A stretch of DNA of 38,975 nucleotides. Origin: a bacterium (lineage in GTDB: Bacteria > Campylobacterota > Campylobacteria > Campylobacterales > Sulfurimonadaceae). Every line of letters starts with the position of its first letter. Position 1 is the first letter of the stretch. Shown in pieces: positions 1-38,975 of the stretch. The notes under the pieces are model-generated. The model had not been told where the DNA came from. It searched no databases and saw nothing but the letters and a program-made list of their open reading frames with translations. The position numbers and the translations under genes are program-made. The stretch lies in assembly GCA_018825665.1 (NCBI GenBank), contig JAHJEG010000030.1, forward strand, positions 1-38,975, in the 5' to 3' direction.

Positions 1-37
1 ATATATTTTTTATATTTTCAATGAAATGAATCCAATA

Positions 38-289
38 TTATTTTACCTTACATTCACTCGCAGTTAAGTTCCCTTTATTCTTTTTTAATACTTTTTTCTT
101 TATACCTTTGACTTTTGCCAACTCTTCAACATTTTTAAAACAGTGCGTTTCTCTGTATTTTATTATTTTAGCGGCTTTTTTATTTCCGATACCCTTTAGT
201 GTAGCAAGTTCTGTCATGTCCGCTGTGTTGATATCAACAGCACCAAACAACATGCTGATTCCACATGCCATAATTGTCAGTAATCTCAT
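38..289 (-). CDS. Exported ComEA-like helix-hairpin-helix DNA-binding protein
   Basis: This is an 83-residue protein with an N-terminal signal peptide (about residues 1-16, MRLLTIMACGISMLFG) followed by a double helix-hairpin-helix fold. The motifs are INTADMTELATLKGIG at about 20-35 and VEELAKVKGIKKKVL at about 54-68, which is the ComEA/HHH_3 pattern of non-sequence-specific DNA backbone binding. In the ComEA family such short secreted proteins bind incoming DNA in the periplasm during natural transformation. The ATG at 287-289 is supported by an AAGAGGAG Shine-Dalgarno just upstream. It is transcribed away from the pel locus as a single gene. A copy of the dispersed TTCCACATGCC motif lies over codons 7-10 (Ala-Cys-Gly). 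A role in DNA uptake is inferred from the family. Confidence 0.85.
   Translation of the reverse strand: MRLLTIMACGISMLFGAVDINTADMTELATLKGIGNKKAAKIIKYRETHCFKNVEELAKVKGIKKKVLKKNKGNLTASECKVK
258..270 (+). repeat. Dispersed motif copy 1 (ATTCCACATGCCA)
   Basis: Full WTTCCACATGCCR match inside the HHH gene. It is read on the gene strand as codons for Ala-Cys-Gly-Ile. Confidence 0.7.
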
Positions 290-315
290 AATGACTCCTC
301 TTTAGTTTTAATGGC

Positions 316-321
316 AGTATA
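316..321 (-). promoter_or_regulatory. Putative -10 box for the HHH gene
   Basis: TATACT on the minus strand lies 26 bases upstream of the HHH start codon. It is part of the self-complementary AGTATATACT, and no -35 is evident. The call is by pattern only. Confidence 0.35.
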
Positions 322-410
322 TACTAAAAATTGCATATCAACAAATTCAAAAATGTGAGATTTTATTTAATTTATCAACAAATTCTTATTTTTTGCTTAT
401 ATATTCATGT

Positions 411-416
411 TATAAT
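411..416 (+). promoter_or_regulatory. Putative -10 box for the pel-locus transcript
   Basis: A perfect TATAAT preceded by T-rich sequence sits 62 bases upstream of the first gene of the locus. This resembles the sigma-70 promoters of Campylobacterota, in which periodic T-tracts replace a -35 element. The 290-478 gap holds this and the opposing HHH promoter and nothing else recognised. Confidence 0.5.
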
Positions 417-478
417 CCAAAAATATTATTTGACGTAAAAATAATTGTTTAGATATAAGAGAATGGGTGTGTGGGCGC

Positions 479-2146
479 ATGTTTAAATCAATTTTTATTT
501 CTATTTTCCTTTTTTTTATGATAACCGGATGCAGCAGTTATAATGATGCAGATCTCTCCCCTTCGGTCATCGGCGATATAAAGGACAGCAGCATCTGGTA
601 CTCTGATATGAAAGACGATGTACTTGTCATAAGAGTGACAATCCCCGAGCCAAATGAATATGAGTGTGTTGCATATGATGACCTAAACGGATCTCTCAGA
701 CCTTGCACCCTGGAGGATGTTAATAACGATATTGACGCAAATGACGCGTATGAGCCTCTCTTGCATATCAACATGCAGACGGATGATTTTTTATCTTCAA
801 ATGAAACTATGAATGCTTCTTTTGAGCAAAAAGGAAAGACAACAAGGACCGCCGCCCAAAAATCATATAGAATCAAGTTGGATTCGAGTGATATTCTCTA
901 CAAAAAAGAAAGAACATTTCAACTGAACAAACATCCAAATGATTATTCAAGGGTTAAAAACAAACTGGCGTTTGATTTATTTAGAGATATTCCAAACATC
1001 ACAAGTTTAAAAACACAGTTTGTCAATTTATGGATCAACGGAAATGACTACGGACTCTTCAGCCATGTGGAAAAGGTAGGAAAAGAGTTTTTAATCAACA
1101 GAGGCTGGAATGAGGACGACAATCTCTATAAAGCTCAAGAATTTGCCTTTAAGATGGTGGATGCGTTAAAAATAGACGGGGCAGGACAACCGATAAATCC
1201 TGATTTGTTTGATGCTGTCATTGAAATTGAAAGGGGTAAGGACCATACTAAGTTTATTGAGATGCTCTATGCCGTAAACCAAAGCGCTACGGATGCCGAA
1301 TTTGAAAAAGTTTTCAGCCGCTACTTTAACAGAAATAATTATATAACATGGATGGCGGTAAATCTCATTATGGCGAATAAGGATACGGTCTCACAAAACT
1401 TTTATCTGTACAACCCTTTATATAGCGATACCTTTTATTTTTTGCCCTGGGACTATGACGGAGCGGGCAGAGCAACAGAAGAATACGCTAAATGGCAACT
1501 TGGGATAGGTGCATGGTGGGGAATCCCTCTGCATAAAAGGTTTTTAAAGATCAAAAAAAACCGTGAGGACCTGGATCTGATGGTTAAGCAATTAAGAGCC
1601 AAGTATGTCACTCCTGAAACTATTCAAGAAAGACTAGACCTCTATGAGCCTTTAATCACCCCGTATTTGTCTGTTTCTCCGGATCTTGACGAATTGAGTA
1701 TTACAAACTGGAGATACGAATTTGATATCTTGATTCCAAGATTGGATGAGAATATACAAAATTATACAGATCAGATAGGTTCTCCTATGCCGTTTTGGCA
1801 GGGATCCCAGTATGAAGAGGGCATACTCACTCTTAGCTGGGAAGAATCCGTAGACCTGGAGGGGGATGAAATTGTTTATGATGTTTTATGTGCAGATAAT
1901 CCGGATTTTAACAACAGCATCGTAAATGAGGTCAACTTGAGTGTGTCCGGGGATAAAGTGCAAGTAACAAGCTGGGGTACAATCAGCTATGAAAAAGAAC
2001 TTGTTTTACCTTCCGGGGGTAAGTATTTTATGAAGGTAACAGCCAAAGAAAAAAACAATCCGCAACACTATCAGATAGCTTTTGACAAAGAAGTTGTGAT
2101 TGATACAATTACATATTTTGGTTTATTGGAGTTTACAATTGATTGA
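479..2146 (+). CDS. CotH-family kinase-like lipoprotein
   Basis: From the ATG at 479 this is a 555-residue lipoprotein with signal peptide and lipobox ITG-C18. A GTG at 467 would add four residues but would put Arg and Gly before the signal sequence. The body matches the spore-coat CotH atypical kinase family: the NDYGLFSHVEKV region near residue 190, NKDTVSQNFYLYNP near 300, and the PWDYDGAG motif at 323-330 (Asp325 and Asp327 as likely metal or catalytic residues). The C-terminal 120 residues look like a fibronectin type III-like beta domain (SPDFNNS-type repeats, LPSGGKYFMKVTAKE). CotH proteins phosphorylate Ser/Thr or other acceptors. The substrate here is unknown. It heads the pel locus and overlaps the next gene by 8 bases, so a role in anchoring or modifying the exopolysaccharide machinery is inferred. 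Confidence 0.8.
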   Translation: MFKSIFISIFLFFMITGCSSYNDADLSPSVIGDIKDSSIWYSDMKDDVLVIRVTIPEPNEYECVAYDDLNGSLRPCTLEDVNNDIDANDAYEPLLHINMQTDDFLSSNETMNASFEQKGKTTRTAAQKSYRIKLDSSDILYKKERTFQLNKHPNDYSRVKNKLAFDLFRDIPNITSLKTQFVNLWINGNDYGLFSHVEKVGKEFLINRGWNEDDNLYKAQEFAFKMVDALKIDGAGQPINPDLFDAVIEIERGKDHTKFIEMLYAVNQSATDAEFEKVFSRYFNRNNYITWMAVNLIMANKDTVSQNFYLYNPLYSDTFYFLPWDYDGAGRATEEYAKWQLGIGAWWGIPLHKRFLKIKKNREDLDLMVKQLRAKYVTPETIQERLDLYEPLITPYLSVSPDLDELSITNWRYEFDILIPRLDENIQNYTDQIGSPMPFWQGSQYEEGILTLSWEESVDLEGDEIVYDVLCADNPDFNNSIVNEVNLSVSGDKVQVTSWGTISYEKELVLPSGGKYFMKVTAKEKNNPQHYQIAFDKEVVIDTITYFGLLEFTID

Positions 2147-3647
2147 GAATAATGAAAATAGTGAAAATAGTGAAGAACAGCTAAGGCCAAAAAAGCTTAA
2201 AAAACCAAAAAAACCTCAATTGTCGCAACTTGTAAGCACATTTTTTAGAAATGCTCTCAGGTCGAATTTGGATTTGACATCGCTGGCTGATACAAAGGCC
2301 GGTATCCTTATTTCTATAAATGGCTTTATACTGACCGTTAGTGTGACGGCTTCAGGTTTTGCTATCCATAACGCCATTATGACATATGCTTTTATATCGA
2401 TTATCCTTACATCTTTGGGCTCCATCATCTTTGCTGTTTTGGCTGTGAAGCCCAGAAGTAAGAACAAATTGGTTTCCAAAGAGAATTTAGAGGGCTACTC
2501 AAGTTTACTGTATTATCAGGATATGGCAGACCTGGCTCCAAAAGAGTATTCCAAACAGATGAATAAAGCCTTATTTAGCACAAAGGAGTCACAAGAGGAG
2601 ATGATTACACACCTGCATATACTAAGTGCGGAAATCAAGAAAAAATATTTTTGGCTCAAACAGGCGTATACATTCTTTTCACTGGGACTTATTGTCAGTG
2701 CAGGACTGATTATATACGCTCTTGTGTACGTTGAACAAACAGCTTTTTACAATCTTTCCAAAGGCAATGTTGTTTATAAAGAAGATAAATTTTACAATGT
2801 TTTTGAGCCATCCGGTGCCGCTACGATGCCTGATGGAAAGGTTTTAATCGTTGAAGACGAAAGCAGCGCGAATTCTTTAAAACTGATTGAAGTGGAAGAG
2901 GATGGCAGCATTGTTGAAATCGGAAACCTCTATATCCCCAAAAAAACGAAAAAAATATTTAAAAAAGGGATAGAAGACCTCGAAGCAATAACATCAGATG
3001 GAAATCTAGTGTATGGAATCACCTCCCATACTTTAAGCAAAAGCAATCAGAGAAAGGCCGCACGTGAAAAACTGATTATGTTTATATACGAAGATGGGGC
3101 AATCGAAGATTTTTATATCTACGGTGACTTGAAAAATGATTTATATGCAAGTTTTCCCCAGTTTTTCAAAAACACTCTTTTTGCTACAAATCATCTTGAT
3201 ATCGAAGGCTTGTGCTTTGAGAGTATAGATGGAAATCTGCTTATAGGGTTCAGATCTCCGGTGCCCGATGGCAAAGCTATGCTGATTGGTATAAAAAATC
3301 CTAAAGAGGTCTTTTTAAACAAACAAAAACCTCGTTTTAGCACGCCCCTCACCTTGGATCTCAACGGCATGGGGATTAGAGATATCACTTTTGATGAGCA
3401 GAAGAACGGGTATTGGATCATTGCCGGAGGAAGCAATGACAGAAGTGTTGATTTTCAGTTGTGGTACTGGGACAGAAAAAACGAGAAACTTTCCATAGTG
3501 AAAAATCAGCCTGATATTGGTTATGGGGAGGGGATAACAGTTATAAATAAGGGCTCTAAAAAGCCTGCATTGCTTATAGTGGAGGATAACGGCAAGAAGC
3601 CTAATAAATCTGCTGAATATATAATTATTGACAGGGAAAGCCTGTGA
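2139..3647 (+). CDS. PycTM-like (DUF5706) membrane protein fused to a DUF3616-like beta-propeller
   Basis: The start is taken as TTG 2139, with GGAG at 2128-2131, overlapping the CotH gene by 8 bases and giving 502 residues. A Lys/Pro-rich cytoplasmic tail precedes a DTKAG motif (51-55) and three predicted membrane segments at about 56-78, 85-105 and 177-199. The DxKA motif followed by two helices, a helical linker and a third helix is the layout of the Pycsar-effector-like transmembrane family. The remaining 300 residues, predicted periplasmic, carry propeller-like repeats (IEDLEAITSDGNLVYGITSH, DIEGLCFESIDGNLLIGFRS, GIRDITFDEQKNGYWIIAGG) resembling DUF3616. No nucleotide cyclase lies in the window, so phage defence is not indicated. 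A sensory or scaffold role in the exopolysaccharide locus is inference. The domain calls are by motif recognition. Confidence 0.65.
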   Translation: MIENNENSENSEEQLRPKKLKKPKKPQLSQLVSTFFRNALRSNLDLTSLADTKAGILISINGFILTVSVTASGFAIHNAIMTYAFISIILTSLGSIIFAVLAVKPRSKNKLVSKENLEGYSSLLYYQDMADLAPKEYSKQMNKALFSTKESQEEMITHLHILSAEIKKKYFWLKQAYTFFSLGLIVSAGLIIYALVYVEQTAFYNLSKGNVVYKEDKFYNVFEPSGAATMPDGKVLIVEDESSANSLKLIEVEEDGSIVEIGNLYIPKKTKKIFKKGIEDLEAITSDGNLVYGITSHTLSKSNQRKAAREKLIMFIYEDGAIEDFYIYGDLKNDLYASFPQFFKNTLFATNHLDIEGLCFESIDGNLLIGFRSPVPDGKAMLIGIKNPKEVFLNKQKPRFSTPLTLDLNGMGIRDITFDEQKNGYWIIAGGSNDRSVDFQLWYWDRKNEKLSIVKNQPDIGYGEGITVINKGSKKPALLIVEDNGKKPNKSAEYIIIDRESL

Positions 3648-5305
3648 GATTGTCACTCCTTTTTATATTCGCGATAAGTGTATATGGATTGGAAACCTGC
3701 TATAGCGTACAATTGCTCAGCCGTGATACTTCCGGTCAAAACTTTGAATCCTTAAGCAAGAGCGAGTATCCCAAAGGGTGTAAATTAATGGAGATTGAAA
3801 AATCTCTAACAGTGAGATGCGGCTGCTTTGAGAGTTTTATCGCATCCAAGCAGGAGTTGTCAAAACTGCAAAGTGCATATACCAAAGCAGCTGTAGTCAC
3901 TACGTACAAATACAGGTTTGAAGAGTTGCTCAAAAAAGAAGAATCCGGGCAAAAAGAAGAACTCCCGCTTAAGACGCAGGTAGAACAGACAATACAGACA
4001 GTAGAGCTGCAAGAACTTCCTCCAGCCGTTCAAAATGTTGCGCTTCAAAAGTTTGAAGAGATTGAGTATCCGGTTCAGAGCATTGCGCTTGCACCAAAAA
4101 TCGGTGCGGCTGATGTTGAGCAGGTCGCAAAAAAGAAGAAAAAAAAGAAAAAGAAAAAGAAAGTCAAATATATCAAAAAAAGAGACGGGGATTATTTCTA
4201 TGACAAATATCTGCAAAAGCTAAAAAGCCAAAAAGGAAGCAGAGATCTGGACTACAAATATAAGTTTGGAGCGCAGTTTAGTTACGATGCCGCCTATATT
4301 TACGAAGCAGACCACTCTTATTGGGATAGGGATTGGAGAAGAATCAGAGTGTATCATAAGGGAAGTTTTTTTGACGAAGACTTATTTTATGAAGCAGAGT
4401 ACAGTTTTACGGGAGATAATAAATATAAAGATATCTTTATAGGCTATAAGGACCTTATTGAGCCTTTGGACCTAAGCTATAGAATCAAATATGGAAATAT
4501 TAAGATACCCTTTTCTCTGGAGTCGTATAGCAGTTCTAAATATATAACATTTATGGAAAGAGCACTCACGGATTCATTTGCAACAGGCAGAAAAATGGGC
4601 GGTGAGATCGTATTTTCAAAAGAGTTTGAAGAGAGCCGCCTGAATATATTTGCATCTGCATTTTCAAATTCAATCGATGAACAAATGAATGAAGAGGCAA
4701 ATAGACCCGGGTATTCAATGCGATGGACATATGCCTATAAATTTGCAAAAAATCACCTCTTTTCAGTCGGCAGCGCTCTTATGTATCAGGATATGAAAAA
4801 TACCGAAATCAAATTTAATCAAGCTTCCGAATCAGAGTTTATACGGGAAAAGTATGTTTCAGTAAAAATACAAGATGTCGATATTGTTCGGAAGAAAAAT
4901 ATTGAAGTTTTGTACATAAATAATAAATATTCTTTGCAGTCTGAGTATGTCAAGACATATGTGGATGCCTTAAAAGACAGCTATGCTTTTCAGGCATATT
5001 ATCTGCAGGGGAGTTATTTTATTATCGGCAGCAGCAGAAAATATAAGCTCAGTTCTTCAACCTTGGCGCAAATAAAGCCAAATAAGGATGGTGCTTTAGA
5101 ATTGGCATTGAGGTATTCACATATTGATTTAAATGATAAAGATGAAAGAGGCGGTGCGCAGACGGATTATAATTACGGGATAAACTGGTATATTAACGAT
5201 GAACTCAAACTGATGTTTAATTATGTGGTCGCGGAACCAAAAGGTACGGATGAATATGACGGAAGATTGCAAATAGTGGAGGCGAGGGCTTTATTTGCAT
5301 TTTAA
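3644..5305 (+). CDS. SPOR-like domain plus phosphate-selective-porin-like outer-membrane barrel
   Basis: A 553-residue exported protein starting at GTG 3644, overlapping the previous stop (GTGA). It has a signal peptide to about residue 15, then an SPOR-like module at about 16-95 (ETCYSVQL, YPKGCKLMEI, LTVRCGCFE) that is clearly homologous to the N-terminus of the PelB-like protein at 14762. A charged linker contains eleven consecutive lysines (163-173). The C-terminal 360 residues read as an OprO/OprP-type barrel: alternating aromatic strands, the segment YGNIKIPFSLESYSSSKYIT followed by FMERALTDSFATGRKMGGE, and a terminal Phe typical of Bam substrates. It may be an accessory outer-membrane channel or adhesin for the Pel system. 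Its involvement is inferred from operon position and the shared module. Confidence 0.75.
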   Translation: MRLSLLFIFAISVYGLETCYSVQLLSRDTSGQNFESLSKSEYPKGCKLMEIEKSLTVRCGCFESFIASKQELSKLQSAYTKAAVVTTYKYRFEELLKKEESGQKEELPLKTQVEQTIQTVELQELPPAVQNVALQKFEEIEYPVQSIALAPKIGAADVEQVAKKKKKKKKKKKVKYIKKRDGDYFYDKYLQKLKSQKGSRDLDYKYKFGAQFSYDAAYIYEADHSYWDRDWRRIRVYHKGSFFDEDLFYEAEYSFTGDNKYKDIFIGYKDLIEPLDLSYRIKYGNIKIPFSLESYSSSKYITFMERALTDSFATGRKMGGEIVFSKEFEESRLNIFASAFSNSIDEQMNEEANRPGYSMRWTYAYKFAKNHLFSVGSALMYQDMKNTEIKFNQASESEFIREKYVSVKIQDVDIVRKKNIEVLYINNKYSLQSEYVKTYVDALKDSYAFQAYYLQGSYFIIGSSRKYKLSSSTLAQIKPNKDGALELALRYSHIDLNDKDERGGAQTDYNYGINWYINDELKLMFNYVVAEPKGTDEYDGRLQIVEARALFAF

Positions 5306-5342
5306 AATACTTAAATATCACCCTTAACTCACTTTTATAGGG

Positions 5343-5348
5343 TAAAAT
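5343..5348 (+). promoter_or_regulatory. Possible internal promoter before pelC
   Basis: The 66-base gap before pelC is the only sizeable gap inside the locus. It contains TAAAAT followed by AATAG and a weak ACCCT/AGGGT inverted repeat just upstream. It could give pelC onward its own promoter. This is weak evidence. Confidence 0.25.
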
Positions 5349-5371
5349 AATAGATTCAAAAAGGATAGATA

Positions 5372-5893
5372 ATGAAATCACTTCAAGTGGCGGTCTTTAT
5401 AGCTTTGGTAATATTTATTGCCGGTTGTTCCAGTTCAGCACTTATAACTACGCAAAAGTCTTTACCTAAGGTTTATGTAGATGTGAATGCAACCCATGAA
5501 GAAAAAAGGGAACAGAGCGTCTCTTTATTTAGATTAAACAATTATACAGATACTCCAAGAGCGGGTATGAGAGCTTCCAATATTATTGAGGGTGTGCTGC
5601 TGGCTAAGGGGTATAAGGTAAAAAGTCATATTACGCAAGAGCTTCCCTCTATAGAAAAAGCCAGAGAAATCGCCCAGGAAGATGATTCCAAATATTTTAT
5701 GTACGGCGGAGTAAGTGAATGGCGCTACAAAACAGGTATAGACGGGGAACCTGCGGTGAGTCTTCAATGCACACTTTACAAAACAAAGAATTCAAAAATT
5801 GTTTGGAGTGCGACAGGTTCTGACAGTGATTGGGGCAATGCATCTATAGGAACCACAGCTCAAAACTTAATTGAATTGATGTTTAGCAATTAG
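5372..5893 (+). CDS. pelC: Pel polysaccharide export lipoprotein PelC
   Basis: A 173-residue lipoprotein with signal peptide and lipobox IAG-C19, matching the usual length of PelC (about 170). The family signatures visible are LNNYTDTPRAGMRASNIIEG (residues about 52-71) and SEWRYKTGIDGEPAVSL (about 112-128), followed by a conserved Trp-Ser segment (IVWSATGSDSDWG). In Pseudomonas, PelC forms a dodecameric ring at the inner face of the outer membrane that funnels positively charged Pel towards the PelB pore. The start ATG is preceded by AAAGGA. It is the first of the core pel genes here and is followed after 12 bases by pelD. Confidence 0.9.
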   Translation: MKSLQVAVFIALVIFIAGCSSSALITTQKSLPKVYVDVNATHEEKREQSVSLFRLNNYTDTPRAGMRASNIIEGVLLAKGYKVKSHITQELPSIEKAREIAQEDDSKYFMYGGVSEWRYKTGIDGEPAVSLQCTLYKTKNSKIVWSATGSDSDWGNASIGTTAQNLIELMFSN

Positions 5894-5905
5894 TTTGGAT
5901 AGTGA

Positions 5906-7186
5906 ATGAAAATTGAGCGTAAGCGTATTAAGGAGAAATCCAGACTTGCATCTATAACAAAGTATTTACACGATTATGCATATCTTGAAACCTTAGTTAT
6001 CGTCGGGATATATCTTCTGGTCGGGTATATGATGAATCCGGAGGATATCTGTATTCTAAAAGGCGAAATACCTTATATCCTCATTCTCTTAGCGATTGTG
6101 ACGCTTTTTCACGGCTTTGAAAGCGGTATGATCACTACAAGCATCCTCGCACTTGCGATGTGGTATTTTTATCCGACTTTTCAGTATGTTGACTTTTTGA
6201 TTGTACTGATGATGACACTGATATTCAGTGAGTTTAATTACTACTGGAACAAACGTATAAAAGAGGCTGAAACAGACTCAGAGTATCGCGGGATAAAACT
6301 TAATGAGCTCTCAAAAGCATTCTACACATTGAAAATATCACATGACCAGCTTGAGAAGAACTATGTCATCAAGCCTATGAGCCTGCGAAACTCCATTGCG
6401 GTTATAAAAGAGACCAATTTTACGGATAAAGACCATTATGAAAATTTTTTAAAATTATTGGAAAAAGCTTTTAACGTAAGCATAGCAACGATAGCCTATA
6501 AGGAAACAGAGGATACCGGTTTTAAGATGATTGCCAGGTCAAGCGATCTTAATGAGGATGCCGATTTTGAGGATCCTTTGGTAAAAGATGTTCTCGAACG
6601 CAAAAAACCGATTTATATCAGCGATGATGTAAACAACAAAAGCAAATATATCGCAGTCGTGCCTGCATTGCAAAATGAAGAGACGGTCGGACTTCTTTTG
6701 ATAGAAAAGATGCCTTTTATGTCTTTTAACAAGGAAAATCTGATATCTATCTCTATCTTGTTTGAATATTTTTTCAACGAAATACATAAAAAAAATATTT
6801 TAAACACTATGCGCGGACTTGACGCTATTGATGATGATGACTTTAAGTATGAATACTTTAGATTGTACGATCTTTATAATCTTTACGGAGTAGATTCTAT
6901 CTCTATGGTATTTAAAGTGCAAAACGAACTTTTGTCAGAGCGGATATATTTAACGACAAAAAAACTTATAAGATCATTGGATATGGTGACTAAGCTTGAA
7001 GATGAGCAGTTCTATTATATAGTATTAATGTTTCCTTTTGCCGACAAAGCTTCTGCCTTTGGCTTTATGAACCGACTTCTGCACAAGCTTGGAGATGTAA
7101 ACGAAGACAGTTTTGAACACATGACATTTAATTTTTCCAAGAAAAATCTGTTTGAAAAGTACTTGGGCTCAGACCATGCTGAATGA
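5906..7186 (+). CDS. pelD: c-di-GMP receptor PelD
   Basis: A 426-residue inner-membrane protein with four N-terminal helices (about 28-45, 52-66, 68-85, 89-106), a coiled stalk, a GAF domain (about 150-290) and a degenerate GGDEF domain. The catalytic loop reads EDEQF (365-369) where an active cyclase has GGDEF, while an RSLD (RxxD) inhibitory-site motif is retained at 356-359, exactly five residues upstream. That is the arrangement by which PelD binds c-di-GMP without making it, so the protein is expected to switch on synthesis by the PelF complex. It overlaps pelE by 11 bases. Length and layout match Pseudomonas PelD (about 455 residues). Confidence 0.92.
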   Translation: MKIERKRIKEKSRLASITKYLHDYAYLETLVIVGIYLLVGYMMNPEDICILKGEIPYILILLAIVTLFHGFESGMITTSILALAMWYFYPTFQYVDFLIVLMMTLIFSEFNYYWNKRIKEAETDSEYRGIKLNELSKAFYTLKISHDQLEKNYVIKPMSLRNSIAVIKETNFTDKDHYENFLKLLEKAFNVSIATIAYKETEDTGFKMIARSSDLNEDADFEDPLVKDVLERKKPIYISDDVNNKSKYIAVVPALQNEETVGLLLIEKMPFMSFNKENLISISILFEYFFNEIHKKNILNTMRGLDAIDDDDFKYEYFRLYDLYNLYGVDSISMVFKVQNELLSERIYLTTKKLIRSLDMVTKLEDEQFYYIVLMFPFADKASAFGFMNRLLHKLGDVNEDSFEHMTFNFSKKNLFEKYLGSDHAE

Positions 7187-8120
7187 GACTCTTTTGGAAA
7201 CACAGAGTTATGTGAAAATATTCTATGCGGTTCATATACTTATCAGTATAGTAATCAGCGTAATATCGGCAAAGTATTTGCACAAAAGATTCCCAAGCAG
7301 CAAGAAAAGAAATTTTATCTTCATGTTTTTATTTAATCTGGCTTTGCCCCTTATCGGGTATCTCTTTTCGATTTGGATCGCTTACTACCTGAAGCATGTC
7401 ACATATGAAGATGAGCTGGAAAATACACATATGATAAATCTTGAAGAGTTTGAGGATTCTTTTATAAATGTCGAGCGTGCCTTTGGAGAAGGTTCTATGC
7501 TGGAACTTATGCAAAATGACTATGCTCCCACTTCACTTAAGATCAAAGCACTTGTCTCAATGTCAGATAACATTTCCCAAAAAAATATCTCCATCATAAA
7601 ACATACCCTCTCAAGCAATAATGACGAAGTCAGGCTGTTTAGTTTTGCGATTATTGACAGAATCGAGAGAGGGATTAACAGTAAGATATATAAAAATCTG
7701 GAAAAATTTAAAAAAGAACAAGATCACATTAAGAGAGCCAATATTGCAAAAGAACTGGCAATGCTTTACTGGGAGATGATTTACTATGAGCTTTCGGAAG
7801 ATTCACTACAGGGCTACATCTTAAATGAAGTGGTAAAGTACATTGAGATAGCGAGTGAAATCGATAAATATGAACTAAAACTGCATGTAATCCTCGGACG
7901 TGTGTATATGCTGAGAAAAGAGTATGAAAGAGCCGCCACCGAATTTTCTTTTATTTATGAGATGAATCCGTACGAGCATGTCTACGTAATGCCTTTTTTA
8001 GCTGAGATCAATTTTGAAAACGGCTCGTATGCGGTAGTCAAATCAATCATATCGGAGTCCAAAGGCTTGAAATTAAACAGTACATTGCATTCAATTGTAG
8101 AGCAATGGAAGAGTGCCTGA
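7176..8120 (+). CDS. pelE: Inner-membrane TPR protein PelE
   Basis: The start chosen is ATG 7176, overlapping pelD by 11 bases and giving 314 residues; a TTG at 7152 in the same frame is less likely. Two N-terminal membrane helices (about 15-33 and 48-70) are followed by a cytoplasmic alpha-helical solenoid. Its last part, LHVILGRVYMLRKEYERAAT and EFSFIYEMNPYEHVYVMPFL, has the spacing of tetratricopeptide repeats. PelE of about 330 residues sits between PelD and PelF in known pel operons and is part of the inner-membrane synthase complex that binds PelF. Identification rests on position, topology and length more than on sequence motifs. The stop overlaps the next start (TGATG). Confidence 0.82.
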   Translation: MLNETLLETQSYVKIFYAVHILISIVISVISAKYLHKRFPSSKKRNFIFMFLFNLALPLIGYLFSIWIAYYLKHVTYEDELENTHMINLEEFEDSFINVERAFGEGSMLELMQNDYAPTSLKIKALVSMSDNISQKNISIIKHTLSSNNDEVRLFSFAIIDRIERGINSKIYKNLEKFKKEQDHIKRANIAKELAMLYWEMIYYELSEDSLQGYILNEVVKYIEIASEIDKYELKLHVILGRVYMLRKEYERAATEFSFIYEMNPYEHVYVMPFLAEINFENGSYAVVKSIISESKGLKLNSTLHSIVEQWKSA

Positions 8121-9631
8121 TGAGTAAATATATACGACGCAGCGATCAGGTGGATGTTATGCTTTTGGCAGAGGGAACCTATCCTTATATCCGTGGAGGA
8201 GTGTCTTCGTGGATAGCTCAATTATTGACAGGACTGCCCAATATTAAATTCGGTATATGCTTTATAGGTTCCCAAGAGAGCGAATACGGTGAGATGAGGT
8301 ATGAGCTTCCGGAAAATCTGGTGCATTTGGAAGTCCATTATATGTTTGGAGACGACAAACCTGATGTGAAACGGATGAAGGGAAATAAAAAAAGTTTTGA
8401 GGCTGTTCGCGAACTGCATCAATCCTTCAAAGAGCGAAAGAATGATATTCCGGATATGATGAAGGATATCAATTTTTATATGAAAGATGTGACCTTTGAG
8501 CATTTTTTATATTCCGAATTGTCATGGGACTATATCAATGAGATGTATCTTAAAAACTGTCCGGATGTACCTTTTATAGATTATTTTTGGACATTGAGAA
8601 ATATACACAGACCGATTTGGACGCTTGCCCAAATCACCAAGAATCTCCCTTCCGTCAAGCTTTTCCATGCTCCATCAACAGGATATGCAGGCTTTTTGGG
8701 CGCATTGGGGTCTTATACCACGGGCAAGCCCTATATACTCACAGAACACGGGATATACACAAGGGAAAGAAAAATAGATATGCTGAGTGCCGAATGGGTT
8801 AATTTTCAAAAACCGAATCTGCTCAAACAGCCTGAAGAGTTTAACTATATAAAAAAAATGTGGGTCAGTTTTTTTGAAAGAATAGGGGAGTTTTCCTATA
8901 AGCGCGCAAACCCAATCTTATCCTTATATCCGGGGGCTCAAAAGATACAGGTAGCATTCGGGGCAGATGAATCACGGACGCAGGTGATTCCAAACGGTGT
9001 GGATGTAGACGGGCTTAATGCGACAATGGTCCATCGCCAAGACCCCCCTAAACCTATAATCACCCTTATCGGACGTGTGGTGTCCATCAAGGATATAAAA
9101 ACATTTATCCGTGCAATACGAATAACGGTCAATAAAATTCCGGCAGTAGAAGCGTGGATTGTCGGACCGACAGATGAGGACCCTGAGTATTACGCCGAAT
9201 GTGAGCAGATGGTGGAATCGCTTGGACTAAAGGAGAATATGAAGTTTTTGGGATTCCAAAACATTAAGGATATTCTGCCCCAATCGGCACTTCAGACGTT
9301 GACCTCCATCAGCGAGGGGATGCCTCTGGTTATTCTTGAGGGGTATGCTGCGGGTGTGCCTTGTGTCGCAACGGACGTCGGAAGCTGCAGGGATTTGATC
9401 TATGGCGGTTTGGATGATGAGGATATCGCTTTGGGTGCTGCAGGAGCGATTACAAATATCGCAAATCCTTCAGAGCTTGCCGAGCAGTACATACATTATC
9501 TCTCAGATTACGATGCCTGGAAAAGAGCACAGAACGTTGCACTGCAAAGAGTCGAGAAGTATTACAGACAGGAGATGTTCCTACAGCAGTACCATGACAT
9601 CTACCGTGATGCCATGAAAGAGGAAGCGTAA
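8120..9631 (+). CDS. pelF: Pel glycosyltransferase PelF (GT4)
   Basis: A 503-residue cytoplasmic GT-B glycosyltransferase; the Pseudomonas protein is about 507. The start is ATG 8120, overlapping the pelE stop and preceded by GGAAGAG; an in-frame ATG at 8105 lies inside pelE. Diagnostic segments are EGTYPYIRGGVSSWI at 18-31 (the donor-side glycine loop of PelF proteins), a VIPNGVD motif near 290, and the EX7E signature E399-GMPLVIL-E407 of retaining GT4 enzymes. PelF polymerises the Pel backbone, in which GalNAc predominates, from UDP-sugars at the PelD/E/G complex. The start of pelG overlaps its TAA by one base. Confidence 0.95.
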   Translation: MSKYIRRSDQVDVMLLAEGTYPYIRGGVSSWIAQLLTGLPNIKFGICFIGSQESEYGEMRYELPENLVHLEVHYMFGDDKPDVKRMKGNKKSFEAVRELHQSFKERKNDIPDMMKDINFYMKDVTFEHFLYSELSWDYINEMYLKNCPDVPFIDYFWTLRNIHRPIWTLAQITKNLPSVKLFHAPSTGYAGFLGALGSYTTGKPYILTEHGIYTRERKIDMLSAEWVNFQKPNLLKQPEEFNYIKKMWVSFFERIGEFSYKRANPILSLYPGAQKIQVAFGADESRTQVIPNGVDVDGLNATMVHRQDPPKPIITLIGRVVSIKDIKTFIRAIRITVNKIPAVEAWIVGPTDEDPEYYAECEQMVESLGLKENMKFLGFQNIKDILPQSALQTLTSISEGMPLVILEGYAAGVPCVATDVGSCRDLIYGGLDDEDIALGAAGAITNIANPSELAEQYIHYLSDYDAWKRAQNVALQRVEKYYRQEMFLQQYHDIYRDAMKEEA

Positions 9632-11004
9632 TGGCCGGCATAGGTTTTGAACTTCGCAAGATGCTGAAAAAAGACAGACTCCTCTCTTTGGCAAAGGTCT
9701 ATGGATATTCAGCGATTTTAAGTTCGGGCCCTTGGGTTATTTCCATTATCGCTATCATACTTGTGGGATTTATAAATTTGGCGACCCTGGGTGTTATGAG
9801 TGAGGCTGCAAAGTTTCAAATCGTTGTGACCTATGCCATTGCCCTGGCATCGAGCCTTATTTTGACAGGTATTTTACAGCTGCCTTTTACCAGATATGTC
9901 GCAGATCTGATTTTTAACCACCGTGAAGACGAGATTCTTCCCTCCTATTTCGGCGCAATCTTTATATCATGGGTATTGGGCTTGCCTTTTATCGTGCCTC
10001 TGGTGTTTTATGTGTTTGAAGGATTCAATCTTTTATTCCTCATAGGGGTTATCTCCACTTTTTTAATACTCTGCGGAGTATGGATATCGAGTATTTTGGC
10101 GGCTAGTCTAAAATATTATCATGGTGTTGTATGGGCCTATTTCACCTCTTATCTGTTGATTATACTGTTCTCGTATTTTTTAGGTGAGAGCATAGAAGCT
10201 TTGATTTTTATATTTTTTATCGGTAATTCCATCTTGTTTGTTATTCTGATGACCCTGATTATAAAAACCTATAATTCAAGTGTATTTATGAAGCTGGATT
10301 TCTTTTTGGAACCAAATTTTTACTGGTCTCTTTCCATAGCAGGGCTTGCCTATAACCTTGGAGCGTGGGTTGACAAGTTTATATTCTGGTATCATCCCCT
10401 AACGGGAAATTCGGTTATTGGAAAATTACACGCATCCGTAGTTTATGATATGCCCATCTTTTTGGCATATCTGTCTATATTGCCCGGTATGGCGGTTTTT
10501 TTCTACCGTTTAGAATCGGATTTTGCGGAAAAGTATGATTTGTATTTTGATGCCGTACGAAGCGGCGGTACGCTCACCCTCATCAGAAGATACAAAAACG
10601 AGATGATAGGAGTGATACGCCATGCCATACGTGAGATTATCATAATACAGGGGATCTTGAATATCATACTTTTTTTGACCGCCCCTGTAATATTTGATGC
10701 GCTGAAGATACCGCAGCTGTATTTGGGACTACTCAGTATACTGACGATTGGGGCATTGCTGCAGATTAGTTTTATGTCGGTTTTGGCAATATTGTATTAT
10801 CTTGACAGAAAAATCGTTGCGATGTGGCTTTGCATCGCTTTTTTTGTCGGTAATGCCGTTTTGACTTTAATATCGATTAATTTGGGACCTGCTATGTTTG
10901 GTTATGGATATACAGTATCATTGCTCCTGGTATTTATTGCCAGTGTGATTGTGATAAGAAATGAAATGGATAGATTGGATTATGAAACATTTATGCTGCA
11001 GTAA
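9631..11004 (+). CDS. pelG: Pel inner-membrane transporter PelG
   Basis: A 457-residue polytopic membrane protein with about twelve hydrophobic helices across its length, the size and pattern of PelG (COG4267), a member of the MOP/Wzx flippase superfamily. The N-terminus MAGIGFELRKMLKKDRLLSL, followed by YGYSAILSSGPWVISI, is strongly characteristic of PelG. It is thought to move the nascent polymer across the inner membrane in complex with PelD, PelE and PelF. Translation is coupled to pelF (TAATG at 9629-9633), and the pelA start lies within its last 25 bases. Confidence 0.95.
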   Translation: MAGIGFELRKMLKKDRLLSLAKVYGYSAILSSGPWVISIIAIILVGFINLATLGVMSEAAKFQIVVTYAIALASSLILTGILQLPFTRYVADLIFNHREDEILPSYFGAIFISWVLGLPFIVPLVFYVFEGFNLLFLIGVISTFLILCGVWISSILAASLKYYHGVVWAYFTSYLLIILFSYFLGESIEALIFIFFIGNSILFVILMTLIIKTYNSSVFMKLDFFLEPNFYWSLSIAGLAYNLGAWVDKFIFWYHPLTGNSVIGKLHASVVYDMPIFLAYLSILPGMAVFFYRLESDFAEKYDLYFDAVRSGGTLTLIRRYKNEMIGVIRHAIREIIIIQGILNIILFLTAPVIFDALKIPQLYLGLLSILTIGALLQISFMSVLAILYYLDRKIVAMWLCIAFFVGNAVLTLISINLGPAMFGYGYTVSLLLVFIASVIVIRNEMDRLDYETFMLQ

Positions 11005-13726
11005 GATTATTATATTTTCGTTTTTTCTTTACACCTCTTTATTGGGTGCTTTGAATGACAAGAGTGCCATATTGTATTATGGTGAGGATATCTCCTACCC
11101 TATGGTCGGGATTCATGATTATATTATCGTTCAGCCGGACAAGATCAATACAAGCACGCATGGGTTTTCCATATACAAAGATAAAATGTATGCCTACATT
11201 AGTATCGGGGAGATAAGTCCAAATACAAAAGAGTATAAAAATATCCATCCCTCATGGGTTCTTACCGAGAATAAACTCTGGAACAGCAAAGTGCTTGATA
11301 TAAATAATAAAAAATATCAGGAGTTTTTGTTGAGCGAAATGATAAAGCCAAGAATCGAACAGGGTTTTAGAAATTTCTTTTTTGACACTTTGGACTCCTA
11401 TCAGCTGCATGCAAGAACACTTCATGACCGTCAGGCATATGAAACCGCACTTGCAGAGTTCATCCATGTTTTTCATACAAGGTTTCCACATGCCAGGCTG
11501 ATTATCAACAGGGGCTTTGAGATCATAGACAAGGTGCATGACTCTCTAGAAGCGGTCTTATTCGAATCTTATCATTTTGGGCTTGGAGGCAAGAAGGTCT
11601 CAGCGTCGGATAAACGATGGCTTGATACCCATATCGATAAGATCAGATCGTATGGTCTTCCTCTCATCTCTGTAGATTATCTCGAACATCAAGAGAGTGC
11701 ACAAGCAGATGAAGCCATAAAAATAATACACTCAAAAGGGATGATTCCCTATGTGGCAACCCGCGATCTCGACACATACGGAAAATCCTCTAAAAATGCG
11801 CTAAAACGTGAAATACTTGTTATGGTGGATGAGAGCAAAAACGATCGGATAAATTTATCGGCACACCAGTACGGAGCATTGCCTTTGGAGTATGCGGGAT
11901 ATATCCAAAAATTGTATGACATCAATAAAGGCTTGCCCGAAATAGAGCGGATGGGTCATTATGCAGGTGTGGTGGTATGGCTGGATAATTACTATGAAAA
12001 TCCAAAAGCTTTACTGGAATGGATTATAGAGTTACACAAGAGCGGTATCAAAACAGCCTTTGTGGATAATTTCGGTTCATCTATAAATTACAAGTCTTTG
12101 GCTTTGCTGGGGATAGATACCGTAGATGTTGAAGAAAATGCTAAAAACGCAAAAGAGATAATTCTAAAAGACAAGATGATAGGCTATGAGATGCAGCCCT
12201 CCTTGGTGATAGGAAGCAAATATCTTCAGCCAAAAAATGCACAGCCCCTCATAATATACAAAGATGAAAATAATTTGGAACATGTGCCTGCGGCTCTGAC
12301 GCCCTGGGGAGGGTATGCCGTTGATGGAGCTTTTATGATCAAGCTCAATGAAGAAAATATATGGGTTGTGAACCCTTTTGAATTCTTTATCAAAGCCTTG
12401 GAACTTAAACCTTTGCTTGTTCCCGACACTACGACAGAGAATGGAAACCGCTTGCTTTTTTCGCATATAGACGGGGACGGGATTATGAACAGGGCAGAAT
12501 GGAATCCGAATCTGTTCTCCGGCGAGGTTATACTAAAAGAGATACTCCAAAGATACAAGATACCGCATTCGGTTTCCGTTATCGGAGCAGAGATAGATGC
12601 CCAGGGATTATTTCCTGAATTGTCAGCCGACCTGATATCTCTGGTCAAAGAGATCTATGCATTGGAAAATGTTGAAGGAGCCACCCATACCTTCACGCAC
12701 CCTTTTATATGGGGGATGATTGAAAATGATACTCTGGATGAGAAATATCGTCTAAAAGTAAAAGACTACAGGTTTTCAATCGACAGGGAAATCGGGGAGT
12801 CTTTAAAAGAGATAAATACAAAACTCTCCCCTTTGGACAAACCAAAAGCAAATACGGTCTTTTGGAGCGGAGATTGCGCCCCTACGCAAGAAGTTTTGAA
12901 ATATATATATGAAAACGGAATTTTAAATATTAACGGCGGGGATACCATGATCAGCAACACCACGCCGTGGCTTACCTATATTGCTCCTATAGGGATAGAA
13001 CGCGGAGCGTATTATCAGATATATACCGGGGCCCAAAATGAAAATATATATACCAATAACTGGCTGGGGCCTTTTTGGGGTTTTAAAAAAGTGGTGCAAA
13101 CATTTAAACTGACAAACACACCCCGCAGACTCAAACCCATAGATATTTATTACCATATTTATTCGGGTTCAAAACGGGCTTCTCTGAATGCTTTGAAGTA
13201 TGTTTTTGATTGGGCAATAAAGGAAGATGTCCTGCCGATATTCACATCCGAATACATACACAAGGCTATGGACTTTTATACGGTTTCAATCGCAAACGAA
13301 GAAAACAGATGGCTTGTATCTGGTATGAAATCATTGCGCACATTGCGCGCCGAAGATGCTGATACGGCAGTGGACATATATAACTCCGCAGGTGTTTTGG
13401 GGATAAAACATATTCAAGAGCGCGCGTATATACATCTCGATAACAGTGCAGAGCATCTTATTGCACTAAGCGCAGGTGAAGATGTTTTAGACAGGGCTTA
13501 TCTCATTGATGCAAATGCGGAGGTTGTGAAAAACGGATACAGCGGTGCCAGTCAAAATATCTCTTTTAGGGGGCATGTGGATTTGAAGTTGCGCTTTCAT
13601 GTACCCAAAAACTGTAAAATAGCATCCGTTGCACATGCCGATAAAATAGTTGCCGATATGAATGATGAAATCGTTTTATATTATAAAAATACAAAACAAG
13701 CAGATATAAATGTTACATGCAAGTGA
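10982..13726 (+). CDS. pelA: Periplasmic Pel hydrolase/deacetylase PelA
   Basis: From ATG 10982 this is 914 residues with a signal peptide (about 1-24, ending SLLGA); an ATG at 10961 would add seven residues including Trp and Asp before it. The N-terminal GH114/GH166-type hydrolase domain shows FFFDTLDSY (Asp135, Asp138) and the likely catalytic AVLFESYHFG (Glu195). A middle domain with flavodoxin-like spacing precedes a polysaccharide-deacetylase domain with FSHIDGDG (Asp497, Asp499) and THTFTHP (His569, His573) as the metal triad. A C-terminal beta domain completes it. PelA partially de-N-acetylates Pel and can cleave it; the Pseudomonas protein is 948 residues. The gene holds one exact and one variant copy of the dispersed TTCCACATGCC motif. 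Confidence 0.94.
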   Translation: MKHLCCSKIIIFSFFLYTSLLGALNDKSAILYYGEDISYPMVGIHDYIIVQPDKINTSTHGFSIYKDKMYAYISIGEISPNTKEYKNIHPSWVLTENKLWNSKVLDINNKKYQEFLLSEMIKPRIEQGFRNFFFDTLDSYQLHARTLHDRQAYETALAEFIHVFHTRFPHARLIINRGFEIIDKVHDSLEAVLFESYHFGLGGKKVSASDKRWLDTHIDKIRSYGLPLISVDYLEHQESAQADEAIKIIHSKGMIPYVATRDLDTYGKSSKNALKREILVMVDESKNDRINLSAHQYGALPLEYAGYIQKLYDINKGLPEIERMGHYAGVVVWLDNYYENPKALLEWIIELHKSGIKTAFVDNFGSSINYKSLALLGIDTVDVEENAKNAKEIILKDKMIGYEMQPSLVIGSKYLQPKNAQPLIIYKDENNLEHVPAALTPWGGYAVDGAFMIKLNEENIWVVNPFEFFIKALELKPLLVPDTTTENGNRLLFSHIDGDGIMNRAEWNPNLFSGEVILKEILQRYKIPHSVSVIGAEIDAQGLFPELSADLISLVKEIYALENVEGATHTFTHPFIWGMIENDTLDEKYRLKVKDYRFSIDREIGESLKEINTKLSPLDKPKANTVFWSGDCAPTQEVLKYIYENGILNINGGDTMISNTTPWLTYIAPIGIERGAYYQIYTGAQNENIYTNNWLGPFWGFKKVVQTFKLTNTPRRLKPIDIYYHIYSGSKRASLNALKYVFDWAIKEDVLPIFTSEYIHKAMDFYTVSIANEENRWLVSGMKSLRTLRAEDADTAVDIYNSAGVLGIKHIQERAYIHLDNSAEHLIALSAGEDVLDRAYLIDANAEVVKNGYSGASQNISFRGHVDLKLRFHVPKNCKIASVAHADKIVADMNDEIVLYYKNTKQADINVTCK
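11483..11495 (+). repeat. Dispersed motif copy 2 (TTTCCACATGCCA)
   Basis: Full match inside pelA, encoding Phe-Pro-His-Ala. Confidence 0.7.
13572..13581 (-). repeat. Dispersed motif copy 3 (TCCACATGCC core)
   Basis: A 9-mer core plus the preceding T, on the minus strand inside pelA (Gly-His-Val-Asp on the gene strand). The flanks deviate from the full consensus. Confidence 0.55.
13629..13640 (+). repeat. Motif variant (TTGCACATGCCG)
   Basis: C-to-G variant at consensus position 4, in pelA, 48 bases beyond copy 3 and oriented against it. Confidence 0.45.
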
Positions 13727-14762
13727 TGAAAAAACATATGTAGCCACATATAAAGAACTTGTTATCGCCTTTTTAACATTTTCTGTCATATTGTTTTTTC
13801 TGTATCCCAAAGACTTGTTGAAAGAACAGATTTTATCTGAAAAATCCAATTATGATTTGAGTATGCTTTATCTGAAAAATATGTTGGCAAATGATCCCGA
13901 AAATGAGTCTTTGATGATAGCCTTGGCTGAGTTGAGTCTGCAGTCGGGCAAAAAAGACCTCTCTTTGAGGCTTCTTGAACTGCTTCACGGGAGTAAAGAC
14001 ACGCAGATAAGACATAAAGCGTATCTGTTAAGTTACCGCCTGGCTAAAGAAGATTATTTTTTTGTGGAGGAGAAGGAGCAAAAAGAACAGATATTGCTAA
14101 AACTTAGACAGGTGTTTTCTTCCATCATACAAGAGAAGGTGTACACCACGGACGAGTTGGAGCAATGGTATGAAGAGGCTATGTTCTTAAGCGAGTATAC
14201 CAATGCGTACATGCTGCTAAAAGAGAGGCTTTCAAAAAATATAAAAAGCATAAAACTGCTTGAGGAATCGTACTATTTTGCAGAAAGAATGCATGATGAA
14301 AAAGATTCGCTTAGATTTCTGCATGCTTTGCAGACCACGGACATAGACAGAAGGTATACGTGGCTTATCGTGGAATATAGAAAGATGATAAAGAACAAAG
14401 AATACAAAAATGCCGAAAAATTTTTACAATATCATGCTAAGGATTCTTTAAAATGGGTCGAAGAGTTGGCTATGTTTTATAGTTTTTTGAGAGAATACGT
14501 CAAGGCATCCGATGAATATATCACGCTTTACAGACAAACAAAACAGTATTCAAGCAAGGTGAAATATTTTATGAAAGCTGTTGAAGCACTGCAGGCAGGA
14601 AATAAGACAAGAGAGGCCGTAGAGTTGGCGTATACGTATGAAGATAATTTCTTCAGCGATAAAACGATGAGGATGTACATACTCAAACTCTACCTGGCTT
14701 CGGGCGACTTGAAAAAAGCTTCCGACCTGTCCAAAAAAATATTAGACAAAACGAGCTACTGA
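13710..14762 (+). CDS. Membrane-anchored TPR protein, probable detached N-terminal part of PelB
   Basis: A 350-residue protein with one N-terminal membrane helix (about 15-33, ELVIAFLTFSVILFFLYP) and the rest helical-hairpin repeats of TPR type (YLKNMLANDPENESLMIALA with ELSLQSGKKDLSLRLLELL; ASDEYITLYRQ; LKLYLASGDLKKASDLSKK). It overlaps pelA by 17 bases, and its TGA overlaps the ATG of the following barrel gene (TGATG). Pseudomonas PelB (about 1190 residues) is one chain with an N-terminal membrane helix, many TPRs and a barrel. Here the helix and first repeats appear to be a separate gene. The alternative is an unrelated TPR scaffold. The equivalence is inference from order and architecture. 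Confidence 0.65.
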   Translation: MLHASDEKTYVATYKELVIAFLTFSVILFFLYPKDLLKEQILSEKSNYDLSMLYLKNMLANDPENESLMIALAELSLQSGKKDLSLRLLELLHGSKDTQIRHKAYLLSYRLAKEDYFFVEEKEQKEQILLKLRQVFSSIIQEKVYTTDELEQWYEEAMFLSEYTNAYMLLKERLSKNIKSIKLLEESYYFAERMHDEKDSLRFLHALQTTDIDRRYTWLIVEYRKMIKNKEYKNAEKFLQYHAKDSLKWVEELAMFYSFLREYVKASDEYITLYRQTKQYSSKVKYFMKAVEALQAGNKTREAVELAYTYEDNFFSDKTMRMYILKLYLASGDLKKASDLSKKILDKTSY

Positions 14763-17700
14763 TGCGTACTGTTCTTATACTGTTCTTATTGACCGCAGGG
14801 CTCTTTGCCAGGGAGAATGAGACCTGTTACACGGTTCAGCTCTTTAGCGCCCCGAATACGCAAGAGAATATGAAAAGGCTTTCGGGTGCAAGCTATCCCT
14901 CCTCGTGTGTACTTATGGAGATAGGAAATACCCTGACTATGCGATGCGGATGCTATGAAAAGCCTCAAGAAGCGAAGAAAAACTTGCAGAGTTTTGAGAA
15001 AAAATATACAGAGGCCTACGTTACAAGCACATATGTCTACAGATTTGACAAGGAGAGTCAAAATGAAAAATCGTATGCAGGTTTGCCCTTCATCAAAAAG
15101 CAGATACAAAAACCCTCCGCTGCAAACATAAGTCAAAGGGGCAAAAAATTACGGGGAAGCGAAGAAGAGTTAAAGTTGCTCTTGCAGGTTTTTTTATATC
15201 AGAATGATCTTGCAAATGCATATAAAACTGCCAAAAAAGGGTATCAGAGAAGTCCGAAATCCTATTACTGGAACCAAAAGATGGCTGAGATATCACGCTG
15301 GAGCGGCAGAGGTGACGAGGCTGTCAAATATATGTTTTTTATGTATGAATACAAGCATGACGCAAAGATTCAAAGCGATTTGATAGACTATGGCTTAAGC
15401 GCATACCAGTATGAAAAGGTCGAGCCTTTGATCGCAGACCAGGCCATGAAGAATCCAAATAAAGAAAATATAGACAAAATGCTTTTTGTATATTCAAAAC
15501 TGGGAACACCCGAAAAAGCGGCAGTAATCTTAGAAGCGCAATATACCAAAGATAAAGCCAACAGCGCGCATCTTACACGGGCTTTGCAGATATATATAGA
15601 TATGGGTGATCTTGAACAGGCTCAAAGAATTATACAGAGTATAGAGAAGGAAAAGGGATATACGAGCGGCAATGTCCCTCTAATCGCATATTTTTACTAT
15701 CTCAAACGTGATTTGGATTCTGCCTATAAAAGTCTGTTCCTCTCAAAAGAAAAAGTCAAAGATGATGATACGAAGTATTTGCAACTGCTGAGTGACCTAG
15801 GATGGTATATGCAGGACTTTGCACATGCCGCCGAGGCATCCAAAAAACTTATGATGGCAGAGCAGGCAAGACTTATAGACTATGAACGCATACTGTATGT
15901 GTATAAAGAAAAAGATTTGGATTTAGCGGCAAAAGCGGCTATAGAGGGGTACGAAAAATACAATGTATCCTATCTGTTTTACGGGTATACCGGCAGCGCC
16001 ATGAGACTCAATAAATATAAACAGCTTGGCAGGGTACTTCAAGAGATTGACGCAAGTGCTTTGGCTTTAAAAGAAGAATCTCTGTATTGGCTGACAAAGG
16101 CAGAGTTTTATAAGTATTACAATGAGATAGAAAAGGTAAAGTATGCCCTCAACAGGGCATATATGCTTAGTCCGGATGATATTGAGATAAAACTGACACA
16201 GCTGTGGTTTTATATGGAAAACAATCTTGATAAGGAACTTGCCAAAGTGTTGTTTGATATGGCGCAGGATCTAAGTCTGGACAAGGATTACTATATGTCT
16301 ATGGCATCGGCATATTTTTATCTTCAGGATGTAAACAAGGCATCATTCTATTTACAAAAACTGATTGAGTCAAAACACAAGGATACAAAGAGTATAGATT
16401 TTAAATTTTTACAAGCCTATGTCGTGCACTCTCAGAATAATGAAGGGGCTTTTCTTCAGGGGATGCGGGAGATTGTAGAAAGTCTGGAAAAAGAAGCACT
16501 CAAAAGGGCAGAGCTCAAAAAAGAGAACCACTTTTTGAGTTATTATCTTCGTGCAAGCATGTTTGTTCTTGGAGCAGAGGAGTACGAGGCGAAGCTGCAA
16601 GAGGCCAAGAGATATATCAGTGAGGCAAACTATAATGAGATTCTGTATTCCTGGGCTGTTAAAAATAACTCTGCCGAAAAAAGCCATGCTGTTTTTCAAA
16701 AGATAAAAAACAAAGAAGTATGGATGAAGTTTAACAATGCCCTGATGTTTCAAAATCACAGCGAGATTGAAAATATACTTGATGCCTATCTGGGCAGTCT
16801 GCCAATCAATGATGCCTTCCAGGCGGCAGAACAGGACGGACAGATTGCACTTTCTCAGACTCTGGCATTCGAAGCGCTTGATAAAAACAGTGATTCCCAA
16901 AGCGGATATATGCAGCATCTAAATTTGTCAAAAGAGTACGGCGACAGGTTTGAATCTCAAATCTCCTATTACAACAGAGACCCTTTGCTGCAAGAAAATA
17001 TAAGCTTGAAAAACAGTTCCTATCTGGGAGAATCGCTCTATATCCTGACAGAGCTTCAGTATAATAAAAACTCCATACTGGACAATAATATCCTAATCAA
17101 GGTTCCCCAAGATGTGCTTCGGGCCGAGATGGGTATAAAAAGGCTCTTCAAAAGAGGGCATGTCGCTTTGCACGTCGGCATACATCAGGCTATGCGTGAG
17201 TATGATTCGTATGCACTTTTGGGTGAATACAAAGTAAGCACGGATTTAAAAGCCAACATCGGGATTGAGAAAAATACAGATGCGCAGGAGAGTGTCCAAC
17301 TCCTTCTTGGCGGCAAAAAAGATATGTTGAGTCTTGAGCTTAACTGGGCTTTTTTGGATTCTGCATCCATCGATATGCTGTATGAATTCAACAAGTACGA
17401 ATCGCAAGACGAGATCTTTTTGGGAAGAGGAAATTACGGAAGACTCTCTTTGACCAAGCAGATAAGACTTGGCTACCCTGATATCTCTGCGGGAATGTTT
17501 TATGATTATGGCGAGTATAGCGATACGCAGACAGACAAAGGGACTGCAGACGAAATCCAAAAAGAGAAGCTTGCGGTTCTCCCAGAAAAATTTTATAACA
17601 TGGGAGCCAGTTTTACCTACGGCATGGCAAACAGTACCGCATATACAAGGGTATGGAGACCTTATTTTTCTCTAAACCCTTATTATAACGGGCAGTCGCA

Positions 17701-17857
17701 TGAGTATAATTTTGCCTGCAGCGCAGGGTACGGCGGGGCACTCTGGCATCAGGACCATCTTGTATTTGGCGCGAGCTATACGGAATCGGTAAAGGGTTCG
17801 GGTGGAAGTATGTTGGAAATATTCTTAAAGTATCAGTTTTTGTACAGGCATCCCTAG
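14762..17857 (+). CDS. pelB: PelB-like outer-membrane exporter with SPOR-like N-terminus
   Basis: A 1031-residue exported protein: signal peptide (about 1-16), SPOR-like module at about 20-98 (ETCYTVQL, YPSSCVLMEI, LTMRCGCYE), a long TPR solenoid (about 130-690), then an outer-membrane barrel of about 330 residues (alternating strands such as GHVALHVGIHQAMREYDSYA). PelB TPRs interact with PelA in the periplasm and the barrel is the pore for Pel. It differs from the Pseudomonas protein in having a cleavable signal and SPOR-like module in place of an inner-membrane helix; the helix is encoded by the preceding gene. The module is shared with the 3644 gene. The stop codon lies inside a stem-loop. 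One TTTGCACATGCCG motif variant lies at 15818. Confidence 0.88.
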   Translation: MRTVLILFLLTAGLFARENETCYTVQLFSAPNTQENMKRLSGASYPSSCVLMEIGNTLTMRCGCYEKPQEAKKNLQSFEKKYTEAYVTSTYVYRFDKESQNEKSYAGLPFIKKQIQKPSAANISQRGKKLRGSEEELKLLLQVFLYQNDLANAYKTAKKGYQRSPKSYYWNQKMAEISRWSGRGDEAVKYMFFMYEYKHDAKIQSDLIDYGLSAYQYEKVEPLIADQAMKNPNKENIDKMLFVYSKLGTPEKAAVILEAQYTKDKANSAHLTRALQIYIDMGDLEQAQRIIQSIEKEKGYTSGNVPLIAYFYYLKRDLDSAYKSLFLSKEKVKDDDTKYLQLLSDLGWYMQDFAHAAEASKKLMMAEQARLIDYERILYVYKEKDLDLAAKAAIEGYEKYNVSYLFYGYTGSAMRLNKYKQLGRVLQEIDASALALKEESLYWLTKAEFYKYYNEIEKVKYALNRAYMLSPDDIEIKLTQLWFYMENNLDKELAKVLFDMAQDLSLDKDYYMSMASAYFYLQDVNKASFYLQKLIESKHKDTKSIDFKFLQAYVVHSQNNEGAFLQGMREIVESLEKEALKRAELKKENHFLSYYLRASMFVLGAEEYEAKLQEAKRYISEANYNEILYSWAVKNNSAEKSHAVFQKIKNKEVWMKFNNALMFQNHSEIENILDAYLGSLPINDAFQAAEQDGQIALSQTLAFEALDKNSDSQSGYMQHLNLSKEYGDRFESQISYYNRDPLLQENISLKNSSYLGESLYILTELQYNKNSILDNNILIKVPQDVLRAEMGIKRLFKRGHVALHVGIHQAMREYDSYALLGEYKVSTDLKANIGIEKNTDAQESVQLLLGGKKDMLSLELNWAFLDSASIDMLYEFNKYESQDEIFLGRGNYGRLSLTKQIRLGYPDISAGMFYDYGEYSDTQTDKGTADEIQKEKLAVLPEKFYNMGASFTYGMANSTAYTRVWRPYFSLNPYYNGQSHEYNFACSAGYGGALWHQDHLVFGASYTESVKGSGGSMLEIFLKYQFLYRHP
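15818..15830 (+). repeat. Motif variant (TTTGCACATGCCG)
   Basis: The same C-to-G variant as in the 27751 palindrome, inside pelB. Confidence 0.45.
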
Positions 17858-17869
17858 TTTAGGAATGCC
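17847..17869. terminator. Stem-loop at the convergent pelB/galE junction
   Basis: A 10-bp stem with one mismatch (GGCATCCCTA against TAGGAATGCC) and a three-base loop spans the pelB stop codon and most of the 20-base gap to galE. Neither side has a run of T, so a role as a bidirectional terminator is plausible but unproven. Confidence 0.45.
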
Positions 17870-17877
17870 TCTCAAAG

Positions 17878-18885
17878 CTATTTGTATCCGTTTGGATTTT
17901 GGGACTGCCATCTCCAGCTGTCTTCACACATATCTTCGATCCCAAGCTCTGCTTTCCATCCAAGAACTTTCAGGGCATAGCTTGGATCGGCAAAACATTT
18001 GGCTACATCGCCCGTTCTTCTTGGAGCTATCTTGTAGGGAACCTCTTTGTCGGAAGCTTTTTCAAAAGCTTTTACCATATCCAAAACCGAATAGCCGTTT
18101 CCTGTTCCGAGATTTACGGTAAGAACATCCTCGATAGCGTTGATAGCATTGAGTGCTTTTACGTGCCCCTTTGCCAAATCAACCACATGGATATAGTCCC
18201 TGACTCCGGTTCCGTCGTGTGTATCGTAGTCATTTCCGAAAACACTTAAAAACTCTCTTTTTTCAACTGCGGTCTGGGATATAAAAGGCATAAGGTTATT
18301 GGGGATGCCGTTTGGATCTTCACCGATTAAACCGGACTTATGTGCTCCTACGGGATTGAAATAGCGAAGAAGAACGATCTTCCAATCCTGATTTGAGACA
18401 TACAAATCCCGTAAGATCTCTTCTATAAAGAGTTTGGTCCTGCCGTAAGGGTTTGTGGCTGAGAGGGGAAAATCTTCCTGGATAGGTGTGGTATGAGGAT
18501 CTCCGTACACGGTTGCAGAAGAGCTGAAAACAATTTTTTTGCATCCGTTCTCCTCCATCACCTGACAGAGCACAATCGTTCCGTTGATATTGTTGTCATA
18601 GTACTCCAGGGGCTTCTCAACAGACTCCCCGACAGCTTTTAGTCCGGCAAAATGGATGACGGAATCGATATCGTATTTGTCAAAAACTCTCTGCAAATCT
18701 TTTTTACTTCTGATATCACCCTCTTCAAAAGCAATTTTTTTATTGATTATTTTTTCAACCCTGAGAAGACTCTCTTTTGAAGAGTTGCACAAATTATCAA
18801 AAACCACAAAATCAAATCCAGCCTCATGCAAAGCAATGCAGGTATGCGAACCTATATACCCTGCGCCCCCTGTAACTAAAACCAT
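17878..18885 (-). CDS. galE: UDP-glucose 4-epimerase
   Basis: A 335-residue extended short-chain dehydrogenase with the NAD-binding GGAGYIGSH (6-14), the SSSATVYGDP serine segment, and the catalytic YxxxK in NPYGRTKLFIEEIL. It matches GalE throughout, including the C-terminal GWKAELGIEDMCEDSWRWQ and a final NPNGY. It interconverts UDP-Glc and UDP-Gal; some members also act on UDP-GlcNAc/GalNAc. The start ATG is preceded by GGGGGATT. Pel is rich in GalNAc and some pel clusters carry a galE, so it probably supplies precursors to PelF although it is on the opposite strand with its own promoter. GalNAc specificity cannot be read from the sequence. Confidence 0.95.
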   Translation of the reverse strand: MVLVTGGAGYIGSHTCIALHEAGFDFVVFDNLCNSSKESLLRVEKIINKKIAFEEGDIRSKKDLQRVFDKYDIDSVIHFAGLKAVGESVEKPLEYYDNNINGTIVLCQVMEENGCKKIVFSSSATVYGDPHTTPIQEDFPLSATNPYGRTKLFIEEILRDLYVSNQDWKIVLLRYFNPVGAHKSGLIGEDPNGIPNNLMPFISQTAVEKREFLSVFGNDYDTHDGTGVRDYIHVVDLAKGHVKALNAINAIEDVLTVNLGTGNGYSVLDMVKAFEKASDKEVPYKIAPRRTGDVAKCFADPSYALKVLGWKAELGIEDMCEDSWRWQSQNPNGYK

Positions 18886-18923
18886 CTCAAATCCCCCGTT
18901 TTTACGCTATTTATATGTTTTTT

Positions 18924-18929
18924 ATTATA
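18924..18929 (-). promoter_or_regulatory. Putative -10 box for galE in the divergent galE/parvulin gap
   Basis: TATAAT on the minus strand lies 38 bases upstream of the galE start in the 62-base divergent gap. On the plus strand the overlapping TATTAT/TTATAC could serve the parvulin gene. Confidence 0.4.
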
Positions 18930-18947
18930 CAAACAATATACTTAGAG

Positions 18948-19772
18948 ATGGCATCTATCACAAAAAAAATCGCTTTTGAACCTTTATTTCATTTTCTGCT
19001 TTTGGGTCTTGTTTTATATATTTATTATGAGATGAACACAGATGTGCAGACCCAGCAGAAGAAGAGTCTGCATATATCTTCCTATGAGACAGGGCAGCTA
19101 GCCTCAGAATATAAAAGGGGGCGGGATGAAGATATAAGCCCGCAGAAGATGGAAGCTCTGGTAGCAAAAAAAGTGTATGAAACTGTTTTACTAAACGAAG
19201 CGTATTCCCTTGGGCTCGACAGGCAGGATGCAGTCATAAGCAGACGGCTTATCAATCAAATGCATTTTCTTATGAGCAGTGTCGTAGAGGAGCCAAGCGA
19301 AGAGCAGCTGCGCGGATACTATGAAAAAAATATAAACGATTATTCTCTCGTAGAGAGGGTTTCGTTTTACCATGTTTATTTCTCAGACCCAAAAGATGAA
19401 AAAATAGAGGACGTGTTTAATCTGCTCAATATATCCGAGATGGATCTAAGCAGTGCTCCGTATCTTGGCGATAAGTTTTACGGGGCAGGCTACATTGAGA
19501 ATTCCTCTTTTGAGGATTTGGAAAAAACCTTCGGAAAATATTTTGTTCTCAAAATTTTCAATCTGAAGCAGGGTGCATGGCATAGGCTAATACACTCTTC
19601 GCACGGAGCGCATCTGCTCTATGTAACAGATAAAAATGTCAAAGGAGCGTATCCTTTTGATGAGGTAGAGGAGAGGGTGTACGAGGATTATATGAATGAT
19701 GAGAGGAAGACAAAACAAAAAGAGTCCTATAAAAAAATCCGCTCCCAGTACAAACTGACAGTCCAAAGCTGA
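18948..19772 (+). CDS. Membrane-anchored parvulin-type peptidyl-prolyl isomerase
   Basis: From ATG 18948 this is 274 residues; an in-frame ATG at 18915 would add eleven hydrophobic residues and lacks a better ribosome site. One N-terminal membrane helix (about 12-28, PLFHFLLLGLVLYIYYE) is followed by a SurA/PpiC-like helical region and a parvulin core with VSFYHVYFSD and the late signature AWHRLIHSSHGAHLLYVTD. These proteins catalyse proline isomerisation or act as periplasmic chaperones. The gene lies 9 bases ahead of a HupE/UreJ-like gene, a pair I recognise from other proteobacterial genomes, suggesting that the two work together on a membrane or exported substrate. The specific target is unknown. 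Confidence 0.78.
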   Translation: MASITKKIAFEPLFHFLLLGLVLYIYYEMNTDVQTQQKKSLHISSYETGQLASEYKRGRDEDISPQKMEALVAKKVYETVLLNEAYSLGLDRQDAVISRRLINQMHFLMSSVVEEPSEEQLRGYYEKNINDYSLVERVSFYHVYFSDPKDEKIEDVFNLLNISEMDLSSAPYLGDKFYGAGYIENSSFEDLEKTFGKYFVLKIFNLKQGAWHRLIHSSHGAHLLYVTDKNVKGAYPFDEVEERVYEDYMNDERKTKQKESYKKIRSQYKLTVQS

Positions 19773-19781
19773 TAACTGCAG

Positions 19782-20753
19782 ATGCCGATGAGACTCTTTT
19801 TATATCTTTTACTCTGTTTTACCTCTTTATCTGCCCATCAAACCGGTCTTTCCTATTTCGAGATCAAAGAAGATGAGAAAAAAAATATAGAAATAGTCTA
19901 TAAAAAGCCTCTTGAGGACACTCAGGCAGAGGATATTTACATTCGCTTTCCTTTAAAATGTATACAGACCACTAAGAACAGACAAAGCATACAAGACGGT
20001 TTTATTATCCATGAATATTCTATGCGGTGCGCTTCTGATGGGCTGGCGAATGCACGTATATGGGTTGAGGGTCTTGTCTCAAGCGACAGAGGGGTCTTAC
20101 TGCGGTATGAAAAAGACTCTCTCGTCCAAAAGGCTTTACTGAGGTCTACGACCCCTTTTATTATCATAGACCATAAAACCTCCTCCTTTGATTTGATCAT
20201 TGAGTACGTCAATCTCGGGATAGTCCATATACTGAGCGGGTATGACCATCTTTTGTTTGTGCTGGCTTTGATGGTGCTGTCCCTCAATTACAAAACCCTT
20301 TTTTACAGCGTGACGGCCTTTACCCTTTCGCACTCCATAACTCTGGCATGTGGAATATTCGGAGTCGTGAATATCGGAGTATCTTATATCGAAGCGATGA
20401 TAGCGCTAAGCATAGTATTTTTGGCAAGAGAGCTGGTCATAGATAAGGAGACTTCCTTTACAAGACAAAATCCCGCTGTAGTCACGTTTATATTCGGATT
20501 ACTGCACGGTTTCGGATTTTCGAGCGTATTGTCAGACATAGGTCTTCCTCAGGATGAGATCGCCTTGTCTTTGTTCTCTTTCAACCTCGGCATAGAGCTT
20601 GGTCAAATCGCATTTATTCTTTGTGCAGGTGCAGTGCTCCTGGTTTTAAAAAAGTATATTTACGGGCATACCGCAATAATAAAAAAAACCCTGGCATACT
20701 TCATCGGAGGGCTTTCCTCTTTTTGGCTCATAGAAAGAGTGCTCTCTTTTTAG
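19782..20753 (+). CDS. HupE/UreJ-like membrane protein
   Basis: A 323-residue protein with a signal peptide (ending about SLSA), an exported beta-rich region of about 120 residues, then a HupE/UreJ_2 membrane domain with six or seven helices. Conserved signatures are GIVHILSGYDHLLFVLALMV, FTLSHSITLAC, FGLLHGFGFSSVLSDIGL and FNLGIELGQIAFIL, including the His-rich metal-contact positions of this superfamily. HupE/UreJ relatives are nickel or cobalt permeases, but this longer subfamily with an extracytoplasmic N-terminal region has no firm substrate. ATG 19788 is an equally possible start. A copy of the TTCCACATGCC motif lies at 20345 on the minus strand. Confidence 0.82.
   Translation: MPMRLFLYLLLCFTSLSAHQTGLSYFEIKEDEKKNIEIVYKKPLEDTQAEDIYIRFPLKCIQTTKNRQSIQDGFIIHEYSMRCASDGLANARIWVEGLVSSDRGVLLRYEKDSLVQKALLRSTTPFIIIDHKTSSFDLIIEYVNLGIVHILSGYDHLLFVLALMVLSLNYKTLFYSVTAFTLSHSITLACGIFGVVNIGVSYIEAMIALSIVFLARELVIDKETSFTRQNPAVVTFIFGLLHGFGFSSVLSDIGLPQDEIALSLFSFNLGIELGQIAFILCAGAVLLVLKKYIYGHTAIIKKTLAYFIGGLSSFWLIERVLSF
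20344..20356 (-). repeat. Dispersed motif copy 4 (ATTCCACATGCCA)
   Basis: Full match on the minus strand inside the HupE/UreJ-like gene (Ala-Cys-Gly-Ile on the gene strand). Confidence 0.7.
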
Positions 20754-20773
20754 AATACAAACATAAAAAAAGA

Positions 20774-20779
20774 TATAAT
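20774..20779 (+). promoter_or_regulatory. Putative -10 box for the malic enzyme gene
   Basis: A perfect TATAAT sits 26 bases ahead of the start in the AT-rich 52-base gap after the HupE-like gene. An AGGA ribosome site follows before ATG 20806. Confidence 0.5.
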
Positions 20780-20805
20780 TTCAAAAAAATTTCAGGAATG
20801 AAGAA

Positions 20806-22071
20806 ATGGCAAAAATAACAGTTACGGATCAAGAAGCATTAGATTACCATGAGTTTCCGCAACCAGGCAAGATTTCGGTGGAAACAACAAAACCGGTCGC
20901 TACCCAAAAAGATTTGAGTCTGGCCTACACTCCGGGTGTCGCCGTTCCATGTTTGGCTATAGAAAAAAATCCTGATGATGCGTACCGCTATACCGCAAAG
21001 AGCAATCTGGTCGCCGTCATATCAAACGGGACGGCAGTTTTGGGTCTGGGAAATATAGGCGCACTCGCATCAAAGCCTGTCATGGAGGGGAAGGGCGTTT
21101 TGTTTAAAAGCTTTTCGGGACTGGACAGTTTTGATATAGAAGTGGATACGGAGAGTGTAGACAGATTTTGTTCCGTTGTAACGGCTATTGCTCCTACTTT
21201 TGGCGGTATAAATCTTGAAGATATCAAGGCTCCGGAATGTTTTGAAATAGAGCGACGTCTGATTGAAGAGCTTGATATCCCGGTGATGCACGACGACCAG
21301 CACGGAACGGCTGTTATTTCTGCAGCCGCTATTATCAATGCCTGCAAGATTACGCAAAGAAAAATCGAGACTCTGAAAATTGTAGTGGTGGGTGCGGGTG
21401 CGGCCGCAATCTCCTGTGCCAGGCTGTACCGCCATATAGGTGTTAAAACGATCTATATGATAGACTCCAAAGGTGTAGTCCACAGCGGAAGAAGCGATTT
21501 GAATGATTTCAAAAGAGAGTTTTGCGCATCCCGTTATATGAGCCATTCTGAAGTATTTGAGGGAACGGATGTTGTTGTAGGACTTTCCCGTCCCGGCACA
21601 TTCAATATTGAAGATATAAAACGCATGGCGGAAAACCCTATCGTGTTTACACTGGCAAATCCGACTCCCGAGATTTTTCCCGATGATGTTATCGAGGCAA
21701 GGCCGGATGCGATTATAGCAACGGGCAGAAGCGATTTTGACAATCAGGTCAACAATGTTCTTGGTTTTCCTTTTATCTTCAGAGGTGCCATGGATGTCCG
21801 TGCCAAAAAAATAAATATAGAGATGAAGGTTGCGGCAGCTTATGCTCTTGCAGAGCTTGCCAGAGAAGAAGTGCCTGAGTACCTCAATACGCTTTATGGG
21901 AAAAAGATAGAGTTTGGAAGAGATTATATTATCCCCAAACCTTTTGATAAAAGGCTTGTAGTGGAGATCTCAAGTGCGGTAGCCCTTGCAGCGATTGAGA
22001 GCGGTTCATCAAAGATGCAGGACTTCGACATCAAGGCATATAAAAAAGAGTTGAAAAAAAGAGTAAAATAG
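20806..22071 (+). CDS. Malic enzyme (oxaloacetate-decarboxylating malate dehydrogenase)
   Basis: A 421-residue short-form malic enzyme, without the phosphotransacetylase-like extension of MaeB. Recognisable segments are DLSLAYTPGVAVPC, ISNGTAVLGLGNIGALASKP, MHDDQHGTAVI (metal-binding Asp residues), the nucleotide-binding VVVGAGAAAISCARLY, and FTLANPTPEIFP. It oxidatively decarboxylates malate to pyruvate with NAD(P), feeding anabolism from the reductive or oxidative TCA cycle. Cofactor preference cannot be set by eye. The gene has its own promoter, and its TAG stop directly abuts the stop of the opposing GGDEF-EAL gene with no base between. Confidence 0.94.
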   Translation: MAKITVTDQEALDYHEFPQPGKISVETTKPVATQKDLSLAYTPGVAVPCLAIEKNPDDAYRYTAKSNLVAVISNGTAVLGLGNIGALASKPVMEGKGVLFKSFSGLDSFDIEVDTESVDRFCSVVTAIAPTFGGINLEDIKAPECFEIERRLIEELDIPVMHDDQHGTAVISAAAIINACKITQRKIETLKIVVVGAGAAAISCARLYRHIGVKTIYMIDSKGVVHSGRSDLNDFKREFCASRYMSHSEVFEGTDVVVGLSRPGTFNIEDIKRMAENPIVFTLANPTPEIFPDDVIEARPDAIIATGRSDFDNQVNNVLGFPFIFRGAMDVRAKKINIEMKVAAAYALAELAREEVPEYLNTLYGKKIEFGRDYIIPKPFDKRLVVEISSAVALAAIESGSSKMQDFDIKAYKKELKKRVK

Positions 22072-24159
22072 TTACAGGCTGACCGTGTCGTCTTTAAGAG
22101 GTTCCTCTTGGGGATGGCCGAAATAATACCCCTGGGCATACTCGACACCAATCTCTTTCAAGAGGATTGCCATCTCCCTTGTTTCTACAAATTCCGCTAT
22201 GTTCAGCAAGCCCATCCCTTTGGAAAACTTATAGATACTTTTTAGCATATGATGTTTTCTCTCATTTGTTGTTATCTCCTGGATTATGGAGCCGTCTATT
22301 TTGATTATATCGATATCCAGATCCGCAAAATAGGAAAAATTTGAATAGCCTGACCCAAAATCGTCTATGAGCACTTTGGAGCCGTAGCTGTGGAGTTTTT
22401 TTATAAATTCCTGCACTTCGGATATCTCTTTGATATGCTCTGATTCAAGAATCTCTATATCTATCCTTGAAGCTATGGAAAAGTTTTTATTAAACTGTTC
22501 AAAAAGTGCCTGTGTTATCTCCTGATTGAGTATATCAATCATGGATATATTGATTGAAAACCTGTAATTTGGGAACTTTTTTGCTGTTTGAATGGTTTTT
22601 TCTATCATTATCTTGGTGAGATCATAATAGTAAGAGGTTTGTTTGGAGGTATCAAGAAACAGATACGGGGAGAGAACCGTACCGCCTGGAAGTTTAATCC
22701 TCACGAGTGCTTCATATTTTTCGATTTTCAGGGTCTGCAGATTTACTATCGGCTGAAAGTAGGGGACAACTCTGTCTTCGTTAAGAGCATTTTTTACTAT
22801 CTGAATAGTCTTGAGATTTTGTTTCACGCTTTTTTTCAGGTTAAGCTCGTCTTTATATTGGATCACTCTGTTCGTGAGATCTTTTTTGATGAGTTTGAGG
22901 GCTAAATCCGCATTCTCTAGAATCGGAGCAATATTGTTGCTTGATATGCTGACTATGATATGTATTTCCAGATTTTGAATTATAAAATCGTGCAGAGCTA
23001 TCTCTTTTTCCAGTTTCCGTGCAATCTCAAGAGCTTTTTCTTCATCTATGGTATCAAATAAGATACCAAACTCATCCCCGCCGATGCGGTAGACCTTGGA
23101 TTTTGTTATGTGCAGCATCTTTGCTTTTAAAAATTCTGCAAGTGCGCGCAGTAAAGAGTTTCCGATGCTGTTGCCGTAAATATCGTTAATATTTTTAAAT
23201 CCGTCAATGTTTATTATGAGAAGATGCGGATTTTGCAGCATTTTTATGTCATCCACAAAGGCTTTTCTGTTGGAGAGGTCTGTAAGATGATCGTGGCTGA
23301 TGGAATATTCCAATGATTTTGTCGTCTCTGTCAGCTTTTTGTTTTCTTTGAAATATTTGAGCAGCAAAATTATGATCAGCAGGGTAGAGATAATAAAAAG
23401 GGCAAATAAAACAACGGCAAATAAGTCCAGAGCCTTGAAGTCGTTTAATGCCAGTTCTGAAAAATAATCACCCGTTTTATTTATCGAGTTGTTGATAGTG
23501 TTCTCAAGTATTAGTTTGGTGGTATGAAGAAAATGCGGATATTTTTGCAACAGATAAGAGGAGTGCATATTGAAATTTTTTATAAAATTTTGGACGTCAT
23601 CGTTCGCAGAATCTGATCTGAGCAGCAAATCCTTGCCGGAGATATAGTCGAGGTCCTGCATAGAGAGTGTGTTATTAAACTGTTTGAGTATTTTATTGGC
23701 TTGAATGTAGAGCATAAGATCCTCTTTTTCAAACAGGGTCGCAATTTCCACATGCCGGGTTAAAAAGATCAAAGAATTTTTAACGGCAGCGTTGAGCATA
23801 AGATATTCTTCTATATTTTCTATGTTTTCATCGATAAGAACTTTTAGGGTTCTAAGGTCTTTGAGCACAGGTGCATAGGTGTCTTCTTTGAGCAGGAGAG
23901 AGTTGCTTAAAGTTTTGTAGCTTTGCAAAAGAGCTTCCCGCTCGTGAGAGATTCTGTCCTGGTTGCTGTATGTAAAGAGTGAATCCTGCAAGATTGAATA
24001 GCTAAGGGAAGCCTGCTTGTTTTTCAATTCATTGATGCAGAGCAAGAACTCCCTGTGGTTTCTTGTGAAATCTCTTTGCATGGTATAAAAATAGACCAGC
24101 GCAAGGGAAGAGAGGATTCCCATGGATAAGACAAAGAAGATGAGTTTTGAAAATTTCAT
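22072..24159 (-). CDS. Membrane GGDEF-EAL c-di-GMP signalling protein
   Basis: A 695-residue protein with membrane helix 1 (about 5-25), a helical periplasmic sensor region of about 220 residues without a recognised family, membrane helix 2 (about 248-270), then GGDEF and EAL domains. The cyclase loop is an intact RIGGDEFG (360-364) but has no RxxD inhibitory site upstream. The phosphodiesterase signature YEALVRI (EAL 483-485) and the metal-binding DDFGSGYSNF are intact. It could make or degrade c-di-GMP, and an intact EAL usually favours degradation. It is the last gene of an operon with a di-haem peroxidase (overlap TAATG), suggesting a link to redox or peroxide conditions. PelD in this window is a potential downstream c-di-GMP receptor. 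Confidence 0.9.
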   Translation of the reverse strand: MKFSKLIFFVLSMGILSSLALVYFYTMQRDFTRNHREFLLCINELKNKQASLSYSILQDSLFTYSNQDRISHEREALLQSYKTLSNSLLLKEDTYAPVLKDLRTLKVLIDENIENIEEYLMLNAAVKNSLIFLTRHVEIATLFEKEDLMLYIQANKILKQFNNTLSMQDLDYISGKDLLLRSDSANDDVQNFIKNFNMHSSYLLQKYPHFLHTTKLILENTINNSINKTGDYFSELALNDFKALDLFAVVLFALFIISTLLIIILLLKYFKENKKLTETTKSLEYSISHDHLTDLSNRKAFVDDIKMLQNPHLLIINIDGFKNINDIYGNSIGNSLLRALAEFLKAKMLHITKSKVYRIGGDEFGILFDTIDEEKALEIARKLEKEIALHDFIIQNLEIHIIVSISSNNIAPILENADLALKLIKKDLTNRVIQYKDELNLKKSVKQNLKTIQIVKNALNEDRVVPYFQPIVNLQTLKIEKYEALVRIKLPGGTVLSPYLFLDTSKQTSYYYDLTKIMIEKTIQTAKKFPNYRFSINISMIDILNQEITQALFEQFNKNFSIASRIDIEILESEHIKEISEVQEFIKKLHSYGSKVLIDDFGSGYSNFSYFADLDIDIIKIDGSIIQEITTNERKHHMLKSIYKFSKGMGLLNIAEFVETREMAILLKEIGVEYAQGYYFGHPQEEPLKDDTVSL
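23745..23757 (+). repeat. Dispersed motif copy 5 (TTTCCACATGCCG)
   Basis: Full match inside the GGDEF-EAL gene (Arg-His-Val-Glu on the gene strand). Confidence 0.7.
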
Positions 24160-25079
24160 TAAGGCTCCAGTATCTTTGGCATTTCACCGGTCAGAGTATT
24201 TAAAAAAGAGACGATTTTTTTGGTTTCTTCATCGGACAATATCAAACCCAGGTTGTATTGGGACATGCTCTTTACTGCTTCTTGAAGATTTTTTGCACTT
24301 CCGTCGTGAAAGTAGGGTGCAGTCAGGGCTATGTTCCTTAAAGTAGGTACTTTAAATACATTTCTGTGCGCTTTTTTCCCTGTTACATCATATCTGTCGG
24401 GATACTCCTGCTGTGATTTGTATTCCAAAAAAGTGCCCATCTTTTGAAAGGAGTTTCCGCCGATGTTTATTCCGTTATGGCAGGTGATGCATCCGTTTTG
24501 TTTAAACAGGGTGTAGCCCTCTTTTTCCTCTTCGCTGAGCTCTTCTTCCTCTCTGAGATATTTGTCAAACTTTGAGTTTGGAGTCGTAAGAGCTTTTTCA
24601 AATTCGACAATGGCATCCAGAATATAGGCATACGCAATAGTATCAATACTGTAGACTTTTTTAAATCTGCTTTTATAATACGATGAATTGTTGAGTTTTT
24701 CTTCAAGTGCCTGAGGATTCATATTGTGTTCTGCCGGATTATTCAGCGGTTCTTTGGCCTGCTCTAAAAGATTTGCGGCCCGCCCGTTCCAAAACTGCTT
24801 AAAATTATATTTGGCATTAAAGACCGTTAAAGACTGGATATTTCCCTCTCTCCCCGAAAATCCGCTTGAGACCGTTCTTGAATCCGAACCGCCGTTGGAG
24901 AGGTCGTGACAGCTTAGACAGGATATGGTATTATCTTTTGAGAGTATCGTATCAAAAAAAAGCTCTTTCCCCAGTTTTGCCTTTTTGATATCCGCACCAT
25001 GATGCAACGGAATCGGCGAAATTGGTTCACCGGCATAAATAAAAGTAATACAAGCCAATATCCATAGCAATTTATTCAT
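24159..25079 (-). CDS. Di-haem cytochrome c peroxidase
   Basis: A 306-residue periplasmic protein with a signal peptide (about 1-16) and two c-type haem sites, C54-L-S-C57-H58 and C197-I-T-C200-H201, the spacing of the bacterial CcpA/MauG peroxidase family. Other family segments are LGKELFFDT, GREGNIQSLTVFNA, WNGRAANL and FKVPTLRNIALTAPYFHDGS. It reduces hydrogen peroxide to water with electrons from the respiratory cytochrome c pool. The start overlaps the mqnA stop (ATGA) and its stop overlaps the GGDEF-EAL start, so the three are probably one transcript. A sensing rather than detoxifying role is possible but only inferred from that context. Confidence 0.93.
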   Translation of the reverse strand: MNKLLWILACITFIYAGEPISPIPLHHGADIKKAKLGKELFFDTILSKDNTISCLSCHDLSNGGSDSRTVSSGFSGREGNIQSLTVFNAKYNFKQFWNGRAANLLEQAKEPLNNPAEHNMNPQALEEKLNNSSYYKSRFKKVYSIDTIAYAYILDAIVEFEKALTTPNSKFDKYLREEEELSEEEKEGYTLFKQNGCITCHNGINIGGNSFQKMGTFLEYKSQQEYPDRYDVTGKKAHRNVFKVPTLRNIALTAPYFHDGSAKNLQEAVKSMSQYNLGLILSDEETKKIVSFLNTLTGEMPKILEP

Positions 25080-25750
25080 GCATTTATTTTATCACAATTA
25101 ACTGCTAACTTCGCCTCTTTGTAAAATTTTTTCAGACCCAGTTTCGCTTTTGTATCAAATGTATAGGATATATAGTTTAGATAATTGAGTATATCCTGCT
25201 CTTTTATAGAGCTTCTTTTGGAAGCTGATTTTAGGATATATCCTGGGATTTTAATCTTTTGTTTTAAAAACTGCTTTTGAATTTTTTTGTACAGAGCCTG
25301 CTCTTTATGGTAGCAAAGCAGGGCAAAGACAAAGGGGAGTCTGTGTTTTTCATTCCAGCTTGCAGCCAAATCCAGATGCGGCCGCCCCTCCAAATAGTAT
25401 CTCAGGGCCTTGTCTCCGATAAGGACCTCACCTTGTATCTTGAGCACTTTGGCTAAAACGTTCGAAGTCGCGGATTCTGTGTCGTTGAGGCTCTTGGCAT
25501 GTGGAACCACCAAAACGCTGAGAACTTCTTTTTTGGCGATTATTCCCAAGTCCACGTTGCGGTAATTTTTTGCGCTGATGCTTGAGATGAAGGCGGCATC
25601 GACTCTGCGGGAAATAAATTTCTTATTTATTTTTGATGGTACGCCCTTATTATAATTCATACTCATGCTCTGCTGCGAGCTCTTTGTAAATCGTTTCATA
25701 AAAACATGAAAAGGCAAGAGGTTCAAATACTCTATTTTTCCAAAAACCAC
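25076..25750 (-). CDS. mqnA: MqnA-family menaquinone biosynthesis protein (futalosine pathway)
   Basis: A 224-residue protein of the periplasmic-binding-like MqnA/MqnD fold: the opening FGKIEYLNLLPFHVF, VDAAFISSISA, GDKALRYYLEG and DLAASWNEKHRLPFVFAL are typical of MqnA, chorismate dehydratase, which makes the first futalosine-pathway intermediate used by Campylobacterota for menaquinone. It is shorter than many homologues (about 280), as is common in this phylum. The start is GTG 25748-25750, preceded by AGGA. MqnD is the alternative but less likely given the opening motif. It is the first gene of the operon with the peroxidase and GGDEF-EAL genes. A copy of the dispersed motif lies at 25496. 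Confidence 0.82.
   Translation of the reverse strand: MVFGKIEYLNLLPFHVFMKRFTKSSQQSMSMNYNKGVPSKINKKFISRRVDAAFISSISAKNYRNVDLGIIAKKEVLSVLVVPHAKSLNDTESATSNVLAKVLKIQGEVLIGDKALRYYLEGRPHLDLAASWNEKHRLPFVFALLCYHKEQALYKKIQKQFLKQKIKIPGYILKSASKRSSIKEQDILNYLNYISYTFDTKAKLGLKKFYKEAKLAVNCDKINA
25496..25506 (-). repeat. Dispersed motif copy 6 (TTCCACATGCC)
   Basis: Eleven-base match inside mqnA (Val-Pro-His-Ala-Lys). Confidence 0.7.
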
Positions 25751-25782
25751 ATAAAGTCCTATAGGTTGGATTTAGCACCAAA

Positions 25783-25788
25783 ATTATA
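25783..25788 (-). promoter_or_regulatory. Putative -10 box for the mqnA operon
   Basis: TATAAT on the minus strand lies 32 bases upstream of the mqnA start, within the 111-base divergent gap to moaD. Confidence 0.45.
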
Positions 25789-25822
25789 TAAATGAAATTA
25801 TACATAGCTTAACTTATTTAGA

Positions 25823-25828
25823 TATAAT
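25823..25828 (+). promoter_or_regulatory. Putative -10 box for moaD-moaE-moeA
   Basis: A perfect TATAAT is followed by an AAGGAG ribosome site at 25848-25853 before ATG 25862. No molybdenum-cofactor riboswitch fits in the short leader. Confidence 0.55.
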
Positions 25829-25861
25829 CGCCCTAATAAATAAGTATAAGGAGTCTACTTT

Positions 25862-26083
25862 ATGGTAAGAGTAGAATTTTTAGGTCCGATTCAAAAAGAA
25901 GCGCTTGAGTTGGAGATCACAAATTTAAGCCAATTGGCAGATATATTACAAGAAGATGATGAGATGGCGGAGTGGCTGCAAAACTGTGCAGTCGCTGTCA
26001 ATGACACACTGGTCGCTTCCGTGGATGTAGCTTTGAAAAACGGTGACAAGGTCTCTTTGCTTCCACCGGTCTGCGGGGGCTGA
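25862..26083 (+). CDS. moaD: Molybdopterin synthase small subunit MoaD
   Basis: A 73-residue ubiquitin-fold sulfur carrier ending in the obligatory Gly-Gly (LLPPVCGG), which is adenylated and thiocarboxylated before donating sulfur. With MoaE it converts cyclic pyranopterin monophosphate to molybdopterin. The segment VAVNDTLVASVDVALKNGDK matches the MoaD beta-grasp core. It is the first gene of a three-gene cofactor operon; moaE begins 3 bases after its stop. Confidence 0.93.
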   Translation: MVRVEFLGPIQKEALELEITNLSQLADILQEDDEMAEWLQNCAVAVNDTLVASVDVALKNGDKVSLLPPVCGG

Positions 26084-26086
26084 TAC

Positions 26087-26533
26087 GTGCTTAGTATCTA
26101 TAACGGCGCTTTAGATGTGCCCAAAATATTAAAAGAGTGGTATGAGCAGGAGTCAGCGAGCAATTACGGCGCCTATATCCCTTTTGTCGGGACTGTAAGA
26201 AGTGAAGACGGGATAGATGGGCTGAGTTTTGACATTTACGAGCCTATACTTGAGCGCTGGTTTCAAAGCTGGGAAAAAAAAGCGAAAGAAAAGGGTGCGA
26301 TTATAAAAATGGCGCATAGCCGTGGGGATGTTATGCTGCATGAGTCCTCGTATATAGCGGCTGTTTTTTCACCCAAAAGAAGAGTCGCGCTGGAGTTTAT
26401 AGACGCTTTTGTGGAAGATTTCAAAGCTTCTGCGCCTATATGGAAATATGATTTGAAAGACTCCAAAAGGGTTTATGCGCTTGAGCGCTCGACTGCCATA
26501 AAAGGGAGTGGGATTCTGGGGGCAAAAAAGTGA
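26087..26533 (+). CDS. moaE: Molybdopterin synthase catalytic subunit MoaE
   Basis: A 148-residue protein starting at GTG 26087, with G-rich sequence upstream inside the moaD end. MoaE features are GAYIPFVGTVR near residue 25-35, AHSRGDVMLHESSYIAAVFS in the centre, and APIWKYD with a following Lys (DLKDSKRVYALE) near the C-terminus that form the active site. It forms the heterotetramer with MoaD. The last four bases overlap the moeA start (GTGA). Confidence 0.92.
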   Translation: MLSIYNGALDVPKILKEWYEQESASNYGAYIPFVGTVRSEDGIDGLSFDIYEPILERWFQSWEKKAKEKGAIIKMAHSRGDVMLHESSYIAAVFSPKRRVALEFIDAFVEDFKASAPIWKYDLKDSKRVYALERSTAIKGSGILGAKK

Positions 26534-27741
26534 AACTTCTCTCTTATGAAACAAGCCAAAATATGCTCAACCTGTTGGATGTGGAACATACCAGAAAGGA
26601 AAATGTGCCTCTTAGTTCTTCGCTGGGAAGGATTTTGGCAGAAGATATCGTTGCTGTACACAGTGACCCTCAGTTTCCCACTGCGTCGATGGACGGATAT
26701 GCCGTAATACACTCTGACCTGCAAGAGCTAAACATTAAGATTCTGGGAACAAATCCCGCGGGCAACAATGAGCAAAGAGTGATTCGCTCGGGCGAATGCA
26801 TCAAAACATTTACAGGCTCAAAGATGCCCGAGGGAAGCGATACTCTGATTCAGATTGAAAACGTGTCTGTAGAAGAGGACACTATTGTCATTCATGAGAC
26901 GGTGCCTAAAGGCTCGTCCGTACGCCCCGTGGGCGAAGGATATAAGGCCGGCGATACTCTTATCAAAAAAGGGACAAAAATAGGTTTTGCCCAGATAGGA
27001 GTCATGGCTGCCTTGAATATCGTAATGGTAAAAGTCGCTCTTAAACCGCGGGTAGCCGTAATCTCAACAGGAAGCGAGATCCTGGATCTTGGGGTACATA
27101 GCGATAATCCGGCACAGATCAGAAGTTCAAACAACTACACGCTTGCGGCTCTTTTTGAATCAGCGGGTGCGGAAGTGATTCAGCTTGGGGTTGTAGGGGA
27201 TGACAAAGACTCTATTATGAAGACCTTCCAAAATGCTCTTGCCTGTGCCGATATTCTGGTAAGTACGGGGGGAGTGAGTGTCGGTGACTATGATTTTGTA
27301 AAAGATATAGTCCCAAGACTCGGAGCAGAAGTGGTATATAAAGGCGTGGCGATAAAACCGGGCAAACATATCCTGCTTGCACAAAAAAGTGAAAAGTTTG
27401 TTTTGGCATTGCCGGGCTTTGCATACTCTTCGACGGTTACAGCTGTTTTATATGCCCTGCCTCTCATAGCAAAGATGTTGGGAAAAGAGGACGCATACAA
27501 AACAGTAGAAGCAAAACTTGCGCAGGATTTCAAAAAAAGAAGTACTTTGACGGAATTTACCGCCTGCAATATCGTGCTCGAAGAGGGTGAATATTTTGTA
27601 GATTTCAAAGGCAAAAAAGTCGGAAGTTCGGCGATACTTACAAATCTCCTGCATAACAGCGGCTTGATGATAAGCGCAGAAGAGGACAACAACCTGCCTG
27701 AGGGTACTTCCGTGAATGTTATCCTGCTGGATAGTTTTTAA
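26530..27741 (+). CDS. moeA: Molybdopterin molybdenumtransferase MoeA
   Basis: A 403-residue protein starting at GTG 26530, overlapping moaE. It has the MoeA domain order: FPTASMDGYAVIHSD near the N-terminus, the beta-rich EAYKAGD-like GEGYKAGDTLI, VAVISTGSEIL, and the substrate-binding STGGVSVGDYDFVKD with IKPGKHIL. MoeA inserts molybdate (or tungstate) into adenylated molybdopterin. Enzymes of Campylobacterota respiration such as nitrate reductase and formate dehydrogenase depend on the product. Its stop is followed 9 bases later by a perfect palindrome built from the dispersed motif. Confidence 0.94.
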   Translation: MKLLSYETSQNMLNLLDVEHTRKENVPLSSSLGRILAEDIVAVHSDPQFPTASMDGYAVIHSDLQELNIKILGTNPAGNNEQRVIRSGECIKTFTGSKMPEGSDTLIQIENVSVEEDTIVIHETVPKGSSVRPVGEGYKAGDTLIKKGTKIGFAQIGVMAALNIVMVKVALKPRVAVISTGSEILDLGVHSDNPAQIRSSNNYTLAALFESAGAEVIQLGVVGDDKDSIMKTFQNALACADILVSTGGVSVGDYDFVKDIVPRLGAEVVYKGVAIKPGKHILLAQKSEKFVLALPGFAYSSTVTAVLYALPLIAKMLGKEDAYKTVEAKLAQDFKKRSTLTEFTACNIVLEEGEYFVDFKGKKVGSSAILTNLLHNSGLMISAEEDNNLPEGTSVNVILLDSF

Positions 27742-27750
27742 TATCTTTTA

Positions 27751-27776
27751 TTTGCACATGCCATGGCATGTGCAAA
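27751..27776. terminator. Perfect 26-bp palindrome made of two inverted motif copies
   Basis: The left half reads TTTGCACATGCCA and the right half is its exact complement, with no mismatch. It lies exactly 9 bases from the moeA stop and 9 bases from the rnhB stop, so it is placed for bidirectional termination. It has no T-run on either side. Each half is the dispersed WTTCCACATGCCR motif with C changed to G at its fourth base. Inverted uptake sequences serving as terminators are known in Neisseria and Haemophilus. Confidence 0.7.
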
Positions 27777-27785
27777 CTTGAATAA

Positions 27786-28343
27786 TCACGAAAACAATGT
27801 CGCTTCGAGTGCTTTTAGTTTATAACTTCTTCTGTGAATCTCACAATAACCGTATTTCCTAATCATTTCCACATGCCGGGGGGTTCCATAACCCTTATGC
27901 TTTTCAAACTCGTATTGCGGATATTTTTCAGCCATCCTGATGATATCTCTGTCATGCGTGACCTTGGCTAAAATAGAAGCCGCACTAACCTCGGCCACCT
28001 TTGTATCGGCCTTTATCATGGTGCTAAGACCGGGGACGCCGAAGGTGGTATTGCCGTCAAAAAGATATTCGTCGGCTTGCAGGTTTCGCATAATATCCCG
28101 AAGTCCACATGCCAGACAAGAGGAGATCCCCTTTTCGTCTATTTCCGCGGCACTGAATTTCACTACATGGTATTGGGCATGTTGCACTATAAGCTCATAA
28201 AGTGCCTCTCTTTTTTTGGCAGTGAGTTTTTTTGAGTCATTAAGACCTTGTATATTTGAGCGTAAAATACAGCCGGCCATCACCAAGTCTCCGGCTATCG
28301 GTCCCCGTCCCGCTTCATCTATTCCGCATAATCCGTTATTCAT
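27786..28343 (-). CDS. rnhB: Ribonuclease HII
   Basis: From ATG 28343 this is 185 residues; an upstream in-frame start at 28370 lies inside the neighbouring gene, and AAGGA supports 28343. It carries the RNase HII signature GIDEAGRGPIAGDLV (catalytic Asp and Glu), the LNDSKKL segment, FDGN, and AKVTHDRDI containing a catalytic Asp. It removes ribonucleotides misincorporated in DNA and the RNA of hybrids. It follows an ATPase gene by 8 bases. Two exact copies of CCACATGCC occur in this short gene (27869 and 28105). Confidence 0.95.
   Translation of the reverse strand: MNNGLCGIDEAGRGPIAGDLVMAGCILRSNIQGLNDSKKLTAKKREALYELIVQHAQYHVVKFSAAEIDEKGISSCLACGLRDIMRNLQADEYLFDGNTTFGVPGLSTMIKADTKVAEVSAASILAKVTHDRDIIRMAEKYPQYEFEKHKGYGTPRHVEMIRKYGYCEIHRRSYKLKALEATLFS
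27866..27878 (+). repeat. Dispersed motif copy 7 (TTTCCACATGCCG)
   Basis: Full match inside rnhB (Arg-His-Val-Glu on the gene strand), 90 bases from the palindrome. Confidence 0.7.
28104..28113 (+). repeat. Dispersed motif copy 8 (TCCACATGCC core)
   Basis: Nine-base core plus T, the second copy inside rnhB (Ala-Cys-Gly on the gene strand). Confidence 0.6.
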
Positions 28344-28351
28344 CTGTATCC

Positions 28352-29416
28352 TTAGTCTCCAATGGCCCATATATCAAAAGGCAGCATCTGCACTTTTGAA
28401 AAAGGGTGTGAGATCTTTCCTTCCGTATTCATAGTTATCGCGGTTACTTTTTGTATCTGATAGGTAAAGATGAATGCTTCAATCTGCTCTATCTTCTTAA
28501 AAAGTGCCCGCTCATCCGCAAAAGGCATGCAGAGCAGGACTTCATTGGCATGTGGAATGTAAAAATCGATCCCGTCCGCATAAAAGCAGGTGCTGTCTGA
28601 TTTTAAAAGTTCTAAATATATCATATTTTCAAAGAGTCTTCCAAAGTTCTTGTCAACCGTCAGTGCTGTTTTTAAAGATATATCACATAAATAAAGTTTT
28701 TTGGTAGCCTTGGGATGGTCGATTTTTTCCAGCTGGTGTATGTATTTTTTAGACACAAGATTTTCATAGGAGCGGTAAAGCTTGTCTTTTGATATTCTTC
28801 TGCTGCTTTTGAGTCTCTCGTATATAGTATAAGGGGAAGTTTTTTGAGCCATCATCTTTGCACAAAAACAGAGTATGTCAAACTCCATTGGATCCAGTGC
28901 ATACTTGAGGGTTTTTTGTATGTATATATTTCTCTCATCCGAATTCACCTTATGCATAGAGGGAAAACCTCCAAGCTTGAAAAAGTGATTTAAGGCACTT
29001 GAATCGTATTTGTGCTCATAGGCGAGAAACTCTTCGTAATCCAGAGGATAGAGCCATATATTTGTCAAAAAATCCATTTCGTAATGATTTTGTGCACAGA
29101 TAATCAGCTGCGGAACATTAACAACTTTTATCTCGGGAGTGTAGTTGTCCAAAACAAGAGTATCTATTTTATTTGTTTTGCAAAAGCCGGAGAGCTCTTT
29201 ATTGAGTTGTGCTATATTTATTCTGATATCTGAACAGTCTATAAAAAGATAAGCGTTTTTTTTAAGGGAGAGGAGATAGTTCTTTACGAGTTTTGTTTTG
29301 CCGCTTTGGGTAATGCCGTTTATCTGATAACTGGCCCCTTCGAGGAAAATCTTCCTGTCATGAAACTTATCCAGATGTATATCGGTTTTGTAAAACTCTT
29401 CTAGTAGAATTTCCAT
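28352..29416 (-). CDS. AAA-type ATP-binding protein (COG1373-like)
   Basis: The start is taken as ATG 29416 with AGGAA upstream, giving 354 residues; the frame stays open to 29629, but that runs into the divergent promoter region. It shows a Walker A GITQSGKT near residue 35, a Walker B-like IDTLVLDN, and a C-terminal winged-helix plus nuclease-like region resembling DUF4143 (LYRSYENLVSKKYIHQLEK, FENMIYLELLK, CFYADGIDFYIP). Proteins of this family are widespread orphan ATPases, sometimes linked to toxin-like functions; no physiological role is established. The pairing with rnhB may be only positional. Confidence 0.7.
   Translation of the reverse strand: MEILLEEFYKTDIHLDKFHDRKIFLEGASYQINGITQSGKTKLVKNYLLSLKKNAYLFIDCSDIRINIAQLNKELSGFCKTNKIDTLVLDNYTPEIKVVNVPQLIICAQNHYEMDFLTNIWLYPLDYEEFLAYEHKYDSSALNHFFKLGGFPSMHKVNSDERNIYIQKTLKYALDPMEFDILCFCAKMMAQKTSPYTIYERLKSSRRISKDKLYRSYENLVSKKYIHQLEKIDHPKATKKLYLCDISLKTALTVDKNFGRLFENMIYLELLKSDSTCFYADGIDFYIPHANEVLLCMPFADERALFKKIEQIEAFIFTYQIQKVTAITMNTEGKISHPFSKVQMLPFDIWAIGD
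28546..28558 (-). repeat. Dispersed motif copy 9 (ATTCCACATGCCA)
   Basis: Full match inside the ATPase gene (Ile-Pro-His-Ala-Asn). Confidence 0.7.
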
Positions 29417-29429
29417 AAAGGTTCCTGAA

Positions 29430-29439
29430 AGTATATAAT
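29430..29439. promoter_or_regulatory. Overlapping divergent -10 boxes (ATPase gene and large lipoprotein)
   Basis: The plus strand has TATAAT at 29434-29439 and the minus strand TATACT at 29430-29435. These overlap in the gap between the ATPase start (29416) and the lipoprotein start (29526), so the two transcripts could exclude each other. A second plus-strand candidate, TATAAA, lies near 29510. Confidence 0.35.
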
Positions 29440-29525
29440 TTAATTTAACAATTTTACAGTAATTTAATATGAAACTAATAAATCTAGGAGTAAGATTATG
29501 CAATCTAGGTATAAAAGGATTTGAC

Positions 29526-32500
29526 ATGAAACTTAAAACGTCCTTGGTTGCCAGCACTTTGGTGCTAGGCTTAACTTTTGCAATGCTAGGCTGTAGCGGG
29601 AGTTCGAGTAGCGATTCTACGACGGACACTCCGACGCCAAGTTTGAGTACCAGTTATACTTCTGTTTCGGGAACCACGGGTTCCACAGATACAACTTCTA
29701 CTCTTGGAACGCTTTTTTCATCTTCAGTGACTCCCGCAGAGACCATAGAGGGTACAGCGACACTGATAGTGGATACAAGCAATGACGGACTCTTCGGCAG
29801 TGATGATGCCAAATACAGCACTCCTGTAATCAACGGTTCATTCTCATTTGATGAAGTGTCTGTTTTAGAAAGCGGTGCTACAAAAGCACAGTTGACAGTT
29901 GTAAAAGAGGGTTTTGCACCTTATGTCAGAACCATCTCGCTTACACAGGATAACCCTCTTACGGTATTGGCGGAAATCGGCAAAAAACCTGTATTGACAG
30001 AGGTTATAAAATTGCCTGATGCAAATACAACTGCGAGATTAAGCTCTTTCGTAAAATTCGGTGTTACCAAATCAAGCACCGGGATAAGCTCCTTTTCAAA
30101 GCTTATGTCTCTTTCTGAATTTAAAGCAGAAGCCGATTTGAATCTTACACAAGAGGGTGCACTCAGCGAATCGGTCATACCGACAGGCTCTTTCCCTTCG
30201 GATGTTACGAGCGTAACGGCTAACTTACAGGCATTTGACTCTACGGATGCGGAAGATTTCGAGTATTTTCCGGGTTCATTGTCAGGTCACGGAAAACCTG
30301 CAGTTGGAGCCAGTGCGACTACAGACACAACTGAGCTTCCTCTGGAATCTGCAGGTTTTGACATGATAAGCCTCACAGACCAAAACGGCGAACATATAGA
30401 CCTGCAGCCGGTAGCAGCTTCAAAACTCCTCTCTATGGGCGTGTTTGACGGATGTACAGGTATGCAGTGGACGAGATATATCACTTCGGCTCAGGCAGAC
30501 GTGATAAAAGCATGGGGTGATGACGATAACACTACCGCAGGTTTTCAGGTACCTATCTGGAGTAATGATAACTCTACGGGTACATGGGCGTATATCGGTC
30601 TGGCAGATGCTTTTGACCTAAACGGTTCAAATCCTTATTTTCAAGTATGTGTAGACAGTAACTGGCAAGGGTATCTCAATTGTGATTCTACTATCTCTAT
30701 AGAACAGCCTAAACAGTTGTGTATAGCCGCAGTAGACCAGGACGGAAATCCTATCGGGGGCGTGAGCGTATACGGTCGATTGGGAACAGGCGGCAACTAT
30801 GCCAATACCTATTTGAATGCGACAACCGGTAAGGGAGTCTTAGGGCTTACTACAGGCGTGCCGAGTGACTGGACACTTACGTACAGCGGTTCCATCACAG
30901 GGTGGAGCAGTGCAGGGATCGACAGCAGTCTGGCGGTTGTATCTACGACTACAGGATGTGATTATGATCTGAATATTACAATTGATAATCCATACAGTGC
31001 CGAGATAAGAGTAAGAGCGTATGCGATGAATGATGATACCAACTCTACTCCATTGGCAAATGCAAGAGTAGGTTTGAGCTCGAGCAACTACGCTGACTAC
31101 TACAGCAGATCGGCATATACAAATGTAAACGGCGAAGCTGTATTTGCAGTAAAACCAAATGTCGCATATGTGGCTTCTTACAAAGCAGGAACTTCAAACG
31201 TAAATGTTAACAGCGCCGTTGTAGCTCCGGAAACTGCAGATAGCGGTGTCTATGCCTCAGTAGAAGTAAAAGACGCAAATGTAGCTCCAAGTGTATATAT
31301 ATACACAAACAGATCCCAATTGACGGATCAGGCAGAGACTTTGGGCTTTACAATATCGGCAAGTGACAGAAACGGTGATACATTGACGCTGAGTTCTCTT
31401 AAATTAAACGGAACGACGCTTGTCAAAGATGTTGACTACAGCGTAAAATCTTCTTACTCTTATGCAGGTTCATTGTATATACAGGGAGTATTGGATTTAA
31501 ATGCAAGCACAGTGAGTGCTATCGCTCCGACATCATTAAGTGTGGGCAGTTATTCACTCTCAGCAGCAGTTACGGACAGTAAAACTCCGACGACACAAAG
31601 TGTTTCTTTTAGCGTCAATGCAAATCAGGCACCTGTCATCGGTTCTATTTATTTAGTAGATCCTACGGGACGATACTATTATGTAAGCGGTTCTATCCCT
31701 GTTGGAGATTATACCGTTGTCGTATATGCGTATGATCCAGACGGTGACGTGGTTACGAAAACTATGGCGATAGACGGTTCTGATGTTACGGGAGTTGCAA
31801 CTTCTTTGGCTCAGGGAGACCACAATATCACTGTAACGGCGACAGATTCAAATAGTCTGAGTTCTACTAAAACAGTAAAAGTTTTTGTAGGTAACCATAA
31901 ACCGGTAATCAGATCAGCAGGCGCAAGCAAATATAAAGTTGATATAACCGTTCCTGAGACATTCAAACTGTACGCATATGTATCAGATGCTGAAAATGAT
32001 CCTTTAACGGTAAAAGCAAAAGATGCGAACGGAACCGTATACGATCTTACAAGACTATACTCTTATGATACGAAATATGTCAGTGCGGCTATAACCTTAA
32101 CAGAAGCAAAGGCTGCTAATGTATTTACCATAGTTGCAAATGATGCAGACAACAACAGTACGGCTGTAACTGTAAGCGTCGAGTCTTTCGCTACAAATAA
32201 AGCTCCGATTTTCACAACGGAACTTACTGCTATGACGGTAAACATAAATGAAGCCCAAAACTTCAGCTGTGTTGCTGAAGATCCTGAAGGTACGTATGTG
32301 ACCTATGAATGGAGTTTAAACGGTGTCGTTCAGTCAGATACAGATACGACATTTGCGCATACATTTACCTCTACAGGAAGCAATACATTAAGCTGTAAGG
32401 CTACAGACGGTGATGGAAAATACTCCACATCGAATGCTTCTATATTTGTAATTGACCCTACTGTGTCGGGCGTATTAACTGTTCATACAGGATTACAGGG

Positions 32501-34118
32501 ACTTATCGTCAGTAAACACAGTGTGACAAACTATGCTCTGATGGATGAAAAAGTGACGGATGCCAACGGCGATGTTACCTTTAATGTTGTCGGAGACAGA
32601 ACTACCTTTGCAGTATCCGCATGGCCTGGAATGGAAGTAAGTGCCGCCTTTATCATGGATATGCTCAAAACTGACTTGGAATGGCAGGCTCTATATAACT
32701 GTATGGACAGCAATGTGACTGAATGTGCCACTGCAGACTGGTGTGCGCTGAGCCAAACAGATACTATAGAAAACTGGATATGGGACATTACAAGAGATGT
32801 GAATGATACCCGTCCTCTTGCATCAAGCGTAGATGTTTTACCAGCAGACGGTGTTATCTCTGAGACTGAGCTCTACACAGGCGCTCTGTATCTTTTAGAT
32901 GCAAACGACGATAACAAGTTGACTTGGTCAGAAATCAACGGTGAAGACAAAGATGTACACATGGAAGTGTTTGCAAACGTTCCTGTTAGAGAATACTACA
33001 TAAACTTCTCGCCAATGGGCATGGATCAAAAATACCAGATTGAGTATGAGAGTGAGATGTGTATGGATAGTTTTGATGCAAATATAACGATTACGGGACT
33101 TACTCCTGAAACATCGCATGAATTACAATCCAGCGGAAGTGCTTATGCTTATGGTTATGGCGTTTATGCTGACGCTAACGGAACTATTAGCGTTCCAATC
33201 TATGTAAACAGACCGGGAGCAGATGCTAAGTATACAATACTCTTCAAAGGCAAAGAAACAGCCCAAACAGAGTGGAATTACTATCTGCTTAAATCTAAAA
33301 CAGAAGCTGAAATTAAAGCAGGCATTACGCTTAGTGCTGATTCCTTTGGCACGGCGGATACAAATGTAACTATTACAAACAGCGCTACAGAACGTCTTAC
33401 AAACATAGATGTTTACAGCAATGGATTATGGGTTGGAGCTTCCAACATCACAACGATAGATTACAATGCCAGCGGTGAATTCAGTGTATTTACAGACTCC
33501 AGTTTTACATACAGTCTGGACGGATACGAGTCACTTAATGTTGATGGTACGTATGTAAACAAAAATCATTACAAATACTACACTATCGATCCTCTGACAA
33601 CCAGCGCTTACAGTGCCGTGGATTATCCTCACTTGGCTGTGGATCTTACATTTGATCTAAAAGGCAACTGGCAACTTTCGGGAGATGAGATGTCTGAGGT
33701 CAACGTGGTATCGTTTGGATACAACAAATATGCTTATGTAGACGCGAGCATGAATCTAAACATAAATATCAACTGGACAGTCGCACCTAGTTCGATGCCT
33801 GATATAAATATTACTGCGGTAGCTCCAACTGCTATTGTGGCTGATATAACTGCGATTGAAGCGGCATCGGGTGATACGAGCGTATATCTCGATGTTGAAG
33901 ATTTCAAAGGTATTACGGATGAGACAAGCTTTTTAAATGCGGCAGCAGGTTCAACACAGCAAAATATAGGTGAGCTTGGATACCGTTATGTCGGATTTGA
34001 AAAATGGTTGTATGATGCTTATGCAACTGCTTATTCAGCAGATGTAAATACAAGAACAACTAAGCGAGCTTCGGTATTTAGCATAGGGTATGATACTGAT
34101 AAACTTTTCGCAAAATAG
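29526..34118 (+). CDS. Giant Ig-like-repeat surface lipoprotein with an EF-hand
   Basis: From ATG 29526 (AAAGGA upstream) this is 1530 residues. A signal peptide with lipobox MLG-C23 is followed by a Ser/Thr-rich linker, and carboxypeptidase-regulatory-like beta domains occupy about 60-570. Four Ig/cadherin-like repeats begin at about 583, 699, 790 and 890, each opening with an N-x-x-P motif (NVAP, NQAP, NHKP, NKAP) and containing D-x-[DE]-[GN]-D type calcium positions. A canonical EF-hand loop, DANDDNKLTWSE, spans 1125-1136. The chain is Asp/Thr/Ser-rich with few Cys. It is probably a calcium-stabilised surface adhesin or matrix protein. The gene precedes a secreted subtilase by 13 bases, which may process it. 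The function is unknown. Confidence 0.75.
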   Translation: MKLKTSLVASTLVLGLTFAMLGCSGSSSSDSTTDTPTPSLSTSYTSVSGTTGSTDTTSTLGTLFSSSVTPAETIEGTATLIVDTSNDGLFGSDDAKYSTPVINGSFSFDEVSVLESGATKAQLTVVKEGFAPYVRTISLTQDNPLTVLAEIGKKPVLTEVIKLPDANTTARLSSFVKFGVTKSSTGISSFSKLMSLSEFKAEADLNLTQEGALSESVIPTGSFPSDVTSVTANLQAFDSTDAEDFEYFPGSLSGHGKPAVGASATTDTTELPLESAGFDMISLTDQNGEHIDLQPVAASKLLSMGVFDGCTGMQWTRYITSAQADVIKAWGDDDNTTAGFQVPIWSNDNSTGTWAYIGLADAFDLNGSNPYFQVCVDSNWQGYLNCDSTISIEQPKQLCIAAVDQDGNPIGGVSVYGRLGTGGNYANTYLNATTGKGVLGLTTGVPSDWTLTYSGSITGWSSAGIDSSLAVVSTTTGCDYDLNITIDNPYSAEIRVRAYAMNDDTNSTPLANARVGLSSSNYADYYSRSAYTNVNGEAVFAVKPNVAYVASYKAGTSNVNVNSAVVAPETADSGVYASVEVKDANVAPSVYIYTNRSQLTDQAETLGFTISASDRNGDTLTLSSLKLNGTTLVKDVDYSVKSSYSYAGSLYIQGVLDLNASTVSAIAPTSLSVGSYSLSAAVTDSKTPTTQSVSFSVNANQAPVIGSIYLVDPTGRYYYVSGSIPVGDYTVVVYAYDPDGDVVTKTMAIDGSDVTGVATSLAQGDHNITVTATDSNSLSSTKTVKVFVGNHKPVIRSAGASKYKVDITVPETFKLYAYVSDAENDPLTVKAKDANGTVYDLTRLYSYDTKYVSAAITLTEAKAANVFTIVANDADNNSTAVTVSVESFATNKAPIFTTELTAMTVNINEAQNFSCVAEDPEGTYVTYEWSLNGVVQSDTDTTFAHTFTSTGSNTLSCKATDGDGKYSTSNASIFVIDPTVSGVLTVHTGLQGLIVSKHSVTNYALMDEKVTDANGDVTFNVVGDRTTFAVSAWPGMEVSAAFIMDMLKTDLEWQALYNCMDSNVTECATADWCALSQTDTIENWIWDITRDVNDTRPLASSVDVLPADGVISETELYTGALYLLDANDDNKLTWSEINGEDKDVHMEVFANVPVREYYINFSPMGMDQKYQIEYESEMCMDSFDANITITGLTPETSHELQSSGSAYAYGYGVYADANGTISVPIYVNRPGADAKYTILFKGKETAQTEWNYYLLKSKTEAEIKAGITLSADSFGTADTNVTITNSATERLTNIDVYSNGLWVGASNITTIDYNASGEFSVFTDSSFTYSLDGYESLNVDGTYVNKNHYKYYTIDPLTTSAYSAVDYPHLAVDLTFDLKGNWQLSGDEMSEVNVVSFGYNKYAYVDASMNLNININWTVAPSSMPDINITAVAPTAIVADITAIEAASGDTSVYLDVEDFKGITDETSFLNAAAGSTQQNIGELGYRYVGFEKWLYDAYATAYSADVNTRTTKRASVFSIGYDTDKLFAK

Positions 34119-34131
34119 CATTGAAAGAGGG

Positions 34132-36636
34132 ATGAAAACCTCTTTTGAGCTCCTTATATCTCTTATCTTCGTTCTTATCTTCACTGCTTGTGAAGATAAG
34201 AACACTTATTCTCCAAATCCTGAAACCACTATAAAAGAACACTTCGCAATACTCGGCCCGATCAGTGAGGGCAATGTAAGCATTCGTGTATTTGGTACAG
34301 ATGAGATTATCTACACGACCAAAACCACCGCTCTAACAGACAGCACAAGTGAATTGAAGTGGAACCAATATGATGTAGGTTCTTTTGTAGTGGATTTTAA
34401 TGCCAGCATGGATTTAGACACCTGGCTTTATACGGAAATAAGCTCCGGCGAAGATGTAGACAGCGATGATGATGGGATAGTAACGATGCCTGCAACTCCT
34501 TTAAAAGGAGTGATGAAAGCTTATTGCAGACTTGAAGACTTCAAAAGTTCAAAGCTCATCGTAAATATGTTTACAACGATAGGCGCACAGTTTTATAGAG
34601 ACAGGAACAAACAGTTCCTTGCTCTTGAGGAATATCTCAGCAGTTTTGCAAAAACCGTTTTTGTAAAAAGTGTAGACACAAATGACGGAATTGACTATAA
34701 AGATTTATATTCCTACATACCTAATGAGACACAAGAGAACTATTTAATCTCGCCAAATTTGTATAAAAATCTTTTGAAGTATGGCGTGATGGATGCGCTT
34801 CTCAATGATGACAACATCAGCGCACTGCTGCTATCTGACGATGACAATGACTCTCTAAGTCTTTGGGATGAGCTTTTGTATGATTCTTCACCAATCCTTT
34901 GGGACACGGATTCGGACGGTATTGATGATTTTACAGAGATTGAGAGCGGACTGAACCCGGCTTTAAAAGACAGTGATTATGACGGGATAGATGATAACGA
35001 TGAGAGAGTACTCTATAAAACTAATCCGTTAAATCCCGACAGCGATGAGGATTATATACCGGATGGAATCGAGATAATACATCTAAGTGATCCTCTTGAT
35101 GCCGATGAAAATAACAATGAAACGGCGGACGGCCTGGACGGTGATCCCTTTTTAATCTATCAGTGGCATATCAAAAGTTTAGGTGAGCTGATAAATAATA
35201 CCGCAGGAGTATCTACCGTTCTTGGAAATGATTTAAATATCTTGGATGTATATCATAGAGTATTGGGAAATGCAAACGGAGAAAAAACAATAGTGCAGGT
35301 GATAGATACGGGAGTGGAACTTTTGCATGAAGATATTGAAGTGGATTTAAACAACTCCTATAATGCAGTAACCGGCTCAAACGATCCAACGGCAACTGCA
35401 GGCGTATCGCAGAGTGACCCCACTTCACCTTTGAACAGCGGTCACGGCAATGCCGTAGCGGGTATTTTGGCAGCCAAAACGAATAACGGTCTGGGAGTGA
35501 GAGGCATTATCCCAAGAGGTGTGATTGCCGGGAGTAACTGGCTCGAAGATCAGACTTTGGGTGAACTAGAGAGGGTCTGGTACTCCCAGATAAATGATCC
35601 AAGGATAGTGGTATCAAATAACAGCTGGGGAGCCTACTATCTTAAAGACACAAATTATGAAAGACTTTTGGCAATTGCAACCGCACAGCTGCGCAATGAA
35701 AAGGGAAAAATCTTTACTTTTGCCGCGGGGAACTCAAGAGAGGAATACGGAAATGCAAACTTGTCATATCTTGGCAATAACCCTTATGTAATCTCTGTTG
35801 CATCACTAAACCATGAAGACAGATATGCCTCATATTCAAATCCGGGAAGCAATATATTGGTCTGTGGATACGGAGGTGAACATTATTATACGGCTCCGAC
35901 TATTATGACAACGCTTTTGATGGGGGAATCATACTATGAAAGTGAATTAAATGGGGAAAAGGGGGTTGTAACCGTAGATGAGGATCTGGAAAAAAATTAT
36001 ACCTATGCGATGAACGGGACGAGCTCTGCTACTCCAATGGTAAGCGGTTCAATCGCATTGGCAATCGATGCCTGCCCGGATTTAACATGGAGAGATGTAA
36101 AATGGCTGATAGCAAATACATCGACAGTAGTAGACGCTGCGAATAAAAGCTGGATAAAAAACGGTGCCGGACTGATGCATAGTATAGATTACGGCTATGG
36201 AAAAGTGAATCCTCTTAAAATGATAGATGCATGCCGTTCAAAATATTTTAAAACAATGCCGCCTGTGCAATATCTTCAGGCAAGCGTGTCAGACATCAAT
36301 ACCGTTATCCCCGATACAAATACAACAGTAATACAAACAGTAAAGGTGCAAGAGAACCTGAGCATTGAATGGATAGGCTTGACGATTGATACAGACCATC
36401 CCTTTGCAGGCGACTTGGAGATTAGTCTGACATCTCCTATGGGCACCAAAACATCTATCATAACTCCTAATGAAGTTAATTTTGCAGGCTATAACGGGGG
36501 TTTTCGATTTGGAAGCGTTGCCTTTGTGGATGAAGATTCTCTTGGCATGTGGAAAATTGAAATTACCGACAGACTGGAGCATGACCAGGGTATGCTTAAA
36601 AATATAAAAATTGAAATACACGGATATACAAGATGA
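34132..36636 (+). CDS. Subtilisin-like (S8) lipoprotein protease with TSP3 calcium repeats and P-domain
   Basis: From ATG 34132 this is 834 residues: lipobox FTA-C20, then a unique region to about 230. Asp-rich thrombospondin type 3-like calcium repeats follow at about 240-340 (DTDSDGIDDFTEIESG, DSDYDGIDDNDE, DSDEDYIPDGIE). The S8 catalytic domain has Asp392 (VIDTGVE), His438 (SGHGNAVAG) and Ser631 (NGTSSATPMVSG). A C-terminal proprotein-convertase P-domain (about 700-834, HPFAGDLEISLTSPMGT, MWKIEITDR) completes the chain. This is a kexin-like architecture tethered by lipid to the envelope. It is co-transcribed with the large lipoprotein and overlaps the next small gene (ATGA). A TTCCACATGCC copy encodes part of the P-domain (GMWKIEI). 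Confidence 0.92.
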   Translation: MKTSFELLISLIFVLIFTACEDKNTYSPNPETTIKEHFAILGPISEGNVSIRVFGTDEIIYTTKTTALTDSTSELKWNQYDVGSFVVDFNASMDLDTWLYTEISSGEDVDSDDDGIVTMPATPLKGVMKAYCRLEDFKSSKLIVNMFTTIGAQFYRDRNKQFLALEEYLSSFAKTVFVKSVDTNDGIDYKDLYSYIPNETQENYLISPNLYKNLLKYGVMDALLNDDNISALLLSDDDNDSLSLWDELLYDSSPILWDTDSDGIDDFTEIESGLNPALKDSDYDGIDDNDERVLYKTNPLNPDSDEDYIPDGIEIIHLSDPLDADENNNETADGLDGDPFLIYQWHIKSLGELINNTAGVSTVLGNDLNILDVYHRVLGNANGEKTIVQVIDTGVELLHEDIEVDLNNSYNAVTGSNDPTATAGVSQSDPTSPLNSGHGNAVAGILAAKTNNGLGVRGIIPRGVIAGSNWLEDQTLGELERVWYSQINDPRIVVSNNSWGAYYLKDTNYERLLAIATAQLRNEKGKIFTFAAGNSREEYGNANLSYLGNNPYVISVASLNHEDRYASYSNPGSNILVCGYGGEHYYTAPTIMTTLLMGESYYESELNGEKGVVTVDEDLEKNYTYAMNGTSSATPMVSGSIALAIDACPDLTWRDVKWLIANTSTVVDAANKSWIKNGAGLMHSIDYGYGKVNPLKMIDACRSKYFKTMPPVQYLQASVSDINTVIPDTNTTVIQTVKVQENLSIEWIGLTIDTDHPFAGDLEISLTSPMGTKTSIITPNEVNFAGYNGGFRFGSVAFVDEDSLGMWKIEITDRLEHDQGMLKNIKIEIHGYTR
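36543..36555 (-). repeat. Dispersed motif copy 10 (TTTCCACATGCCA)
   Basis: Full match inside the subtilase P-domain (Gly-Met-Trp-Lys on the gene strand). Confidence 0.7.
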
Positions 36637-37007
36637 ATAAAATACTATTACTGCTTATTATGCTCTTTGGATCTGCAAATGCCGAGTATGAAAAACTAAA
36701 AGAGTATAAACAAAATTCTAAAAATACTTTAAACAAGAGTCAAAAAAATACTTCTGAAGCATCAGAAATGGAAAAAAAATACAAAAACTATATAGAGATA
36801 AGCTATAAAGATATAAATACAATGAATACAGAGCAACTGGAAGAAAAATACGGTATTTATCTATGGCTGTGCATAGCAGATGGAATATGTGTTTTTAAGA
36901 GCAAAAAAAATCAGGATATGGATTTATTGATACAAACAATACAAAAAGAAGAGCCCGATATTGACAGAGTAAAAAAATATTATATGGATCAATTTAAACC
37001 ATTTTAA
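36633..37007 (+). CDS. Small exported protein of unknown function
   Basis: A 124-residue protein with a clear signal peptide (about 1-17, cleavage after SANA), then a Lys/Asn/Ser-rich helical stretch and a C-terminal region with two Cys (WLCIADGICVFKSKK) that could form a disulfide, ending in a helix. No family is recognised. Its ATG overlaps the subtilase stop, so it is probably co-expressed and might be an inhibitor, chaperone or partner of the protease or large lipoprotein; this is inference from position only. A strong stem-loop follows. Confidence 0.75.
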   Translation: MNKILLLLIMLFGSANAEYEKLKEYKQNSKNTLNKSQKNTSEASEMEKKYKNYIEISYKDINTMNTEQLEEKYGIYLWLCIADGICVFKSKKNQDMDLLIQTIQKEEPDIDRVKKYYMDQFKPF

Positions 37008-37010
37008 ATT

Positions 37011-37039
37011 ATTCATTTCCTTTTAAAAAGGAAATGAAT
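37011..37039 (+). terminator. Stem-loop terminator after the lipoprotein-subtilase operon
   Basis: A 14-bp perfect inverted repeat (ATTCATTTCCTTTT against AAAAGGAAATGAAT) has a single central base, three bases after the stop of the small exported protein. It is AT-rich and followed by TTTA. It probably ends the operon. Confidence 0.7.
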
Positions 37040-37072
37040 TTATGCAAAAATCAAATTTTACCCCCTGTTTCC

Positions 37073-37101
37073 TTGAATAACACAGATGATTTGGATACAA
37101 T
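37073..37101 (+). promoter_or_regulatory. Promoter of the S10 ribosomal operon
   Basis: A TTGAAT (37073-37078) and TACAAT (37096-37101) with exact 17-base spacing precede rpsJ by 55 bases. An AGAAGG ribosome site lies at 37145-37150. Confidence 0.6.
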
Positions 37102-37156
37102 TCCGCTCCCTTAATATAGTTAGGCAAGACCTGACGAGTTCTTTAGAAGGAAAAAC

Positions 37157-37468
37157 ATGGAAAAAATTCGTTTAAAATTGAAAGCGTACGATCATCGTGT
37201 ACTTGATAGATCAGTAGCATCAATCGTTGAGGCTGTTAAGCGTACAGGCGCGGTAATTCGTGGTCCGATACCTTTACCAACAAAAATTCGTAAATATACG
37301 GTACTAAAATCTCCACACGTTAACAAAAGTTCTCGTGAGCAGTTTGAAATTCGTATGCACGCAAGAGTTATCGACATCGTATCTGCAACGCCGGAAACTG
37401 TTGATTCATTAATGAAACTTGATCTTGCACCGGAAGTGGACGTTGAAGTTCGCTCTATGGATAAGTAG
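37157..37468 (+). CDS. rpsJ: 30S ribosomal protein S10
   Basis: A 103-residue protein of exact family length, with [17 protein letters not shown] at the start and the S10 signature [35 protein letters not shown] internally (cited by its first and last residues at about 37-71). It is part of the small-subunit head and, as NusB partner, of antitermination complexes. It is the first gene of the S10 operon, with its own promoter. Arg codons shift to CGT here, as expected for highly expressed genes. Confidence 0.97.
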
Positions 37469-37476
37469 GAGATATC

Positions 37477-38052
37477 GTGGAATATATTGTTGAAAAAATC
37501 GGTATGAGCCGTACAATCACAGTACCAAGTAAACCTGTTACTCTTTTAAGAGTTCTAGATATGAAAGTATGTGAAGTGAACGAAGGTACTGCAATTGTTG
37601 CTTACAATAGCGGTAAAAAAATGAATAAATCAATTGAAGGTCAACAAAAAAAGTATAGCCTTTCATCTGAGTTTAACCGTTTTGTTACTATAGAAGTAGC
37701 AAACACTGAAGCTGGTGATATAGACTTGGCTCCATTAGCAGAAGCTAGTGTTGTAAAAGCTACATTTACTACAAAAGGTCGCGGTTTTTCCGGTGCTATG
37801 AAGCGTTGGAACTTTGGTGGCGGTCCTGCATCTCACGGTCACAGATTTGGTCGTAGAACAGGTTCAATCGGTAATGCTGAGTGGCCAGGTCGTGTAATGA
37901 AAGGGCGTAAGATGCCTGGACAATACGGTAACACAAAAAATAGTGTTAAAAATGAAATCATCTCTTATGATGCTGAAAACAAAATCTTAGCGGTTGTTGG
38001 TTCAGTTTCTGGTGCGAATGGTTCTTTAGGTCGTGTAAAGGTAGCTAAATAA
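37477..38052 (+). CDS. rplC: 50S ribosomal protein L3
   Basis: A 191-residue protein starting at GTG 37477, with AGGAG just upstream and 8 bases after rpsJ. L3 features are the KIGMSR start and the loop [19 protein letters not shown] with [14 protein letters not shown] that reaches towards the peptidyl-transferase centre. The TAA stop overlaps the rplD ATG (TAATG). Confidence 0.97.
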
Positions 38053-38666
38053 TGAGCGCAATTATTCTAAATGAAAAAATGGAAAAAGCATCTGAGTTAG
38101 CATTACCTGAGAGCTTCCAAGGTATTAACCCACATAACCTTTACCTGTATGTAAAGTCTGCTCAAGCTGCACAACGTGCAAATTCAGCAACAGCTTTAAC
38201 TCGTGCAGAAGTAAGAGGCGGTGGTAAGAAACCATGGGCTCAAAAAGGTGGCGGACGTGCTCGTGCTGGTTCTCGTCGTTCACCAGTATTCGTAGGCGGG
38301 GGTAAGGCATTTGGTCCTAAAAACAACCGTAACTATGATTTAAAAGTTAATAAAAAGCAAAAAAAACTTGCTCTTAACTTTGCTTTAAATGAGCATGCAC
38401 AAAATGGTACTCTTTTTATAGTTGACAGCATTGAAATCGCATCTGGTAAAACTAAAGATGCAAACGCAATGTTTAAAGCTCTTAATCAAAGAGATGCACT
38501 TTTTGTTAAGTCTATTTTAGATGAAAACACATTCTTGGCATTTGATAATATTCAAGCTACGTATGTAATAGAATCTAATGAATTAAATGCTTTCTTAGCT
38601 GCAAATTATCGTTCAGTTGTGATCGAAAAAGCGGTATGGGAAAATCTTGTAAGTGAGGCTAAGTAA
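38052..38666 (+). CDS. rplD: 50S ribosomal protein L4
   Basis: A 204-residue protein of family length. It contains the L4 extended loop [19 protein letters not shown] with a following [15 protein letters not shown] that lines the exit tunnel, and the C-terminal Rossmann-like region. L4 assembles early on 23S rRNA; in Enterobacteria it also represses the S10 operon, but the leader here is too short and different to say so. It overlaps rplW by one base. Confidence 0.97.
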
Positions 38667-38947
38667 TGGCAGATATTACAGATATTAAATCTATACTATA
38701 TACAGAGAAGACTCTTGGTATGCAAGAAGATGGTGTGATCGTTGTTCAAACATCTCCTCGTATGACTAAAACAGGTCTTAAAGAGGTTTTTCGTGAGTAT
38801 TTTGGAATTATTCCAAGCAACATTAACTCACTTAATCAAAGCGGAAAAGCAAAAAAATTCCGTGGTGTACAAGGTAAACAAAATGACTTTAAAAAGTTTT
38901 ATGTTACTTTACCTGAGGGTGCACAAATAGAAAGTTTGGCGGTTTAA
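38666..38947 (+). CDS. rplW: 50S ribosomal protein L23
   Basis: A 93-residue protein of family length ([20 protein letters not shown], then [14 protein letters not shown] and [20 protein letters not shown]). L23 lies at the tunnel exit and docks trigger factor and SRP. It is translation-coupled to rplD (TAATG); rplB begins one base after the stop. Confidence 0.96.
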
Positions 38948-38948
38948 T

Positions 38949-38975
38949 ATGGCAATTAAAACTTATAGACCAACA
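38949..38975 (+). CDS. rplB: 50S ribosomal protein L2, first nine codons (truncated by window end)
   Basis: ATG at 38949 opens MAIKTYRPT, the usual L2 N-terminus, in the expected S10-operon position. The gene runs off the window. Confidence 0.9.

Follow-up and report, generated by a model that had tools for sequence, protein, structure and literature searches.

A lipoprotein P-domain subtilase encoded with a putative detached prodomain and a giant lipoprotein in the Sulfurimonadaceae

Overview

The three genes described here, P1, P2 and P3, most likely encode a giant lipoprotein, a lipoprotein subtilase carrying a P-domain and the detached prodomain of that subtilase. They lie in a 38,975-nucleotide stretch of DNA (contig JAHJEG010000030.1, here called the window), and this assignment is more specific than that of an earlier sequence-only reading, which had proposed a three-gene exported system of a calcium-binding lipoprotein, a kexin-like protease and a small inhibitor or partner. 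Because the closest solved relative of P2 is the Aeromonas sobria protease ASP, because P3 resembles a prodomain and because small genes of this type adjoin subtilases in other genomes, P2-P3 most likely works like ASP and its chaperone ORF2. We consider it probable that P2 is a subtilase with a separately made folding helper and inhibitor of the ASP-ORF2 kind, and that P1 is co-expressed with it as a likely client or anchor.

Locus organization

P1, P2 and P3 span positions 29526-37007 of the plus strand (Table 1). Direct reading of the sequence places 13 bases between P1 and P2 and a 4-base ATGA overlap between P2 and P3. The stem-loop that follows has 13 pairs and a folding energy of -13.1 kcal/mol (z -3.98), which was equalled by 0 of 200 shuffles; the gap, the overlap and the strong closing stem-loop of the sequence-only reading were thus all confirmed. 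As this structure is without a T run and is absent from the terminator scan output, it stands as a strong stem-loop, while its function as a terminator is unproven. The claims that all three products are exported, that two of them are lipid-anchored and that the first two carry calcium motifs also held: inspection identified lipobox-like contexts for P1 Cys23 and P2 Cys20, a signal peptide in P3 and acidic TSP3-like repeats in P2, and the loop DANDDNKLTWSE was found in P1. A minus-strand ORF at 28352-29629 overlaps the start of P1 only via an early alternative GTG, and by inspection its likely start is near 29418. Ribosomal protein genes lie downstream of the three genes both in the window and in a second locus with the same set (L054).

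Table 1. Features of the P1-P2-P3 locus (window coordinates)
Feature	Position	Strand	Description or basis
P1	29526..34118	+	Lipoprotein of 1530 aa (Cys23) with PKD/Ig-like and EF-hand-like parts; may be client or anchor
P1 residues 903-975, PKD/Ig-like domain	32232..32450	+	Sub-threshold in window; two orthologues exceed the PKD_4 cut-off
P1 residues 1125-1136, EF-hand-like loop DANDDNKLTWSE	32898..32933	+	Present in window P1
P1 last 16 residues, C-terminal motif F/L-SIG-Y/L-D-xx-K-L-F	34068..34115	+	Resembles several orthologues
P2	34132..36636	+	834-aa lipoprotein subtilase; Asp392, His438, Asn534, Ser631
14-bp perfect inverted repeat within P2 signal-peptide codons	34171..34203	+	Repeat and shuffle analysis
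P2 residues 235-340, TSP3-like acidic calcium-type repeats	34834..35151	+	By inspection
P2 residues 383-690, Peptidase_S8 catalytic domain	35278..36201	+	Pfam
P2 residues 746-828, P_proprotein (P-domain)	36367..36615	+	Pfam
P3	36633..37007	+	124-aa exported protein; putative external prodomain/chaperone-inhibitor of P2
P3 residues 52-118, beta-alpha-beta-beta-alpha-beta prodomain-like core with Cys80 and Cys86	36786..36986	+	Predicted
P3 C-terminal tail DQFKPF, aromatic last residue	36987..37004	+	P2 active-site entry predicted by analogy with ORF2
Stem-loop 3' of P3	37011..37039	+	Folding-energy test

The P2 protease

P2 matches Peptidase_S8 (E-value: 5.7e-37) and P_proprotein (PF01483, E-value: 8.7e-13) above the Pfam cut-offs, and the catalytic Asp, His, Asn and Ser are, by eye, intact in 11 aligned P2 proteins. 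Its TSP3-like region gives weak CglD and MtsD matches. The closest PDB entries are those of ASP (3hjr, E-value: 4.8e-38; 3wqb, E-value: 1.1e-37), followed by furin (8.4e-29) and kexin (4.6e-26). The term "kexin-like" used in the sequence-only reading therefore fits the architecture of P2, a catalytic S8 domain and a P-domain, but not its predicted specificity: P2 Tyr503 and Ser545 align to furin Asp258 and Asp306, which we take to be the acidic S1 residues responsible for furin's preference for Arg. P2-like subtilases were found at E ≤ 1e-30 in just 24 of 397 genomes of the phylum, and this type of protease is therefore itself a minority trait.

P2 also matches the NCBIfam model for the Treponema denticola protease PrtP (denti_PrtP, NF033595; E-value: 2e-17), and the dentilisin system has a similar cast: in parts of one report, a lipoprotein subtilase, a larger lipoprotein that is cleaved in a PrtP-dependent manner and a small partner are encoded in one operon (PMC8167434). 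By analogy, P1, P2 and P3 might form a stable surface complex in which the large lipoprotein is cleaved, its fragments stay bound and P3 is a structural subunit like PrcB. We regard such a complex as unlikely, since the denti_PrtP score of 63.1 bits misses the equivalog cut-off of 300, P3 resembles a prodomain, P2-P3 occurs without an adjacent P1 (see below) and the order prcB-prcA-prtP given in the same parts of that report (PMC8167434) differs from P1-P2-P3.

The signal-peptide codons of P2 contain an inverted repeat (Table 1) whose length was reached in 0 of 300 synonymous-codon shuffles. Perfect stems of at least 8 pairs occur within the first 60 codons of 6/10 P2 genes and of 7/121 other ORFs, counts in which the G030 and G059 P2 genes are near-identical and from which (the 121) the alternative start of the window P2 was excluded. 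Three further P2 genes (L053, L055 and G056) form long stems only with G-U pairs, and that of G029 forms none. Compared with synonymous shuffles, folding energy has z < -2.7 in six of 10 P2 genes and in one of six P1 starts. The repeat may tune P2 relative to P1.

P3 as a candidate prodomain

Searches of Pfam, NCBIfam and PDB with the P3 sequence returned chance-level matches only, and its relation to prodomains emerged instead from comparisons of fold and profile. An AF2 model of P3 built from a 4-row alignment (pLDDT 72.2, pTM 0.60) has the beta-alpha-beta-beta-alpha-beta order of the prodomain topology. When this model was compared with PDB using Foldseek, no match reached E ≤ 0.001, the first rank was ORF2 (3wqb_B, E-value: 0.016, probability 1.00), ranks 2-4 were PC1/3 prodomains and rank 6 was a subtilisin propeptide; rank 5 was an unrelated elongation factor. 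In VIA-align the PC1/3 prodomain scored Z 7.1 and ORF2 Z 5.9, and RRM domains scored Z 5-6, so these values do not decide the fold. Taken with the profiles below, the model, which is of moderate confidence, points to a subtilase-prodomain fold for P3.

The family with the most matches among ten P3 proteins was ORF_2_N (PF18492), which matched three of them. All three matches fall below the cut-off of 29.2 bits, the relatives matched in the searches scoring 11.5-28 bits, and the window P3 is unmatched; P3 is therefore not filed in this family. Two profiles were built, one from 9 P3 proteins (A5) and one from ten small proteins, of which nine are subtilase neighbours and one is an orphan (A4). 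When aligned with hhalign, A5 and A4 match with a probability of 93.3 (E-value: 2.7e-7). Two A4 members, the neighbour L068 and the orphan L067, pass the cut-off of the Fervidolysin_NPro-like family (PF22148), and a search of PDB sequences with A4 returned nothing useful. A5 alone finds the small subtilase neighbour of G016, which is not one of its rows (E-value: 2.5e-7). Across the phylum, A5 has matches in 9/397 genomes, including four weak places (G288, G242, G420 and G378); that in G420 adjoins a subtilase, and the region read around that in G288 is without one.

Small genes beside other Campylobacterota subtilases

In 99 genomes, ORF_2_N matches 15 places at E ≤ 1, and 7 of these adjoin or fall within a subtilase ORF: upstream in G041, G043 and G070, downstream in G098, G059 and G030, and within the chain in G066 (those of G070 and G098 being judged from subtilase coordinates). 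None of the 15 reaches the family cut-off, and the best match (G096, E-value: 4.5e-6) does not adjoin a subtilase. Matches at E ≤ 1 were also counted, without comparison of their positions, in 5/14 control genomes; the scores are therefore at chance level, and it is position that is taken as evidence.

Two sets of subtilases were examined for neighbours. The first consisted of those found at E < 1e-39, with weaker ones added only where an ORF_2_N match adjoined. A prodomain-like small gene adjoins 14 of the 16 subtilases at E < 1e-39, those of G065 and G096 being without one. The second set comprised all 23 further subtilase ORFs of the phylum search, read in 22 regions outside profile building (606 ORFs); these regions are partly non-independent, as a single genus, through four genomes, contributes eight of them, L126-L128 come from the genus of A4 rows and several are from genera close to A4 rows. 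Here, 18 of the 23 subtilase ORFs are directly adjoined by a small profile-matching gene on the same strand, which in one case (L116) is upstream. At E < 0.05 the combined profile gives 18 matches among the 606 ORFs, every one of them a direct subtilase neighbour; four (L115, L130, L131 and L117) are found at this threshold by A5 alone and the others via A4. No matching neighbour was found for the subtilases of L111, L112, L113, L132 and L129, the last of which stops at a contig end. Two subtilases, each paired with a small prodomain-like gene, are arranged in tandem in both L063 (G090) and L126 (G456).

In four of the related proteases whose genes adjoin a small gene, 22 (G041), 34 (G043), 49 (G009) and 47 (G090b) residues separate the lipobox Cys from the catalytic start, which would leave little room for an internal prodomain. 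The G065 subtilase has approximately 33 residues before its catalytic region and yet has no small neighbour, which means that limited space is no proof that a partner is encoded separately. In G066, a 576-aa subtilase ORF (L074 133-1863) has a weak ORF_2_N-like stretch (12.8 bits, E-value: 0.175) before its catalytic domain. It is possibly an in-chain form of the prodomain; the stretch was absent from a later family search at E ≤ 0.1.

These distances bear on the role of P3. Approximately 324 residues precede the catalytic region of P2; no prodomain family was recognized there at E ≤ 1, and the AF2 model of the N-terminal 345 residues is poor (pLDDT 44.3), so P2 may yet contain a prodomain of its own. 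The retention of so long a region would suit a P2 that is folded by its own N-terminus, with P3 acting purely as a periplasmic inhibitor that guards the cell, and parts of a study of a malaria parasite describe a propeptide-like subtilase inhibitor that stands alone (PMC6993865). Given the short N-termini of the four related proteases above, we think it improbable that P3 is without a folding role.

The sequence-only suggestion of an "inhibitor or partner" can accordingly be narrowed: the fold match, the positions of ORF_2_N matches and the profile matches suggest a detached prodomain of the ASP-ORF2 kind. As such, P3 would cross the inner membrane on its own and would fold the P2 catalytic domain, and its C-terminal tail would then occupy the P2 active site. 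Once P3 had been cleaved or lost, P2 would be an active, lipid-anchored and probably calcium-stabilised protease that prefers large hydrophobic residues before the cut. P3 has an aromatic last residue, Phe or Tyr, in 11 of the 12 close loci (Arg in G098b), which by analogy with ORF2 is suggestive of a tail that blocks the active site. Because of this aromatic C-terminus and the loss from P2 of furin's acidic S1 residues, P2 is predicted to cleave after large hydrophobic residues (Phe/Tyr) and not at dibasic sites.

Recurrence of the gene set and the role of P1

P1, P2 and P3 are contiguous in six genomes (the window, L054, G057 (= L055), G056, G030 and G136) and, so far as broken contigs show, also in L053 and G059. 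As the set recurs, the arrangement is not a mere product of chance, and the proposal of a three-gene system survives the search for adjacent homologues in other genomes. The P3 gene directly follows P2 in all 12 close P2 loci (the window, L053, L054, G057, G029, G056, G030, G059, G042, G136 and two in G098). In G042, a 283-aa remnant of P1 precedes P2; the P1 position there (L047 6066-8469) holds a 345-aa subtilase ORF and, by inspection, a small prodomain-like ORF upstream of it, together with the remnant. The complete set of G136 (L092) is found in another family, and ORFs that by inspection resemble transposases lie nearby, as would be consistent with horizontal transfer.

No Pfam domain was found above cut-off in the window P1, and no Pfam family was found in the orthologue L045. 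PKD_4 scores above its cut-off of 27 bits in two orthologues (30.2 and 27.3 bits), both of which also have sub-threshold EF hands. In several orthologues a short C-terminal motif follows a variable linker; the motif is similar in L054, G136, G056, G030 and the G042 remnant and is absent from L055. P1 is rare: matches at E ≤ 0.001 occur in 8/99 relatives and 5/397 genomes of the phylum, counts to which the remnant in G042 and weak, short matches in two other genomes (G096 and G160) contribute. Setting these three aside, P2 is present in all seven genomes with P1 (G000, G030, G056, G057, G059 (on two contigs), G098 and G136). As P1 turned up solely in genomes with P2, it is plausibly a client that P2 trims or matures, or an anchor of P2, and we hold this with modest confidence.

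Two genomes have P2-P3 without an adjacent P1. The pair of G029 is preceded, at the P1 position, by an unrelated lipoprotein of 669 aa. G098 has two P2-P3 pairs and has P1 on a different contig, and a bacterial alpha-2-macroglobulin-type gene (L050 7849-12999) lies directly upstream of one pair. These arrangements would suit a functional separation in which P2-P3 is a general surface protease unit and P1 is an adhesin or stalk that merely shares its operon. Such a separation is a serious possibility that we nevertheless consider less probable than a functional link; against it stands the restriction of P1 to genomes with P2, although linkage accounts for most of that co-occurrence. On the preferred reading, P1 would be co-expressed with P2 as, most likely, its client or anchor.

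Export route

Of the 14 genomes that have a P2 homologue at E < 1e-39, 12 carry a gene for T2SSG, compared with 49 of 85 others (Fisher p 0.039, for genomes that are not independent); the two P2-homologue genomes without it are G057, which is 67% complete, and G016. The unit lies directly upstream of gspG in G030, G059 and G042, and one large ORF intervenes in G056. It does not adjoin T2SS genes in the window, L054 or G057, and the T2SS operon of the window genome is on another contig. In G073 and G090, a GspK-like gene after the pair matches the gene at the GspK position of G030 (blastp E-values: 1e-10 and 2e-5, respectively). The G073 gene matches NCBIfam GspK (E-value: 0.01) and that of G090 does not, and neither matches a T2SS family in Pfam. 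In L063 (G090) this gene follows the two tandem pairs, and blastp found no gspK in the gspG-gspF stretch of G090 (L083, 12000 of 13961 bases). The association of the unit with T2SS is suggestive, and we infer that type II secretion is the likely route of export to the cell surface.

Comparison with known systems

According to parts of a 2022 survey, ASP is the exception, as other subtilases rely on an N-terminal propeptide that serves as intramolecular chaperone (PMC9549277). Among the P2-like Campylobacterota subtilases examined here, prodomain-like small genes adjoin most members of both sets and lie upstream of a few others (G041, G043 and G070). It is conceivable, and we propose it tentatively, that several Campylobacterota families restrain lipoprotein subtilases with separate exported prodomains whose tails sit in the active site and match its specificity, encoded on either side of the protease gene and, in perhaps one case, in-chain; here a giant lipoprotein client would be added, and release of the prodomain after export would trigger maturation of this partner at the cell surface. 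If this is true, the divide between in-chain and separate prodomains could be tested as an evolutionary series, protease cleavage specificity could be predicted with the partner's last residue as a guide and a function would be assigned to a group of short exported ORFs that are unannotated.

The sequence-only reading did not recognise the combination of genes. No description of the three-gene form was found in open-licence PMC literature; the P2-P3 core has a known relative in ASP-ORF2. Four systems can be compared with it. First, the Fervidolysin-type prodomain (PF22148) is like the small proteins in that two A4 members pass its cut-off; it differs in that most of the loci read encode the small protein by a gene of its own, G066 being the possible in-chain case. 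Second, furin and kexin share with P2 an S8 catalytic domain followed by a P-domain, but P2 is without the acidic S1 residues and no prodomain family was recognized in its chain at E ≤ 1 (the N-terminal model being poor). Third, dentilisin (PrcB-PrcA-PrtP) of T. denticola likewise combines a lipoprotein subtilase, a larger lipoprotein and a small partner in one operon; unlike it, P2 misses the PrtP equivalog cut-off, the gene order is different and P3 is prodomain-like.

The fourth and closest system is ASP-ORF2 of A. sobria (PDB 3hjr and 3wqb). Parts of one report describe ORF2 as a chaperone encoded just downstream of ASP and required for its active form, and as an inhibitor of ASP whose C-terminus lies at the catalytic site (PMC5638518). 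Unlike ASP, P2 is a lipoprotein and has TSP3-like repeats as well as an additional N-terminal region. P3 differs from ORF2 in falling below the PF18492 cut-off, in having two conserved Cys and in ending with an aromatic residue where ORF2 has Lys, and a giant lipoprotein gene lies ahead of the P2-P3 pair. In common, the two systems have a P-domain subtilase, ASP being the nearest solved relative of P2, and a small protein encoded immediately downstream, P3 having a predicted prodomain-like fold with ORF2 as its top match. The P2-P3 core is thus related to the known ASP-ORF2 arrangement, which has been described in a few other bacteria.
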